From positions 1-59,233 of IMG/VR virus record IMGVR_UViG_3300021197_001657: a DNA stretch of 59,233 nucleotides; one strand, written 5' to 3'. The position numbers were made by a program, and so were the translations under genes. Of the stretch, positions 1 through 59,233 are shown one piece after another. The stretch's first letter is position 1. Each line of letters starts with the position of its first letter. The stretch comes from a virus. The notes beneath the pieces were generated by a model, which did not search any database, was not told where the DNA came from, and worked only from the letters and a program-made list of their open reading frames with translations.

Positions 1-244
1 CATTATCAGAATTATCTAAATCTATTCCTCCATACTCGTATTTTACCCCTTCACTATTATCACTTAACGTCATTTGAGTAAAAGATGTCCCAATATTACC
101 TTCAAGAATTTCGTATTGAGCAAAAGGGTAACCTGATGCTTTACCTACTGATCCGTTAATAGTCCAAGCACTTCCAGAATCAGAAGCTAGTACCCTAGTT
201 CCTGTCTTATCTTGTATACTATTTACTTTTATTTCAGAACTCAT
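1..244 (-). CDS. Tail fibre protein, N-terminal part (cut by window edge)
   Basis: The gene starts with ATG at 244 and is still open at position 1, giving 81 residues. The opening MSSEIKVNSIQDKTGTRVL is the short N-terminal pattern common on phage fibre or fibre-tip proteins, followed by a Gly/Ser-rich beta-type sequence. It lies 6 bases downstream of the chaperone-like gene at 251-565 and is the last late gene before the left end. Its partner chaperone is probably the cut gene at the right end (59126-59233). Joining the two window ends directly would give a stop within two codons, so sequence seems to be missing between them. Fibre role is inferred from the N-terminus and the neighbours. Confidence 0.6.
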   Translation of the reverse strand, partial: MSSEIKVNSIQDKTGTRVLASDSGSAWTINGSVGKASGYPFAQYEILEGNIGTSFTQMTLSDNSEGVKYEYGGIDLDNSDN

Positions 245-250
245 TATTTC

Positions 251-565
251 TTATGGTTTTGGATTTGCATCTTTAACTTCTTTAAGTGCCTTGAAGAAAC
301 CACCGTCCTTGCTTACTTTTCCGCTATCAATATCTTTAAAAATCAAGTCAAACTGCTCACCCAAATCAGGATACTTGCGATCACGTTGGTATTTTTTTGC
401 TTTAAAATCTGCATCTAAACGATCAACCTCTTTTTGTATTTCTAATAAAGTTGGTCTATCGGCTTCATCAATATTAATCCAAGTGATTTTATTGATATCA
501 TTATCTTTTACGGATATATCAGCATTTTTTTTTAAATTTCTACAAGCCTCTGTTATAAAACTCAT
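251..565 (-). CDS. Putative tail-fibre assembly chaperone (YQRDR-type), copy 1
   Basis: A 104-residue protein with the hallmark KYQRDRKYPDLGEQFDLIF near its middle. This resembles the 'YQRxR..YPs..EQLD.L' motif of small proteins encoded next to tail fibres in many phages. The start overlaps the end of the fibre-tip gene at 562-1080 by four bases (ATGA), so translation is probably coupled. A second full copy is at 58111-58416 and a C-terminal piece of a third at 59126-59233; all end in a 'PKP' tail. The chaperone or fibre-attachment role is inference from position; the family is common but poorly characterised. Confidence 0.6.
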   Translation of the reverse strand: MSFITEACRNLKKNADISVKDNDINKITWINIDEADRPTLLEIQKEVDRLDADFKAKKYQRDRKYPDLGEQFDLIFKDIDSGKVSKDGGFFKALKEVKDANPKP

Positions 566-1080
566 GTCGCAATCTCCGTAATAGTAAAACAGGGCCTACA
601 AGCCCCTAGTTTATCTGCATCACTAAAAGAAAGAAAATAATGTTTGTTGTTGGTTTCGTCATCTTGATTAGACCTTTCGTACAAAGAATAAGTCCTTGCA
701 GTTGTATTACCAGCACTGACTGTAGTCCTTATAGTGACAGCATCTCCATCGTTTGCATCATGATCTTTTTGTCTTACATGCCCGTGACAACCCACACGAC
801 TAGAGCCGTTAGTGACTAAATTTACATCAGCAGCATTTGTAATATCATAAAATTTTAGAAGGGCAATCGAATGGTCATTAGCACAGGAGAGATGAAAATT
901 TAGCTCAAGGAGTAAAGTACTATTTGCGAATTTGGGGGTGATGCTAGTTCTCAAACCTGTGTCAACTTCTCCCCACGTATTCGATGCTCTTGTGACTAAA
1001 CCAATTTGTGGGGAATTAGCCGAAATTTGTACAATCGATCCTGAATAAGCGACGTAACTATTAGTTATAGTCGTAGTCAT
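562..1080 (-). CDS. Fibre tip / receptor-binding protein, beta-rich
   Basis: A 172-residue protein. The segment TSITPKFANSTLLLELNFH and the ending FTITEIAT match in pattern the C-terminal half of the longer fibre at 58413-59129 (TTTITPKYANSKIFL, ending FEIAQ). The two are therefore likely paralogous tip domains. It lacks the Ala/Thr-rich shaft seen in that paralogue. It overlaps the chaperone-like gene downstream by four bases and the 74-residue gene upstream by four bases, so it belongs to a tightly coupled fibre operon. Receptor binding is inferred; no enzymatic motif was seen. Confidence 0.55.
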   Translation of the reverse strand: MTTTITNSYVAYSGSIVQISANSPQIGLVTRASNTWGEVDTGLRTSITPKFANSTLLLELNFHLSCANDHSIALLKFYDITNAADVNLVTNGSSRVGCHGHVRQKDHDANDGDAVTIRTTVSAGNTTARTYSLYERSNQDDETNNKHYFLSFSDADKLGACRPCFTITEIAT

Positions 1081-1301
1081 ATAATTACCAGTGTTCCGTT
1101 CACCACAATCGACCCGGTTGCTGTGACGGGTCCTGCAATTACTGCCGAGTCACCAGAGGCTATGGTCCAGGTCGTGTCTGCCGGGACTGTCTGGGAACCC
1201 CTGTATAGCATCTTGTTCTTAATACCGCTTGAGTCGAACTCAGGTGGGCCCGTCTCTTTTAAATCATTAGACCCTGCCTGTGTGTTTCCTACTCTCCTCA
1301 T
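1077..1301 (-). CDS. Small tail-associated protein, beta-solenoid-like
   Basis: A 74-residue protein. Its C-terminal half has the pattern WTIASGDSAVIAGPVTATG, ending in VVNGTLVII. This hydrophobic/turn alternation is typical of short beta-helical or fibre-tip caps. The start overlaps the end of the 127-residue gene (1298-1681) by four bases, and its end overlaps the fibre-tip gene by four. The coupling supports a real gene in the tail-fibre operon. The precise role is unknown. Confidence 0.5.
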   Translation of the reverse strand: MRRVGNTQAGSNDLKETGPPEFDSSGIKNKMLYRGSQTVPADTTWTIASGDSAVIAGPVTATGSIVVNGTLVII

Positions 1302-1681
1302 GAAATTTCCTCGTAGCTTGCGATTACATCCAGGTCGTTTGCAACACTTGCCTGGGCATATACACTTCGATCTTCTTCTATGTACATTGCCGTTGACTTG
1401 TCGATTACAACCAGCATACCCCCGGCTGGAACCGCTACCGACTTTGCAAGGTGGTAGCTTGTACCGCTGTCTGCTGGTCCACCGTCTGCGGTCACATAGG
1501 TGATCGTAATATCAGCAGAATTTTCACCATCATCATTGACCACTATTAATTGATTCAACTTAAAAACCTTTCCCGAACTAGCCGCATTTGATATGACCGC
1601 AGTTGCATTTCCCGTGTTCAGATCAACTGCCGCAGACTTTGCGGTAATAGTCGCTACATTAACTACATTGGGTGCACTCAT
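1298..1681 (-). CDS. Tail structural protein, beta-sandwich family (paralogue of 2357-2725)
   Basis: A 127-residue protein, Ala/Val/Thr-rich, with no signal peptide and ending in DVIASYEEIS. It shares its overall layout with the 122-residue protein at 2357-2725, which ends DVVFSYMEMT: an N-terminal TAT/TAVI strand, a central LLSN/IVVN strand followed by a variable loop, a 'PAGGML/MAGQKY' turn, and the same D-V-x-x-S-Y end. The two are probably duplicated tail decoration or fibre-base proteins. Function is otherwise unknown. Confidence 0.5.
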   Translation of the reverse strand: MSAPNVVNVATITAKSAAVDLNTGNATAVISNAASSGKVFKLNQLIVVNDDGENSADITITYVTADGGPADSGTSYHLAKSVAVPAGGMLVVIDKSTAMYIEEDRSVYAQASVANDLDVIASYEEIS

Positions 1682-1688
1682 GTTTTCC

Positions 1689-2357
1689 TCATCCGAATAC
1701 TATGGCCATGGCAATACTCTTTCCAGTGGTTGCTAGTTTATTTATATTAGTTGCGGTTTGTGTTATTAAAGTACCGCCAAGTTTTAAACCATTACTTCCG
1801 TCATGTGATGCAATGTCTACGTCCAGTGTCCCATCCGCAAACCTAATTCCTCCAGCAGGTGGCTGTATTAGTAATTTGTCTGTACCGTCTTCATCGTACT
1901 CGATATGTGCGTCCTTGCCCGTACCGAAGTATAGCTTCTTGTCATCCGATATTGTTACATCGCCACCCGATATTAATAGGCTGTCTGTACCGTCTTCGTC
2001 ATACTCCAGACTCACATCACTCGTTGTACCAAAGCTGAGCTTCTTGTCGTCGTTTATTATTACATCACCAGTAATAGTATCACCACTCCTCTTAACCGCA
2101 TCCGCTAAAAAGAAACTCCTGAATACATGTAGCTCAAATATATCATCCTCTACCGCAGCAGAACCAAGGGCAACCTGGCTAGAGGTTGCTGTGTAGTCCT
2201 CTGTTTCCTTCAGCATAATTCCGTTTAAATAGACGTTGTACTCATCTCCACCGTCTATGATGCATGGGAAGTTAGTCTGCCCACCAGAGCCCACGGTTGT
2301 TATGTATTTATCAACCTTACTATTACCCGATATAGATGCTTTACCGATGAATGGCAT
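1689..2357 (-). CDS. Tail fibre protein with repeated DDKKL-FGT shaft units
   Basis: A 222-residue protein. After an N-terminal module (residues about 1-90, including YNVYLNGIMLKETEDY) come two shaft units. Both carry 'DDKKL.FGT', and both are followed by 'EYDEDGTD'. This is a repeat type common in environmental phage fibres. The C-terminus SIAMAIVFG resembles the end of the 368-residue fibre ([10 protein letters not shown]), suggesting a shared C-terminal element for trimerisation or handover to the next protein. It abuts the 122-residue gene (shared base at 2357). Confidence 0.6.
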   Translation of the reverse strand: MPFIGKASISGNSKVDKYITTVGSGGQTNFPCIIDGGDEYNVYLNGIMLKETEDYTATSSQVALGSAAVEDDIFELHVFRSFFLADAVKRSGDTITGDVIINDDKKLSFGTTSDVSLEYDEDGTDSLLISGGDVTISDDKKLYFGTGKDAHIEYDEDGTDKLLIQPPAGGIRFADGTLDVDIASHDGSNGLKLGGTLITQTATNINKLATTGKSIAMAIVFG

Positions 2358-2725
2358 TAGGTCATCTCCATGTAAGAAAAAACTACATCAATATTAGTGT
2401 TTGCCGCATATACCTTCACGGAGTCTCCAACCTGTAGTACATATTTTTGTCCGGCCATTAGTTCAAGTGATGTTTTTTCATCAATTGTGACATCCTTTAT
2501 TATATATGCTGATGCGTTACTACCTATATTGCTATTGTTTCCTGAGTTGTTTGTTGCCGACACCAGTTGAACACTCGTGTCCACAGACGAACTGTGTTTA
2601 TTAGAAAGTAGCAATGCCAGCACAACCGTTGTAGTAGACCCAGGACATGTATAAATAGTAGCGGTGTTTGCACCTACCGTTGTTGCTACTGAACTAACCG
2701 ATGTTACTTTGAACGTGTTAGCCAT
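2357..2725 (-). CDS. Tail structural protein, beta-sandwich family (paralogue of 1298-1681)
   Basis: A 122-residue protein beginning MANTFKVTSVSSVATTVGA and ending DVVFSYMEMT. It is Ser/Thr/Val-rich with no charged catalytic clusters. The layout matches the protein at 1298-1681. It lies between two fibre genes, three bases from the upstream one, in the same direction. It is probably a tail or fibre decoration protein; the exact role is unknown. Confidence 0.5.
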   Translation of the reverse strand: MANTFKVTSVSSVATTVGANTATIYTCPGSTTTVVLALLLSNKHSSSVDTSVQLVSATNNSGNNSNIGSNASAYIIKDVTIDEKTSLELMAGQKYVLQVGDSVKVYAANTNIDVVFSYMEMT

Positions 2726-2728
2726 ATA

Positions 2729-3835
2729 TCATCCGAGGGCAATTGCCATAGCTGTAATCTCTGAAGAGATAATGCTGTTTCCACTCCAGGTGCTAAGTGC
2801 TTGGTTTTCCACATTGCTTAAACCAACTTGAGTTTTTGTTACTGAGTGGGGATTAGATGTACTGCTAGTGTGAGCAGTTAAGTCTGAGGCTGTCGCAACC
2901 CCTGCCTCTGCTGCCGTCTGGTTAATCCATGTTGAAGTGCCTGTATCATAGGCCAGAACCTCATTGTCTGCCGGGGTGCCTGTAATCGTGGTGTCATTAA
3001 GCTCTGCAATAGTGTCTTCGGTTGCCACCTGAGCATCCACATAAGTCTTGATAGCCTTTGCAGAAGCCAGGGTGTCATCTGACCCGGATACCGAAGAAAG
3101 GTCTGTATCCAGACTTCCCGATGCAATATGGCTAGTAGTCAGGTCAACCAGTGAAACTGCACCAGAAGAGACACTAAAGTCTGCCGATGCAAATGAGGCA
3201 ATACCCTTGTTTGAGGAAGTTGCGTCCTCTCCAGTAACAGTAATCGTTGTCCCAGTTGCAGAGGTGTCAATACCCTCACCTCCTGCTACTGTCAATGTCT
3301 CTGATCCTAAAGCAACATCTATAGTGCCTGAGTCGGTAGTCGCATCCAGGTCTGATGCGGTTATCTGAGCATCGACATAGGTTTTAATAGCCTTGGCGGA
3401 TGCCAACGTATCATCAGAACCCGACACACTGGATATATCAGTATCTAAAGTGCTAGATGCAATATGGCTTGTTGTAATATCAACCAAAGACACCGCACCA
3501 CTAGAAACTGAAAAATCTGCACTTGCAAATGAAGCCACCCCTTTCGCACTAGTTGAGGCATCTGTGGCGGCTATCGTTAAACTATCTGCACCACCATTTA
3601 CCGTTGCTGTTATGGGAGCGGTTGCTGATACTGTCAAAGTATCCGTTGATGTATCGGCCTCCATTGTATTTGATCCATCTGTTATAAAAACAAATGCGTT
3701 CTGGCTGGAGCCAATTTTACTAAATGGTGTTGATACGCTAATACTCGGAGTGGTTTGTGTTACCGTTACTTTGTTACTAGACGGAGTAACAGTAACTCCA
3801 TTATTAGACTCCGTAACAGTTACTAAATTACTCAT
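2729..3835 (-). CDS. Tail fibre with tandem ~85-residue duplication
   Basis: A 368-residue protein. Two copies of a shaft unit begin [16 protein letters not shown] and continue through [20 protein letters not shown], at about residues 104-160 and 215-275. '[11 protein letters not shown]' is a common knitting motif in marine-phage fibres. The N-terminus is a short Thr/Val repeat of 'VTVT' and 'VTVTQ' strands. The protein ends [10 protein letters not shown]. The ATG overlaps the end of the 116-residue gene by four bases. Receptor-interaction role is inferred from fibre architecture. Confidence 0.65.
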
Positions 3836-4182
3836 GCGGTTACCTCACGGTTAAGTATCACTCTTCCCTCTAAAATCCTTGAAACGGTGTCTGCACTTGT
3901 ATTCTTTAGCTCAAAGTCATATACAGCATTGTCGAAGTCGTATCCTGCGGTTGTCCCGTATGCTATTTTGATATTAATATTTGGGCTGGAACTCAACAGG
4001 GTTATACCACTACCATTTGCTAGGCTGGCAATCTCAGTACCACCCTTTGATTCCTTGATTTTCATTGCGGCAGTATAGCCGGAACCCAGTGCCAACAAAG
4101 ACCCTCCACTGTCTTTATAATCAATATCGAGATCAAGGTCAGCCCCCTGCTCTATCGTAATATCATACTTTCCTGCGGCCAC
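3832..4182 (-). CDS. Virion-associated protein, GTG start
   Basis: A 116-residue protein starting at GTG (4182-4180), which shares its first base with the stop codon of the Cys-rich gene. A strong AGGAGG ribosome-binding site lies just upstream, inside the end of that small gene. The N-terminal pattern [20 protein letters not shown] resembles the N-terminal domain of small virion proteins found ahead of fibres in many environmental phages (BppU-like layout). The C-terminus contains [19 protein letters not shown]. It may be a fibre-base or head-tail junction protein; role unproven. Confidence 0.55.
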
Positions 4183-4319
4183 TACTGTCCTCCTCTCATT
4201 TCACTAAGTATAGAGAAAGGTATTGTCTTACTGTTGCATTTACAAGGGTTATCCTTTGTACACTCACATGGGTCACAGGTGCAATTTTCACACTCGCACT
4301 CAGGGTTTGCACACTTCAT
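4182..4319 (-). CDS. Cys-rich mini-protein, metallothionein-like
   Basis: A 45-residue gene. Nine cysteines fall within residues 3-28 (C3, C8, C10, C13, C15, C18, C20, C26, C28) as CxC and CxxC pairs, interspersed with Glu and Asp. This is the pattern expected of a soft-metal cluster such as a metallothionein. The ATG (4319-4317) overlaps the adaptor stop codon as ATGA. The stop shares one base with the GTG of the next gene, whose AGGAGG site lies inside this gene's last codons, so the reading frame is doubly coupled. There is no signal peptide. The tail after C28 (about 17 residues) lacks Cys. Metal binding is inference; the reading frame itself is well supported. Confidence 0.7.
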   Translation of the reverse strand: MKCANPECECENCTCDPCECTKDNPCKCNSKTIPFSILSEMRGGQ

Positions 4320-5338
4320 AAGTACCTGTTAATAACCATTGAACCTCTGTTTCTACCCTCGGATATAGATGTACTAGACATACCCTCCATACTCTTAGCC
4401 TCATTCATTTGTTCTATAAACCTCATCCTGTACATCTGGGACTTCTCTATGCTCTTCACCTGGCCCTCTTTCAGCCACGCTCTTTCAAGCGCACCAAAGA
4501 CTATTCCCTCGTGCCAGTAAGCATTGATTGTCGGGGTTGATGTATCGGAAGACAAACCAGAACTAAGTGGGACACCCCTGACTTTAAGTGTTAGAAACAC
4601 CTTTGTTGTTGCATCCTTGTCCTCGTAAATGTCTATGTTCTGTTTAGGAAGTGGATATATCCTGAATGTATCAGATGTGCGGTTGTTGAAGATCACAGCC
4701 TCTATTGGACCATGCTGTTCTCTCCACTTCGGAGTGTTGTCCACACTATTCACCGCAGAAGAAAATGCGTTGGGATGAAACCCCATACTAGACTCAAGCA
4801 TGTAGTGCTTGGAACCCCTGCTCGATGCCGCAGCATTTAACTGTGACTCGGAGTATATCGCCAGTTCCCTGCCGTTTATACTAACCGAGGTAACCTCTGC
4901 TATCGTGCTGGGCTTCGTGTAGGTGGGACCTATTCTAAATACAGAGACGGAGCTATCGTTAACCGTATCACCAAAGTTAACCTTGTAGGTAACCGTAGTC
5001 GTGCTCGGTACAAGTATATTAAACGGGCCTAGATATTCACTAGGACCTCCGTCAGCAACAAGAATAGCATCACCCGAACTATAACCATGGGCACCACTAA
5101 AAGTTATCTTAGCGGTCTTACCATCAACTGTAAGCGTTCCAGTCTTGGTAGCCTCCCCAAGGGGGGTCGTACTACCCGGATTGGTGGCATCTCCTTCAAC
5201 CTGGGGATGTCTTGTGATTCTTGTGAATTCTGTAAGTGCATCATCGATGTACGTATTTATTTCACGATCACTCCAGTGACGGTTGTCTTGATCTTGCAGT
5301 GCTGACTCAACTCTTTCACGGATGTCTTTCCGATTCAT
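4316..5338 (-). CDS. Head-tail adaptor (tail tubular A / gp11-like)
   Basis: A 340-residue protein beginning with DIRERVESALQDQDNRHWSD and then EINTYIDDALTEF. This helical N-terminal pattern is typical of podoviral connector/adaptor proteins that dock under the portal. A beta-rich central insert (about residues 55-130) and a long helical C-terminal half (RAWLKEGQVKSIEKSQMYRM) follow. The position, after capsid genes and before fibres, fits T7 gp11 or P22 gp4-type adaptors. The start shares a base with the upstream stop (taATG) and the stop overlaps the Cys-rich gene. Family assignment is by pattern and context only. Confidence 0.55.
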   Translation of the reverse strand: MNRKDIRERVESALQDQDNRHWSDREINTYIDDALTEFTRITRHPQVEGDATNPGSTTPLGEATKTGTLTVDGKTAKITFSGAHGYSSGDAILVADGGPSEYLGPFNILVPSTTTVTYKVNFGDTVNDSSVSVFRIGPTYTKPSTIAEVTSVSINGRELAIYSESQLNAAASSRGSKHYMLESSMGFHPNAFSSAVNSVDNTPKWREQHGPIEAVIFNNRTSDTFRIYPLPKQNIDIYEDKDATTKVFLTLKVRGVPLSSGLSSDTSTPTINAYWHEGIVFGALERAWLKEGQVKSIEKSQMYRMRFIEQMNEAKSMEGMSSTSISEGRNRGSMVINRYL

Positions 5339-5844
5339 TAATCACTAAGGTCAATAACCTCGTGACGTTCTTTGGCATCTTCCAGAGTTTCTTTTGTTAT
5401 AGTCATGTCTTGTTTAGAGTCAATAGACTGTGCTTCTTTTTCTCCAGTTTTAGGCCACTTAACCACAGTAAATGGGAACCTTCTACTGTGTCTTCCTGTA
5501 AGCTGGCTAGACATGTCTTTTTGAAAATACTCTGTAGTTATGCAGTCACTCAGTACGTTTACATGAGACAAGGGAACTATTCTATTAGAACCCCTCGGTA
5601 TAACAAGAGTCCATTCGCCATAGGTTACAGGAACTGGGCCCATATCCGTCATATCTCTGCCGTGTTCTACATTGATCACTGCAAATCCTGCCGGGACTTC
5701 ATCACCCTTTTTCCACTCAGCCGCCATTTTTGCTCCACCATTAAGGACAACCCATTTACCCTCTCCTGCTGGAACATAAGCATCACTAAGATTCCCTTTA
5801 GGTATCCCTGTTGAAGAGGGAACCAACCCACCTGCTATAGACAT
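5338..5844 (-). CDS. Structural protein of unknown function
   Basis: A 168-residue protein. It is Gly/Pro/Val-rich in its first 100 residues (KWVVLNGGAKMAAEWKKGDE) and highly charged at the C-terminus (KQDMTITKETLEDAKERHEV). A clear GGAG ribosome-binding site precedes the ATG. It lies between a decoration-type protein and the adaptor, so a head completion or neck role is plausible. No known family was recognised. Confidence 0.5.
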   Translation of the reverse strand: MSIAGGLVPSSTGIPKGNLSDAYVPAGEGKWVVLNGGAKMAAEWKKGDEVPAGFAVINVEHGRDMTDMGPVPVTYGEWTLVIPRGSNRIVPLSHVNVLSDCITTEYFQKDMSSQLTGRHSRRFPFTVVKWPKTGEKEAQSIDSKQDMTITKETLEDAKERHEVIDLSD

Positions 5845-5863
5845 ATATATCTCCTATTAAGTT

Positions 5864-5885
5864 AGCCGGAGCCGAAACCCCGGCT
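5864..5885 (-). terminator. Stem-loop downstream of the 189-residue structural gene
   Basis: On the minus strand a 6-bp GC-rich stem (AGCCGG / CCGGCT) closes a 10-base loop, in the 62-base gap between two structural genes. No clear T-run follows, so a classical Rho-independent terminator is doubtful. An RNA-processing or attenuating hairpin is the alternative. A TTAA pair flanks the stem. Confidence 0.35.
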
Positions 5886-5906
5886 TAAATTAGCACTGAA
5901 TGGTGC

Positions 5907-6476
5907 TTACAAACTCGTTTGAGTCCAGACAATGTTGGCTGGGAACATGTACTCGACCCACCAAAGTAAAGTTCCTGCTGTTGAAACAGCACCTCCACCT
6001 TGAACCTGACTAAGTGTAACTGGAGCAACTTTTTCCTCACCGTTTGATCCAAAAGAAGATGAAAGCGTGTAAGACGGCATTGTTCCAATAAAAAGTCCTG
6101 CTGGTTGAATTGGGTTAGCAGTTCCTGCAGCAACAGCAATTGTTGTATTTGCCGAGGCACAAATTTTTGTTCCTTTTAGAGTTAAGGCAAAAGACGCTAC
6201 TGCACAATCCAAGTATGCATCTTCATCAGCCGCTCTAGCTGTTGCACCAGTAAGGTCTGTTTGGTCTAGTCCTCCACCCCAACCAGCAGCTAAAGTGGTA
6301 GTCCCACCAGCAAAAGCAGTGGTAACAACTGCACAAACGTCAGTAACTATGGCTCCCATGGGAATATTAATATAGTCAATCTGACGAGTACCATTATTTC
6401 CACCATCATGAGTAGCTGTTTTATACCCAGACACCTGGGCTGCACTAGTAATTTTATTTAATATAGAATCAGACAT
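5907..6476 (-). CDS. Putative head decoration / structural protein
   Basis: A 189-residue protein, rich in Ala, Gly and Thr, with few charges and likely all-beta (for example TTLAAGWGGGLDQTDLTGAT and YTLSSSFGSNGEEKVAPVTL). It is encoded immediately after the major capsid gene, the usual place for decoration or head-fibre proteins. A hairpin terminator (6500-6522) sits between the two and would set their expression ratio. No family was recognised with certainty. Confidence 0.5.
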   Translation of the reverse strand: MSDSILNKITSAAQVSGYKTATHDGGNNGTRQIDYINIPMGAIVTDVCAVVTTAFAGGTTTLAAGWGGGLDQTDLTGATARAADEDAYLDCAVASFALTLKGTKICASANTTIAVAAGTANPIQPAGLFIGTMPSYTLSSSFGSNGEEKVAPVTLSQVQGGGAVSTAGTLLWWVEYMFPANIVWTQTSL

Positions 6477-6499
6477 AAAGTCCTTTCAAAGAAAAAGTG

Positions 6500-6522
6500 A
6501 ACCCCGACCATTAGCCGGGGTT
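6500..6522 (-). terminator. Rho-independent-type terminator/attenuator after the major capsid gene
   Basis: Reading the minus strand, AACCCCGGC pairs with GTCGGGGTT (nine pairs with one G-T wobble) around a five-base loop, followed three bases later by TTTTTCTTT. It begins 12 bases after the capsid stop codon and ends before the ribosome-binding site of the next gene. It therefore looks like a leaky terminator that lets capsid mRNA exceed that of downstream tail genes. Confidence 0.6.
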
Positions 6523-6533
6523 TAGATTATGGA

Positions 6534-7616
6534 TTAAGCAAACTTAGTACATTGAGCTTCAATCCTGTACATCCAAAGGTCCTGTAATATGATACAGCTA
6601 TAAAAAGTATCCCAGGCCACTGTTCCACGCTGTCCCAACGGATCGCCAGGTCCAGGCTTAGGCATCACGACCTTAGATCGGAGGCTGTCCATTCCACCGA
6701 GAGTGGCACACCCACCGAAGTCCTGAGCCATAATTATAATTGGGTAAATGTCGGAGTTTGTTCCATCCGTTGAAACACAATGGTTAGCACTTACTCCCTC
6801 AGTATCGCCAGCACTCTTAAACGGAACCGCCTGAGTGGTGGTAATAAAACGAATACCCTCTAGTGTTCCGATCTCACCCTCGATTAAATCGCTGGTATCG
6901 GAATAATTTGCTGCATTAATCCAGCCTGTCATCGCACGAAGATCCTGACTAAGATCAGGGTGACAAACTGCAATATAAGCCTCACGAATAGGCTGAGTTG
7001 CAATTCCAACACTCGCCCGTAATTTATCACGCATTTTCTTAGCATCATTCTGCTCAAGAGAACGTATTGCTGTTTGGAATAACCTGTTAGTAGGACTAGC
7101 TCCTCCCGGAGTATTTTTAACACAATTAACTCCACCAATATTTTGATCTGTCGCAACCCTGGTTGTTCCATCAGAAGAAGACCTTACAACCGAACTTCCA
7201 GCGACAAATGTCTTAAAAGCGAGGTAATCAAGGGTCTCTCCAGCCTGTTGTGCCTGTCGCTCAGTAACGACCTGTAAAACAGGGTCATGAGAGGCTGCAA
7301 GCATTACGTCCGTAGTGTTTACATAACTGCCGTACTGCTTGAGCGTATGCATCAAAGTCGTGTGCTCAAGAGATGTGAAGTCAGGAGTGACACCCTCGGC
7401 TAATGGGCTATCAGCAATAGGAAACCGCTCATACCTTCTATGGCGAATTTCTAGTCCCTGCTTCTGTGGTTTGGTTTCCTTTTGCGCGAACTTGGCAAAA
7501 GTCTGCAATCGCTTCGCAATAGGAAGCATTCGTTTTTGAATAGTAAACGCATCATTTGCGCTCAAATCACCATAAGATTGTCCGGTTAATGCCCCGGTTC
7601 CACCGTATGCTGCCAT
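6534..7616 (-). CDS. Major capsid protein, N4 gp56-like
   Basis: A 360-residue protein. The segments LKQYGSYVNTTDVMLAASHD, VVTERQAQQAGETLDYLAFK and INAANYSDTSDLIEGEIGTL are characteristic of the N4-gp56 family of HK97-fold major capsid proteins. Length fits the family (roughly 350-400). It lies after the scaffold gene with a GGAG ribosome-binding site ahead of ATG, and is followed by a hairpin terminator. The N-terminal region (YGDLSANDAFTIQKRMLPIA) is the expected N-arm and helix. The protein forms the icosahedral shell. Confidence 0.85.
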   Translation of the reverse strand: MAAYGGTGALTGQSYGDLSANDAFTIQKRMLPIAKRLQTFAKFAQKETKPQKQGLEIRHRRYERFPIADSPLAEGVTPDFTSLEHTTLMHTLKQYGSYVNTTDVMLAASHDPVLQVVTERQAQQAGETLDYLAFKTFVAGSSVVRSSSDGTTRVATDQNIGGVNCVKNTPGGASPTNRLFQTAIRSLEQNDAKKMRDKLRASVGIATQPIREAYIAVCHPDLSQDLRAMTGWINAANYSDTSDLIEGEIGTLEGIRFITTTQAVPFKSAGDTEGVSANHCVSTDGTNSDIYPIIIMAQDFGGCATLGGMDSLRSKVVMPKPGPGDPLGQRGTVAWDTFYSCIILQDLWMYRIEAQCTKFA

Positions 7617-7643
7617 AAGTCAACTCCTTATTAATTTTTAATC

Positions 7644-8528
7644 TCAACCATCGGGTATAGAATCCCACAACTCTTCGGCTGTCATATTCTCAGGATTCTT
7701 AGTTACTCTTGGTGCAGAATTACTCACCAAACTTGACGCGGCTCTTCTACGAGCTTGTTTACGTTGAGGTTGAACTTCTTGTTCAGTTTCTTCTTCACTT
7801 GCTCTCCACGACCTACCTTGTTCCGTTTGTAAGAACAAGTTCATAACAGAAGCGTGATCCCTCGGATCTACACTCTCTGTCATCATCTTGGTCATCGCAG
7901 GACTCGCCAGCACAAACGACTGAAACTCGGCATCCTTGTCTATATCCCTGTAATCCTCACCGACTTCGGTGACCATGTGATTCTCGTGCTGTGACAGGAA
8001 ATCCTGATACTCACGGTCCTTCACACTCTTTTCCAGGGTCTCTAGCTTGTCGCCTACATTCAGGTTTTGTGCAATCTTTGCCGCCTCTGCCTGAGCTATC
8101 TTAGTGAAAGTCTTTGTCAGTTCACTGAACTCGTTCATGGTCTGCTTGTCATCCTCATCGAAGAATCTATCAGATGACGGACCAGGCTTTTCCTCCTTTA
8201 CCTCAGCCTGTGGCTGGGTTTGAAAGGACTCCATTTGTTTTTGAAGTTCCAGGTTCTGCAACCGTATGTCCTGAAATTCATCGCGCATTCTTGCGCTATC
8301 CTCATTACGTTTATGAAACTCCTTCTCTAGGTCCTTGTACCTTTTTTCAAAGTTATGTTCAGGTTCCTCTTCTTCCTCTTCAGGTTCTTCTTCGACCTCC
8401 TTTTCGGTGTCTTCAGACTCATTAGATTCTTCTTCGTCGCCTTGTTCCCAGAGTTGTTCTTCTTCGCTCAGTTCCTCTGTACCAAGTCCTTCGTCTTGGG
8501 GAGAAACGTCCTGCGTCTCTTCTGCCAT
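7644..8528 (-). CDS. Scaffold protein, acidic coiled coil
   Basis: A 294-residue protein. Residues 1-60 are extremely acidic, with long Glu runs. A coiled-coil segment follows (FEKRYKDLEKEFHKRNEDSA through LQNLELQKQMES, about 60-110). The basic tail contains QPQRKQARRRAASS. An acidic helical body with a basic C-terminal capsid-binding tail directly upstream of the major capsid gene is the standard scaffold layout in podoviruses. No protease motif was seen. Confidence 0.7.
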   Translation of the reverse strand: MAEETQDVSPQDEGLGTEELSEEEQLWEQGDEEESNESEDTEKEVEEEPEEEEEEPEHNFEKRYKDLEKEFHKRNEDSARMRDEFQDIRLQNLELQKQMESFQTQPQAEVKEEKPGPSSDRFFDEDDKQTMNEFSELTKTFTKIAQAEAAKIAQNLNVGDKLETLEKSVKDREYQDFLSQHENHMVTEVGEDYRDIDKDAEFQSFVLASPAMTKMMTESVDPRDHASVMNLFLQTEQGRSWRASEEETEQEVQPQRKQARRRAASSLVSNSAPRVTKNPENMTAEELWDSIPDG

Positions 8529-8589
8529 AATTTCCTTTTCACTTTCGATGTCCCGTTTAAAAAACGGATCTAAGGTGCTGACCCCTCGG

Positions 8590-8838
8590 CTATCCGGTGG
8601 AGGTCGGTTTATTTAACGCCTGTTCGGGATAATTTAATATTTCTTCCCAGGCCTGTATCCGGCCAACACGAGTATTATGCTTCGCAGTTGACTCGGTATC
8701 ATGAAGCGGTGATCTGATAATAGACTCCATCTCCGCCTCTACTCTATCAGAGTATAAATTCTTGAGGTGCTTCCACCCCGGATGTTCAACTAACAACGCT
8801 ATCGTTTTATTGTCAATATATTTATTCGGCTGGCGCAT
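8590..8838 (-). CDS. Small conserved-looking protein between portal and scaffold
   Basis: An 82-residue helical, soluble protein (HPGWKHLKNLYSDRVEAEME). Its start overlaps the portal gene's end by 17 bases, which supports translation within the head operon. The 61 bases downstream hold only a small CCGTTT/AAACGG hairpin (8553-8567). The function is unknown; a capsid assembly or DNA-packaging accessory role is possible. Confidence 0.5.
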   Translation of the reverse strand: MRQPNKYIDNKTIALLVEHPGWKHLKNLYSDRVEAEMESIIRSPLHDTESTAKHNTRVGRIQAWEEILNYPEQALNKPTSTG

Positions 8839-11071
8839 TCTCCTCCAGTTCCTGTCTTCTTATATCATCAGCTTCAGGACCACCTTGTAATCTTTCATCA
8901 GCTTGTTCTTGTCGTTGTTCTGCAATAGCCTGAAGTTCATCTTGTTCTTGTTGTTGCATCTGTTGTTGTTGTTCCTGTTGGGCCATAGCAATCATCTGCT
9001 GTTCTTGCATTTGTTGTTGCTCAACCTGAGCCTGTTGCTCCTGTTGCATCTGCTCACGCAGTAGTATACTGCTAGTCGCCAGATTCGCAGGATGCAAGAC
9101 ATTACCCTGTTTAATCAACTCCAACCGCTCACGGATTTCCATTTCACGTTGATCGTCACTGATTGCCTTCTTCTCATTCAGTGTCGCCTTCAACTGCTCC
9201 ATGGCCATATCAGCCTGAGCCTTGGCCTGTATCTGATTAACTATAGCCTGTTGTTGTACCTGTTGTTGCTGCATCAGTGCCTGTTGCTGTGCTTGCTGAC
9301 CCTGCTGCATTTCCATCGCAACCTGATCCTCTGTCTTCAACATGTGTTCAGGATCGAGATTAAAAGCCCTCAACAACGGTCTCGTAAATGCCTCGTGTTT
9401 GATAAATGCCTGAAACTGAGGCAGTGATCCCGCAACCTGTAGGAACTGTATTAGCTGGGTATTATGAACCTCTTTTGCCACATACTGTTCATATCCCGTT
9501 GATATTGCCTCATAATCTCCCTTAATCGTTGGATCAGGAGAGTCAACCATGAGCCACCTATATATAGACTGTATATTGGATGTAATCATGTTACTCACCG
9601 ATCTCACAACATCCGCAGTCTGCCTGTTAGCGTTGGAATTTAAAATACTCATGCCAGTCGCAGTCTTGGTCTGAGAAGGACTCATGTCTCCATAACCAAT
9701 GGCAGTCTGACCACTATCCAGGTCGGCCTCCCTCTCCAACTGCTGTATCAACGATATCAAACCATTCGTCACATCAGGTAAAACCACCGCCTGAAACGCA
9801 TCCCTCACACTCTGACCCGGCTTCAACCTTATCTGTTTCCCCGCATACATCTGCTCCGTATCCTCTCCAGCCTCAAACGCATTCGGATCAACCACAGTAA
9901 TTGGAACGGATGCCAGGGCCTTACCCTCAACCATCATAGCGTAGGAAAAATTTAGAATCGCCTGTACATCCCTAATTGCATAGTAGATTCCATCTCCCCA
10001 TATAGTCTCAGGGTTCTTCTGCCAGTAACAAAAATGATAGGGCATCTCTCCATCAAACGGGTTCTCCTCCATCTTGACAACTTTGTCACCGATAACCGTC
10101 ATAACAACATCAAGGTTTTCCCTCATGTCATCATCCTGCAAGTTCAAATACGGTTTAAAATCCTTTACGTCCACCTTTCCCCAGAACTCCAGAATCTCTA
10201 TATTCTTTACTCTGACGTAGCTCGACTCGTCGTAGATTCTCGGGTGCTGGCTTTCGTCGTATCCTGATCTATCTCCGATCCCTTCGTCCAGGACGCTTTG
10301 AATAGATCCAGGTATGAAACTATCGTCATTTTTAGCGAGCTCCCGAAGTTGTTTAGGGCTGACAAAACTTCGCTGAATGATATAATCTGCATCTCTCGGA
10401 CTCTCCGCTTCAGGTGATGGGAATATGTTCCAAATTGAAACATGTTTAACAGCCGGGACAAGCTCCTCCTCCTTTGACTCCTCAACCTCCAGCATATAAT
10501 CTGGAGTTCTTGTTGCACGGAATACAGGGAAGTTTTTTTTCTCCAACGATATGGCCTTAGTACATCCTGTACCGTAAAGACACATCTCGTGTATAGTATG
10601 CTGAACCGCCTGATTATACTCCGTCCTATCGAGGATATCCCGTATCCTGTCCTCCATGTTTTCAGCACGAGCCTTAATCTCATCCTCCAGAAGGTCAGGC
10701 CTCCCCGGAGGTGCATCCAAATCAGGTGGAATAAACCTCGGTTTCCTACTAGGTGTAATACTGAATGGTATCCTACCATCCTCAAACAAAAGTGTACCAA
10801 TCTTGATCTTAGCCGAGTTAACCTTCCTTCTTGTCTGGTTAACAAATATTCCCCTTTCATGGGCCAACTCCGTTGACTTGTTTATATGACTGGGATACTT
10901 CCCCCTATACGCATCATAGGCCTCCTGCCAGTGTGTTTCGTGATCCCTTCTATATGTCCTCGCCTCAGTAAACTTTTCCTGTACCAGGCCAGCCAAATCA
11001 TCCAGAGGTGCACTAACCGTCTTCACCTCTATCCCCAATAGCTCAGCCGTTTCCGGGTTTTGTTCTGCCAT
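8822..11071 (-). CDS. Portal protein
   Basis: A 749-residue protein. The segment GDMSPSQTKTATGMSILNSN followed by ADVVRSVSNMITSNIQSIYR matches the wing/stem region of podoviral (P22/N4-type) portals. The last 170 residues are a Gln-rich helical barrel (repeated QQQQ and EQQQ runs, then ADERLQGGPEADDIRRQEL), which often forms the portal barrel. It lies between terminase and scaffold, as expected. It forms the dodecameric ring that admits DNA and binds the adaptor. Confidence 0.8.
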   Translation of the reverse strand: MAEQNPETAELLGIEVKTVSAPLDDLAGLVQEKFTEARTYRRDHETHWQEAYDAYRGKYPSHINKSTELAHERGIFVNQTRRKVNSAKIKIGTLLFEDGRIPFSITPSRKPRFIPPDLDAPPGRPDLLEDEIKARAENMEDRIRDILDRTEYNQAVQHTIHEMCLYGTGCTKAISLEKKNFPVFRATRTPDYMLEVEESKEEELVPAVKHVSIWNIFPSPEAESPRDADYIIQRSFVSPKQLRELAKNDDSFIPGSIQSVLDEGIGDRSGYDESQHPRIYDESSYVRVKNIEILEFWGKVDVKDFKPYLNLQDDDMRENLDVVMTVIGDKVVKMEENPFDGEMPYHFCYWQKNPETIWGDGIYYAIRDVQAILNFSYAMMVEGKALASVPITVVDPNAFEAGEDTEQMYAGKQIRLKPGQSVRDAFQAVVLPDVTNGLISLIQQLEREADLDSGQTAIGYGDMSPSQTKTATGMSILNSNANRQTADVVRSVSNMITSNIQSIYRWLMVDSPDPTIKGDYEAISTGYEQYVAKEVHNTQLIQFLQVAGSLPQFQAFIKHEAFTRPLLRAFNLDPEHMLKTEDQVAMEMQQGQQAQQQALMQQQQVQQQAIVNQIQAKAQADMAMEQLKATLNEKKAISDDQREMEIRERLELIKQGNVLHPANLATSSILLREQMQQEQQAQVEQQQMQEQQMIAMAQQEQQQQMQQQEQDELQAIAEQRQEQADERLQGGPEADDIRRQELEENAPAE

Positions 11072-11252
11072 TAAGTTCCTTTTCTAGTTTCTCAGATAAA
11101 TTATTAAGAGAAGCACAGACTCCAAGTGACAACTGCAAACCCGCTTCCTGTCCAAAATGCTCGCAAAATACGTTGACCAAGTTATTCATAATAGGCTGTA
11201 AATCATCCTCCAGGTGTCTCTTCCCAAACTCTGCCTCTATAACATTGCTCAT
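11043..11252 (-). CDS. Small protein between large terminase and portal
   Basis: A 69-residue protein. Its start overlaps the terminase stop by four bases (ATGA) and its end overlaps the portal start by 29 bases. It is helical, with LEDDLQPIMNNLVNVFCEHF and a Lys-rich end. The function is unknown; the context suggests a packaging accessory or an early portal-assembly role. Confidence 0.45.
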   Translation of the reverse strand: MSNVIEAEFGKRHLEDDLQPIMNNLVNVFCEHFGQEAGLQLSLGVCASLNNLSEKLEKELNGRTKPGNG

Positions 11253-13027
11253 ATTCCCGAAGGGGTGAAGAATTTCAACGGTCTCTTGTAAAAAGGCGTG
11301 TGTCTCATCATATCTTGTCCGCTACCTGCCGCAGGGTACATCTTTGCTCCAAACGCAGCAATAGCCAAAGCCATCACACAATCATCGTGTGATCCAGGCT
11401 GAGCGGACATTTTGCCGTTAGATAAATTAACAAACGTCTGTAGTTCGTCCAATAACTTTGGAGAGTGAATCTTAATTTCCCTCTCTCTTATTAACTCTCT
11501 TAAATAGTCTATTATCAGTGGCTTAGACTTAACTGTCGTGTGAAAACCCAATTTTCTTGCCGTTCTACTAGACCGCTCATCAAGGATCTTTTCAGAGTAT
11601 AGATTGGGGTACAAATGAATCTCTTGTAAAAACTTTAAAGTTACAAGTCCATGGTTGTTTCTTTCTACGAACAACTGGGCATTATTGTACCATTTCCCCA
11701 AACTCGCTACTTGCCATGCCAGTAAATCAGGGTCTATCTTACACCTCAGCATCGCAACCTCTTCAAACGTATGGGGATCTATAACCACCGCAACCGACCA
11801 GTCCGTATCCCGACCTATATCCAAACCCTCTGCAACATCAACCCCAATCCTGTAGTCCCTCTGTTTATTAGGCTTTTCCCATACCTGTAGCTCTCCATCA
11901 TCCATGGACTCTATTATATACTTCTCCGTAGTCTTACCATCCTTGTATGCCTGAATCGGTATATGGTACCCCAGACTCGGACTCTCCCTCGTCATTCTCT
12001 CACTATCCAAAACCATCTCATTCAACTGCTCCCTCGGGAATACACCCCTTCCCGTTGATATAAAAGCCTCCCTAGCCGTACTAGGAAACTCCTGATGAAA
12101 CTTCTGAAGGTCATTCTGACACTGGGTCCGTATGCACTGCCTTCTCCAGTTTAAATTCTCAAGTGTTACCTCGAACTCAAGCGGCTCCTCAGCCCCAATA
12201 TCAAACTGACACGACACACCAAGCAGCTTTGACTCCTCCTCACCACCATACCTATCATCCGTTCCCAGTACCGCCTTGAACTCCTTTCTCTCCTCCTCAC
12301 TCTTGAAATCCTTACTATAGTGGCTAAACATAAACCACGGGAAAAACACCGCCTCCCATCCGCTATCCCCAGCATACGCATCCCAGAACATATCGTGGAA
12401 CACACCACCAGTCCCCTGTGCCGTACTCTCTATTATCGCCTCCGTCTTAAACCCCTGAACCACACAGTTCAACAGCCCCAGTAAATACTCCTCTCCACCA
12501 TGCCCCCAGCTCGCCACCTCACTACAGTGCAGAAAGTCCACCTTGCTACCCCTCACCTCCCGACCCCCTACAGTCGATAAACTATATAAAGAATTGAGAC
12601 CACCCTCGTCACTACCCCAGTGCATCTCCCTCTTGCCCGAATACTTCATCTGGGGCTTTATTTCCTTCGGCAGGTTCTGCTCCATAGTCCGTGCCATATT
12701 AAACATGACATCCGTTGCCGCCTTACTATGCGTGGTTATCTGCACCACCTTGTTTCGGTTCATAGCCGCATGATGAAAAAACCGTCCCTGTACATACGTT
12801 GATATACCAAATCTGCGGGCCTTCAACACAATCATCCTCACATGCTCGTCTCGGTCTATCTGCCTCTGCATCATCTTATGCAGGATTACCTGTACCTCGT
12901 TGAGCTCAAATGCAATCAACTCTCCCGTCCCAAACTCCTGGATTTTAATACAGTTGTTGAAATAAAATACCGGGTCCCTTTGAAGTTTTGCTACAAGCTG
13001 GACTAAATCATCAGACATTTCGGACAC
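11249..13027 (-). CDS. terL: Terminase large subunit
   Basis: A 592-residue DNA-packaging motor with ATPase and nuclease domains. Residues 69-77 (KARRFGIST) are a Walker A variant typical of terminases. VDFLHCSE (about 163-170) is Walker B with the catalytic Glu. The C-terminal RNase H-like nuclease shows GVDVAEGLDIGRDTDWS (about 395-411) and the late acidic pair in GSHDDCVMALAI (near 547). Length is normal. The gene follows terS, with the DUF3310 gene in between, and is coupled to the downstream 69-residue gene. Confidence 0.9.
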   Translation of the reverse strand: MSEMSDDLVQLVAKLQRDPVFYFNNCIKIQEFGTGELIAFELNEVQVILHKMMQRQIDRDEHVRMIVLKARRFGISTYVQGRFFHHAAMNRNKVVQITTHSKAATDVMFNMARTMEQNLPKEIKPQMKYSGKREMHWGSDEGGLNSLYSLSTVGGREVRGSKVDFLHCSEVASWGHGGEEYLLGLLNCVVQGFKTEAIIESTAQGTGGVFHDMFWDAYAGDSGWEAVFFPWFMFSHYSKDFKSEEERKEFKAVLGTDDRYGGEEESKLLGVSCQFDIGAEEPLEFEVTLENLNWRRQCIRTQCQNDLQKFHQEFPSTAREAFISTGRGVFPREQLNEMVLDSERMTRESPSLGYHIPIQAYKDGKTTEKYIIESMDDGELQVWEKPNKQRDYRIGVDVAEGLDIGRDTDWSVAVVIDPHTFEEVAMLRCKIDPDLLAWQVASLGKWYNNAQLFVERNNHGLVTLKFLQEIHLYPNLYSEKILDERSSRTARKLGFHTTVKSKPLIIDYLRELIREREIKIHSPKLLDELQTFVNLSNGKMSAQPGSHDDCVMALAIAAFGAKMYPAAGSGQDMMRHTPFYKRPLKFFTPSGI

Positions 13028-13053
13028 TTTTAAGACACCTTTAAGACATTGAT

Positions 13054-13461
13054 CTAAAAAATACCATGAACTTCATTTTTATTTTGCTTTTCCTGTTTGA
13101 TTCTTATCAAACGCTCCAGGTAAAACTTGGCCTTTCTAAGGTCCTCAACCACCTTGTCCGGGTTCTTCTTGTCCGCACGGACTATATACTTGACTATGTT
13201 TCCACTGTGGTAATCCAGGCCCCACTCCTCAATGGCATCCAGGACTTCTATTTTAGAAAATGTATAGTGTGACGGGTGACTTACCGGGTCCCCAGAGCCT
13301 TTTTTAAAATCAGGGTCGTCATATCTAAGAGTCGGTTCATATTGGGGCGACCGGGTCCCTTTCGTCTTCTTCTGAAAATCTATCGTACTCCATGCCTTTT
13401 CTTCTCTTTCCGCCTGTTCCGCTTCCTTTCTCTGTAGTTCGTCTCTCTCGTAGTTGCTCAT
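13054..13461 (-). CDS. DUF3310 family protein
   Basis: A 135-residue protein. The C-terminal half contains PVSHPSHYTFSKIEVLDAIE and GNIVKYIVRADKKN, the signature of DUF3310, a widespread phage family sometimes labelled a nucleotide kinase without proof. The N-terminal 60 residues are charged and disordered. A GGAGG site sits nine bases before the ATG. The gene lies in the late block between terS and terL rather than among nucleotide-metabolism genes. Function unknown. Confidence 0.65.
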   Translation of the reverse strand: MSNYERDELQRKEAEQAEREEKAWSTIDFQKKTKGTRSPQYEPTLRYDDPDFKKGSGDPVSHPSHYTFSKIEVLDAIEEWGLDYHSGNIVKYIVRADKKNPDKVVEDLRKAKFYLERLIRIKQEKQNKNEVHGIF

Positions 13462-13626
13462 TTAGATAGCCCTCCAGTTGCTCTCGTTGTTTTAGTGATT
13501 TTCTTGATGTGTCCATATATGCCTCTAACTACTGTATGTAATAAGTAGGGTGGTGGTTGACGGGTGCCCCCCGCGTTCCTTTTCACTGTGCGATTCGTGG
13601 GACCCCTATCCCGTTCATTTGTGGTC

Positions 13627-13663
13627 GGCAGGCCTGCTGACTGGGGGGGGGAGCAGACCTGCC
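13627..13663. repeat. Long GC-rich inverted repeat with G9 loop between terS and DUF3310 gene
   Basis: Twelve-base arms (GGCAGGCCTGCT / AGCAGACCTGCC) differ at one position and close a 13-base loop that ends in nine consecutive G. It is in the 236-base gene-free stretch 13462-13697, which otherwise holds only a shorter CGAGG/CCTCG inverted repeat near 13672-13689. No T-run follows on either strand, so a simple terminator is unlikely. The neighbouring terS makes a packaging (pac/cos-type) recognition site a reasonable but unproven idea. Confidence 0.5.
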
Positions 13664-13697
13664 TGAGTCAACGAGGGGAGACGACCTCGCCAACTTG

Positions 13698-14156
13698 CTA
13701 TTCCTGATTAACTGTGTCTTTTTCTTGAGATATTGACACAGGCAATACGCGTGATCCGTTTAATTGCAAGGGCTCAGGTGTGATGTCCTTGGCTTTGTCG
13801 AGTAACAACTCAAATGAATGACTCACCTCTGTCTTTGTCGTCCTCTCGTCCTTCAGCACTCCAACGTGCCGACCTAGCAGGGTCAACATATCCTTTGCTG
13901 GTGCCCATGCCTCAGCCTCCTTAGCTTTATTATACAAGTCCTGCAGTTCACCAATCACTTTCTCGGGTGTCCAGCCCTGTCCAGCTATCTGCATTTCTAT
14001 CTCCCCTTGTATCGCAGTTTTTCGCATGAGCTTGGTTGCTTGTGTTGAGGCACCGTTCTTACTATATCCTGCCTTCACACAAGCCTCGGTCTGAGAAAGA
14101 CCTTGAATGATCCCTGCAACAAATTTGAGCTCTCTAACGGACAATCTTTGACTCAT
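13698..14156 (-). CDS. terS: Terminase small subunit
   Basis: A 152-residue DNA-binding packaging subunit. The N-terminal 65 residues carry the terS HTH signature: LSVRELKFVAGIIQGLSQTE, then AGYSKNGASTQATKLMRKT. A helical oligomerisation region follows (WTPEKVIGELQDLYNKAKEA). Length fits the terminase_2 type. It is separated from terL by the DUF3310 gene and the large inverted repeat. It would recognise the packaging start and hand DNA to TerL. Confidence 0.75.
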   Translation of the reverse strand: MSQRLSVRELKFVAGIIQGLSQTEACVKAGYSKNGASTQATKLMRKTAIQGEIEMQIAGQGWTPEKVIGELQDLYNKAKEAEAWAPAKDMLTLLGRHVGVLKDERTTKTEVSHSFELLLDKAKDITPEPLQLNGSRVLPVSISQEKDTVNQE

Positions 14157-14169
14157 ATATATAGGTCTC

Positions 14170-14715
14170 TCAGAATCCAGCTTTCATCATCTCATCCTCG
14201 ATAATCCTCAGAGCTCCGATCTCAGGGCTTTCAAGTTTTTCAATCTTTCCGCCTTTGGATAAAAATTCCTTCATTTTGTCTTTTATATATGAGTGATTGA
14301 TCGAATGATCTGGGCACTGTGATTTCCTGGCTACACTAAAATCAATTTTGCGGTATCTCCCTGTTCCAGTTTTCTTCTCCATTTTTCGTCTCTCGGACAA
14401 AGCTCGCTGACAGCTTAGTGAGTTGCAAACGATTTTAGTCTTCGCCCATCTCAAAAATTCTGTCCCACATTCCTCGCAGTCTACCAGAAAACCGAATTCT
14501 CTCCGTTGTAGGGTATAGAGCTCGATCACTCTCTCTGAGGTGAATTCTTCCAGTCCCTTAGACCTCAGAAATTGACCAATCCGAACCCAATATTTTTCAG
14601 GAGCGATTGAGCCAGCTTTGAACCAACTTGCCAGACTTGCCTCGGGTAAACCAGTCTCTTTTGTGATATGTTTCATTTTCCAAACATGTTTTTTCTGTAA
14701 TGATTTCAGCCACAT
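14170..14715 (-). CDS. HTH/zinc-finger transcriptional regulator-like protein
   Basis: A 181-residue protein. An HTH-like segment (HITKETGLPEASLASWFKAG, residues about 16-35) is followed by a zinc-finger-like segment, CEECGTEFLRWAKTKIVCNS then C, giving CxxC...CxxxxC at about residues 82-105. The C-terminus is charged and helical. It is the first minus-strand gene beside the divergent region, the usual place of a master regulator. No ribosome-binding site precedes ATG14715; the internal ATG at codon 14 (GGAAA upstream) may be the true start. DNA binding is inferred. Confidence 0.5.
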   Translation of the reverse strand: MWLKSLQKKHVWKMKHITKETGLPEASLASWFKAGSIAPEKYWVRIGQFLRSKGLEEFTSERVIELYTLQRREFGFLVDCEECGTEFLRWAKTKIVCNSLSCQRALSERRKMEKKTGTGRYRKIDFSVARKSQCPDHSINHSYIKDKMKEFLSKGGKIEKLESPEIGALRIIEDEMMKAGF

Positions 14716-14809
14716 AAGTAATTAATTCATTTTAGGGTTGCAAAAGTTCAAGGGATCAGTTCCAATATAATCTCAATTTTAAAATTTCATTCTAACATAA
14801 GGGAACAGA
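14716..14809. promoter_or_regulatory. Divergent control region between late and early blocks
   Basis: A 94-base AT-rich gap between the regulator (minus) and the first early gene (plus). A perfect TATAAT (14766-14771) on the plus strand lies about 32 bases, from the expected transcription start, before the first ATG. No good -35 exists at 16-18 bases; TTGCAA at 14738 would need a 22-base spacer. The promoter may therefore need an activator or a phage sigma factor. No convincing minus-strand promoter was found. Confidence 0.45.
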
Positions 14810-14926
14810 ATGACAGCATTTCATTTGGCAATGACGGTTTTTATTGGAATTCCATTCACCATGTTTGTGATCGGATGGGGGGTTTTTCTTTATGATTGTC
14901 TTGAGCAAAAAGACCTCTATAAATAA
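14810..14926 (+). CDS. Small membrane protein, 38 aa
   Basis: The first gene of the early block. It has AAGGGA eight bases ahead of ATG. Residues 5-28 (HLAMTVFIGIPFTMFVIGWG) form one hydrophobic membrane-spanning segment, and the C-terminus is DCLEQKDLYK. Early single-span proteins often alter host membrane functions, but nothing specific can be said. It ends eight bases before the next gene. Confidence 0.5.
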   Translation: MTAFHLAMTVFIGIPFTMFVIGWGVFLYDCLEQKDLYK

Positions 14927-14934
14927 GGAATAAA

Positions 14935-15123
14935 ATGCAACAAATTTTTATTGGTTCACGAGCCCTGAAAGCGATTTCAGATCAGGCTCAAAGAAACAAA
15001 ATGAATCCAAACGATATGGTGAGACTAGATACCATGAAGAGATGGTCCAAAAAAACAAAAATCACACAAGATCAAATTGATCTTGCAATGGCAGAATTCA
15101 AATCAAAACAGGAGAAAATATGA
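14935..15123 (+). CDS. Early hypothetical protein, 62 aa
   Basis: A basic, helical protein (ALKAISDQAQRNKMNPNDMV; then KKTKITQDQIDLAMAEFKSK) preceded by AAGGA. The stop overlaps the next ATG as ATGA. The sequence looks like a small DNA- or protein-binding helical bundle. No family was recognised. Confidence 0.5.
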   Translation: MQQIFIGSRALKAISDQAQRNKMNPNDMVRLDTMKRWSKKTKITQDQIDLAMAEFKSKQEKI

Positions 15124-15302
15124 TTTCCGATACACTAAGCTCAGCGGTTATAAGCATTAATGAATATTTAGAGTCCTCATCTTTATATAAGGAAGAGGAT
15201 TGGAATCCTGCAGACTGGGCTCAAATCAAGGCCTGTGTTCAAGTCATGAATAGTACTCGTATGATGCTGGATACTCCTGATCGTGACCTACTATCTGAGT
15301 GA
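15120..15302 (+). CDS. Early hypothetical protein, 60 aa
   Basis: An acidic helical protein (SSAVISINEYLESSSLYKEE and DWAQIKACVQVMNSTRMM). Its start overlaps the previous stop (ATGA). A strong hairpin follows the stop within ten bases. The function is unknown. Confidence 0.5.
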   Translation: MISDTLSSAVISINEYLESSSLYKEEDWNPADWAQIKACVQVMNSTRMMLDTPDRDLLSE

Positions 15303-15308
15303 TCTTAT

Positions 15309-15330
15309 CGAGCCCTCACCCGAGGGTTCG
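15309..15330 (+). terminator. Strong stem-loop after the third early gene
   Basis: A nine-base stem (CGAGCCCTC / GAGGGTTCG, one G-T pair) closes a four-base ACCC loop seven bases after a stop codon. It is followed by GTTGGTTTCATT, a weak U-rich run. It may be a leaky terminator or attenuator within the early operon. Confidence 0.5.
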
Positions 15331-15367
15331 GTTGGTTTCATTCGGTTAACACTTAATAAAGGAAAAT

Positions 15368-15529
15368 ATGGTTAAAGTGTTTTTTGAAAACAAATTGGTC
15401 TCTGAATTGGTAGCAACTTTTGAGGATGAGGAAACCTATATAGCCTGTTTTGATACTCTAAAAGGTTTAATGCGTGAAAGAAGATTTGACATAATAACTG
15501 AATCCATCGAAGAAGAAGAAGAAAAATAA
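15368..15529 (+). CDS. Early acidic protein, 53 aa
   Basis: Starts at ATG 15368 after an AAAGGAAA ribosome-binding region. The sequence begins MVKVFFENKLVSELVATFED and ends with a Glu run (SIEEEEEK). The first half suggests a small alpha/beta protein; the acidic end is typical of early inhibitor-type phage proteins. No family was recognised. Confidence 0.5.
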   Translation: MVKVFFENKLVSELVATFEDEETYIACFDTLKGLMRERRFDIITESIEEEEEK

Positions 15530-15538
15530 GGAGATAGT

Positions 15539-15703
15539 TTGGAAGAAAAAGAAAGTAAAAGTAAAAAGCATTTTTACCTCAGTCTGGTAAAAAGCGGTAT
15601 CAGAATTGAAGGATGTATCATGGCAGGGATTTTTGAGAATATCATAATCCTCTGTATTTTTCTTGCTCTGGCAGAGCTAATCGGAATATGGGAAGAAATA
15701 TGA
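15539..15703 (+). CDS. Early membrane protein, 54 aa, TTG start
   Basis: The frame starts with TTG at 15539, with AAGGAG five bases upstream. A charged Lys-rich N-terminus is followed by a membrane segment (AGIFENIIILCIFLALAELI, about residues 29-48). Its stop overlaps the ATG at 15700 as ATGA, which supports both the frame and the choice of 15700 as the next start. Confidence 0.45.
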   Translation: MEEKESKSKKHFYLSLVKSGIRIEGCIMAGIFENIIILCIFLALAELIGIWEEI

Positions 15704-15927
15704 GAAATATTATTGAAAGAATAGAAACAACTTTAAAAAAAGATAAGGAATCCCTTGAAGAATTTGAAAACTTGGAAATGGAATCCTCTGATGAATATCT
15801 CTTTGAAGGAAGGATCGAGGCACTTGAATGGGTTTTAGAGGTCATTAAAGGGGATGTTTATCCTGATGAACGAACTCAAGAAGAATTTCAATTGAACTGG
15901 AAAGGTAAATCGAGGGGAGCTATATGA
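15700..15927 (+). CDS. Early hypothetical protein, 75 aa
   Basis: I chose ATG 15700, which overlaps the previous stop, over the in-frame ATG at 15688. It is a coiled-coil-prone acidic protein (NIIERIETTLKKDKESLEEF, then YLFEGRIEALEWVLEVIKGD). Its stop overlaps the next gene as ATGA. No family was recognised. Confidence 0.5.
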   Translation: MRNIIERIETTLKKDKESLEEFENLEMESSDEYLFEGRIEALEWVLEVIKGDVYPDERTQEEFQLNWKGKSRGAI

Positions 15928-16109
15928 AAAAAGAAAAACTTTGGAATGAATATCGGGTAGAGATTGGGAATCAGACTCTTCATCTCAGCATCGAGAATGA
16001 CGTTGATACTAATGATGAATTTTTTGCTTTCTGTCATGACAAGATCGAGATGATCCGAGTCAATGGTTGGCTTATCGATAGTATCGAACCAATAGTTGAC
16101 CCTCTCTAA
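15924..16109 (+). CDS. Early hypothetical protein, 61 aa
   Basis: The start overlaps the previous stop as ATGA. It is an alpha/beta-looking protein (KLWNEYRVEIGNQTLHLSIE, then VNGWLIDSIEPIVDPL). It ends three bases before the next ATG. The function is unknown. Confidence 0.5.
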   Translation: MKKEKLWNEYRVEIGNQTLHLSIENDVDTNDEFFAFCHDKIEMIRVNGWLIDSIEPIVDPL

Positions 16110-16111
16110 GA

Positions 16112-16279
16112 ATGAAAATGAAGATTTACATTGAGAAGTTAAAAGATGGTTCATGGGTCGTAGTGGACACTGAAAAATCAGAAGTCGAGCAGTTCAAGAC
16201 CTTTGAAGAAGCTCGACAATATTTTTTATTCATCAGTGGCAATCTTGCCAAAAATAATCAATCTCAGGAGACAAAATGA
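16112..16279 (+). CDS. Early hypothetical protein, 55 aa
   Basis: The frame begins MKMKIYIEKLKDGSWVVVDT, then EQFKTFEEARQYFLF. This compact beta-beta-alpha pattern resembles small stand-alone phage proteins. Its stop overlaps the next ATG at 16276, and the shared segment carries the GGAGAC ribosome-binding motif (16267-16272). No family was recognised. Confidence 0.5.
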   Translation: MKMKIYIEKLKDGSWVVVDTEKSEVEQFKTFEEARQYFLFISGNLAKNNQSQETK

Positions 16280-16665
16280 TTGATTCAAGCGTGAAAGTGA
16301 CAATCCCTAGTACGGTCAATCTTGACCAACAGGCATCAGAGATCATGGTCGATGCAGTTGTCGATCAAGCGATGACAATCTTTTCTGAGCTCTTTGGGGG
16401 AGCTACTGCGACACCTTCAAAAGGTGCATATCTCTCCGAGGACGGAACCCTCGTGAAAGAGGATGTGATCGTAGTCGAGTCCCTCTGTCCTAAGCAGGAT
16501 GCTCACTTCAGAGCGGATTCTGTGATGGATCTCGGTGCCCAGATTTGCGAGGTCATGAAGCAAGAGTGTGTCTTGGTTCAGATTGATGGTGTGGCCCATT
16601 TTGTCGATGTGTCACATCGGATTCCCCACCTGTGTGGGACACTGCCGATGCCGTCCGAGAAGTGA
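16276..16665 (+). CDS. Early hypothetical protein, 129 aa
   Basis: Preceded by GGAGAC. The N-terminal 60 residues are helical and Ala/Val-rich (SEIMVDAVVDQAMTIFSELF). The C-terminal part has several Cys and His (VESLCPKQDAHFRAD, AQICEVMKQECVLV, HRIPHLCGTL) that could form a metal site or disulphides. No family was recognised. A hairpin follows within ten bases of the stop. Confidence 0.5.
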   Translation: MIDSSVKVTIPSTVNLDQQASEIMVDAVVDQAMTIFSELFGGATATPSKGAYLSEDGTLVKEDVIVVESLCPKQDAHFRADSVMDLGAQICEVMKQECVLVQIDGVAHFVDVSHRIPHLCGTLPMPSEK

Positions 16666-16672
16666 TCTCATT

Positions 16673-16695
16673 ATGCCCATCGTGATGGTGGGCAT
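16673..16695 (+). terminator. Stem-loop between early genes
   Basis: A seven-base stem, ATGCCCA / TGGGCAT, closes a nine-base loop just after the 129-residue gene. A second, weaker ATATC/GATAT hairpin lies about ten bases further on. No T-run is present. It may attenuate transcription or protect mRNA ends. Confidence 0.35.
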
Positions 16696-16741
16696 ATTGG
16701 ATATCATTTTGATATTCGTTGAACCCTCAAAGGAGATATAT

Positions 16742-16873
16742 ATGAATGAGGACCATGTGGTCGGATTTGCAGGTGGTCTCGTAGCCTGTGGGTCGGTGAT
16801 CGTGATGTTTTTGGGATACTATTTATCTCAGGGTTACACTCACATTGATTTTATTCTATCAACTCAATATTAG
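16742..16873 (+). CDS. Small membrane protein, 43 aa
   Basis: ATG 16742 follows AAAGGAGATATAT. One hydrophobic segment with a Gly-rich start (VVGFAGGLVACGSVIVMFLG) spans residues 6-27. The frame is open upstream as far as 16568, but the ribosome-binding site favours this start. Function is unknown; early insertion into the inner membrane is likely. Confidence 0.5.
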   Translation: MNEDHVVGFAGGLVACGSVIVMFLGYYLSQGYTHIDFILSTQY

Positions 16874-16882
16874 GAGACAAAA

Positions 16883-17116
16883 ATGAGCACTCAAGAGACA
16901 AAAAGAGATCAAGATGAGAAGAATCTCAATCGGTTTCTTCTTGACGAACTTCTTTTGAAGAATATTTTACCCTCGGATGAAACAGTCCTTCACATGATAA
17001 TGATCATAGTCAAATATGCTCATGAAAATAATTACGAGTACGCTGATATGGTCGAAAACACGCTGGAAGAACTAGAATCTTTTTTAATCAACAAAGAGGA
17101 TCAAGAAAATGATTGA
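16883..17116 (+). CDS. Early hypothetical protein, 77 aa
   Basis: Preceded by GGAGAC four bases before the ATG. It is an acidic helical protein (LNRFLLDELLLKNILPSDET, then EYADMVENTLEELESFLINK). Its end overlaps the next gene by eight bases. No family was recognised; it might be an adaptor for the downstream glycosylase, but that is speculation. Confidence 0.5.
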   Translation: MSTQETKRDQDEKNLNRFLLDELLLKNILPSDETVLHMIMIIVKYAHENNYEYADMVENTLEELESFLINKEDQEND

Positions 17117-17747
17117 TGCACAAAACTTCACAAATTTCTACGCTACCGATGACGAACTTCAAGAGATGTTTTTGTTCGCAGTATCGGTTGCAGGAAAGCC
17201 AAGTAAAATCACCCAGGTCAAGGTGAATCTTTTAGTCGATAGAATTGGCGAATGGCAGAAAGAAGACCATCCCGATGCTCAAGCACTGGGGCCTTTGGAG
17301 TATTTAATCTGGCTGGAACACGAGGCTTTCCTTGAGCTCATTCAGGGAGTGAAACTTGGAAAGTATCAGACTTGGCTCAAGCTATGGAGATTTTTTAATA
17401 ATCATAAATCTAAAATCCCTGAATTTCTCAGGACTGCATCCATCTCTGACTTGGAGAAAATTCCTGGAGTCAAGTTTAAAACCTCAAGGTTTTTCGTCCT
17501 GCATAGCAGAATGAAAGCAGAATGTGTTCCGTTGGACACTCACATTCTTAGATTCCTCAAAGATCGGGGTGTTCCCTCAGTGCCCAATGTCACTCCTGCA
17601 TCCAAGACCATATATGATGTTCTGGAGAAAATTGCTATCGAGGCCTTGAAAACCCTTGGATATAGCACTCTCGCAAAAGCCGATCTGGAGACTTGGAAAG
17701 CATATTCCAATAATTTTTCAGAATTTTTCAGAGGAGATCAGGCCTGA
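17109..17747 (+). CDS. Endonuclease III-like DNA glycosylase/AP lyase (HhH-GPD fold)
   Basis: A 212-residue protein. Residues 115-128 (LEKIPGVKFKTSRF) form the helix-hairpin-helix with Lys124 where endonuclease III has its Schiff-base Lys. Residues 139-146 (CVPLDTHI) carry Asp143 at the catalytic Asp position of the GPD loop. Both catalytic residues therefore appear kept, suggesting a bifunctional base-excision enzyme acting on damaged or modified bases. The C-terminal four-Cys iron-sulphur loop of Nth is absent. Substrate is unknown; it could act on phage, host or competitor DNA. A strong hairpin follows the stop. Confidence 0.7.
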   Translation: MIDAQNFTNFYATDDELQEMFLFAVSVAGKPSKITQVKVNLLVDRIGEWQKEDHPDAQALGPLEYLIWLEHEAFLELIQGVKLGKYQTWLKLWRFFNNHKSKIPEFLRTASISDLEKIPGVKFKTSRFFVLHSRMKAECVPLDTHILRFLKDRGVPSVPNVTPASKTIYDVLEKIAIEALKTLGYSTLAKADLETWKAYSNNFSEFFRGDQA

Positions 17748-17757
17748 GATTTTATCA

Positions 17758-17787
17758 TAGCCCTTTGGCCGTGGAGTCAGAGGGCTA
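17758..17787 (+). terminator. Strong hairpin after the glycosylase gene
   Basis: TAGCCCTTTGGC pairs with GTCAGAGGGCTA (twelve pairs with G-T wobbles) around a six-base CGTGGA loop, ten bases after the stop codon. The following AT-rich stretch contains T-runs about 30 bases on, not immediately adjacent. It is probably a transcription terminator or pause separating the first early gene cluster from the next. Confidence 0.5.
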
Positions 17788-17822
17788 GAATATACTCTCA
17801 GAAAATTATTTAAATTTTTATC

Positions 17823-17850
17823 TTGTAATATAAAAAATGTGTGTCATACT
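17823..17850 (+). promoter_or_regulatory. Candidate sigma70-type promoter for the second early cluster
   Basis: TTGTAA (17823-17828) and CATACT (17845-17850) are 16 bases apart, with TG one base upstream of the -10 (extended -10). Expected transcription start is near 17857, giving a leader of about 24 bases to the ATG at 17881 with GGAGAC between. It lies after a strong hairpin, a sensible place for a new transcript. Each hexamer matches four of six consensus bases, so this is tentative. Confidence 0.35.
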
Positions 17851-17880
17851 AAAGGTTCAAAAATTTTACAAGGAGACGAC

Positions 17881-18012
17881 ATGGAATCCAAAGGACACAA
17901 ATATAACAAATTCCTCAGACGTTTTCGTCAGAAGATGAAACCGTCTTTCAAAGTCTATGGCAAAAAAGACCGTAGACAAAACCGCAACGCTCACAAAGGA
18001 GACGACCTATGA
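17881..18012 (+). CDS. Small highly basic protein, 43 aa
   Basis: Preceded by AAGGAGACGAC. The sequence is rich in Lys and Arg (KFLRRFRQKMKPSFKVYGKK, then DRRQNRNAHKG), so nucleic-acid binding is likely. Its stop overlaps the next ATG (ATGA). It may work with the also basic downstream protein. No family was recognised. Confidence 0.5.
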   Translation: MESKGHKYNKFLRRFRQKMKPSFKVYGKKDRRQNRNAHKGDDL

Positions 18013-18452
18013 GCAATAAAAATACCCCTGCATGGATCAAGAACGGTTGGAAGAAGCCTGGGCCAAAACAACCTCATTCAGCGAATTACGTCAAGGCAGG
18101 AGATGCTCGACGAATCGCTAATGGGAAGAAACAGGCAGGTCAATGGGTTCGTCCGACTGTCGGGCCCTCAACCAAACCGTTGAGCCGTGTCCTCTTCACC
18201 GATGAGAGTGGATCAAATATCCATCTCCATGCAGGAGACGAGGCCCGTGGAACGGTTTGTGATCGGTTTCTTCGTGCTCACCGAGCGACAAAGCAGAATA
18301 AAATTCTGTTCGATGAGCCACAACAGGCTCGGATGGTGATACAGAAGAATCCAGAGAATTTTCCTTTAAAATCGTTAAAACGCATCGCTTCCATCTTGGA
18401 GTCTCGTATCCGCTCAATCGAAATTAAAAAGCTCACTGAAAGGAATAGGTAA
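18009..18452 (+). CDS. Basic hypothetical protein, 147 aa
   Basis: Preceded by GGAGAC. The N-terminal 65 residues are Lys/Pro/Gly-rich and probably disordered (WIKNGWKKPGPKQPHSANYV). The centre contains HLHAGDEARGTVCDRFLRAH, and the C-terminus is a helical tail (LKSLKRIASILESRIRSIEI). A nucleic-acid-binding role is suggested by charge and by the serine recombinase encoded two bases downstream. No family was recognised. Confidence 0.5.
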   Translation: MSNKNTPAWIKNGWKKPGPKQPHSANYVKAGDARRIANGKKQAGQWVRPTVGPSTKPLSRVLFTDESGSNIHLHAGDEARGTVCDRFLRAHRATKQNKILFDEPQQARMVIQKNPENFPLKSLKRIASILESRIRSIEIKKLTERNR

Positions 18453-18454
18453 CC

Positions 18455-19171
18455 ATGGAATCAGTCGCCCTCTATATAAGAACCAGTTCCCTCGCTAACG
18501 TAGAGGGTGACTCTCATGCCAGACAAGAAATAGCCTGCCGTGAGTATGCCAAAAACCATAAACTCAAACCCGTCTTGATGGGCATCGATGATGGTGTTTC
18601 TGGTGGTGACCACATTCATACCAGGAAAGGATTGATGGACCTAATCGGTGCCTGTCAGGAACGTGGTATTATCAAAATTTTATGCGAGGACGTTAGTCGG
18701 TTTTCTCGTGACATGATGGTACAAGAGACCGCCTACCGTTCCCTCATAGACAAGGGAATTCAGGTGATACCAGTCAAAACCCCTGAGCTTTTTTCAATAG
18801 AAGCAGACCCATCCAGAACCTTGATAAGGCAAGTCATGGGTGCATTCTTTGAATTTGAAAAGAACTCATTGGTGGCGAAACTGCGTGGAGCCAGGGAACG
18901 CATCCGACAATCAGGCCGGAAGTGTGAGGGGCGAAAAAGTTTAGTCGAGCGTTACGGTACTGAGCTATCGGATAAGATCAGGGTACTAAACCGCAAAGGA
19001 TTAAGCCTTCGTCAAATCAGTAAACAGTTGTTCAAGGAAGGTGTTGAGACCGAATACGGCAATCCTCTTCAACCGACTCAGATCAACAATATTTTAAAAT
19101 CCAATGCAAGATCCGTTAAGGTTCAAAGATCTTCCAGAGGAGACACAAATTCATCTAAAGGAGATAGCTGA
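18455..19171 (+). CDS. Serine recombinase (resolvase/invertase type)
   Basis: A 238-residue protein. The N-terminal catalytic domain begins VALYIRTSS with Ser11 as the expected nucleophile. It shows the conserved EDVSRFSRD segment (about residues 70-80) and FFEFEKNSLVAKLRGARERI, the start of the long E helix. A C-terminal HTH follows (NRKGLSLRQISKQLFKEG). It lacks the large zinc-ribbon domain of phage integrases, so resolution, inversion or dimer removal is more likely than integration. No attachment site was identified. Its 3' end overlaps the next gene by 68 bases. Confidence 0.75.
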   Translation: MESVALYIRTSSLANVEGDSHARQEIACREYAKNHKLKPVLMGIDDGVSGGDHIHTRKGLMDLIGACQERGIIKILCEDVSRFSRDMMVQETAYRSLIDKGIQVIPVKTPELFSIEADPSRTLIRQVMGAFFEFEKNSLVAKLRGARERIRQSGRKCEGRKSLVERYGTELSDKIRVLNRKGLSLRQISKQLFKEGVETEYGNPLQPTQINNILKSNARSVKVQRSSRGDTNSSKGDS

Positions 19172-19505
19172 AGATACACGACTTTGGAGCCACGAGCGTT
19201 CACCAATCGGTCAAGCGATAGATTTTATCGACGACAGGGTTGAGGAAGCCTCTGGTAGAATTGAAATCTCCCTGTGGAGACAACTGGTTCTTCTACTCTA
19301 CAATACGATCTTCCATGAAGATGGTCATGTAGTCAGAGAATCATGGCTTGCCATCGGTGAGGTTAGGCAAGCAATAAGACAGGCGATGATCCTGAACCCA
19401 ATGGTGGGAGCAGGGGCGGAGAGTGAAATTTATCTGGCTCAGTTCGCTGAGCACATGGACTACATTCTCTTCCAGTTATCACCCGATCCAAAAACACTTT
19501 CATAA
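19104..19505 (+). CDS. Hypothetical protein, 133 aa
   Basis: Helical protein. The clearly non-random part starts at about ETQIHLKEIAEDTRLWSHER and continues through ISLWRQLVLLLYNTIFHEDG. ATG 19104 overlaps the recombinase gene by 68 bases. An alternative in-frame ATT at 19149 sits five bases after GGAGAC and is spaced like neighbouring starts, but would be an unusual start codon. No family was recognised. Confidence 0.5.
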   Translation: MQDPLRFKDLPEETQIHLKEIAEDTRLWSHERSPIGQAIDFIDDRVEEASGRIEISLWRQLVLLLYNTIFHEDGHVVRESWLAIGEVRQAIRQAMILNPMVGAGAESEIYLAQFAEHMDYILFQLSPDPKTLS

Positions 19506-19511
19506 AATGCT

Positions 19512-20330
19512 ATGCAAGTAATGAAACACTGTGGAGCCACTACGGTTCCGAGAATACAATTAGACAGGACCCCCACAGTCCCTGTGACTCAATCACACAA
19601 CCCTTACAACCATTCTGTTCTTCCCAACATGGTTCAGCAGAAACTGAAGGAGTTCGGTTGGCTCGTGAGTGACTTCGATGCGGGAGTTTCTCACGCAGGG
19701 AAGCGAGCGTTCTGGCTCATGGACATAGTGTCCGATGGGACCGTGGCGAACCGTTCTGGTTTGAAAACCAGAAACGACATGTATGCCCTCTCAATCGGGG
19801 GCAGATCATGCTGGGACAAGACCTTCGCCAGCGGTATAGCAGGGGGAGACCACACCTTTGTGTGTGACAATCTCATGCTCGTTGGTGAGTTCAAGCTCAA
19901 CCGCAAGCACACGACTCACAATCTCAGGGATCTCCCTGGAATGGTCCACGATGTTATCTCTCAACTTTCCAGCAAATTTCACCTCTTGATTGAGCGAAAC
20001 AATGCCTACATGGAGAGGAGAATCTCAATTGTAGAGGCAGAGAACATAATATTCGATGCCTTCGACCGTGGAGCCGTGACAAAATCAAAGGTTACCGATG
20101 TTCGGAAGCAGTTCATTTCACCCAAGCACAAGGACTTTGAACTTGAAAACGGTAACTGGGGCGACATTTGGAAGCTCAAACAGGCTTTCACCGAGGTTAA
20201 TAAAGGGGCGGTCTACGGTGACCAGCTAAAGCGTGGAGAAGTCTTGACTGACTTACTCGACATGGAAGCAGGAGTCCATGGAGCCTACTCCCAGGAAGAA
20301 CTGGCAATCGGCTCCGAGTTCGTCACTTGA
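19512..20330 (+). CDS. DUF932-like phage/plasmid protein
   Basis: A 272-residue protein. GLKTRNDMYALSIGGRSCWD, then GDHTFVCDNLMLVGEFKLN and RKHTTHNLRDLPG, fit the layout of DUF932 (phage/plasmid-like protein TIGR03299): a 'N-S-H-D-K'-like region, then 'V-C-x-N-x..G-E' and an R-K-H-T motif. DUF932 proteins are often encoded near replication genes and have no settled function. It lies just before the repeat array that may be the origin. Confidence 0.55.
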   Translation: MQVMKHCGATTVPRIQLDRTPTVPVTQSHNPYNHSVLPNMVQQKLKEFGWLVSDFDAGVSHAGKRAFWLMDIVSDGTVANRSGLKTRNDMYALSIGGRSCWDKTFASGIAGGDHTFVCDNLMLVGEFKLNRKHTTHNLRDLPGMVHDVISQLSSKFHLLIERNNAYMERRISIVEAENIIFDAFDRGAVTKSKVTDVRKQFISPKHKDFELENGNWGDIWKLKQAFTEVNKGAVYGDQLKRGEVLTDLLDMEAGVHGAYSQEELAIGSEFVT

Positions 20331-20500
20331 CCGACAGTAAACCCGACAAGATTCCAGCGACTTGCACCCACTGTGGTACGAGTCGCAACTTTTTGTCTTG
20401 GACGAGACCAGTTCCAGATCAGCATGTGTTTTGTTTTGAATGCCACCAGGAATTTTTTTATGTGGCAGAGTCAAAAGAGAGAGACTCTACTCAAACCTGA
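20327..20500 (+). CDS. Small zinc-ribbon protein, 57 aa, TTG start
   Basis: TTG (20327-20329) overlaps the DUF932-like stop as TTGA. It contains CTHCGTSRNFLSW then FCFECHQEFF, two CxxC knuckles 20 residues apart, typical of a zinc ribbon. The last codons carry an ACTCAAACC variant of the downstream repeat. A DNA- or RNA-binding role is inferred only. Confidence 0.5.
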   Translation: MTDSKPDKIPATCTHCGTSRNFLSWTRPVPDQHVFCFECHQEFFYVAESKERDSTQT

Positions 20501-20821
20501 GTAAAAGTTGAGTAGTTTACTCAACCCAAAAACCGTGGAGTCTCCTCTCTCTATCTATCTATTATTATTATATATTATTATTATTATTATTATATATATA
20601 TTAAGATTAAGTACAGGGTTGAGCGTTTGAGTACCCCTAGCCTCTCGTGGGGAGATATGACCATATCAACGTATGAGAGAGAGAGACGGCACTCAACCAC
20701 TCAACCCACTCAACCCAATGATTTCATTGGTGAATTTACTCAACCCTCTACTCAACCCTTGAGTCATGCTTTTATCGGAAAAATACTTTTCCTGAAATCA
20801 ACCTCTAACAACGTAAATAAA
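20501..20821. repeat. ACTCAACCC repeat array with AT-rich tract (candidate origin or control region)
   Basis: A gene-free stretch of about 320 bases. Direct copies of ACTCAAC(C)(C) lie at 20519, 20691, 20699, 20708, 20738 and 20750. Inverted copies are GGGTTGAG at 20616 and TTGAGT(A) at 20507, 20627 and 20759. A TAT/TA microsatellite-like tract (about 20551-20602) sits between the groups and would unwind easily. The layout of iterons beside an AT-rich element, next to a DUF932-like gene and ahead of replication genes, suggests a replication origin. A repressor-binding array is the alternative. A TTG-started frame through the repeats (20627) was not accepted. Confidence 0.6.
20507..20525. repeat. 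Perfect 8-base inverted repeat in the array
   Basis: GTTGAGTA and TACTCAAC flank a three-base GTT centre, seven bases after the stop of the zinc-ribbon gene. It is made of one inverted and one direct copy of the array motif. The short spacer fits a dimeric DNA-binding protein operator or a cruciform. No T-run follows, so a terminator is unlikely. Confidence 0.5.
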
Positions 20822-20959
20822 ATGGGAATCACAAACTTCGACATGAAAAATCAGGCCGTCCAATCCCGCATTGCTAAGGCCTTGGAGCGGATAGCGGATG
20901 CGATGGAAAAAGAAAATGAAAAAAAGACTTGCAATACTTCAACTGATAAGTCAGCATAA
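20822..20959 (+). CDS. Small helical protein, 45 aa
   Basis: I take ATG 20822 (or ATG 20843) as the start. The core QAVQSRIAKALERIADAMEK is a short amphipathic helix with the 'ALERIADA' pattern common in tiny phage proteins. The C-terminus is charged. The frame extends upstream through the repeat array, but only from a TTG and with low-complexity content, so the longer version is unlikely. Confidence 0.45.
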   Translation: MGITNFDMKNQAVQSRIAKALERIADAMEKENEKKTCNTSTDKSA

Positions 20960-20983
20960 AGACTCAAAATCACGGAGACAAAT

Positions 20984-21526
20984 ATGAATATCTTTTTCTT
21001 GGACCTCGATCCAGAGGTATCAGCACGTTACCATTGCGACAAGCATACGTGTAAGATGATCATCGAGTATGCTCAGCTTATGTCAACGGCTCACAGGGTT
21101 CTCGATGAAAACGACTGTGACCCCGACCTTTACAAGATCGCTCACCTCAATCATCCCAGTAATATCTGGGCTCGTGAGTACATCACCCACTACCAGTACC
21201 TCTATGAGTTATGGGCTAATTTGTGTGAGGAGTATACCGTTAGATATGGTAAGACTCATGCGACATGGAGCAAACTCAACCATATACTCAAGCACCCACC
21301 TAAAAATATTCCAGTAAAATACTTCCGGGTTTTGCCTTGGTCCGGACTGGCTACCAATCCGCCTCAATGTATGCCGGATGAATATAAGGGCGACGATACC
21401 GTTCAGGCATACCGTAACTACTATCTCGGAGACAAGGCAAGGTTCGCAAAGTGGTCTAAGACCTCGACTCCAGACTGGTGGATTCACGTGGGACATGAGA
21501 CTCAGACGGGGGTTTATGACCATTAA
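20984..21526 (+). CDS. Conserved phage protein, pyrimidine-dimer-glycosylase-like family
   Basis: A 180-residue protein preceded by GGAGAC. RYHCDKHTCKMIIEYAQLMS, then LNHPSNIWAREYITHYQYLY and PQCMPDEYKGDDTVQAYRNY, are hallmarks of a family frequent in environmental phages. In some databases it is labelled pyrimidine dimer DNA glycosylase-like. The conserved His, Asp and Lys cluster (HCDKHTCK) looks functional. The enzymatic label is uncertain; membership of the conserved family is more secure. Confidence 0.6.
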   Translation: MNIFFLDLDPEVSARYHCDKHTCKMIIEYAQLMSTAHRVLDENDCDPDLYKIAHLNHPSNIWAREYITHYQYLYELWANLCEEYTVRYGKTHATWSKLNHILKHPPKNIPVKYFRVLPWSGLATNPPQCMPDEYKGDDTVQAYRNYYLGDKARFAKWSKTSTPDWWIHVGHETQTGVYDH

Positions 21527-21893
21527 AAAAACTTTGATTATCGGCTTGCTTTTAATTGCGAGTTCAAAGATAATCTGGGCCCATCCTGATGGTGCCACTC
21601 CTTTCTGGTATTCCTCATCGTTTATATTTGGATTTGTCGGGAGTTGTGCAGGGACCTTGGAGCGTGAGGGATCACCGATTACGAGACAACTATGGCCTGA
21701 AGAAATTCAAAGCGTTTGCAGTTGTGTTGTGGATAGTTTAAGGCACTCTTTGACCTATCAAGAATCGATTGAAGAGAACAAGGTGGCGATGCAGTTAATT
21801 GTGAATGCTACGATGCCAGTTTGTATCGAAGAACAAATTTTAAGAAAAGGAGACGAAAGTGTACGAGTTCAACCAGACGGTTCCTCTGACTGA
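21516..21893 (+). CDS. Secreted or periplasmic Cys-containing protein, 126 aa
   Basis: Start chosen at ATG 21516, overlapping the previous gene's end by 11 bases, because a signal peptide follows directly (KKTLIIGLLLIASSKIIWA, cleavage probably after WAHA-like residues near 22). The mature part contains Cys in VGSCAG, VCSCVVD and MPVCIEE, suggesting disulphides. The frame is open further upstream but that part is non-coding in character. A role at the host periplasm is inferred. No family was recognised. Confidence 0.5.
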   Translation: MTIKKTLIIGLLLIASSKIIWAHPDGATPFWYSSSFIFGFVGSCAGTLEREGSPITRQLWPEEIQSVCSCVVDSLRHSLTYQESIEENKVAMQLIVNATMPVCIEEQILRKGDESVRVQPDGSSD

Positions 21894-22158
21894 AAGAGAA
21901 AGAAAAGTATTAAGACTACGATTTGCCATTGATCAACCGAATGTACGCGATTCTGTAGCCAAGGAGTCCTATGATGTTATCGGTGCAGAAATTGGTGTAT
22001 CTCGTGAGCGTGTCAGGCAGATCCAACATGAGGCCCTAGCCAAACTGGGGATAAAGAAGCCAGAGGTATGGCCGACTTGGAGCGAGATGAGAACATCGGT
22101 CATGCTTGCAAAAACAGAACTTGAATATGAAATAGAGAATGAAATACGGAAACTATAA
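21859..22158 (+). CDS. Sigma-70 region 4-like DNA-binding protein
   Basis: A 99-residue protein from GTG 21859, four bases after GGAGAC. LTERERKVLRLRF (10-22), then DVIGAEIGVSRERVRQIQHEALAKL (39-63) in register, is a region 4.2 helix-turn-helix with the RERVRQI recognition helix. Region 2 is missing, so it is not a full sigma factor. It may bind -35-like elements or the host core beta-flap to redirect host polymerase. This matters because no phage RNA polymerase gene is visible. Confidence 0.7.
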   Translation: MYEFNQTVPLTERERKVLRLRFAIDQPNVRDSVAKESYDVIGAEIGVSRERVRQIQHEALAKLGIKKPEVWPTWSEMRTSVMLAKTELEYEIENEIRKL

Positions 22159-22552
22159 GGGGATCTGTAAGGCCTGTAATATATTTCATATTGATATCGA
22201 CTGTCCCAAGGGTGGTGAGAAGGTTGGTGAAGAGGGACGGCTGATTAGTGGAGTAGAAGTGATTGGCGACAGAGGGGATGCCGAGGGCCCTCAACATGAT
22301 GAATCTGGACCAAAGAAAACCATGATGGAAAGAGATGTTCTTTTAGATGTAGGAACTGTCACCCTCTGGGAAGTATCTGGAGAGAAGGATAAAAAGACTA
22401 AGGAGTACAAGAAGTTTGAAATGTGTCAGTTTCATTCTCACTGTATCCACTACGGTCTGCTCCAAGATATCGGCATGGCCTTTTTAGAAGAGGCTGAACG
22501 GATGGGTGTAGTTACACAGGTCGAGTACAATTTTACGACCTCGGAATTTTAA
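22139..22552 (+). CDS. Hypothetical protein, 137 aa
   Basis: The start overlaps the sigma-like gene by 20 bases. The N-terminus has GICKACNIFHIDIDCPKGG, a CxxC plus Cys/His group that may bind zinc. The C-terminal half is alpha/beta (FEMCQFHSHCIHYGLLQDIG). No family was recognised. A hairpin follows its stop. Confidence 0.45.
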   Translation: MKYGNYKGICKACNIFHIDIDCPKGGEKVGEEGRLISGVEVIGDRGDAEGPQHDESGPKKTMMERDVLLDVGTVTLWEVSGEKDKKTKEYKKFEMCQFHSHCIHYGLLQDIGMAFLEEAERMGVVTQVEYNFTTSEF

Positions 22553-22558
22553 TCAACA

Positions 22559-22581
22559 GGGAGAGCATTCCTTACTCTCCC
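22559..22581 (+). terminator. Stem-loop between early genes
   Basis: GGGAGAG and CTCTCCC form a perfect seven-base stem around a nine-base loop (cattcctta), six bases after a stop codon and 19 bases before the next ATG. No T-run follows. It could be an attenuator or an mRNA processing/stability element. Confidence 0.45.
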
Positions 22582-22600
22582 CACTTAACCATAGGAGACT

Positions 22601-22801
22601 ATGACTGCGGATGAACGTCGGAGACGAGCGGTGGCTCGCATCTCTAAAAATATAGAGGTCTATGAAGCCGTTCTTGACGACCATAAACATGGCTCGGTGA
22701 AGCTCGACAAGAAAGACCTCGCTAAATATCGCAAGAAACTGGAGGCACACAAGCTGACGGTGGAGCGAACCAATGCTAAAATGCGAAAGGGGGTAGCGTG
22801 A
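22601..22801 (+). CDS. Small basic coiled-coil protein, 66 aa
   Basis: GGAGAC ends one base before the ATG. It is a highly charged helix (TADERRRRAVARISKNIEVY, then LAKYRKKLEAHKLTVERTNA). Its stop overlaps the next GTG (GTGA). No family was recognised; it may bind nucleic acid or a partner by coiled coil. Confidence 0.45.
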   Translation: MTADERRRRAVARISKNIEVYEAVLDDHKHGSVKLDKKDLAKYRKKLEAHKLTVERTNAKMRKGVA

Positions 22802-23265
22802 GGACAAGAGAATGGGCGAGAGCCACATCAGCGGATGAATTTCCGTATGTATATAGGGCACAATTCCATGCGGAAGCGGTGCTAGATTGCAAGGAACCGA
22901 ACTCAAACCTTACTGGTTTGACCTACTCAGGTCGAAGGGGTGCCTTTGTCTTCGACTTTATTAGTCCACGAGACAACCATGTTACCGTCACATTCCTGAC
23001 TGAAAAGCCAAACAACAGGGGAAGAATTCATTTTGTCAGAGTAAAATCCGGCAAAAGAAACATCCTCGTTGATGTCCAACCAGTGATAATGGTTAAACCA
23101 GTTAAAGAGGGGAGTGAATACCGTGAAGTATCTGTGGACTACTACAGAGTTATGGACTTTTACAAGGAAGTTGGCGACAAAAACCCCGATGTAACTCGGA
23201 TTTGGAACATGCACCCATTTAATATGTTGGAACAATGGAAAAGACTAGCGCAGATATCGGTCTAA
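22798..23265 (+). CDS. Hypothetical protein, 155 aa, GTG start
   Basis: GTG 22798 overlaps the previous stop. It is an alpha/beta-like protein containing TYSGRRGAFVFDFISPRDNH, IHFVRVKSGKRNILVDVQPV and VSVDYYRVMDFYKEVG. No known family or catalytic motif was recognised. The end overlaps the nuclease gene by 31 bases, so it is expressed with the recombination module. Confidence 0.45.
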   Translation: MRTREWARATSADEFPYVYRAQFHAEAVLDCKEPNSNLTGLTYSGRRGAFVFDFISPRDNHVTVTFLTEKPNNRGRIHFVRVKSGKRNILVDVQPVIMVKPVKEGSEYREVSVDYYRVMDFYKEVGDKNPDVTRIWNMHPFNMLEQWKRLAQISV

Positions 23266-24041
23266 GTTATTCTAGGGCGAATGAGCACTGTGGCAAGAGG
23301 ATATACTTCAACGATGTATTGAAGATGCCTCGTAGTTACAATTATTATTCTGCTTCGGGAACGCTGATGGAAGAGATGGTTGCCAGTCAACTCCGTCCAA
23401 TGATAGATGGAAGTCCCCTCGTCCCGATGAAACAAGCTGGTTTGAAGGCCATTGATGAGATGATCTCGATGTTGCCTGAAGACGACTTGAAGAAGGTCAT
23501 GGATGAGCTCGATGCATCGGTGACAGGGGCGGAGTATTACATGAAGACGGTTGACTATCAGCCTTTAGTATTGCAACAAAAGGGGAACCTTAGATTTGCA
23601 TCCATGGCGAGGCCAACTAGACTTGTGATTGATTTGCTTGCAAATCGTGATGGAGAAGATATAGTGGTTGACTTTAAGCGCAAGCCAAAGAAGCTCAGCG
23701 ACTATAAGATATCTCAGCAGGATTGGAAACATCAACTTGCCCTCTATGCCGTGTGGTTTATGAGGACGAGATTGACTAGGGAGATACCGAGGTGTGAGAT
23801 CCATGTGTTGTTGCCTGGGTCGGCACCTCAAATTGTACCGATCAACGTAAATGCTGAGGATATTTTTCACACGGTCAATAGGCTTCAAGATTTGTCTTGG
23901 AGGCTCGATCATTCTTATTTTCCATTGAACCGTTCTCACCCCCTGTGTAGTCCAAAGTGGTGTAATTTTTATGTACGTTGTCACCATGATTACTTCACTG
24001 GGCCAGAGGCCATTCTCGATCAGATAACCGATGTCAGATGA
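23235..24041 (+). CDS. PD-(D/E)XK nuclease, Cas4/AddB-like with four Cys
   Basis: A 268-residue protein. VIDLLANRD (Asp about 134) and IVVDFKRKPKK (Asp146, Lys148) give the D...DxK catalytic core, followed by a QHQLALYA-like helix (DWKHQLALYAVWF) with the usual Gln. Cys19 near the N-terminus and Cys238, Cys243 and Cys249 (CSPKWCNFYVRC) match the iron-sulphur arrangement of Cas4/AddB-type exonucleases. It is encoded just upstream of the ATPase and ssDNA-binding protein, so it likely resects or processes DNA ends for recombination. Confidence 0.7.
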   Translation: MEKTSADIGLSYSRANEHCGKRIYFNDVLKMPRSYNYYSASGTLMEEMVASQLRPMIDGSPLVPMKQAGLKAIDEMISMLPEDDLKKVMDELDASVTGAEYYMKTVDYQPLVLQQKGNLRFASMARPTRLVIDLLANRDGEDIVVDFKRKPKKLSDYKISQQDWKHQLALYAVWFMRTRLTREIPRCEIHVLLPGSAPQIVPINVNAEDIFHTVNRLQDLSWRLDHSYFPLNRSHPLCSPKWCNFYVRCHHDYFTGPEAILDQITDVR

Positions 24042-24324
24042 AACTGATTCTCTAAAGAGACAACGTATTCAGGATATGTACCCTGACACGGAGCTTATTT
24101 TTTTTGATCGGATTGACGATGCGATGGTTGGTGTCGTCACACAGTTTGGTGCTGAGCCGAAGGTTTGCTATGACTATCACAGGTGTATAGCGATCTTAAT
24201 GGGTAAAGGTATGACCCACGAGGAAGCCCTGGATTGGTTTCATTATAATACGATAGGTTCCTACGTTGGTCCATGTACTCCTGTTTTCCTTGAAAAAGAA
24301 GGTACTGAATGGATGAACTACTGA
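24031..24324 (+). CDS. Conserved phage protein of unknown function, 97 aa
   Basis: The C-terminal motif GMTHEEALDWFHYNTIGSYV followed by GPCTPVF matches a recurring phage pattern ('G-M/L-T/S-x-E-E-A-x-x-F/W-F-x-x-N-T'). The N-terminal part has a DRIDDAMVGVVTQFG strand-rich start. The function is unknown. It overlaps the nuclease end by 11 bases and the next gene's start by 16. Confidence 0.55.
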   Translation: MSDETDSLKRQRIQDMYPDTELIFFDRIDDAMVGVVTQFGAEPKVCYDYHRCIAILMGKGMTHEEALDWFHYNTIGSYVGPCTPVFLEKEGTEWMNY

Positions 24325-24479
24325 ATGATTTAAAAGTAGTAAGGTCTTATTTGAAGATGGCTGAATCTGATCTTGAAAGAGACAAAATTAGACAAAGTTC
24401 GGAGTGGGTCCGTAATGCCTTGGAGTCGGTTGATCAAATCATAAGGAATTATGAGAGACCAAGACAAGGGTCTATATAG
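24309..24479 (+). CDS. Small helical protein, 56 aa
   Basis: The ATG lies inside the end of the previous gene. An amphipathic helical sequence follows (LLNDLKVVRSYLKMAESDLE, then EWVRNALESVDQIIRNYERP). Its end overlaps the next gene by 29 bases. No family was recognised. Confidence 0.45.
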   Translation: MDELLNDLKVVRSYLKMAESDLERDKIRQSSEWVRNALESVDQIIRNYERPRQGSI

Positions 24480-24801
24480 TCGAGCCTACTGGGGCAACAA
24501 GACTGTTGACTCAAGGCTCAGGGACAGAAAGATCATGACTAGGTTCGTTGAACTGGGGTATGAGCGTGACGAAAGTAACGACAACTTCTGGTGCTTTGAC
24601 GGAGACCATGGTTACGGCACGGTCTGGTGGCTATCAAACAATCACAAGAGGGCAGACCACCTCTGGTGCATGACATGTAATAAACGCTGGTATCTGAATG
24701 ATATAGATGCAGGTATCAAGCGTTGGAAAAAACGCTCGAAGGTTATTCAAATGAAGGGCTGGGGAAGCGTTAATCTCAATGATCTTCTAATAGGAGACTA
24801 A
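24451..24801 (+). CDS. Hypothetical protein, 116 aa, zinc-finger-like Cys pair
   Basis: Starts at ATG 24451 after an AAGGA site. The centre has FWCFDGDHGYGTVWWL and HLWCMTCNKRWYLND, a CxxC plus aromatic residues suggestive of a small zinc-binding or nucleic-acid-binding domain. The C-terminus is basic and helical. It lies immediately upstream of the ATPase, two bases apart. No family was recognised. Confidence 0.45.
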   Translation: MRDQDKGLYSRAYWGNKTVDSRLRDRKIMTRFVELGYERDESNDNFWCFDGDHGYGTVWWLSNNHKRADHLWCMTCNKRWYLNDIDAGIKRWKKRSKVIQMKGWGSVNLNDLLIGD

Positions 24802-24803
24802 TT

Positions 24804-25649
24804 ATGTTAGACGGTGTAAGAACCAAGGCTAAGGACAGGCCTGGAAAAACTGTCCTCTTTGGGGAGCCGGGATCTGGTAAGACCACGACTGCTTGCTCCC
24901 TTTCCAAGTCTGTGCTGATTAACACGGACAATGGAGCGGAAGAGGTCCTCGCAAAGGATGAGGATCTCTGGTGCTTCGATGCTATTCCTGCGGAGCCGAG
25001 TAACACGGACAAGGAACCACACAAACCCAACTCTGACAAGTGGGACTCGATTATGGGCTTTATGAGAAAGCTCTATACCGAGGAGCATGATCGGAAATAT
25101 TTGATTCTAGATGCTGCGGATGCGGCTGAGAGGCTCGCTATTTCTAGTGTTTGTCACGAGCACAAGGAGTGGATTCTTGAGACGGTTGGTGGGGGCTACG
25201 GCAAAGGAACTTCCTACCTGCGTGGTCGCATGTTTGCTTTGTGGAGTGCAATCACTGCCTTATCTGAGCACAAGGGAATCACTCCCATCATAGTTTGTCA
25301 CTCTAAGATTGTTAGGATTGACAAGCCCCACCTTGAGCCCTATGATTCCAACTCGTTGAAGTTGAATAAACAGGTGTCTGCTGACTTGAATGAGTGGGCA
25401 GATGCGGTGTTGTTTTTAGCTCCGTTCACCAAGGTGGTGACGAGGACTGGAGACTTCGGCAAGACCGACAATCGTGGGATCAAGACCAATGATCGGGTTA
25501 TCTACACTTCTGCAACCATGGGGGTTGAGTGTAAGAACCGATACAGCCTTCCGTCGGAAATTCGTCCGGCTGACATGGGGACGTACTTCAAGCTAGTCAA
25601 GGAGTCACGTAACCAGAATAAAAAACCTGCCATAAAGGAGACTAAATGA
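24804..25649 (+). CDS. RecA-like AAA ATPase, Sak4-type recombination protein
   Basis: A 281-residue protein. Walker A GEPGSGKTT (20-28); Walker B-like KYLILDAADA (about 97-106). ITPIIVCHSKI then represents the sensor/strand 4 region. Overall size and the companion DUF669 protein fit the Sak4-type phage ssDNA-annealing ATPases. It would anneal or exchange strands during replication-coupled recombination. Preceded by GGAGAC; its stop overlaps the next ATG. Confidence 0.65.
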   Translation: MLDGVRTKAKDRPGKTVLFGEPGSGKTTTACSLSKSVLINTDNGAEEVLAKDEDLWCFDAIPAEPSNTDKEPHKPNSDKWDSIMGFMRKLYTEEHDRKYLILDAADAAERLAISSVCHEHKEWILETVGGGYGKGTSYLRGRMFALWSAITALSEHKGITPIIVCHSKIVRIDKPHLEPYDSNSLKLNKQVSADLNEWADAVLFLAPFTKVVTRTGDFGKTDNRGIKTNDRVIYTSATMGVECKNRYSLPSEIRPADMGTYFKLVKESRNQNKKPAIKETK

Positions 25650-26149
25650 GCAGTTATGGAGCCCAAGAGGGTGTTTTAGAGAGCAACACTGCGTTTCTTA
25701 TTGACAATGTGGATGACGAGGTTTCGCAGTCTGGTGGAACCAGGGAGCGGAGAAAGGTTCCGCCTGGACAGTACGATGTTCAGGTTCAGTTGGTGAGACC
25801 CAATGTCTATACGGACAAGAAGGGCTTTAAACAGCAAATGCTACCGTTGGAAATTTCTGATGGTGAGTATCAAGGGGACTGGATCAGTCTCTACCTCTGG
25901 TTGAACAACCAGGATTCTGCGGATGGTAAGACCCGCGATGGAGTGAGCCGTAGCAAGGTTGCTATGATTGCAAAGGCTCTTGGAATAACCAAGATGACCG
26001 ACTTCCATGATATCGCTGGCAAGTTTGTCAGTGTGAAGTATGGGCCGAATGCTAGGGGGTATAACGAGATCCTGGAAGTTACCCCTCTGGGTGTAATGAG
26101 TGTAGAACCAGTAGATACTCCGAAGTCGGGTGACGATATCCCCTTCTGA
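25646..26149 (+). CDS. DUF669-like single-stranded DNA-binding protein
   Basis: A 167-residue protein. PPGQYDVQVQLVRPNVY and FKQQMLPLEISDGEYQGDWI resemble the DUF669 OB-fold-like phage family. The C-terminus ends DDIPF, like the acidic tail of SSB proteins that recruits partners. It overlaps the Sak4-like ATPase by four bases, the usual arrangement for this pair. Preceded by GGAGAC. Confidence 0.65.
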   Translation: MSSYGAQEGVLESNTAFLIDNVDDEVSQSGGTRERRKVPPGQYDVQVQLVRPNVYTDKKGFKQQMLPLEISDGEYQGDWISLYLWLNNQDSADGKTRDGVSRSKVAMIAKALGITKMTDFHDIAGKFVSVKYGPNARGYNEILEVTPLGVMSVEPVDTPKSGDDIPF

Positions 26150-26696
26150 TTTAACCTCTCACTGTACTATGAAGGGTGCTGTGTGTGAACGACTGGTCGA
26201 GGCCGAGTTCGCAAGGTATGGATACAGCACCTTCATTCCACCGTGGGGACAGCAACCTATACAGGATCTGGTTGCTATCCGTGGAAACGATGTCCGTCTG
26301 GTGCAGGTTAAGAAAGCTAGGTCAAAGAAAGACAGTAAGAGGGGAAAAGCTAGGCCTTTTACTGGCATCAAAAGACCTGGATCAATCGTTGTTTCTTTTC
26401 AAGGTGGTGGCTTATCCAAAACTCGTAATCAAAAATATAGCAAGAAAATTTATGAGCGTAACAAAAATAATTTTGCTAAACATGTGGGTGAGTTCAATAC
26501 TCTGGCGATTGTTTGGGGAGAAGATATAGCCCTCTTAACGGATTACTCTCTTTGGGAAAATGGATCTTTATACCTTTCGATTGACCCAAAGTTGTGTAAG
26601 AGTCTTCCCTTTTATGACTATGTAAAACCAAAATGGCTAACTGGTGAGGATCAAACTCCCGTGGCCACCGAGTCTAAACTCTCAGTGGCGGTCTGA
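26130..26696 (+). CDS. PD-(D/E)XK-like nuclease / Hjc-like protein
   Basis: A 188-residue protein. Conserved-looking motif: GAVCERLVEAEFARYGYSTF, then IQDLVAIRG and VRLVQVKKAR. This matches the E...D...VxVKK layout of small PD-(D/E)XK endonucleases such as Hjc-type resolvases. ATG 26130 overlaps the ssDNA-binding gene by 20 bases; ATG 26169 (MKGAVCER) is an alternative, with the domain starting there. The end overlaps the RusA GTG by 53 bases. Role in branched-DNA or end processing is inferred. Confidence 0.55.
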   Translation: MTISPSDLTSHCTMKGAVCERLVEAEFARYGYSTFIPPWGQQPIQDLVAIRGNDVRLVQVKKARSKKDSKRGKARPFTGIKRPGSIVVSFQGGGLSKTRNQKYSKKIYERNKNNFAKHVGEFNTLAIVWGEDIALLTDYSLWENGSLYLSIDPKLCKSLPFYDYVKPKWLTGEDQTPVATESKLSVAV

Positions 26697-27099
26697 CTGG
26701 CGGGGGTGGACCTACGTTACTAAGGAGACGAGAAAATTTCGGGATGCAGTTAAACGACTGTTTCCCGAACCTGGATTGCTGTTTGAAGATGAAGACAAAA
26801 TACGGGTCACAATTCTACTTCACCCTCCAACACGGAGAAAACTGGACGTTGATAACAGAATCAAGCCAGTTCTCGATGCCCTTCAGGGATTTGTGTACAG
26901 TGACGACTTTCAAGTCGATGATGTTAGAGGAGTACGAAGAGGAAAGGATTCCAATAAACAAGGATATGCCAACGTAATTATCACAAAGATTGGGGGTAAA
27001 GAATGCAAGGTTCAGAAGCGGTCTACACGTACAAAGACGCGAATGGCAGGAACCTCTACAAAGTCGTCCGGTTCCCAGGAAAAGAGTTCAGGAGACTAA
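26644..27099 (+). CDS. rusA: RusA-type Holliday junction resolvase
   Basis: A 151-residue protein from GTG 26644. LPWPPSLNSQWRSDWRGWTY, then RRKLDVDNRIKPVLDALQGF and SDDFQVDDVRG, show the RusA catalytic Asp set (Asp68, Asp70, Asp87/88). Core domain ends near residue 118; the remaining basic tail lies over the start of the next gene (97-base overlap) and may be dispensable. It cleaves four-way junctions from replication or recombination, preparing DNA for packaging. Confidence 0.85.
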   Translation: MRIKLPWPPSLNSQWRSDWRGWTYVTKETRKFRDAVKRLFPEPGLLFEDEDKIRVTILLHPPTRRKLDVDNRIKPVLDALQGFVYSDDFQVDDVRGVRRGKDSNKQGYANVIITKIGGKECKVQKRSTRTKTRMAGTSTKSSGSQEKSSGD

Positions 27100-29348
27100 G
27101 GACGGGACCAAGTGGAGAAGAGGTATGGAACTGGGATGGTGTGCAACAGGTTCCGTACAGATTAGATTTAGTCCACGACAAACCAGCCGTCATATTTGTC
27201 GAGGGAGAGAAGGATGTTGACAACCTGATCGAGAAGGTCGGGTTACCAGCCACATGTATTGCTGGCGGAGCAAAGGCCTTGAAACCACTGCTCAAGAAGC
27301 AACCTGATTTTATCCAGAAATATTTTGCAGGGTTCAAGAAGGTCTGGGTTGTCCCGGACAATGATGAACCTGGAGACTCCTTTGCCAGGGAGATGGCTGA
27401 GAAGCTGCATCCTGTCACACAGGTTAAGCTACTGACCGAGACGTTGTATCGGACCATGCTTGAGGATGATGCGAAGACTGGTGCAGACATGTCAGATATT
27501 ATCGACAGGAGACTCAAGCTGGGTATACAAAAGAGCAACCTGTCTGCTGAGATATTTCAGGGTCTTGAAGAATTTTCAATCGACTACGAGCCCGAAGAGA
27601 AGGATGAGTTTTGGAGCGAACTGGTCCAGGCAAAGGTTGACTTCCCAAAACCTCGTGAGATTAGCGAGGACCTCAGAGATACATTCAATGGAATACTGAG
27701 TGGACTGAAGTCCATGAATAAAAGCGGTGATGAATACAATGCGGTGTGTCCTGCTCATGATGATCGCAAGTCTTCACTGAGTCTGGCGATGGGTTCTGGA
27801 AAGATTCTTCTCACATGTCATGCTGGGTGTAGTTTAGAGTCTATATGCTCTAGTTTTTCTCCACCACTCAAGGTTCATCAACTTTTTCAGAAGAGTTCTG
27901 ATGCCTTGAAACAGAAGCAGAAGGAGACAATTCCAGGGCCAAGGCCAGGGGAGTTAGAACAATTGTGCAAAAGCATTCTAAAGGCCGAGGAGCCGGAAGA
28001 GTTTAACGATGCTCATCTTCCACCGATTCTCCGTGAGTATATTTCTGATACGAGCAAGCTCACCGAGGCCAGTGGTATTATTATAGGGTCCACAGCACTT
28101 TCCGCCTTGGGTGCACAGGCTGGATTGAACCTGACCGTTACCACTCCAACGTATTTTGTTCCGTTGTACGGGAATCTCTGGTGTCTGTCGATCTCAGAGT
28201 CGGGTAGCTACAAGACCACGGCTCTAAATGTTGGGGCTCAGAGGCTGAGGGAAAGAGAAGGTAATCTTCTCTCCCAGATTTCTGACAACAGGGCAGAGCT
28301 AAGGATTATGGGAGAGGGTGATGCCTATGGTGAGGATGATCCTGAGATGGTGGACATGCGTGAGTTGATTTATAGACTGGAGTCACAGCGTAGAATCATG
28401 CCTGGGAAGGCTAGTTGGGAAGCCTGTATAGACAGACTTGAGGCGACAGGTGGTGGGGTCTGGCTGCTTTCAGAGTTTGGTGCGTGGTTGGCTGGCCTTG
28501 AGACCAGTCACAACAAGGGGTTCCGTCAGCATATCACCGAGCTATATGATGTACCTGAATATTTTGAGGATGTTACTCGTGGCAAGGGGTCTAAGGTTAT
28601 ATACCGACCATTCGTTGCCATATCTGGGGTGTCCACCGTGGAGTTTTTGCAGGGGATGATCGGCAAAGACGATGCTGGATCAGGTTTTCTTGCCAGATTT
28701 TTATTGTTTCGGCCACCACCGAAGGATGTGATTCCACCTGCACTACCGAAGGTGCAGACGAGGGTTCAGGATCTAAATTCCTACTACCTTCTCAGTGAAA
28801 TATACAACCAACTGGAAGAGATGACAGTGCCGTTGGAGTACGAGTTCTCACCCGAAGGAGAACGTGCATTCACCCACTATCACGACTCTTTATTCAAGCG
28901 GTTGCAGTCTGAAACGATCAAGGAACAGAAGGTACTGGACCCATTCGTTAAACGGTGGAGCCCAGGTGTAATTAAGATTGGTTTGTTGTCACAATTTTTG
29001 ATAGATTCAAATACTTCCTCGCTCAGTGAGGCGGCTATTATGTCTGGTGTCAGCATGTGTCTGTATGCTGAGCAGTGCACTCGCTTTCTCTTCAATCGTG
29101 AGCTTGGCGAGTCGGATCATCAAACAAAACAACGTAGGGTCGTCGAGTATATTGCCAATCGCAAGGGCAAGATACCACGGCAGAGTCTACTCGTAAGCAG
29201 GGTCCTTGATGGGGGTGTCAAGGAGTATAATTATATTCTGGAGAGCCTTGAAGAAGCTGGGGTCCTGTTGGTAACGAAGACTGACGGACGAGTGACTAAG
29301 GGTTCCGAACTAATTCTAACATCTACGTTAGCTCAAGATTCAAAGTAA
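27003..29348 (+). CDS. Toprim - zinc ribbon - DUF3987 replication protein
   Basis: A 781-residue protein. Residues 8-58 (YTYKDANGRNLYKVVRFPG; YRLDL) precede a Toprim domain with VIFVEGEKDVDNL (Glu67) and VVPDNDEPG (Asp119, Asp121). A primase-type zinc ribbon follows at 249-276 (CPAHDDRKSSLS, then TCHAGC). From about 330 on is a DUF3987-type helicase-like region with a degenerate Walker A (SESGSYKTTAL). In related proteins the CPAHDD ribbon usually comes before Toprim, so order is reversed here. It is probably the phage primase/helicase. Confidence 0.7.
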   Translation: MQGSEAVYTYKDANGRNLYKVVRFPGKEFRRLRTGPSGEEVWNWDGVQQVPYRLDLVHDKPAVIFVEGEKDVDNLIEKVGLPATCIAGGAKALKPLLKKQPDFIQKYFAGFKKVWVVPDNDEPGDSFAREMAEKLHPVTQVKLLTETLYRTMLEDDAKTGADMSDIIDRRLKLGIQKSNLSAEIFQGLEEFSIDYEPEEKDEFWSELVQAKVDFPKPREISEDLRDTFNGILSGLKSMNKSGDEYNAVCPAHDDRKSSLSLAMGSGKILLTCHAGCSLESICSSFSPPLKVHQLFQKSSDALKQKQKETIPGPRPGELEQLCKSILKAEEPEEFNDAHLPPILREYISDTSKLTEASGIIIGSTALSALGAQAGLNLTVTTPTYFVPLYGNLWCLSISESGSYKTTALNVGAQRLREREGNLLSQISDNRAELRIMGEGDAYGEDDPEMVDMRELIYRLESQRRIMPGKASWEACIDRLEATGGGVWLLSEFGAWLAGLETSHNKGFRQHITELYDVPEYFEDVTRGKGSKVIYRPFVAISGVSTVEFLQGMIGKDDAGSGFLARFLLFRPPPKDVIPPALPKVQTRVQDLNSYYLLSEIYNQLEEMTVPLEYEFSPEGERAFTHYHDSLFKRLQSETIKEQKVLDPFVKRWSPGVIKIGLLSQFLIDSNTSSLSEAAIMSGVSMCLYAEQCTRFLFNRELGESDHQTKQRRVVEYIANRKGKIPRQSLLVSRVLDGGVKEYNYILESLEEAGVLLVTKTDGRVTKGSELILTSTLAQDSK

Positions 29349-29355
29349 GGAAGAT

Positions 29356-31254
29356 ATGAACGAAGAAACAGTGAAACTACCGACTACCTATCAAAGTTTT
29401 ATTCATCTGTCCCGGTACAGCAGATGGAAGTATGATGAGAACAGGAGAGAAACCTGGGAAGAAACGGTTGACAGGTACTTTAATTTTTTCGAGGAGAAGC
29501 TGGATCGTGAGATAGACCCCTTGCTGAGGAAAGCTGTGCTGTATCTGGATGTTATGCCGAGCATGAGGTGCCTCATGACTGCTGGTCCTGCACTAAAGAA
29601 GGAAAATGTTGCCGCATATAACTGTAGCTATGTTCACGTTGACAGGGCTACATCCTTTGACGAGATCCTCTACGTTCTCATGAATGGAACTGGTGTTGGC
29701 TTTAGTGTAGAGGAAAAACACACGAGTAGTCTCCCTGTTGTCCCCAATAAATTATATCCATCAGATAGTATAATAAAAGTCAAGGACTCAAAGCTGGGAT
29801 GGGCCAAGGCCTTCAGGGAACTGATTGCTCTACTTTACTCTGGGTTGTCTCCACAATGGGACCTGTCTCTAATCAGACCTGCCGGGTCCATATTAAAAAC
29901 CTTTGGTGGCAGGGCTAGTGGCCCAAAGCCTCTTGAACAATTGTTCAGGTTTACAACGGTGGTCTTTGAAAAGGCTAGGGGTCGAAAGCTAACCCCTCTT
30001 GAGTGCCATGATCTTGTCTGTAAAACCGCAGAGGTTGTGGTCGTGGGTGGAGTGAGGCGGTCAGCGTTGATAAGCCTGAGTGATCTTGGTGACGATCAAA
30101 TGCGTAGGGCCAAGTCTGGTCAGTGGTGGAACGAGCATGTGCATAGGGCACTCGCAAACAACAGTGCAAACTACCACGAGACTCCCGACACAGGGACATT
30201 CATGAAGGAGTGGTTGTCGCTCTATGAATCCAAGTCTGGAGAGCGTGGTATTTTCTCATCCAGGGTGGCAAAGGAACACGTTGACAGAAACCTGGAAGGT
30301 AGAAGGGTTTCTGTAGGAGACTACGGGACCAACCCGTGTAGTGAAATTATTCTTAAATCGCGTGAGTTCTGCAATCTTTCCGAGGTTGTCATCAGACCGA
30401 ATGATAACATTGAAAGTATTAACGAGAAGGTTAAGTTTGCTACGATGCTAGGCACCATGCAGTCCACCCTCACAGACTTCAGGTATATTTCTGATGAATG
30501 GAAACAGAACTGCGAGGATGAGAGACTACTGGGGGTGAGTCTGACTGGGATCTGCGATAATGAATTTACATCAACGCTCACTCCTGAGCTAGAGGATGCG
30601 ATGCTTAAATGGAAAGAAACCTCGGTCCAAACAAACAAGGAGTTTGCAGATCAACTCAACATTAAACCTAGTGCTGCAATTACTTGCATTAAACCCAGTG
30701 GGACCGTGAGTCAACTGGTTGACAGTGCATCGGGCATCCATCCGAGGCACAGCCACTACTATATTAGGACTGTACGCATGGATAACAACGACTCAATGTG
30801 TAAGTTCATGCAGGACATGGGGTTCCCTAATGAACCGGATGTAACTAAGCCGGATCACACTTCCGTGTTTTCATTTCCAATGACCTCTTCGCTTACTGCC
30901 AAGATGAGAGACGACCTGTCCGCCATAGAGATGATGGAGCTCTGTCTTTCCTATCAGAGGTTTTGGTGTGAACACAAGGCGAGCATTACGGTCACGGTGA
31001 AGGAAGAGGAGTGGATGGAAGTTGGATCATGGGTTTATGACAACTTCAACCTCATGTCTGGTATGTCCTTTCTTCCACATAGCGACCACGGATATGCCCA
31101 GGCACCGTATCAGGAGTGTGATGGTGAGGCACACGACAAACTATTAAAGAAAATGCCAAGCGTGGACTGGTCTGAGTTAGCCAATTACGAGGCAGAGGAC
31201 TACACTACTGCGAGTCAGGAGTTGGCCTGTGTCGGAAATTCATGTGAAATATAA
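29356..31254 (+). CDS. nrdJ: Class II (adenosylcobalamin-dependent) ribonucleotide reductase
   Basis: A 632-residue protein. NPCSEIILKSREFCNLSEVV holds the active site: Asn326, Cys328 (thiyl-radical Cys) and Glu330. TCIKPSGTVSQLVDSASGIH is the substrate/phosphate loop, and the C-terminal pair Cys625-x4-Cys630 (CVGNSC) is the redox shuttle seen in monomeric class II enzymes. The class II monomeric type needs host B12. It makes deoxynucleotides for replication. It is encoded seven bases after the primase-like gene and seven before the phosphate-transporter-like gene. Confidence 0.9.
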   Translation: MNEETVKLPTTYQSFIHLSRYSRWKYDENRRETWEETVDRYFNFFEEKLDREIDPLLRKAVLYLDVMPSMRCLMTAGPALKKENVAAYNCSYVHVDRATSFDEILYVLMNGTGVGFSVEEKHTSSLPVVPNKLYPSDSIIKVKDSKLGWAKAFRELIALLYSGLSPQWDLSLIRPAGSILKTFGGRASGPKPLEQLFRFTTVVFEKARGRKLTPLECHDLVCKTAEVVVVGGVRRSALISLSDLGDDQMRRAKSGQWWNEHVHRALANNSANYHETPDTGTFMKEWLSLYESKSGERGIFSSRVAKEHVDRNLEGRRVSVGDYGTNPCSEIILKSREFCNLSEVVIRPNDNIESINEKVKFATMLGTMQSTLTDFRYISDEWKQNCEDERLLGVSLTGICDNEFTSTLTPELEDAMLKWKETSVQTNKEFADQLNIKPSAAITCIKPSGTVSQLVDSASGIHPRHSHYYIRTVRMDNNDSMCKFMQDMGFPNEPDVTKPDHTSVFSFPMTSSLTAKMRDDLSAIEMMELCLSYQRFWCEHKASITVTVKEEEWMEVGSWVYDNFNLMSGMSFLPHSDHGYAQAPYQECDGEAHDKLLKKMPSVDWSELANYEAEDYTTASQELACVGNSCEI

Positions 31255-31260
31255 AATATT

Positions 31261-31701
31261 ATGACAACACTATCTAACCCTATAATCCAGGCCCTCGGTG
31301 GTCTGGTTATCTTTTATATTGGCTTGAAACTTTTCTCAGGCGGGATGAAGGCCATGGGAAAACTGGAGCACCTTGAGGCGTTTATATCTAACCCTTACTG
31401 GATGTTTTTAGGCGGGATTGTGTGCACACTGGCATGGCAATCCAGTAGTCTGTCAACGACAGCCATCATTGGGCTTGTGGCTTCCGGGGCTCTTCCCCTG
31501 CCATCCGCAATTGGTGCGGTTCTAGGAGCCAACCTGGGAACGACTGGTACAATTTGGCTTGCAGGGCTTATGGTTAGCGAGGGGTTTCCACAGGGTATTA
31601 CAAGGCAGATAGCACTGGTTCATACTGGTGTAAACGCACTCATGGCTGTTGCCTTGTTACCATTCGTACATTCAATAGCCAGGTTTGTTTCAAAGTTCTA
31701 A
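31261..31701 (+). CDS. Na/Pi-cotransporter-like membrane protein, single repeat
   Basis: A 146-residue membrane protein. Residues 58-63 (AWQSSS) and 89-95 (GANLGTT) are the signature motifs of the NaPi-II/NptA family, followed by further hydrophobic segments. Bacterial relatives carry two inverted repeats, each with a QSSS motif, and are three to four times longer; this protein has one. It may work as a dimer or be a regulator. It would supply phosphate for nucleotide synthesis, consistent with the RNR gene just upstream. Transport is inference from motifs. Confidence 0.65.
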   Translation: MTTLSNPIIQALGGLVIFYIGLKLFSGGMKAMGKLEHLEAFISNPYWMFLGGIVCTLAWQSSSLSTTAIIGLVASGALPLPSAIGAVLGANLGTTGTIWLAGLMVSEGFPQGITRQIALVHTGVNALMAVALLPFVHSIARFVSKF

Positions 31702-31832
31702 TGTTCGAACCATTAATTTCTACATTGATATTGATTTCATTCCCGATTGCCACGGCCTATCTGTCGGAGTATACTTTTATACTTATAGATAAAATTTTAG
31801 AGCTATTAAATAAGAGGGATACTAATGTTTGA
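31701..31832 (+). CDS. Small membrane protein, 43 aa
   Basis: ATG shares a base with the previous stop (taATG). Residues 5-30 (LISTLILISFPIATAYLSEY) are a hydrophobic segment, with KRDTNV at the end. Its end overlaps the next gene by eight bases. Possibly a partner of the phosphate-transporter-like protein; no family was recognised. Confidence 0.45.
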   Translation: MFEPLISTLILISFPIATAYLSEYTFILIDKILELLNKRDTNV

Positions 31833-31959
31833 TTGGAAAACGATACTGATGCTCTCCTTTGTGGTGCTGGGACTCGTTGTAGTTTTGGCCCACAGGGAGA
31901 TGACGAAGCCTGTTAAGGCTCCGAGGGTGGAGTACAAGTTTATGAATCTTAACTTTTGA
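31825..31959 (+). CDS. Small membrane protein, 44 aa
   Basis: Begins FDWKTILMLSFVVLGLVVVL, one membrane span, then a basic tail with Lys and Pro. It is the last early gene; only two bases separate its stop from the stop of the opposing late gene (31962). Function unknown. GAGGG and other purines lie ahead of the ATG as a weak ribosome-binding site. Confidence 0.45.
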   Translation: MFDWKTILMLSFVVLGLVVVLAHREMTKPVKAPRVEYKFMNLNF

Positions 31960-31961
31960 TC

Positions 31962-32543
31962 TTATGGCACCACTTTTTTAAACATTAAAGTGAAAAACCC
32001 CTTGCCGTAATCATCGTGCATAACAGAATCCCTTGGATTCATATCTGTTGGATATATTTCTGACCCCTGGTTTAACTTTGGCGGGTCTATTAATTCAGAT
32101 GATGCCCCTATTATGCCTCCACCTAGTTTTCCAACTTTAGATAATTTTTTAAGGAACCCTTCCTTGTCTGAAGCTATGTTCTTGTATACCCCATCTTCAA
32201 CAAAGCCACTAACATATTTAGGTGATAATCTTTGAGTATAACCACCCTTCGCCTTGCCACCACCTCGTATTTTTTCAGGATTATCCCAGTCCTCAACAAG
32301 TTCTTGTATCTTTTTACCTGATGGAACCTTAAATACAACTCCACTTTTCTGGGAGTACGGACTTAAAGGGGGAACTTTTTGACCAAACTTGTGTTTCAAA
32401 GAAGGGTCATGTGGTAATTTAGCGGTTGTAGGCCTTCCTTTAGCCACACCCAAACCTTTTTGTGCTATCTTTTTTCGGGCTTCAGTCTCAGTCATCCCGT
32501 AGAAGGGGGCCCTAGCAGTTCCGTGATAATAAAAGTCAGACAT
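31962..32543 (-). CDS. Possible ADP-ribosyltransferase-like protein, 193 aa
   Basis: The N-terminus FYYHGTARAPFYG carries a His-Gly-Thr motif after hydrophobic residues, as in the first strand of ADP-ribosyltransferase/2'-phosphotransferase folds; KSGVVFKVPSGK could be a second core strand. A third conserved acidic residue could not be assigned. It is the last late gene, sharing a base with the 3975-residue gene; polyvalent-protein loci often carry ART domains nearby. The remaining sequence is basic with Gly-rich segments. The function is tentative. Confidence 0.35.
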   Translation of the reverse strand: MSDFYYHGTARAPFYGMTETEARKKIAQKGLGVAKGRPTTAKLPHDPSLKHKFGQKVPPLSPYSQKSGVVFKVPSGKKIQELVEDWDNPEKIRGGGKAKGGYTQRLSPKYVSGFVEDGVYKNIASDKEGFLKKLSKVGKLGGGIIGASSELIDPPKLNQGSEIYPTDMNPRDSVMHDDYGKGFFTLMFKKVVP

Positions 32544-35500
32544 TATTCAGACTTTTTCTTCAACTTATTCGTTGGAAACTTAGACCTTTTAATGTAGTCC
32601 ATGAGTTTATTTTTACGAGACTCGATCAGTTCCTTAAAATATTTGTTCTTCTCTTTTATTTCTTCTGCTGGTTTTCCCATGCGAGTCATGTCTCTGAGTG
32701 TCCTCTTAGCATAACCCATGGTCTTTAATATCTCTGACTGCATATACCTAGCATTCCTTCCACGTTGAGATTCTGGTTCCACTGGTGAGATATTGAAGCC
32801 AATTGTCTGAAGAACCCCCTGTGTAATACTCTTCATTGGCTCACCATATCTATTGGTTTCGCCACGCATAGTTTGTTTCAACCTATTGAGAGCCCCAAAA
32901 TCACTATGAAGAAAAGGAGGCATCATCAAATTAGAGATGTACTTTATCCAGGAAACCGCTCTTTGAGTTGGTGAGTCCAAAGGATTTGCTACTGGTCGTC
33001 GAGTAAACCCGTCAGTACCTGTAGATACTGCTGCAATAATTGATGCCGTTGGCCCTCCAAGTAGGCCTAGAGTCTGGATAATAGCCAATGGATCATCCGA
33101 CATTGACTCCGATGCAATCTCAGTAAACATCCCCCATGGGTAGAGGTATGCGAGATCGAGGAATTGGGGCCTCCCAAACTCATCAAGGTAGGGTAGTGGC
33201 ATAATGTTCCCAGCATACTTCTTTTCCCTCATGTACTCTTGAAGAGACTCAATCAATGCATCGTATTCTTCTTCCTCAAGGTCGTGAGTATCCTTAAACA
33301 TCTCAGCCATAGCGTATGGCAATGCGATGTATGGGGCAAACCTCCAGGGTTTGGTTAATGCAGTTTCAACAAGCAAGGGAAAAACCTTGCTGGTGTAGGT
33401 GATAAAGGGTGCTCCCACAACTGCGGTTCTAAGAGTCTTAACTGATGGTTTAACCAATGAATAATCAAACAGCCACTTCTCAGCCTCATCTGCGGCAGTA
33501 GCAGGGTCCATGCCCTTGTCTATGTTGTTCATGTAGAGCATGGTCTTACCCAGAGCATCAACCATACCGTACTTATCACTGGTCCACTCTTGTGCCGTGT
33601 TAAGAAATTCTTTTGCAATCCAGAATGCTTTGAACGGAGACCCTTTTCTTTGTGTTCTGTTTAGAAAATTCTCATACTCTTTCTCGATCCTTCCAAGTTC
33701 GACAGCCGCAAATGTTGATCCAGTCAATCCAAAGTCCTTTACCTCGTCATACATTGTCTTCTGTTTGGTGTAGTCCCTGCCTAATGCTTTGGCTTCAGCC
33801 TCTTTCTTTGCTTCTTTCCATGTCTTAATCATCTCCATGCTTGCCTTGTTCAGGTAGTATGGAATTTTAGCCATGTTCATTCCACCTATATTCATGAACA
33901 CGAGATTTGAAGAAAAGTTACGGACCCATGCTGCTGGAAAGTTTGCGGTTACCTTGGACCACTTAAAGAGTCTGTTAGCCTTACCCAGTGCCCCAGTGTC
34001 ACCGATGATTGCTTCAGCCACGTTATCAGGCTTTGTCATTCTCATCGAGCCCACCAGATCATCGTAAATCTCACGTTGCACTATCATCCCACGGAGTTTC
34101 CCGTAACGAGCGTTGTCGGGTATCTTCCTGTAGTCATTAGGCATTACTATCCTATCTAAAGCATCATCGGCAACACGGTTCATTTCTGTCGATAGGTCAG
34201 CCACAACCTTTGCTTCATCTTTATTGGTCTCTTTGAGAACTGGGTATATCGTCTTGAAGATACGATCAGCCTCTGCCTTTAATCCAAATGCAGACATCTT
34301 CCTCGGCTTGATTAACTTCAGCCTGTCTTTCATCGACATTCTCTCTCTGATTAGATCAGAAAGTTCCTTTGACTGTATCCGATCCTTGGCACGAAGTACC
34401 TCTCTCTCCTTTTTAATATCCTGATTTAGTTCTTGAATATAGTTTTCAATGTCTTCTCGTTCTTCCGACAAGCCAGTGAGGTCTTTCTTTAATTCAGATG
34501 CAATGTTACTGTTGGCTCCAGTTAATTTATTAATTTCAGCAATGAAATCAAAATCAACAATAGATTCTGGAAGAACCCAGTTGAAATTATTCTCAGCACT
34601 GGTGTTAACTATTTCCTCAAACATATCCAACAGGGCCATGTCTCTCCCTGGTTGGAGTATAGCTTTACTAGCAAGGAATGCAGGGTCCTCAACTTTACCT
34701 TTTAAGAACTTCTGCAATCCTTTGTCTATGTCAGACCTTCTCTTCAAGTAGTCCATGTTTGATACCTTGTTCGACTGACCACGCTGGATAGCGTATCTGT
34801 CGTTATCGTCAAGTAAATACTGAAGATATAAAGTAGGTAGATACCCGCCATCGTGTTTTTTAAGGGCCGACTCAGGGAGTAATCCTTTCTTAACCAGATC
34901 CTCTCCAGACTGCCTGATGACTGCCTTTACTTCTTTTGCAGCCATTCTTTCTTTCATATCTGGGATAGTAGATAGGTCACCTCCTTTCGTTAGGTAATCA
35001 TAGATTTCTTTTGGGTTCTTTGATTTATACAATGCCTTGTATAGACGACTACCGACTTCTTCTATGCGAAGAATAGTTCCACGGGTCCTTCTCCGTATAT
35101 TACGAAGCAACTCTGGTTTTTCAATCTTGCCAAAGGGCTCCATGAATCGGGTAACAAACCCACTGAGCTTACGACCACCGGGCAATTCTTTGTCTTGATC
35201 AAGTGGTCTGGTGAATATTGACTGGCTGGTTGCCCAATCAGCCTGTCGTAGTTGTGCGTTGTTGAAGTCAGCCTGAAGTCTTGGGTCGGTGGTCAGTGTG
35301 TTGACCGCCATACTGAATGAGACTGGTGTAGCTGGGGCATCCATGTTCTTTTCCAGCTTCTTGATCTCAGCACCAGGGATCTTGAATGGGAGCTTGGCTT
35401 TGCCGAACATGTATTTAGCTCCAGCAGATATGTCAAGAGATCCTGGTTTGTATTGGAACTTCTTGATTATTCTCTTCTCGTAGTCTTTGAATAGCTGTCT

Positions 35501-38500
35501 AAATTGTTTGTTATCAAATGGGACACCACCCTGCTGACCAATCCAAGATCCTATGACTTCCCCCTTGAATACAAACTCGTATGCTTCGTGTGGTGGGATG
35601 CCTAAATCCTTTGCCCTTTGACTCATCTTTTGGTTGCCCATCGGGTCCAGTTTAATAATTCCAACTGGAGTCCCTACGGCAACCTCTTTAAATGCTGTGG
35701 TGTCTTCCCAGAGAGTGTTGTTAGGGAATGCGACAATAGGTGTCGTGGGTTTTTTGATACCAAAAGCACCACCCAATGCTACGACTATGGGTTTCCTATC
35801 GCCAAAAGTAAGCGTTGGTCCTACCATTTTTAATAATTCCCATGAGTCCTTGCCAGGATTTTGAGACTGTGCTTCTTTTAGAGCCTTGACAACTGGGAGT
35901 AAATTTTTGTTGGTAGGGTTAAGCATTATAGAGTCGATCCTATTTATCAGAGCCTGTTTCTTTTTAGGATCTTTACTAACCATGTCTTGCGTTTCTCTCC
36001 AGAAGATAGAGAAGTACGCTTTATTACTGAAGTGCATGTCTGGTGCCCCAACAACCGTTATAACATGGTCAGCACCCATGGCCTGTAAATCTCTTACATT
36101 CTTAACAATACTTATGTCGTCAGCCGCCCAAGCTGCACGGGCTTTCCTGTTGTCCTCTAGTAACGGGTAGCCCATACCACCACGCATCCAGTACCCTTTC
36201 TTTCCCTGGTAGGTGTCAGGCCAGATGTTACTTGTCTGGTCTTTGGCTACATAAAATCCTGTGGCAAACCTGTCAGACTGGCTTCGCTGAACGAGCTTAC
36301 CTTTCATCGACGCGAGGCTGACGGACTCTGATATATCCTCAAGTAATTCTACATCACCCTCTGATATTTCAGCGACTGCATCTGGTTGGTTGTGTCCAGG
36401 TTCCCAGTCAACCATGGTCGCTTCAATCGGGTCGTTCCTGAAGTAGGCCAAGACCTGTTGGTTGGCATCCCTCCACATGGCCTCGTAAGCGGCTGGTCGG
36501 AATCTTTCTGTTGACTCACCCATGACTGCATCGGCTCGTGTCAGTGCCTTGCCTACATCCCAGAGCCAGTGGTGCATGACATGGTAAAAGTAGTCTGGAG
36601 GCACATCTTCAAAGATGGAGGGGTCACGAGCATCAACGTCTCTTTTTATATTATCAAAAGCATCTTGTATGACCTTCCTGTAGTGACCAAAAAATGTTTT
36701 ATCGTCAGCCTTTCCTTTCTTACCTAAACCATCAATGCCTGAAATATCCTTACCTTGTAAATTAAGAGACCACCACTTTAAATCAACTCTCCATGTGTTT
36801 GCCACTGGCTTCCCTGTCAGTGGAGATGTGGCCAAGTCAGTGGCAGGACTTCCGGCTATGTGTGTATTGAGCTCAATTGCATCTATCGTTGGAGCATCAC
36901 CCAGACCTAGAAAGTGTTTGAAGAATGCTTGCTTGGCTTCTGCAATTCCATATAATTTCTGAGCATAATCTCCTAGCTCAGCCGCCATTTCTAACCTTAA
37001 TTTTACTGTTTCTTTATCATCACCTTGTAGGCTTTTTGGGTCTGCATCACCTACATACTTCTTAACAATTTCGTTGAACCCCTTTGTGTATTCAGCCAAA
37101 TCACGCAACCCAACCTTAACTAGGTTTCCATCTTTATCTCTTTGAGAGGGCTTGAGTAGTTGGTTTAGTCTGTCGTCACCAAAGGCCATCCTTACATTGG
37201 CTAGTTTTCTCCACTCCTTTAAATCAAACTCCCCCTTCTCTATATTATCAAGGAGCATTTGTCCTTCGTCTGTTGAAAAGTAGTATGCAACAGCATCCTC
37301 CATTCGTGGTTTACCACCAGTGGTTGCGTACTCCTGTGGTACCCATAGAGCCCCTGTTTTTTCATTAGGCTCAATCTGATTTTGTGGGTCTCTGTACCAA
37401 AGTGGCATCTCTGCAAGTTGTTTTTTCTTCCCAGATTTGTCTGCCTCACCTTGAGATTCTTTTATCTTCTTTCTTAAAGAGGCTATCTCTGTTTCTCTCT
37501 TTTTTATGTAGCCTTCTATTTTTGGAATTGTTTTTTCTTTTATCTTTTTCTTTGCAACCTCAATACGAGGTGCTGTGTACTCAGCCTTTAGCTCACCTTT
37601 TTGTGTGTATTCAGGCTTCTTCCCTGCAAACTTATCCTTTAGTTTCTTTTCATTTAGCTTAATATCATTTTGATATTTCTTTATCTGTGTTTTGAGTTCA
37701 GGAATCTTAACTTTCAGAATATTATTTTCATATCTATTATGTGAAAGCTGACTATTGTAGTGACCCATTCCATGATAGTTCTTACCATCTACCTGTAACA
37801 TCCAGTCACTTCCTACCTTAACAAACTGTGGCTTTCCTCCACTGTACTGGAATCTTCCCTCGATTGGTTCCCCTTTAGAATCATAAGCTGGTGTTGTAGA
37901 TGCCTCTTCCCAAGAAACTGTTTTAGGATAAATAACACCATCAGATATAGCTTCGTATTGAGTGTCAAATTTTTCAACGTACTCATTGACCCCTCTTTTT
38001 TTCCTTAACCCTTTACTAGGACCTTGCCCATTCCATGGAACATTAACGACCCAAAGTGGAGCTTTACTATACCATTGAGCAACTTTATTTTCATTAATCT
38101 CACCATTTAATTCCTTCTGACCAATGTTTGCTTCCAGATATTTTGATGTTCCCTTAACCCAGTCTGCACCATTCATGTATTCAACATAGGTTGTCAGGTT
38201 TGCTAACTTTGTCCCCTTCTTCGCTGGTTTTGCTTTCTTAACTCCACCAGTAAAATTCCAGACAGTCCAAGGGTTGTTTGCATCAGCACCTTGACTAGCT
38301 AGTGTCATAACTACCGATTTTGCAATGTCTCTCGGTGTCATTTCTCCCCTCATCAGCTTCTCCCTCTGCATTTTCATGAAGCTGATTATGTGCCCAAGGT
38401 ATGGGACCGCATCTCTACCCCTCCCTCCTGGGTTTAAACCAAACATGTCTCGGATCATCTGCCAGTTTGTCCAGATTTTACCTAAATAAAGAAGTCTTGC

Positions 38501-41500
38501 TGCTCTTTTGGTTAGTGCGCCATAATCTTTTTGAGCCTGTCTGCTTATTCTTTCTTTATAGGCTTCCTTGGTTTCCCCCTTTTTCTGTCTAAGTGAAACC
38601 TTGCCCTTTAGTCCTAGTCCAGTAATCTTTGCACTTTTCCCCCTACCTCCTGCCCCTGCATCATCCCCTTCATTTTCTTCTGTATCAATATCTTCTACGG
38701 TATCACCTGATTTTTCGTAACCACCTTTCTCAGTGCGAATTTTTTCCCACTCTTCAGGGTTTTTCATGTACTTTTTCGTCAACTCCACACCAGACAACTC
38801 ATGCCCTGGCAGACGTTGAGACCAAGACAAGTCCTCGAAAGGTACCGCTCTATCTAGTTCGTCTTGGAAAGGTAGTGGTTTGGTGGGGTCCTGAACTGGG
38901 ATTGGGCTGAGTATTATATTCATGTGCAACTTTTCAATTGCATTCCTTCTCTCAGGGGTGCCCTTCTCAAGATTGTTAATCTGTGCAACCCTAGCCCTTG
39001 TAACAATGTCCACTCTCTCAGCAAAATCACCAAGAGGATCAGACATTGAGTAGGAAATCATATCCTCAATCCTCCACGGTGAGCCTAGTACAGCCTCTCC
39101 TGGGACGTTGGCAGGAGTCGTTCCCGTCCCACTCTCGTCAATGTTTACAACCCCCCGTTCTGTTCCTCCTTGAAGGTAGGGCTTAGATGGCGATAGTCTT
39201 TTAACGAGCTCCTGCTTTCTCTTGTTTAAAAGAGAAGGCAGTCCACTCCTCCCATTTCCCCTGAACGCATCCAGATATCTATTCTCTACATCCCTGGCTT
39301 CAACCTCTCCAGCGAGTCTGAAGTAGTCAGACTGTCCCATGAGACGTTTCATTTGGTCTGGTGCAAAACCACTGGGAATTTGGTTGCCCATCATTGAACC
39401 AAGAGCGTTCATAGTGTAGGGCTTGAGCATATTTTCAAAAAGTTTATGAACCTTCCCTGCATCTTTTCCTGAGATATTTTTTTCTCTGGACAAAGACTGT
39501 ATCGTTTTCATCATCGCCTTTGACGGTAGCGATACGAGTTCTGAAAACTTCCTGTTTGATGCTTCGCTAGGATCATTAATAAGGTCGGTAACCGAGATAG
39601 TTGTTGTCTTGCTCCATTTCTGGTATGTCTTCGTTGGGTCCTCATCTAGGAACAGACTTCCGTCACTCCATTTCTTTCCAACGAAAGGACTTTTCAGTCC
39701 AAACTTACTGACAGCATCCTTCGCTTTCTTCTGATCATTATTGACAAGATCATTTAATGTGCTGGCAAATCTTTTCTGTATTCTTAATCTCTTACCAGGG
39801 CTAATGGATACCCATAGTCCTTTTGTGCTGTTCCTTATAGCGTTCTTAATCCGATCTTTAGTTATATTTTCTTCTGTAAGTGTACCACCTGAAGAAAATC
39901 CCTCTATTCCCTGTATAATATGTTGAACCTCATGCAGTATGGTGGCAATCAACCTGTGTGGAACTCCATCATGATTGGGATCATTCATCATTTTCATGTG
40001 AATATCTTCTATCCAACCCTGTGTTGTCATGGTCATCCGGTCCATGTCCAATCCCCTCATGGTCTCAGGATCGGGAGGTGCCGTTCCTATGGTCAGGCTA
40101 AGCCCCTTTCCAGTTGGATTGTCATCTGATGGATTCTGTAATGCACTACTGTACCCCATCCTTTCACCCATAAATTCATCGGCAAAGTGAACATACACAT
40201 CCTCAAGCTGTGGATAGTAATCAGCCAGTGCTCCAAGGTCCAGTAGGTCACCCAGTCTCATGTATGGTAAGGACTCTTCTGTCTTTTGTTTCTTAATTTT
40301 ACCCTTCTTGTCCTCCCCAGTAAAGACTTGCTTCCTCGTTGGCAAACTAGGGTCTATAACAGTGTTGTATGTGTCCCTCCACCCCTCATATTTAAAGGGC
40401 ATGGTCTTTAATTTTATCCCTGTGTTGGGGACCTCCACCCTCCACTTGCCGTCTGCCAGTCCGGGGTTGAACCACGCACCCTCCTTTGATCCCTTCTTCT
40501 GTCTGTTTAAATCCCTAGTGAGCATCTTCCCTTTGGGGTTCATCCCATTTCTGGTAATGAACTGTCTCACTCCAACCTCACCAACGAATGAGTAGGATAT
40601 CTCATCCTTGCTTGGTGGGACAACGATAAGTCTGTCGTATAATGGTGCCACCGTTCCCGTGTCTAGTTGAATCGTTCCAACCTGATCTCCAACGAGAATG
40701 TCACCGTAAGTTCTTGGTCTCAGAGATGGCTGATTCTTATCCTTGCCCGTGTTAAATAGCTGAACATCTGTATCAAAGACAATTTGTACAGCGTAAAGGT
40801 GGTCAGAGAAATTACCTGCTTTTGTTGCAGACTGATCGTTCTCCTTGTTGTATTCTACAATCGCACCATTTTCCATGGTAGCGATGTTCTCAGTATTTGT
40901 TTTGACGTTGGGGTTGGTATCCAGGAATTTGAATTTCTTTGTAAGAAGATTGGTCATGATTGCAGACCCAGTGGATATTCTCTTTCCGTTGACCTTCCTC
41001 TGTCCCTTTTTAGGTTTGTTGTCTGCCAGATTTTTAATTTTAGAAACGGCTCCAGATACACCAAAGCTGGCTCGACTTCCAGGAAAATCAGTATCAATCT
41101 CTCCAAATGGGACAATGGTATTTGTCATGTCTGGATCGGAATCCTTGACAGGGAATCCCCTGCTTACATCAATAAACTTCCCACCTTTTCGGTAGACTGG
41201 AGTATCTTCTGGGTCCAGCCTGTTTGCCCACTTCTGTTCTGCGTAGCCACCAGGAAATGCTTTCGGTGGCATGGGAAATATGGGCTTTAGTTTTTGATCC
41301 GGGAAGTATGTGGTGGACTCACTAATATCCTGCTCCCTCATCCCCCTCTGTACCTCTGCCGTGGTCCTCGCCCACTTGGGAACATCGTCAACCAGTTCTT
41401 TCCACTTTGCTCCGTTAGCCTCGTACCCCTTTGGTGGTTGTGTAAGGGCCCACTTGTCCCTGTCCCTCCATGCAGCCCCTTTCTTTTTCTTTAGGTAAGC

Positions 41501-44470
41501 CTCTCTCCCACTTGCTAGTATAGCATTAGCAAGTTTTTGTTCTGGTTCTCTAAGCCCAGACTTTAAGGACTTGCGAAACCCTTCTTGAAACTCTTTTGGA
41601 AATTTATCGAAGTTCATTAAGTCTTCAACCAAACGCTCAGGCCAAGCCTTACCCTTCATTGAGGCCAAAAGACTGGCATCTACATACCGTTCCGCATCTT
41701 TAGCAGTTTTCTTAGGAGCCCTTGCTGTGTCAAACTTTGGTCTATCGTACTGTTTGAGTGGGGGCTTTCCTCCGAGTGAGACGAACCTGTCAAAGTCACT
41801 CGGTCTTCTACCACGGGATTCTGATACTTCTTCCTGCTCTCCCTTTGGGGCTGTCTCTTCTTCTTCAGGTTGTACCTGTGAGACCTTTGGTTTGGATAGT
41901 TTCTTTCCTGAAATGATACTGCGGTTATTGGGGATATACTCATCCTGTAGTTCGTTTAATACGTTGATTAAATCCCGATCAGTAACATTGTTAAATCCTG
42001 GTATCCCTTTAAATCTTTTCCTTATTGATGCTATGAGCTTGTCGATAGCCCACTCTTTTTGTATGCCGTACTCCGCATAGTTTCTTGCGATGTACTCTTC
42101 TGTTTGCTTGAAGCTAGGTTCACCATCGGCTAGTTGTTCCCAGCTATATTTTTCGTTTACATAGGGATTACCAAGTGGCCCTTCCAGCCATGCTAGGATA
42201 TCCTTTTTGGCAGTTTTCTTGTACCCATTTATCATATCAATGTAGTCAGGAGAAAATGCCTGACCAGACTTACCGCCCTTCTTGACTCTCAGGCCAAGGT
42301 GTCCAAAGGCCTCATGAAATACAACCTGAACCATTCGTTTGATTGCATCGCTCTGTGTCTCTCCATAAATTGCCTCTGGAGCAATAACAATTTCGTCAAC
42401 TCCACGGACATATCCCTCACCAAACAGAAGTGTTTTAAGCCTCTCTACCTCTCTAACTTTTTCTTCAAGGGGGTCTGTAGACTTTTCAAATTTAGGTCCG
42501 TATTGTCCATCAAGCATTGCATCATATCTTTCCTGCCTAGACATGGCGGTCATCTTGACTCCAAGGCCAGAAAAGAATTTAGATACAGTTTTTAGTGCTG
42601 CCTTACCAACATTGTTGCTCAATGATTTTAAAACCCTGCCATCCTCCGTTGTATATTGGTTTTGATCTCTTATGTCCTGATACTTCTCAAGCTGTATATC
42701 TAACTTGTCTTCTTCTGAAAGCTCTTGAGTATCTTGATCTATGTCATCAACGACAGAATCAATAACAGGATTTGTATTCTCGCTATAGCTGACTCCATCA
42801 ACCAAATCCTCCGCAGTCCTAAGAAAGTTCTTGCGGTCTCCTCTTCTTCTGATCTCCTGTTTATTTCTTTCTACATTTACATTGTCTTCCGCAGTTCTGA
42901 GGGGTTCTTTTTCTAGGCGATCAACTTCCTCCTGAAGATCAGTCGTGCCCCTGTCAGCCAAGGCATCTACATCTTTATCGACAGTCTCCGGGATAGGACT
43001 CAAATCAGTTGTAATTTTAATCCTGACCTTTGGTAACCCTGTGACAACATCCTCTTCAAATATAATGTCGTTTTCTGTGTACTGACCTGAAGCAATAAGT
43101 TCCTCGGCCTCCTTTAAAGCAGAGTCCGTTGCCTCCTTGTAGTCCTTTTCTTTCTTTACAAGGTTGTCGTAGTCCTGCTGATCCTGCTTTCTTCTAGCCT
43201 CTTCCCTCTGTAATTTTATTTTTTCTAACGTAACTGCAAGATTGGCCCTCTTTTGAGTCAGATCAATCTGATCCTTCTCCTCCTGTATTGCCGCTTTCTC
43301 CCCCTCTTTAATCGCAGCTTCGCTTACTTTTTCTTGTAGTTCATCGTTGATTGTAGCCGGAGTATCTACCCTGTGATCCCTCTTCAACTTGTAGGCAACG
43401 GCAGTCTCTGCGACAGCAGGAGCACCTCCCATCACGACCTCGTTTACAAACGCACCCCATGCGGTCTCGAAGTTTGTCGGACCCATTTCACGGATCTTTT
43501 GTCTAAATGCCTCTGCCTGTGGTTCATCTAGCCCAGCATCAATTAAATTTTGCTTTACCTCGTAGGCATACACCTGTTCATCCATGACCTCAGCAGCAGT
43601 ACCACCGAGAACATCCATGCCGTATCTAGCGGCTACCTGCTTGACTGCACCCCATCCCTTGATCCAAGGTAGAAAGAGGTTGCTCGGAATTTCAAGAACA
43701 CCTGATGTGTAGGACCTCGTGAGACCAACGTCTCCAGCAATCTCAGATGCCATGTCTCGCATCTTAACCTGATCCTCTTGAGACAACTCTGTATAATCAA
43801 CACCCTGTTGTACTCCAATGGCTTCACGAATAACATCGTCTTCTAGTACCCTATTATAGGTTCCACCAGTGACGACTGCCGTGCTACCAACCGATGCACC
43901 TAGAGTACCACCAACCACTACACCAGTTGGTCCCTGTGTTACCCCACCTAGTACCGCACCAGCAATACCTGTTACTGTTGGAAAGAAAGACTCCAGTACC
44001 CCCTCTCCCATTTGACCAACGGTGGGTGTTGACTCTGGTAGCATTTCATACAGGCCACCAATGAAACCACCCTCACGAACATAATCCTCGTAGGTAGCCG
44101 CAGGTTTCTCAGTTGTCTTAACTTGTTGAAGGTCTTGTGCTATGTCGGTCATGGTCTCTTTGCCATAACCTTCTGGTAGGGCGGTTGCCGCCAGTCCTGC
44201 GCCTGTCTCTTTAAGGCCGACAAAGGACTTGTATAAAGTCTCGCCAGCACTAGCGTATGGGGTTTCGTCTGGGTCTGGTGGGGGTTCTGGTTGGGCCTCT
44301 ATTTCTAAACGATCTTCAGCTTGAATCTGTTCAAGAAATTCCTCTTTGAGAAAATTTCTACCATTTCTGCTTACAAATTGTTCATCACTATACCTATCAA
44401 TTGCATCTCTGGTAGACTCTCCAGGTTTTCTTTTTCTTTTGAGCCATTCATCAAATGAAATATCGACCAT
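32543..44470 (-). CDS. Giant polyvalent internal virion / ejection protein (3975 aa)
   Basis: An uninterrupted frame of 3975 codons. Features seen: a Gly-rich hydrophobic glycine-zipper-like segment at about residues 159-202 (GAVLGGVTQGPTGVVVGGTL); a charged coiled-coil-prone region at about 380-500; a zincin-like HEAFGHLG near 717; a second metallopeptidase-like LHEVQHIIQGIEGF near 1513, a pattern known from large polyvalent proteins; Lys/Glu coiled coil near 2230-2310; and a C-terminal region with helical hydrophobic stretches (FITYTSKVFPLLVETALTKP, near 3700). Large polyvalent proteins are thought to enter the host with DNA and counter defences. It follows the lysozyme-bearing virion gene, sharing one base. 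Confidence 0.65.
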   Translation of the reverse strand: MVDISFDEWLKRKRKPGESTRDAIDRYSDEQFVSRNGRNFLKEEFLEQIQAEDRLEIEAQPEPPPDPDETPYASAGETLYKSFVGLKETGAGLAATALPEGYGKETMTDIAQDLQQVKTTEKPAATYEDYVREGGFIGGLYEMLPESTPTVGQMGEGVLESFFPTVTGIAGAVLGGVTQGPTGVVVGGTLGASVGSTAVVTGGTYNRVLEDDVIREAIGVQQGVDYTELSQEDQVKMRDMASEIAGDVGLTRSYTSGVLEIPSNLFLPWIKGWGAVKQVAARYGMDVLGGTAAEVMDEQVYAYEVKQNLIDAGLDEPQAEAFRQKIREMGPTNFETAWGAFVNEVVMGGAPAVAETAVAYKLKRDHRVDTPATINDELQEKVSEAAIKEGEKAAIQEEKDQIDLTQKRANLAVTLEKIKLQREEARRKQDQQDYDNLVKKEKDYKEATDSALKEAEELIASGQYTENDIIFEEDVVTGLPKVRIKITTDLSPIPETVDKDVDALADRGTTDLQEEVDRLEKEPLRTAEDNVNVERNKQEIRRRGDRKNFLRTAEDLVDGVSYSENTNPVIDSVVDDIDQDTQELSEEDKLDIQLEKYQDIRDQNQYTTEDGRVLKSLSNNVGKAALKTVSKFFSGLGVKMTAMSRQERYDAMLDGQYGPKFEKSTDPLEEKVREVERLKTLLFGEGYVRGVDEIVIAPEAIYGETQSDAIKRMVQVVFHEAFGHLGLRVKKGGKSGQAFSPDYIDMINGYKKTAKKDILAWLEGPLGNPYVNEKYSWEQLADGEPSFKQTEEYIARNYAEYGIQKEWAIDKLIASIRKRFKGIPGFNNVTDRDLINVLNELQDEYIPNNRSIISGKKLSKPKVSQVQPEEEETAPKGEQEEVSESRGRRPSDFDRFVSLGGKPPLKQYDRPKFDTARAPKKTAKDAERYVDASLLASMKGKAWPERLVEDLMNFDKFPKEFQEGFRKSLKSGLREPEQKLANAILASGREAYLKKKKGAAWRDRDKWALTQPPKGYEANGAKWKELVDDVPKWARTTAEVQRGMREQDISESTTYFPDQKLKPIFPMPPKAFPGGYAEQKWANRLDPEDTPVYRKGGKFIDVSRGFPVKDSDPDMTNTIVPFGEIDTDFPGSRASFGVSGAVSKIKNLADNKPKKGQRKVNGKRISTGSAIMTNLLTKKFKFLDTNPNVKTNTENIATMENGAIVEYNKENDQSATKAGNFSDHLYAVQIVFDTDVQLFNTGKDKNQPSLRPRTYGDILVGDQVGTIQLDTGTVAPLYDRLIVVPPSKDEISYSFVGEVGVRQFITRNGMNPKGKMLTRDLNRQKKGSKEGAWFNPGLADGKWRVEVPNTGIKLKTMPFKYEGWRDTYNTVIDPSLPTRKQVFTGEDKKGKIKKQKTEESLPYMRLGDLLDLGALADYYPQLEDVYVHFADEFMGERMGYSSALQNPSDDNPTGKGLSLTIGTAPPDPETMRGLDMDRMTMTTQGWIEDIHMKMMNDPNHDGVPHRLIATILHEVQHIIQGIEGFSSGGTLTEENITKDRIKNAIRNSTKGLWVSISPGKRLRIQKRFASTLNDLVNNDQKKAKDAVSKFGLKSPFVGKKWSDGSLFLDEDPTKTYQKWSKTTTISVTDLINDPSEASNRKFSELVSLPSKAMMKTIQSLSREKNISGKDAGKVHKLFENMLKPYTMNALGSMMGNQIPSGFAPDQMKRLMGQSDYFRLAGEVEARDVENRYLDAFRGNGRSGLPSLLNKRKQELVKRLSPSKPYLQGGTERGVVNIDESGTGTTPANVPGEAVLGSPWRIEDMISYSMSDPLGDFAERVDIVTRARVAQINNLEKGTPERRNAIEKLHMNIILSPIPVQDPTKPLPFQDELDRAVPFEDLSWSQRLPGHELSGVELTKKYMKNPEEWEKIRTEKGGYEKSGDTVEDIDTEENEGDDAGAGGRGKSAKITGLGLKGKVSLRQKKGETKEAYKERISRQAQKDYGALTKRAARLLYLGKIWTNWQMIRDMFGLNPGGRGRDAVPYLGHIISFMKMQREKLMRGEMTPRDIAKSVVMTLASQGADANNPWTVWNFTGGVKKAKPAKKGTKLANLTTYVEYMNGADWVKGTSKYLEANIGQKELNGEINENKVAQWYSKAPLWVVNVPWNGQGPSKGLRKKRGVNEYVEKFDTQYEAISDGVIYPKTVSWEEASTTPAYDSKGEPIEGRFQYSGGKPQFVKVGSDWMLQVDGKNYHGMGHYNSQLSHNRYENNILKVKIPELKTQIKKYQNDIKLNEKKLKDKFAGKKPEYTQKGELKAEYTAPRIEVAKKKIKEKTIPKIEGYIKKRETEIASLRKKIKESQGEADKSGKKKQLAEMPLWYRDPQNQIEPNEKTGALWVPQEYATTGGKPRMEDAVAYYFSTDEGQMLLDNIEKGEFDLKEWRKLANVRMAFGDDRLNQLLKPSQRDKDGNLVKVGLRDLAEYTKGFNEIVKKYVGDADPKSLQGDDKETVKLRLEMAAELGDYAQKLYGIAEAKQAFFKHFLGLGDAPTIDAIELNTHIAGSPATDLATSPLTGKPVANTWRVDLKWWSLNLQGKDISGIDGLGKKGKADDKTFFGHYRKVIQDAFDNIKRDVDARDPSIFEDVPPDYFYHVMHHWLWDVGKALTRADAVMGESTERFRPAAYEAMWRDANQQVLAYFRNDPIEATMVDWEPGHNQPDAVAEISEGDVELLEDISESVSLASMKGKLVQRSQSDRFATGFYVAKDQTSNIWPDTYQGKKGYWMRGGMGYPLLEDNRKARAAWAADDISIVKNVRDLQAMGADHVITVVGAPDMHFSNKAYFSIFWRETQDMVSKDPKKKQALINRIDSIMLNPTNKNLLPVVKALKEAQSQNPGKDSWELLKMVGPTLTFGDRKPIVVALGGAFGIKKPTTPIVAFPNNTLWEDTTAFKEVAVGTPVGIIKLDPMGNQKMSQRAKDLGIPPHEAYEFVFKGEVIGSWIGQQGGVPFDNKQFRQLFKDYEKRIIKKFQYKPGSLDISAGAKYMFGKAKLPFKIPGAEIKKLEKNMDAPATPVSFSMAVNTLTTDPRLQADFNNAQLRQADWATSQSIFTRPLDQDKELPGGRKLSGFVTRFMEPFGKIEKPELLRNIRRRTRGTILRIEEVGSRLYKALYKSKNPKEIYDYLTKGGDLSTIPDMKERMAAKEVKAVIRQSGEDLVKKGLLPESALKKHDGGYLPTLYLQYLLDDNDRYAIQRGQSNKVSNMDYLKRRSDIDKGLQKFLKGKVEDPAFLASKAILQPGRDMALLDMFEEIVNTSAENNFNWVLPESIVDFDFIAEINKLTGANSNIASELKKDLTGLSEEREDIENYIQELNQDIKKEREVLRAKDRIQSKELSDLIRERMSMKDRLKLIKPRKMSAFGLKAEADRIFKTIYPVLKETNKDEAKVVADLSTEMNRVADDALDRIVMPNDYRKIPDNARYGKLRGMIVQREIYDDLVGSMRMTKPDNVAEAIIGDTGALGKANRLFKWSKVTANFPAAWVRNFSSNLVFMNIGGMNMAKIPYYLNKASMEMIKTWKEAKKEAEAKALGRDYTKQKTMYDEVKDFGLTGSTFAAVELGRIEKEYENFLNRTQRKGSPFKAFWIAKEFLNTAQEWTSDKYGMVDALGKTMLYMNNIDKGMDPATAADEAEKWLFDYSLVKPSVKTLRTAVVGAPFITYTSKVFPLLVETALTKPWRFAPYIALPYAMAEMFKDTHDLEEEEYDALIESLQEYMREKKYAGNIMPLPYLDEFGRPQFLDLAYLYPWGMFTEIASESMSDDPLAIIQTLGLLGGPTASIIAAVSTGTDGFTRRPVANPLDSPTQRAVSWIKYISNLMMPPFLHSDFGALNRLKQTMRGETNRYGEPMKSITQGVLQTIGFNISPVEPESQRGRNARYMQSEILKTMGYAKRTLRDMTRMGKPAEEIKEKNKYFKELIESRKNKLMDYIKRSKFPTNKLKKKSE

Positions 44471-47400
44471 TATTTAATTAGACTGCGGAGGTTTTCTATA
44501 TTTTTTGATGCCCTATTCTGAACCTGCTGTTTATAATATTTAGAATCCTCTATATGATAAATCATAGCCTGTATGTTTTCTGGGGAGGGGTCATTTTGAT
44601 ACTCTATAATTGAAGCCCTTAGATTTTCAAAAGGATCATTTTCCCTTGTTAAAAATTCAGGACCTATATTATATGACATATCAAATAAAACTTCACGAAG
44701 TTGTGTGGGCAACCCAGGCCATTGTATTTTGTCTTCCTCTTTTTTAGCGAACTTGTCGTTTGATTTTATTAGAGTTCTTATATGATTAGCATACCTGTGC
44801 TTCATCAATGCTTCAGCCTGATTCTCTGTGATTGAGTATTTATCACCCTGTAGTTTTTTAGCATGTGCTCTGGTTGGTGCCTTGAGGAACTCATTGGGGT
44901 TCCCCTTGAACCCGTTGATTCTCAAGACCTGAACCTCTTTCTTGTTAAGAGGTAGCCTGATACCATGACCGATGTGATATACGGGCTTACCGTTAGACAG
45001 TACGGGTCTCTTTCTCTCGCCTTTTTTCTTCTCAAAAAATTCCTGATCGGCATTAGGTTTAAACTTCCCCTCAAATTTTAGTGTTCTAAAATAGGCATTA
45101 ATATTATCAATCCCCCTTTTACCATCAGTAAAATTGCCAAAGGTAAATTGTTCGTTGAGTGGATCTTTGAGAATCATTTCACTTATGGGGGGGCCTAGTT
45201 CTGACAGGTTCAGTTCTGCGGCTTGTAGTCCACTTGCAGTATTTTGGTCTTCTGAATCCTCTGCTATGTTTTCTACATTTAAACCTCTAGCTCTCGCCCT
45301 TTTTGGATTACCTCCTCCACGGTTAGTTCCAATGCCTAAGTCTTCAAAAAATTCCTTATTGCCATAGACATTAGAACGGGATTCTACGTTCTCATTTTTA
45401 CTCGCCACGTTTTTGGGAAGGTTACTTTCGAGAAACCCTGTTGCTTCAAGTGGGTTTCCTCTCCGTTGGTAATTCTTACTCTCGACACTTCCTGATGGGA
45501 CACTTTCTGATGGGACACTTTCTGATGGGACACTTCCTGCTCCTTTTCCTCCAGTGCCAATATCTTTCCCACTTTCTCGAAGTCCTTTTCTCCCGACAAT
45601 ACCCTCATATTTACTGTGGAAGTTGTTAAATCTTTGGTCCAAAGCCCTATTAAAAACAAGATCGTTAACAGCAGATAAATATTCTGTTTCATTTGTAAAT
45701 CCATTTTTAGGTTTAACCGCCTCCATGCTTTTACGCAATGAACTGTCTGTTATAAAGCTCAAATCGGTTACAGGCTGATTTGATCTTAGTGTTCCATCCT
45801 TTTCAACACCAGGCAACTTCTCCCACATGGGAACCCCAGCATTATTAAAATATGGAAGCATTTTTGTCTTCTGGTCAACGAGCATTCCTCCTGGATTCCC
45901 ATACTTTAATACTGACATGGCCGATGATACTTTCGATCTTTCTTCCCAATACTTTCCCATAAAAGAGGCAATGTTTTTACCATCTTTATCGGCAACTCCT
46001 ATGTATGGAAGCATGTCGATCTGACCCCCATTTAATTTCATAAATTGTTTCGCAGCCTCTTCTTTATTGACTTTGAAATTTGGAATATTTTCCAGTCCAG
46101 CTTCCTTAAAAGCAGCCTTTGCAGCATCTATGTCACCATCTTTAAGAGCCTCCTTGCCAATATCCACCCAGGCCTTCTGTTCGTCTGTAAACTTTTTACC
46201 AAGTTTTTCACGTTTTACAACGAGCTCAGCTATTTTATATTGAGTGTCTTCTAGCTTTAACTCTTTTTCTAATCCCTCAAGTTTTTTCTCATCTTCTGTT
46301 AGTTCAGGAATATCCATGGGGTCAACGAGACCGTTCCTTATCATGAAATTCTGACGAGGCTTCCCTACCAGTAGCTGGGCGGTCTTAAACATGTCCTCCC
46401 TGTCTTCCTGTTTCTGAAACTCTGCCTGAAGCCTGTCGAGATTGATAAGCTGATTGGTTGATGTGTCTCGGAAATAATTGCCTACCTGTTCCTTGACCGC
46501 CTTCCGTTCTTCAGGATCGGTGATACCTTCTTCGTCAAGCTGTTCTGCTATGTCGGTCGCATTGATTGTTATTTCTTCAAGCCTTGCTTTCTTGTTGGTT
46601 GGTTTTAAATCCTCCTGGTACAAACCTTCCATCCTATTTTTTTCAGCAAACTCACCATCCTCAACCTCTGGTGCTGTTAGTGCTCTTTGCCTGTTGATTT
46701 CTGATTGTGTGCCCCGGCCCATGGCTGCCCTTTGAGCTTTCTCAATCTCTTCAGAAAGGCCTACCTGGGATTTAATTCTTTGCTCGTATTGTTTTGATGT
46801 GGTCTCTGGAAAGTTTCCAAAGTCATTACTTCTCCTAGACTGACGAGTGGCGATGTTAGAAAGAAGCCCCTCTTTAATCTGGTCAGAACTCCTATCATCG
46901 AGTGCCCCCATGTTGTCAGTTGTGCGTGACTCTATAGTATTTTGTTCTCCAACTTGCTTATTTATGTTCCTCTGTAATTTTTCAATTTCTGCTATCCCTT
47001 TTTCTTTATCAATGAGAGCATCGTAATCAACAAAATTAAATACACCCCCTTGTGGCCTAATATCGTCTGGGTCAAACTTACGGGTTCTTACATTAGACAA
47101 GGGGCCCATTGCTGCTTGCTCTTGACTAGGGACATCAAGCCTTTCGTCGGCTTCTCTTACGGCTTCTTGTTGTAATTTCTTTTTCCGATCTTCTCTTCGT
47201 TTGGCATCTTCTTTATCCCATATTCTTCTAGCAACAGTTCCTTCTTTAGGTGGAAAATCCGTATCAAAGTCTGGGTTGTTTCTGTAATAACTTTTCAACG
47301 CCATGTTACCTGAAGGGTCTTCTAGGGTCATTAATTTTTCGTAGGGATAGTTCGGAATATTTGCGTACATTTTTTCTTCCGCAACTTTCTGAGCATCCAT

Positions 47401-47559
47401 AGCTTTTTGGATAATTCTATCTCTCATTTCACTACGGGCTAATTTCTTAGCACCTGGAGATACTGTAGGAACATCCTTACGTTTGTTCTTCCTTCTATCT
47501 CTTACAAACTTTTCGTACTCTTCCTGTCTTTTCTTTTCGTATGCGGTGAGTTCAGCCAT
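44470..47559 (-). CDS. Internal virion protein with C-terminal lysozyme-like domain (1029 aa)
   Basis: The first two thirds are charged and helical (for example ELTAYEKKRQEEYEKFVRDR at the start). A C-terminal module (about 840-1029) contains VYHIGHGIRLPLNKKEVQVL, then LREVLFDMSYNIGPEF and SKYYKQQVQNRASKN, in the order of T4-type (GH24) lysozyme motifs. It likely degrades peptidoglycan during DNA ejection, comparable to the lytic domain of T7 gp16. A short VPSES repeat region lies near residue 680. It is coupled to the giant gene downstream. Confidence 0.6.
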   Translation of the reverse strand: MAELTAYEKKRQEEYEKFVRDRRKNKRKDVPTVSPGAKKLARSEMRDRIIQKAMDAQKVAEEKMYANIPNYPYEKLMTLEDPSGNMALKSYYRNNPDFDTDFPPKEGTVARRIWDKEDAKRREDRKKKLQQEAVREADERLDVPSQEQAAMGPLSNVRTRKFDPDDIRPQGGVFNFVDYDALIDKEKGIAEIEKLQRNINKQVGEQNTIESRTTDNMGALDDRSSDQIKEGLLSNIATRQSRRSNDFGNFPETTSKQYEQRIKSQVGLSEEIEKAQRAAMGRGTQSEINRQRALTAPEVEDGEFAEKNRMEGLYQEDLKPTNKKARLEEITINATDIAEQLDEEGITDPEERKAVKEQVGNYFRDTSTNQLINLDRLQAEFQKQEDREDMFKTAQLLVGKPRQNFMIRNGLVDPMDIPELTEDEKKLEGLEKELKLEDTQYKIAELVVKREKLGKKFTDEQKAWVDIGKEALKDGDIDAAKAAFKEAGLENIPNFKVNKEEAAKQFMKLNGGQIDMLPYIGVADKDGKNIASFMGKYWEERSKVSSAMSVLKYGNPGGMLVDQKTKMLPYFNNAGVPMWEKLPGVEKDGTLRSNQPVTDLSFITDSSLRKSMEAVKPKNGFTNETEYLSAVNDLVFNRALDQRFNNFHSKYEGIVGRKGLRESGKDIGTGGKGAGSVPSESVPSESVPSGSVESKNYQRRGNPLEATGFLESNLPKNVASKNENVESRSNVYGNKEFFEDLGIGTNRGGGNPKRARARGLNVENIAEDSEDQNTASGLQAAELNLSELGPPISEMILKDPLNEQFTFGNFTDGKRGIDNINAYFRTLKFEGKFKPNADQEFFEKKKGERKRPVLSNGKPVYHIGHGIRLPLNKKEVQVLRINGFKGNPNEFLKAPTRAHAKKLQGDKYSITENQAEALMKHRYANHIRTLIKSNDKFAKKEEDKIQWPGLPTQLREVLFDMSYNIGPEFLTRENDPFENLRASIIEYQNDPSPENIQAMIYHIEDSKYYKQQVQNRASKNIENLRSLIK
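45491..45535. repeat. 15-base tandem repeat inside the lysozyme-bearing gene
   Basis: Three adjacent 15-base units (TGATGGGACACTT core) encode repeated Val-Pro-Ser-Glu-Ser in a linker of the 1029-residue protein. The number of units may vary between related phages. The stretch lies in a flexible region between the helical body and the C-terminal domain. Confidence 0.7.
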
Positions 47560-47561
47560 TA

Positions 47562-48464
47562 TTAGAACCTCCCTCCTAAAAAGCCACCTTTATAGTCTCT
47601 GTAGTCTATCCTTTTTTGTTCTGGTGTAGATATGGAAGAATCCATTGAGTAAGGATTATTGTAGGCTCCTAGCTCTGATGGTCTAAATGATCTGCGACGG
47701 GCAGCTTCTTGTCTGGGGCTTAACATATCGTCATATTGTGTAGAGTTTGGCTTAGCTAGAGGTGTTGTCCCCCTAACCTGCGAACCCGTTCTGGCATAAG
47801 CATCATCTATAGCTCTATTTGAATCCGTTGACCCCTGAGCCTCTTTAACTTTTTGTGGCATTAACTGTCTTGTATATGCCTCGTCGTATGCCTCCTGCCC
47901 TCTGTCTGCAACCTCACCAAGACTCTTGGCCTGTTGTCTCTCCCTCTCGGAAGAAGCAAACTCCCATACCGGCTTAGCCTCAGCCGCTTTCAAATTTTTC
48001 TGGAATGTCGTAGTAAGATTTGCCGCCTGATTAGCAAGGAAGGCTCTCTCCATCTTTCCAGCACTGGGAGGTAGAGAATCTATTGTTTTATAGATATCAT
48101 CTAGCTGACCATTGTAGGCTTTCTCCATCCCCGCAAGGTTCTTTGTCTTATTAGCCTCAGCCCCCTGGTAGACCATGCTTCCTAGACCCTGCAACGACTG
48201 CATGTCACTGCCCTGGTAGTCTTCACCCATGAGTGTCTTGTTTGCCATTCCACCATACTTCATGGAGTAGGGAATACTGGCTCCACCCGTTGCAACTGCT
48301 GCACCTCCGTGAATTGCGAGAGTCATCAACCCCTTGCGTTTTTGTCTGGCGGCTTTTTCATCACTAGCTTTTTTCTCGGCTAAGGCTCTTGCCTTTCCTG
48401 CCTCAGCCTGAGTAAACCTGTCGATTGCCGCTTGTCTTACATCGAGTCCGTAATCAATAGCCAT
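47562..48464 (-). CDS. Internal virion protein, 300 aa
   Basis: A helical, Ala/Lys-rich start (FTQAEAGKARALAEKKASDE) is followed by a Gly-rich hydrophobic segment at about 46-80 (LMTLAIHGGAAVATGGASIP) that could insert into membrane. The tail is charged (DGARSFRPSE-like). Encoded between the Gln/Gly-rich 502-residue protein and the lysozyme-bearing protein, in the place of T7 gp14 or gp15. It is probably an ejected core protein; family not recognised. Confidence 0.45.
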   Translation of the reverse strand: MAIDYGLDVRQAAIDRFTQAEAGKARALAEKKASDEKAARQKRKGLMTLAIHGGAAVATGGASIPYSMKYGGMANKTLMGEDYQGSDMQSLQGLGSMVYQGAEANKTKNLAGMEKAYNGQLDDIYKTIDSLPPSAGKMERAFLANQAANLTTTFQKNLKAAEAKPVWEFASSERERQQAKSLGEVADRGQEAYDEAYTRQLMPQKVKEAQGSTDSNRAIDDAYARTGSQVRGTTPLAKPNSTQYDDMLSPRQEAARRRSFRPSELGAYNNPYSMDSSISTPEQKRIDYRDYKGGFLGGRF

Positions 48465-48471
48465 GTTGTCC

Positions 48472-49980
48472 CTATAATCCTAGTGAGCTAAGTAAACCAC
48501 CACCACCACCACCACCACTCGAACTATATTTAGCGGCTTGGACGTTTGCGGCATTAGTTTTTTCCATCATTTCCGTTTGCATTTGTTCATTCTGACGGGC
48601 CACCACATCCTGTAGTCCGTATTCAGTCATGCCACCCTGAGATCCTATCAGTCCTGCTCTGCCTAGAAGCTGTTGCTGTAGGAGTCCTGCTGACTGACCC
48701 TGTAATCCTGCACGTTGACCCAGTAGCCCCGACTGGAATCCTGCGGTTTGTCCGTACATTCCTGCCTGTTGTCCGGCTAGACCAGCCGCTTGAGCACCCA
48801 GACCAGCCTGTTGTCCGTAGAGATTAGCCTGTTGCATACCGAGCCCTGCCTGTTGACCGAGTAGTCCTGCACCCTGAGACAACTGTTGTCCAGTCATTTG
48901 CTGTGCACCCATGGCACTAGACAACGCATCCTGTCTGGCTCTTGCTCCCTGTCCAGACTTCAACTGCGCCTGTGCGAGTGCAAGTTTTTCTGGGGACATG
49001 CCTGATGCAGAGGCCCCCCTCGCTAGTTGAGCCATTGCTCCCTTGTCGGAAGCATTCCTTTGTTGCTCCGCTACTCCAGCAAGCATCTGTCTGTTACGGT
49101 CATACATTGGACTGCTCGATGGGTCCATCGCCTGAGTAGCAAGGTTCCCGATCTGTGTTCCTATGCCAGCCTGTTGTTGTCTCAGTGTGCCCACACCAGA
49201 CCTAAGTCCTGCTACATCCCCCTCGTATCCTCCGACACGACCAGTGACTCCAGACATTTGCTGACCATACTGGGTTCCGAGCCTCTGTGATTCTCCTGCC
49301 AGATCAGTCATGGCTTTTCGCTCACTGCTTATATCAAACTGATCCTCCAGACCTCTCAACCTCTCTGCGTATCCACCCTCTCCCGTGTAGTCATCAACAA
49401 ACCCCTGTCGGGCAGAGTCCCTTTGTTCTTGTAAGGCAGCGTCTGCGGCTACTTTGTTTCTTTCAGCCTCGCCTGACTTGTAAGCATCGAAGGCTTGTTG
49501 TATTTGTGCGGATCGATCATACCCTCTATTGCCACCGCCACCGCCACCGTCGCCACCGCCACCGCCTGAATCTCCTCTTTGCTGTGCTGCTACTGCATCT
49601 GCATATGCTTGATTTGAGCGTTGGGTACTTTGTTCGGCACCATGAAAACCACCCCCATCTTTTTCTTGATCTGTTTCAACCGCACTATCAAAAACAGCAT
49701 AAGGTGTCGCCACCGCTTTAGGCTCCGTCCCCTTCATAATATAGGTATCATCGTTGAGACCCTTCTTAATCATACGATCCACGAACCCTCCACTCCTTCT
49801 GTCGGCAATAGGTTTCTTCATCGCATTCAAGGCACCCATCTCGGCCTTGTTGACCATGACTGGATAGTGTGGTTCCTTGACTCCCTTGAACTTGGTGCCT
49901 CTGGAGTTAGCGATAACATCCCTAACCTTCATTTGCACTTGAGATAATTCTTTCTCTGGACTCGGTGATAACTGTGCCAT
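48472..49980 (-). CDS. Gln/Gly-rich internal virion protein, 502 aa
   Basis: Residues about 150-175 hold a Gly run with Asp (GGGGGDGGGGGGNRG). The centre is helical (EAERNKVAADAALQEQRDSA). From about 365 to 460 short GQQAGL/GQ-type units are repeated (GQQAGLGMQQANLYGQQAGL). The C-terminus is SSGGGGGGGLLSSLGL. Such repetitive Gln/Gly/Ala helices occur in ejected internal proteins. CCACCG and CCA-type codon repeats near 49533-49565 and 48498-48521 make it prone to length change. Confidence 0.45.
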   Translation of the reverse strand: MAQLSPSPEKELSQVQMKVRDVIANSRGTKFKGVKEPHYPVMVNKAEMGALNAMKKPIADRRSGGFVDRMIKKGLNDDTYIMKGTEPKAVATPYAVFDSAVETDQEKDGGGFHGAEQSTQRSNQAYADAVAAQQRGDSGGGGGDGGGGGGNRGYDRSAQIQQAFDAYKSGEAERNKVAADAALQEQRDSARQGFVDDYTGEGGYAERLRGLEDQFDISSERKAMTDLAGESQRLGTQYGQQMSGVTGRVGGYEGDVAGLRSGVGTLRQQQAGIGTQIGNLATQAMDPSSSPMYDRNRQMLAGVAEQQRNASDKGAMAQLARGASASGMSPEKLALAQAQLKSGQGARARQDALSSAMGAQQMTGQQLSQGAGLLGQQAGLGMQQANLYGQQAGLGAQAAGLAGQQAGMYGQTAGFQSGLLGQRAGLQGQSAGLLQQQLLGRAGLIGSQGGMTEYGLQDVVARQNEQMQTEMMEKTNAANVQAAKYSSSGGGGGGGLLSSLGL

Positions 49981-50756
49981 TAGACCTCCTGCTGTGGCTG
50001 TGTATTGTCCGTCAGGGTCACGTTTGTTTCAAACAGGGCCACCTCTCCATCACCTGAAGACTGGGCCCACTGTAGTACATTCCCTCTGGAACCTGATGGT
50101 AAATATTCTTGAACTGTCTGGTATGCATTCTTGTCGTATCTGCTGGAACTAAGCTGGTGCTCACTAATCTTTTCACCGTCCAAGTAAACATCTAAACCCA
50201 CATTACCTTGATAGGTAATCTGTGCCTCTGTGTGCTCTCTCTCCCCCTTGAAAAACCTAGCTGGTAGGGCCCTAATTGAAGAGTTAAAAATCTGACCACT
50301 TTGACTAGAAGATATAACATGCTTAACGTGTGGTATCCAGCCGAAGGACAAAGGTGGGTAATATATTCTACGAGTATCTTGTTTCCTGGATTCACGAGCA
50401 GTCAGTGTCACCGTTGTATCTACGTTGTTGTTCGGCTTCTTCTCAACCTCGTCAACGTATATTGCAAACTCCACGGTGCCGGAAAATGTAACCTCGACAA
50501 AGTGATACAGCTTGTGCTCATTGAAGCTAACCTCTGGGACTCCCTCGAACTCGTAGGTCAGTGCACTCTGGAAAGAACTAACAACCTGTGGTGTATACCC
50601 AATCATCCCAGGTGGCAGTGCCACTCTACGTTGAAGCAACTTGGTATGGCTTGGGAACTGTTGGTTGTTAATTCCACTAACACCGTCTATAGAAAAAGAT
50701 ATGGTCGGCTGGCCCTTGTATCTTAGATTTGCAGCGGTGAATACTTGTCTGGGCAT
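49980..50756 (-). CDS. Tail protein related to the C-terminus of the nozzle protein, 258 aa
   Basis: The segments YHFVEVTFSGTVEFAIYVDE and YYPPLSFGWIPHVKHVISSS echo the last 90 residues of the 896-residue protein (YESVQVQYTGTPSITVSLDG; YFPEMSTGLVPHIKETTSES). The same beta-domain appears at least once more in this protein (AQITYQGNVGLDVYLDGEKI). It is probably a nozzle accessory or fibre-anchor protein with duplicated beta domains. It abuts the 502-residue gene (one shared base). Confidence 0.5.
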   Translation of the reverse strand: MPRQVFTAANLRYKGQPTISFSIDGVSGINNQQFPSHTKLLQRRVALPPGMIGYTPQVVSSFQSALTYEFEGVPEVSFNEHKLYHFVEVTFSGTVEFAIYVDEVEKKPNNNVDTTVTLTARESRKQDTRRIYYPPLSFGWIPHVKHVISSSQSGQIFNSSIRALPARFFKGEREHTEAQITYQGNVGLDVYLDGEKISEHQLSSSRYDKNAYQTVQEYLPSGSRGNVLQWAQSSGDGEVALFETNVTLTDNTQPQQEV

Positions 50757-51010
50757 TATATGGTTATTGTAGATGCATGAGCAACAGCACTTGCTTGGCC
50801 ACCATGTCCAATTAAAGCGTTTGCTATTCTTTCTGCATACTCTTGATTAGCTTTTGCACTAGTGGTTGTTTGTAATACCTTAATTAATTTCTCAGCCTCT
50901 TTTAACCTTTTTTGTAAGGCTCTTATGTTTTCATTTACCTGGATAAATGCCTCCCTCAACTGGTCCTCATCTATCTCTAAGTAACCATCATATTCAGGTA
51001 CGTCTGCCAT
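50756..51010 (-). CDS. Small coiled-coil tail protein, 84 aa
   Basis: An amphipathic helix (EDQLREAFIQVNENIRALQK, then EAEKLIKVLQTTTSAKANQE) followed by a short Ala/Gly/His-rich end. It lies between nozzle and accessory gene, sharing a base at both ends. This kind of short coiled coil often trimerises fibres or links tail parts. No family was recognised. Confidence 0.45.
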   Translation of the reverse strand: MADVPEYDGYLEIDEDQLREAFIQVNENIRALQKRLKEAEKLIKVLQTTTSAKANQEYAERIANALIGHGGQASAVAHASTITI

Positions 51011-53700
51011 TATACTGGACTTGCTTTGTACTGGTAACTAAGTATTCTTCCGGCTGATTCACTCGTGGTTTCTTTTATATGAGGAACCAGTCCAGTTGAC
51101 ATTTCTGGAAAATACAGTACCGCCTCACCAACTGGGCCAGGGCTACTGGATAAAGATGTTGGTGTGCCCTCACCAATTAAATCTGTACCATCGAGAGAAA
51201 CCGTGATTGATGGTGTCCCAGTGTACTGAACCTGTACAGACTCGTATAATCTCTCGGTAATTTCATTGGTTAGTTCATAGTCAATATTAATTCTATGCAC
51301 GTTCCCATAACAATTTACAAGTTGCACCTGTATCCCGTTGCCCTGCCTCGGTTGTGTTAGATAAAATGTCCTGTCAAAATCTGCGACTGAACCACCAACT
51401 GAAAATGAGTCAGTCTCCGTCCCATCGACAAGAACCTTTACGGTGCCATAAAAACTTTCACCTGTTAAGCGAGCACTCTTATATACCTTTTCATAGTTAA
51501 TATCTCCGGCAGAAAACTTTCTTGTCGTCACGCTAAAATTGGATCGGCTTCCAGTTACATAACCAGGCCTACCAGTATCTGCATAAAGAATATTCTCAGC
51601 ACCACGGTAGTATAAATTTGATGCGTTGAATGTGGTTCTTGTAACCTTCAACGGTGATGATTTTAAATCAACCTTATAGCCCGTACCAGAGCTACCGAGT
51701 AAATAGTAAACATCGTCAAATATTCCACCAGCGTTGCTACTTTTTGTAGAATTGTTTGGATAGCTAAAGGATTCTAAAAGATTGTGTGTCAACCTTTCTA
51801 CTGATTTCCCGTTGTAAAAGCATATCCCCTGATGGCTGGCAAACATGATCCCACCCTGAAATTTTACAATTGTCTTGTCACCACCATCCGGCACCCCCTC
51901 TGTCGTTGGAACCCGAACCTTTTTAAGACCAAATGGATCAGACCCATAAACCCTGTAAACTCCGTACTGCGTAAACACCACGAGCTCACTACCAATGCTA
52001 GACAACCCAGTAATCTTTTGATCAAAGTCAACAAATGCTCCAGACCTAAAGCTGTTAGGGTTCCCGTAGTCACTTGCAAATAAACGTGTTTCTACTGCGG
52101 CATAGAATATATTTCCCGACTCTATTAAGAACTTACTACTATTGGGTGGTTTGTTGTTAGCCTGAATAGGCTGAATATCAATCAGTGAATCAGAAGACTG
52201 GAAGTCAACATAGGGATAGGTGTTGGCTGTAGCCACATCTGCGTTGTCAACTGTTAATGCCCTGCAAACATACTCACGCTCTACGAGTTCACCTGGGATC
52301 TTCATATAGACCACAAGGTCCACATAATGTGATGTGTCGGTTCCTGTTCCGTCACTAGTTAACACTATATTGTGAGATGTTCCTCCAGACAACCAGTCCG
52401 TCTTTCCAGTGTGTGTTGCAACTACAGAGTATGTTCCATTAGTGTAAGAATATTGGGTAGAACTCCCTGTTAAAAAACCATACCATGCAACCCTGTAATG
52501 GAATGCTGACTTGGCACTACCAATAGCAATAGCTAGATCCGCATCGGCAGTATCTGAGACTGCAACCGTCAGGTCCTCATCAATAAAAAGGTCGTCTAAT
52601 TTCTTAATAACGGAGCTAGAACCACCCACTCTATATAAAGCAAATCTACCACCATCTAGTTTTGTAGAGGAGTAGGACAGGTCTGTAACCGTATTATTTC
52701 TAGCTACCCCTGTTCCAAATTCTATGTACATTGGAATGTTGTTATCAGTAGAAAAATATGAAGCAGACAGGGAGCTATCTGTCAACGGACTCATGCTTGA
52801 CTCGTATCCAGTCGTGTCGAAGTGAGCCAGTCCATATTGAAAAGGGACTGCAATGTTTGAAGAATACCATGCTACAGAGTGGCCAGCATTACGGTCTGTA
52901 TTAGTGCCAGTATAACTAGCCGCACCCTGAGTGAATGAAATTATTGGCTCAGGCTTTAGGGCAGACACTCTGTATGACTTTGAGGTATCGCCATCAAGAA
53001 ACTTTGAAATAATAGGGGCTACCGATACAGTCTGATTACTGCTGGTATTACTAACAAAACCGTTTATATAAACATGTTTGTTTGCACTATCAACACGAGT
53101 AATAAAGGTGTCTCCAGGTAAATTAGTAGCGGTTAATTCATCTCCAACCTGTAACTTGTAAGCCTCATTGACACCACCAGAGGTTGCTATCGTTAGCCTG
53201 TTTGCATTTGCTCCAGAACTTTCAGTGTGGTTCCACGATCCGTTTACTGTAAAATTTGTCCCGTCTCTGGATACATAAAGATCATCGTTGTATTCAACGA
53301 ATGAAGAAGCACCATGAACCCCCTGTGTTAGCTCATAAAGTTCAACGTCTACATCAGTGCCGAGTGTTACAGTCTCGTGGTCTCCAATCTCCATGACACT
53401 GTAGTAGTTTATATCCGCACTAATCGCAGTGGCTGTTACACTACCACCTGATCCACTTGTATCTTCTGTAAATGTGCTTATTGGAATGGTCTCGGTAAAA
53501 CCAGAAGCACTTACCCAGGTCCCGGCTTTCTCATAAAAGTAATCCGTCTGTCCCCCAGTAACCGTCTGGTATTCACCTCTGAGGTCACCGAAGGAAAGGT
53601 CTGCATTAGACAGGGCAGCACACTGGTTTGCCCCGATTTTATGGGGAGGAAGGCGATCATTAACACCGCCTGAGAAGTCTGTTTGAGACTCTAGGGGCAT
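51010..53700 (-). CDS. Tail nozzle / tubular protein, T7 gp12-like (896 aa)
   Basis: Opens with DFSGGVNDRLPPHKIGANQC, the N-terminal pattern of podoviral tail nozzle or stabilisation proteins (gp12-like). Long all-beta central region: for example IFYAAVETRLFASDYGNPNS, then GSELVVFTQYGVYRVYGSD and GGIMFASHQGICFYNGKSVE, a typical blade/beta-propeller-like run. The C-terminus carries a beta domain shared with the 258-residue neighbour. It would form the DNA exit channel under the adaptor. Length is in the usual range. Confidence 0.65.
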   Translation of the reverse strand: MPLESQTDFSGGVNDRLPPHKIGANQCAALSNADLSFGDLRGEYQTVTGGQTDYFYEKAGTWVSASGFTETIPISTFTEDTSGSGGSVTATAISADINYYSVMEIGDHETVTLGTDVDVELYELTQGVHGASSFVEYNDDLYVSRDGTNFTVNGSWNHTESSGANANRLTIATSGGVNEAYKLQVGDELTATNLPGDTFITRVDSANKHVYINGFVSNTSSNQTVSVAPIISKFLDGDTSKSYRVSALKPEPIISFTQGAASYTGTNTDRNAGHSVAWYSSNIAVPFQYGLAHFDTTGYESSMSPLTDSSLSASYFSTDNNIPMYIEFGTGVARNNTVTDLSYSSTKLDGGRFALYRVGGSSSVIKKLDDLFIDEDLTVAVSDTADADLAIAIGSAKSAFHYRVAWYGFLTGSSTQYSYTNGTYSVVATHTGKTDWLSGGTSHNIVLTSDGTGTDTSHYVDLVVYMKIPGELVEREYVCRALTVDNADVATANTYPYVDFQSSDSLIDIQPIQANNKPPNSSKFLIESGNIFYAAVETRLFASDYGNPNSFRSGAFVDFDQKITGLSSIGSELVVFTQYGVYRVYGSDPFGLKKVRVPTTEGVPDGGDKTIVKFQGGIMFASHQGICFYNGKSVERLTHNLLESFSYPNNSTKSSNAGGIFDDVYYLLGSSGTGYKVDLKSSPLKVTRTTFNASNLYYRGAENILYADTGRPGYVTGSRSNFSVTTRKFSAGDINYEKVYKSARLTGESFYGTVKVLVDGTETDSFSVGGSVADFDRTFYLTQPRQGNGIQVQLVNCYGNVHRINIDYELTNEITERLYESVQVQYTGTPSITVSLDGTDLIGEGTPTSLSSSPGPVGEAVLYFPEMSTGLVPHIKETTSESAGRILSYQYKASPV

Positions 53701-54791
53701 TAGAGCTTAATTATGTAGTTCACACACATGAAAGGCATTTCGTTTGAGTGAGCATCTGCTGCTCCTGCTGCGGTGTTAACGGGCACCGTTCCACTGATGG
53801 TCACCCCGTTTGCGCTTGCTCCCCCAGTTATATTAGGTTCTGGGGCTGAAGTATTACCACCACTATCACTAGCACTTGCGTCAGATGCGTAAGGAGCTTC
53901 AACGTGTGCTCTACCAACTCCACCAACTGCTTCAAATAATGAATGAACGTGATTGCTTAAATCGTGATTATGATCAGCTACTGTTCCTGAAATGCCGCTT
54001 GTGGGGTGGGTGTGAGCCTTTACACCAGACTCTCCTGCGGTCAGTGTTACTGACTCAAAACCACCAAACTCTCCACGCTCTCTCGCTGTTAGTGTTGTTG
54101 CACTTGCTGTGGCTGGATCGCTTCCACCATCGGTATCTGCGGAGTCTTTTCCTTTACCAGTCCCAACACCCATCGGGACACGACCACGCATGTCTGGGAC
54201 GTTGAAATCATTACTGGTGCCGTCTCCATCTCCGTATGCTGTTCCTAAAATATCAAATAGATTTTTATAGGCCGTCCCTGCGGTTCCATCATAGTTAGAA
54301 CCGTCACAAAAAACCCAACCCTCTGGCTCTGATGAGCCTCCGTACATTCTAATTTCACCAGTGATCCCTACATATACTTTACCGACACCAAGGCCAACCC
54401 CAGCAGAAGTGGCTCCTGACTCAAATCCTGTCCCAGTAATCTTTGCATCCTGCACCACGGATTGAGTTGCAACAGAACCTACAGAAATAGTACCTGAAGA
54501 AGTAGCGGGGTTAACGAGAACATTACCAGAGGTGTCAACCGTAATTACAGCAGTACCACTATCTTCTTTCAGGGATAGCGTTTGACCAGATGTAGCCTGT
54601 ATATTGGTTGCAGTTATATCAGTAAATTTCCCAGTGGTGGCAGTAGAAGCCCCAATTGTTGTCCCGTTAATAGTCCCAGAAGCAATAGTAACCGCACCAC
54701 CAAAGGTAGTGGCCCCGGATGAGCCCAGTGTAAGGTTTGCAGTAGTGTCGGTCTTATTCCCGACCACATCTGTTTTTAACGTAGCAGCCAT
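53700..54791 (-). CDS. Tail fibre with Tail Collar domain, 363 aa
   Basis: N-terminal half: beta-helical fibre shaft rich in Thr/Ala/Gly (TTFGGAVTIASGTINGTTIG). Residues about 150-215 have GGSSEPEGWVFCDGSNYDGT then DFNVPDMRGRVPMGVGTGKG, the Phage Tail Collar signature. It ends FMCVNYIIKL, the usual end of collar proteins. It attaches distally on the tail and may contact receptors. It shares a base with the nozzle and endolysin genes. Confidence 0.75.
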   Translation of the reverse strand: MAATLKTDVVGNKTDTTANLTLGSSGATTFGGAVTIASGTINGTTIGASTATTGKFTDITATNIQATSGQTLSLKEDSGTAVITVDTSGNVLVNPATSSGTISVGSVATQSVVQDAKITGTGFESGATSAGVGLGVGKVYVGITGEIRMYGGSSEPEGWVFCDGSNYDGTAGTAYKNLFDILGTAYGDGDGTSNDFNVPDMRGRVPMGVGTGKGKDSADTDGGSDPATASATTLTARERGEFGGFESVTLTAGESGVKAHTHPTSGISGTVADHNHDLSNHVHSLFEAVGGVGRAHVEAPYASDASASDSGGNTSAPEPNITGGASANGVTISGTVPVNTAAGAADAHSNEMPFMCVNYIIKL

Positions 54792-55264
54792 TATTCCTCC
54801 AAGCCGGAAATGTACTGGACTTTCCCGTCCACACGTTTCGCTGTTAAGACTTCTCCTTTGTTGTCACCCCCTGCATCAAAACTACAGTGAACCCAGCCTG
54901 AGTTGGGTCCCTCGTCCTTGTTGTAAAATTCAAGAATCAACTGTTTAAATTCCAGATTATCTTTTATGTATTGAGCCAGTTCTGGGTTACTTACCGACTC
55001 AGACCGAACCTCAAAATCTGCCGCTCGACCATGACAGTGATCTGAGGTTTTAGACCCTCCGATCAAACTATTCAAGGCCTCCGCTCTTAGTCCCGAACTA
55101 ACTGATATTAAACCAAATTTCTCACGAACTGGTTGAAGTATCCGTTGACACAGGGCGGTCAGATTAACCAGTTGTTCTTCGTTGGGAAGATTACTGATCC
55201 CGTTTCTAATTGCGGTCTGGGAGTATGTCAGTTCCTTGAGAGAAAAGTTTTTACTGAGCTTCAA
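54791..55264 (-). CDS. Endolysin, peptidase M15 family (157 aa)
   Basis: TTG start overlapping the previous stop (TTGA), with GGAG seven bases upstream. N-terminal KNFSLKELTYSQTAIRNGIS; ISVSSGLRAEALNSLIGGSK; HCHGRAADFEV, giving His76-x6-Asp83; and WVHCSF with a later His (about 127): the zinc-binding M15 (D-Ala-D-Ala carboxypeptidase/L-alanyl-D-Glu endopeptidase) set. It cuts cross-bridges of host peptidoglycan at lysis. Holin- and spanin-like genes lie 2 to 3 kb upstream in the same operon. Confidence 0.8.
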   Translation of the reverse strand: MKLSKNFSLKELTYSQTAIRNGISNLPNEEQLVNLTALCQRILQPVREKFGLISVSSGLRAEALNSLIGGSKTSDHCHGRAADFEVRSESVSNPELAQYIKDNLEFKQLILEFYNKDEGPNSGWVHCSFDAGGDNKGEVLTAKRVDGKVQYISGLEE

Positions 55265-55353
55265 CCTTTTACTCCTACTGTAGGGTTAACCTTTCTTATT
55301 TTTTTCTTCTTTTTATCTCTGTCTAGTTTCTCGATAGCACTAACATATTTCAT
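55261..55353 (-). CDS. Tiny basic protein, 30 aa, coupled to endolysin
   Basis: ATG 55353 shares a base with the upstream stop (TAATG) and its stop overlaps the endolysin TTG (TTGA). It is Lys-rich (EKLDRDKKKKKIRKVNPTVG). It may be a translational coupling leader rather than a functional protein; its coding is supported only by the overlaps. Confidence 0.4.
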   Translation of the reverse strand: MKYVSAIEKLDRDKKKKKIRKVNPTVGVKG

Positions 55354-56018
55354 TAATACTTATCCCTTTTTTGCATGTGATACCCAGGCATTGCGGCTAC
55401 TGGCTCATCCTTGTTTTTCCTCATGCTACTAGCGTTCATGCTTCCACCGTACATAACCGCCTTGGGGTTCTTCTTTTTCTTTCTTTGATATTTTGATGCT
55501 CCAATAATATCGTCAGAAAGTCTATTTCTGGATTTTAATTTTCCTGATTTTAGTCCTTCAATTATTGGACCTGCTAAGTCTCCTCCAGGACTCGTGTCTA
55601 AATTTCTTCCTGTTCCAAAGCTCAATCCAGTTTTTGATGGTGGATGTGACCATGCCTCTTCCGGGTTATATTGTCTGCCTTTAAAATTAGTTTGAAACTC
55701 CTTCTTGCTTAATGGTTTGGGTTTTTTCTTGTCAGCCATGACTGCCATCTTTGGTTTTTTCATTGACCCACCGTACATTACTGCTTTGGGCCCTTTCTTT
55801 TTCTTTTTACCCATACCATGATACATGGTCGCCACTGGCTCTTTTTCATTACCCTTGGTTTTTTTAAGCATTTGTTTCATGCCGACACCTTCCTTGGCAT
55901 CACTCAAACGATTAAGCATACTTTTATTTTCATACTCCCTCATGGCTTTAAAGTCAGCCCCTGTTATCTTGTTCTTGGGGGCCGCTTGTCCAGCTATCTT
56001 TTTTTGCTTAGGTGACAT
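55353..56018 (-). CDS. Lys-rich protein with repeated PKAVMYGGSM motif, 221 aa
   Basis: The motif PKAVMYGGSM occurs twice, each after a Lys run (KKKKKGPKAVMYGGSM and KKKKNPKAVMYGGSM), with related EPVATMYHGM and EPVAAMPGYHM segments. The middle contains HPPSKTGLSFGTGRNLDTS. Lys- and Met/Gly-rich proteins of this type recur in environmental phages beside tail and lysis genes; they may be virion-associated or nucleic-acid-binding. Function unknown. Six to nine bases separate it from neighbours. Confidence 0.5.
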   Translation of the reverse strand: MSPKQKKIAGQAAPKNKITGADFKAMREYENKSMLNRLSDAKEGVGMKQMLKKTKGNEKEPVATMYHGMGKKKKKGPKAVMYGGSMKKPKMAVMADKKKPKPLSKKEFQTNFKGRQYNPEEAWSHPPSKTGLSFGTGRNLDTSPGGDLAGPIIEGLKSGKLKSRNRLSDDIIGASKYQRKKKKNPKAVMYGGSMNASSMRKNKDEPVAAMPGYHMQKRDKY

Positions 56019-56026
56019 ATTACTCC

Positions 56027-56476
56027 TTAATTACAATTCCATTTTCTTAGAGACTTGTTAATCCTTGAATTAGGATCGTTAGCAGTTTCACTGGATGTAA
56101 GTTTCTTCTTCATCCCACTCATCCTGGCACAAAAACTCTTTTTCCTGCCCTTGGATTCTTTGGTCTTGGGATTAGGTGCAGGGGGTTTTAACTCGCCTTT
56201 GGTGTAACTAGCCCTACCTTTGGTATTTAACCCGCCTGACGGATCTTTCCCCTCCTTGCGTGTCCACGCAGGAGTCATCACTGGTGTAGTCAGGCCCCTC
56301 TTTTCCAGCATACCAACGGTAGCAACACTAACGGGGCCCTTCTTCTTACTTTGACTTCGGACTATAGCCTTGTCAGTCGGAGCCCCCTTAGATCCGGGGG
56401 TCCTCATCTTCTCTCCACTACCAGCTTTTATTCTCTTCCGCTTAGCATGGATGTTAGCCCAAAGTCCGTCACTCAT
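56027..56476 (-). CDS. Conserved SFCARMSGM-motif protein, 149 aa
   Basis: Contains PVMTPAWTRKEGKDPSGGLN then KGRASYTKGELKPP and KKSFCARMSGMKKKL, and ends LRKWNC-N. This is a recurrent protein family in environmental phages and viruses (basic, 'WTRKEGK.P.GGLN.KGR.SY' plus 'SFCARM'). No established function is known to me. It shares the stop/start base with the 149-residue beta protein upstream. Confidence 0.6.
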   Translation of the reverse strand: MSDGLWANIHAKRKRIKAGSGEKMRTPGSKGAPTDKAIVRSQSKKKGPVSVATVGMLEKRGLTTPVMTPAWTRKEGKDPSGGLNTKGRASYTKGELKPPAPNPKTKESKGRKKSFCARMSGMKKKLTSSETANDPNSRINKSLRKWNCN

Positions 56477-56925
56477 TATGCAACGTCGTCTAGCAATGCC
56501 GCAACAATACAGGTAACAGCAGATGTCCCTGCAATCGCATGAATATCTGCAACTGTTGAATTAGGGATTCTTATTGCCATGCTTTCACCAGCAGGAATAT
56601 ACAAAGATCCAGCCGCTGAAGTCGAGGCCGCATCACCATCTACTTTGATGTAAACAGGGTTTGAGGCATCTGTATTTTTTATAAATAAGAAATTTACTTT
56701 GTCGGCAGTATGGACCGCTGTAGGTGCAGTATCATCATCTACACCAGTATAATCAGTAAAATAACCAGCCATTAAATCTGTAGAGGCGGTACTAACAGCA
56801 GTCAGCTTGTAGTACCATTTGTCGTTAGCATCAGCCGGAGTAACCGTCATACTCCCGGATATGGTTTTTGCAATCTCATCTGGGAGAACGGTTGCACTCA
56901 AAGTTATACTTGCAGCATCAGCCAT
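56476..56925 (-). CDS. Beta-rich structural protein, 149 aa
   Basis: Ala/Thr/Asp-rich all-beta sequence: ISGSMTVTPADANDKWYYKL, then FLFIKNTDASNPVYIKVDGD and LYIPAGESMAIRIPNSTVAD. The overall plan resembles the small tail proteins at 1298-1681 and 2357-2725 (PAGG/PAGE turn). Preceded by a GGAG site. It is probably a virion decoration protein; role unknown. Confidence 0.45.
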   Translation of the reverse strand: MADAASITLSATVLPDEIAKTISGSMTVTPADANDKWYYKLTAVSTASTDLMAGYFTDYTGVDDDTAPTAVHTADKVNFLFIKNTDASNPVYIKVDGDAASTSAAGSLYIPAGESMAIRIPNSTVADIHAIAGTSAVTCIVAALLDDVA

Positions 56926-56937
56926 GTTTTTCTCCTA

Positions 56938-57126
56938 TTAGCTTAGGAAGTCTTTGACAGACTTGAATTGATTATCAGGCATTTCGTCAACGACAGAATC
57001 TATCAATTTCATTTGATCTTCACTGAGGTTGTTTTCCATCACCTTAGCCACATGCTCTTTAGCAAGTGACTGTGCTTGGTCTACGACTAGGGATTGAATA
57101 ACATTAAGAAGTAGTGCTGGTATCAT
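56938..57126 (-). CDS. Small helical protein, 62 aa
   Basis: An N-terminal hydrophobic helix (IPALLLNVIQSLVVDQAQSL) and charged helices (EDQMKLIDSVVDEMPDNQFK). Located in the lysis region directly after the membrane proteins; overlaps the upstream gene by 23 bases. It may assist holin function or be a tail protein; unassigned. Confidence 0.45.
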   Translation of the reverse strand: MIPALLLNVIQSLVVDQAQSLAKEHVAKVMENNLSEDQMKLIDSVVDEMPDNQFKSVKDFLS

Positions 57127-57451
57127 TTTGTGGTGGTTGATTATTAGGTTGATTTAAATGTGACTTGTCTTCCATTAAGTCAGAGTCACCATTAAAATAG
57201 AAAGTGGCTATCCCACTGATAACACTGATAAAACTTCCTATTAAAATATTTAAAAGGTCTCGGCTTGACTGAGCCATCTCGACATCTGCGATCAACATCA
57301 TGTGCACGATATACAAGAAAATACCGAAAGCAAAAAATGAGATAACCAGTCTCCCATAGAATCTTGCCACTGTAATCTGTTCATTCACCGACATCTTTTT
57401 CGGTGGATTAGGATTTCCTTTTACCGTTTTTTTCTCAATGATTTCTTCCAT
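57104..57451 (-). CDS. Two-span membrane protein, holin-like (115 aa)
   Basis: Residues about 28-55 (ARFYGRLVISFFAFGIFLYI) and 70-92 (LLNILIGSFISVISGIATFY) are membrane spans. The ends are charged and Asn/Pro-rich. Two spans with a charged C-terminus, next to a single-span coiled-coil protein and a lipoprotein, fit a class II holin. The assignment rests on topology and location. Confidence 0.5.
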   Translation of the reverse strand: MEEIIEKKTVKGNPNPPKKMSVNEQITVARFYGRLVISFFAFGIFLYIVHMMLIADVEMAQSSRDLLNILIGSFISVISGIATFYFNGDSDLMEDKSHLNQPNNQPPQNDTSTTS

Positions 57452-57749
57452 TGGTCAGTTCTTTGATTGCTTGTGTGTTCTGTTCAAGGGCCAATTTGAT
57501 AGAAAGAATGGCATCTGAAGACTTTTCAACCATTGCCATAATCTTTGTATCATTTTCCGCATCTTTTTTCCAAAATTCTTCACGTTCTTTCCTCGCTTGA
57601 TCAGTAGTGTATTTAATGAACCAGAAACTTGCAATGATGACACACGCTGGTATGCCCAGGTCCATTACCATTGTGTACAAAGTGTTTACTTCAGGCATAG
57701 CTTGTACCGTTGGTGTGTAGTTGTAGTATTGTGCATCGGCTGGGTTCAT
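57435..57749 (-). CDS. Single-span coiled-coil protein, holin- or spanin-like (104 aa)
   Basis: One membrane span near residues 30-47 (MDLGIPACVIIASFWFIKYT), then a charged helix (DQARKEREEFWKKDAENDTK; DAILSIKLALEQNTQAIKEL). This is the layout of an inner-membrane spanin or of a BhlA-type holin. The next gene upstream encodes a lipoprotein, which would suit an inner/outer spanin pair. The exact partner role is unproven. Confidence 0.5.
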   Translation of the reverse strand: MNPADAQYYNYTPTVQAMPEVNTLYTMVMDLGIPACVIIASFWFIKYTTDQARKEREEFWKKDAENDTKIMAMVEKSSDAILSIKLALEQNTQAIKELTNGRNH

Positions 57750-57751
57750 AT

Positions 57752-58114
57752 CTAAACTGGATCAATCTTGTTAGGTCCCGAGAATTTTATTCCCATTTCT
57801 TTCTCGCACTCCCTGTGTAAGCCAGTATAAAACTCTGTGAGTTTTTCCTGAGTTTCTTTATTATACTCATTAAAACTGTAAACTTCCCTACTCTTGTCAG
57901 TCATACAGTCACAGTGTTGCCAGTGAACAGGCCTCGGTATATATGGGAGTGCCCGTATTCTGGACTGATAACAAACTAGCCACATGGCCCTTATATCCTT
58001 TGTCTCGTGGTCGCCAGAATACTTGGCGCGGACCTTCACGATTTTTTCCTGTGTCGTACAAGCGGTAATAATGAATAAAAATATTATCGCTAGTGCGCTT
58101 ACTTTTCCCATCAT
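57752..58114 (-). CDS. Lipoprotein, possible outer-membrane spanin (120 aa)
   Basis: Signal peptide MMGKVSALAIIFLFIITAC with lipobox I-T-A-Cys19, then TTQEKIVKVRAKYSGDHETK. The mature part has four further Cys (VCYQSR, HCDCMT, ECEKEM). It is longer than typical Rz1-like spanins. Encoded in the lysis cluster next to membrane proteins. A spanin or superinfection-exclusion lipoprotein is plausible. Overlaps the fibre-chaperone gene by four bases (ATGA). Confidence 0.5.
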   Translation of the reverse strand: MMGKVSALAIIFLFIITACTTQEKIVKVRAKYSGDHETKDIRAMWLVCYQSRIRALPYIPRPVHWQHCDCMTDKSREVYSFNEYNKETQEKLTEFYTGLHRECEKEMGIKFSGPNKIDPV

Positions 58115-58416
58115 TCACTCGGTTTAGGATATTTTTTCTTAACTTCGGCCCTTAGTTTATCGACTTCCACTTTGTCTGTAGCATCGTAAAGAGCTACTAC
58201 TAATTCTTCAATTGAAGGGTATTCTGATTTTCGATCACGTTGGTATTTATTTTTTTTATATTCGTCTTCAAGCTCTTTTTTCTTAGCATTAAATGCTTCT
58301 TCAGTTGGTTTTGTTTTACTTTTATCATGAAAAATTAAATCATCATAACTATTCCCAATCCAACTCCACCCGCCAGTAATATTTAATGCTTCTAAAACTT
58401 TAAAATTTTCAATCAT
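58111..58416 (-). CDS. Putative tail-fibre assembly chaperone (YQRDR-type), copy 2
   Basis: A 101-residue protein. NKYQRDRKSEYPSIEELVVA matches the motif of copy 1 (251-565). The N-terminal half (ALNITGGWSWIGNSYDDLIF) resembles the fibre-binding part of such proteins; the C-terminus ends KYPKPSE. The ATG overlaps the end of the fibre at 58413-59129. Chaperone role by location only. Confidence 0.6.
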   Translation of the reverse strand: MIENFKVLEALNITGGWSWIGNSYDDLIFHDKSKTKPTEEAFNAKKKELEDEYKKNKYQRDRKSEYPSIEELVVALYDATDKVEVDKLRAEVKKKYPKPSE

Positions 58417-59129
58417 TGTGCTATCTCAAAAATATTTAGATGCATAGTACGTTGGTTATCACTGTTACCGTATCCTATATATGCTGTGCCACTTGCAGTT
58501 TGTTGTCTCGCACTGACTTTGTAAGTTTTCTCTGTAACTGACCCTGCACTATCTAAAAAGGTATAAGATTGTTGGATATAACCAGGGGTTTCATGAGATC
58601 CTGCCCCTATTAAACCACATCCATTTGTCTTCCCAGAAAGATTTGCCGTTTCTGTAAAATCAGAAGCATTTTTATAAAAATCATAGTGCAAATGTACTGA
58701 AGCAACATTCCAATAAATATTAATGTCAGCCATAAGGAATATTTTAGAATTTGCATACTTAGGTGTAATTGTAGTGGTTACAGCAGTATGAGCAACATCC
58801 CAACTAGCTGAGTCTATAGCAATTTGACCATATGTATCATTAAAAACTGTCTGTATTATATAACCAGCAGGAAAAGTCGCATTTGAACCTAAAACTATGG
58901 TGGGATTACTTGGTAAAGTGACACCTGAACTTACGTTAGTTGTACCTGTAAAAGTAGGTGAAGCAATGGGTGATTTTGCATTAATTTGAGTTTGCAAAGC
59001 ACTGCCTACACCGTCTGTATAATTCAGTTCTGTAGCTGTAGCAGTAAGGTCAGTAATATCAGAAACAGTTAGTGTTTCTAATCCTGTTGCATCCCCTCCT
59101 AGGTTTGCTAAATCTCTACTTCTGCTCAT
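58413..59129 (-). CDS. Tail fibre with paralogous tip domain, 238 aa
   Basis: N-terminus RSRDLANLGGDATGLETLTV and the segment DLTATATELNYTDGVGSALQ form a knitting shaft common in fibres. The C-terminal tip (TTTITPKYANSKIFLMADIN to FEIAQ) parallels the 172-residue tip protein at 562-1080. It is the fibre of the cassette whose chaperone is at 58111-58416. Overlaps the cut chaperone-like gene by four bases (ATGA). Confidence 0.6.
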   Translation of the reverse strand: MSRSRDLANLGGDATGLETLTVSDITDLTATATELNYTDGVGSALQTQINAKSPIASPTFTGTTNVSSGVTLPSNPTIVLGSNATFPAGYIIQTVFNDTYGQIAIDSASWDVAHTAVTTTITPKYANSKIFLMADINIYWNVASVHLHYDFYKNASDFTETANLSGKTNGCGLIGAGSHETPGYIQQSYTFLDSAGSVTEKTYKVSARQQTASGTAYIGYGNSDNQRTMHLNIFEIAQ

Positions 59130-59233
59130 GTTGGTTTAGGGAATTTTTGTTTAATCTCTGAGCGTTTAGTTTGTAGTTCTGTCAACGTATCTCCACCGTC
59201 TAGTAATGCGTGTATGCACTCCTGCAAATCAGG
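59126..59233 (-). CDS. Fibre chaperone-like protein, C-terminal piece (cut by window edge)
   Basis: The last 35 residues (CIHALLDGGDTLTELQTKRS, then KFPKPT) correspond to the C-terminus of the two complete YQRDR-type proteins. The 5' part, including the motif itself, lies beyond the window. It is the partner of the cut fibre at 1-244 if the genome is circular or circularly permuted. Its stop overlaps the start of the 238-residue fibre (ATGA). Confidence 0.6.
   Translation of the reverse strand, partial: PDLQECIHALLDGGDTLTELQTKRSEIKQKFPKPT

Follow-up and report, generated by a model that had tools for sequence, protein, structure and literature searches.

A nine-cysteine, metallothionein-like mini-gene in an uncultivated phage and its relatives

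Background

Why should a virus keep a gene of 45 codons, nine of them for cysteine, among the genes for its head and tail? The question arises from the 59,233-base record of an uncultivated virus, the whole of which is called the window here. A first-pass annotation of the window had described a metallothionein-like mini-gene coupled to both of its neighbours and had emphasized a role in the virion. The description is borne out by a Cys pattern conserved in relatives; the emphasis on the virion we believe to be too narrow. If peptides of this kind bind metal, then phages carry a direct tool for controlling zinc, copper or iron in the cells they infect. Searches of an open-access library turned up no published metallothionein encoded by a phage. 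Since no family model covers the nine-Cys family, its genes have probably been missed or left as tiny hypothetical open reading frames.

The mini-gene and its junctions

The gene occupies positions 4182 to 4319 on the minus strand, which the annotation had left unstated, starting at 4319 and ending at 4182. Its assignment rests on the open reading frame, on invariant Cys in relatives and on Cys codons that change only synonymously. The full translation is MKCANPECECENCTCDPCECTKDNPCKCNSKTIPFSILSEMRGGQ. The annotation had placed nine Cys in residues 3-28 of a 45-codon frame at these positions, and we find the same, with the Cys at positions 3, 8, 10, 13, 15, 18, 20, 26 and 28. Within the 26 residues of this core (CANPECECENCTCDPCECTKDNPCKC) they form four CxC and two CxxC motifs. 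The spacers between them are acidic or hold Asn, Pro and Thr, and Phe, Tyr, Trp and His are all absent from the core.

Both junctions are as tight as had been claimed. Upstream lies an SU10-like head-tail adaptor gene (4316 to 5338, minus strand; PF24175 SU10_adaptor, E=7.5e-10; phrog_399, E=1.6e-17), and its stop TGA sits within an ATGA that also holds the start ATG of the mini-gene (4316 to 4319, minus strand; junction TTATGAAG). At the other end (4182 to 4196, minus strand; AGGAGGACAGTAGTGG) the codons for the C-terminal RGGQ contain, in frame, the AGGAGG ribosome site of the next gene, and the G of the TAG stop is common to that gene's GTG start, which gives TAGTG (junction AGAGGAGGACAGTAGTGGCC). 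The downstream gene (3832 to 4182, minus strand) matches phrog_1084, a group of unknown function, and, less strongly, a family for the assembly of L-shaped tail fibres. The major capsid protein gene (6534 to 7616, minus strand; phrog_1357, E=2.7e-52) belongs to the same late gene block as the mini-gene, and the structural module comprises terminase, portal, a gene in the scaffold position, major capsid protein and adaptor. Phages with an N4-gp56-type capsid protein have a similar structural module; one of them, Pseudoalteromonas phage vB_Pun_Y3, has no gene in the slot behind the adaptor.

Conservation and selection

The Cys pattern is far from what chance would produce. Cys makes up 0.25% of the residues in the window's large minus-strand open reading frames, and at that rate the probability of at least nine Cys in 45 residues is about 3e-15 (6e-10 at 1% Cys). 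Relatives were sought without reference to the pattern: the adaptor protein served to gather 63 viral contigs, and the slot behind the adaptor was then read. All nine Cys are invariant in the eight sequences obtained via the adaptor gene. The nearest relatives thus all have the gene with its cysteines, and the description withstands the refuting condition that the annotation had set for it, relatives without the Cys pattern.

The codons tell the same story. Among the codons that differ between the window and L053, 20 are silent and 9 alter the residue, and the Cys codons account for four synonymous changes with no Cys lost. For L006 and L009, with dN of 0.06 and dS of 1.44, there are five synonymous changes at Cys codons and again no loss; the remaining pairs compared show a similar pattern at the Cys codons. 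Cys codons that turn over synonymously without loss argue that the protein itself is under selection, and on these codon comparisons we conclude that its Cys residues are under purifying selection.

The gene is not a fixture of the module in which it was found. On the adaptor tree it is present in all members of a clade of 12 rows that includes the window, and it is mostly absent elsewhere; over 48 rows its presence and absence require about four gains or losses. One relative (L030) has a decayed mini-gene with five Cys, L001 and L004 have one or two genes between the Cys gene and the adaptor, and four long contigs of more distant adaptor relatives lack the gene over their full length. This patchy presence marks the gene as an accessory cassette that is not essential to the adaptor module. 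Among the adaptor relatives that have no Cys gene (L013-L056), the slot directly after the adaptor is filled by varied Lys-rich mini-genes. Many of these end in GLLxxQGY or LExRGL, tails that may encode the next gene's ribosome site in the way RGGQ does.

A wider family

When viral contigs were scanned with a profile as guide, 127 and then 188 relatives emerged, and about 190 uncultivated viral contigs encode a family member. Judging by the phage relatives, most of these contigs are probably marine. A few variants aside, the cores follow the consensus C-x-N-x2-C-x-C-x2-C-x-C-x-P-C-x-C-[TS]-x5-C-x-C, to which the window peptide conforms at every position; the tally demanded most of the Cys and is informative only for the spacers and for Asn3, which was not demanded and yet is invariant. 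The core in the window and that of an unrelated locus, L070, share 88% identity as protein and 74% as DNA, which argues for strong and long-lasting selection together with horizontal spread. The distribution is best explained by a mobile cassette shared by several unrelated phage groups.

No family model in Pfam, NCBIfam or PHROGs matches the family, the PHROG models giving only noise at E>=1 for the mini-protein, and no chain in the PDB matches it by sequence. The tests on cultured phages were weak ones and found no member. A tblastn search with the peptide gave no match, a negative that is not strong since a query of this composition is probably hidden by low-complexity filtering. No copy was found when seven complete records of cultured phages were searched with a profile, and DNA searches around two copies gave no cultured-phage match. 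The AlphaFold model of the mini-protein is not confident (mean pLDDT 65, pTM 0.32). Such a model would neither support nor refute a fold organised by metal, and low confidence would be expected if metals organise the protein.

A scan of 84,980 bacterial and archaeal genomes found one relative, a 23-residue peptide (MCNNTNCTCDTCECTEENPCGCE) in a Gemmatimonadales MAG, and among 298 genomes of that phylum this known copy alone was convincing. The scan pattern fits 15 of 65 distinct family cores, about a quarter, so bacterial copies could be under-counted. The single bacterial copy lies just upstream of feoA-feoB on the same strand (L138:1824-2345), an adjacency that hints at a link to iron in bacteria. 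We considered and rejected a host-derived gene on the count of one relative in 84,980 genomes, a count limited by that pattern coverage.

Gene settings

The 68 distinct peptides of the family occur in at least four gene settings. The podovirus adaptor is the neighbour for 11 of them, counting L062, whose adaptor is cut by the contig end. For thirty, IscU, an A-type carrier (IscA) or both are no more than about 2.4 kb away, with a glutaredoxin adjacent in two of the thirty. Twelve are flanked by Hsp20 on one side and an M15 peptidase on the other, and other family members are beside tail or virion genes. Pfam confirms the identity of the example neighbours IscU, IscA, glutaredoxin and Hsp20. 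The order Hsp20, nine-Cys mini-gene, M15 peptidase is seen in L122, L278, L288, L294 and similar loci, which belong to another phage group.

The annotation's emphasis on the virion finds no support in these settings. Members of the family sit away from the head-tail operon in T4-like and other phages, where IscU, IscA, glutaredoxin or Hsp20 is often next to them, and distant adaptor relatives do without the gene. We therefore reject a role confined to the virion as a general explanation.

Loci differ in how IscU, IscA and the Cys gene are ordered and spaced, a variation that speaks against one arrangement frozen in place. In viral loci anchored on IscU the Cys gene lies within 3 kb in 30 of 80, a count biased upward by the choice of a Cys-bearing locus as the source of the query. 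A permutation test on long contigs was added for this reason. In ten long contigs with IscU or IscA, which are related and whose genome island is plastic, the Cys gene is nearer to these genes than random placement would put it (combined p about 1e-4).

A probable metal-thiolate protein

We believe the mini-gene probably encodes a small soluble metallothionein-like metal-thiolate protein, carried as a mobile cassette and serving as an intracellular buffer of metal and thiols, and we would put the probability of this reading at roughly 0.6. A high Cys content in CxC and CxxC motifs and a Cys region free of aromatic residues mark the metallothionein class, and the mini-protein has both. A three-metal M3S9 cluster needs nine thiols. 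The nine Cys would enclose soft metal ions in a small cluster, offering as many thiol ligands as the M3S9 cluster of the metallothionein beta domain. In the window phage, stop-start coupling would have the mini-protein translated along with the structural genes, so it is presumably made late. Most likely it serves during infection as an intracellular reservoir or buffer, both for Zn, Cu or Fe and for thiols. Proteins that depend on metal or Cys may be protected by such buffering, among them the iron-sulfur proteins of phages that carry IscU, IscA or glutaredoxin.

The likeness to known metallothioneins is one of kind. With beta-domain-like metallothioneins, which have nine Cys and an M3S9 cluster, the mini-protein shares small size, a CxC/CxxC array and an aromatic-free Cys core. 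No homology between it and the metallothionein models of Pfam was detected, and unlike those metallothioneins it is virus-borne and translationally coupled in a phage structural block. The bacterial metallothioneins SmtA, BmtA and PmtA (Pfam Metallothio_Pro) are likewise small and Cys-rich with CxC and CxxC motifs, but their length and Cys spacing are unlike those of the mini-protein. None of 28 family members matches the Metallothio_Pro model up to E=10, a moderate negative given that HMMER filters may suppress such composition. SmtA, BmtA and PmtA use His ligands and are marked by a zinc-finger-like fold; the core in the window has no His, and the model predicted for the mini-protein gives no confident fold.

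Alternative explanations

The tight junctions could suggest that the frame is maintained solely to provide the downstream gene with its ribosome site and its stop-start overlap. The AGGAGG and TAGTG do lie inside or across the frame, and the unrelated Lys-rich mini-genes that fill the slot in other relatives also overlap at start and stop. The RGGQ ending recurs in L053, L028 and L004, where the downstream gene differs, and we attribute its recurrence to the ribosome site within its codons. A spacer, however, would have no cause to retain nine Cys whose codons turn over without altering the residue, and phages that do not have this gene order keep the Cys too. In L012 the tail extends and the next gene starts separately, so that coupling is lost, and all nine Cys remain; the peptide is kept for itself and we find the spacer idea hardly credible. 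The annotation had argued that the frame is kept because the AGGAGG lies inside it. The ribosome site is indeed in frame, but L012 shows this to be a partial account. Small, mobile and Cys-rich also describes a disulfide-rich peptide aimed at the host, an inhibitor or anti-defence factor that is not a metal ligand. The sequence shows no apparent signal peptide, nine is an odd number of Cys, CxC geometry is unfavourable for disulfide knots, and the match to a conotoxin model is noise (E>0.3), all of which makes such a peptide very improbable. Another alternative is a virion or assembly factor, either packaged or else metallating or protecting a protein of the neck or the adaptor while head and tail are assembled. 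The mini-gene overlaps both the adaptor and a tail-associated gene, the whole adaptor clade of 12 keeps it, and some members in other phages are also near tail or virion genes. Against this, the outlying adaptor relatives mostly manage without it, including the four long contigs with no copy, so this adaptor does not require the gene; other genes intervene in L001 and L004, and the family also stands beside iron-sulfur, heat-shock and lysis-type genes. We regard a virion factor as unlikely.

A further rival is a more specific partnership, in which the peptide serves the phage IscU, A-type carrier and glutaredoxin by delivering, storing or shielding iron or clusters, or works with the host machinery where the phage genes are missing. 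According to passages of PMC5332604, iron-sulfur assembly genes are established auxiliary genes of marine T4-like phages; the phages that carry IscU, A-type carriers and glutaredoxin there are similar to those of our family members, and the genes often share an island with them. Those passages make no mention of a Cys-rich mini-protein, and the phage iron-sulfur proteins are different from it. The several arrangements found among the 30 linked peptides, the IscU-anchored loci (with their upward bias), the proximity on long contigs and the bacterial copy upstream of feoAB all favour the partnership. However, no IscU, IscA or glutaredoxin was recognised among the window's open reading frames. 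A nuclease gene is equally close to the Cys gene (p 2e-4, long contigs), so the signal may reflect common residence in a plastic island, and in the 134-kb contig G328 the iron-sulfur genes are about 24 kb off and Hsp20 is the near neighbour. CxC-rich patterns suit Zn or Cu clusters better than iron-sulfur clusters. The link of the family to iron-sulfur metabolism is thus suggestive, and a partnership specific to that machinery strikes us as doubtful. The broader proposal, that this is an unnamed and widespread viral micro-metallothionein family serving iron-sulfur or iron handling, a mobile cassette among unrelated tailed phages linked to phage IscU, IscA and glutaredoxin, is one we consider rather less likely than not. 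If it is true, the family would add a missing metal-handling component to the picture of marine phages as managers of host iron. Through the association with iron-sulfur assembly genes, experiments could address the open question of why IscU and A-type carriers are encoded by marine phages.

Other genes in the window

The rest of the window has features of its own. A protein encoded at 56027-56476 has a PAWTRKEG...GGLN.KGRASY block, which in L048 and L053 is encoded within or just past the slot behind the adaptor; its gene seems to move around within these genomes. One frame of 3975 codons runs from 32543 to 44470 on the structural-gene strand. A serine recombinase with a resolvase domain (PF00239, E=1e-21) is encoded at 18455-19171. 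A ribonucleotide reductase of the B12-dependent type (29356-31254) adjoins a short protein with a Na+/Pi-cotransporter domain (PF02690; 31261-31701), possibly an auxiliary gene for phosphate uptake.
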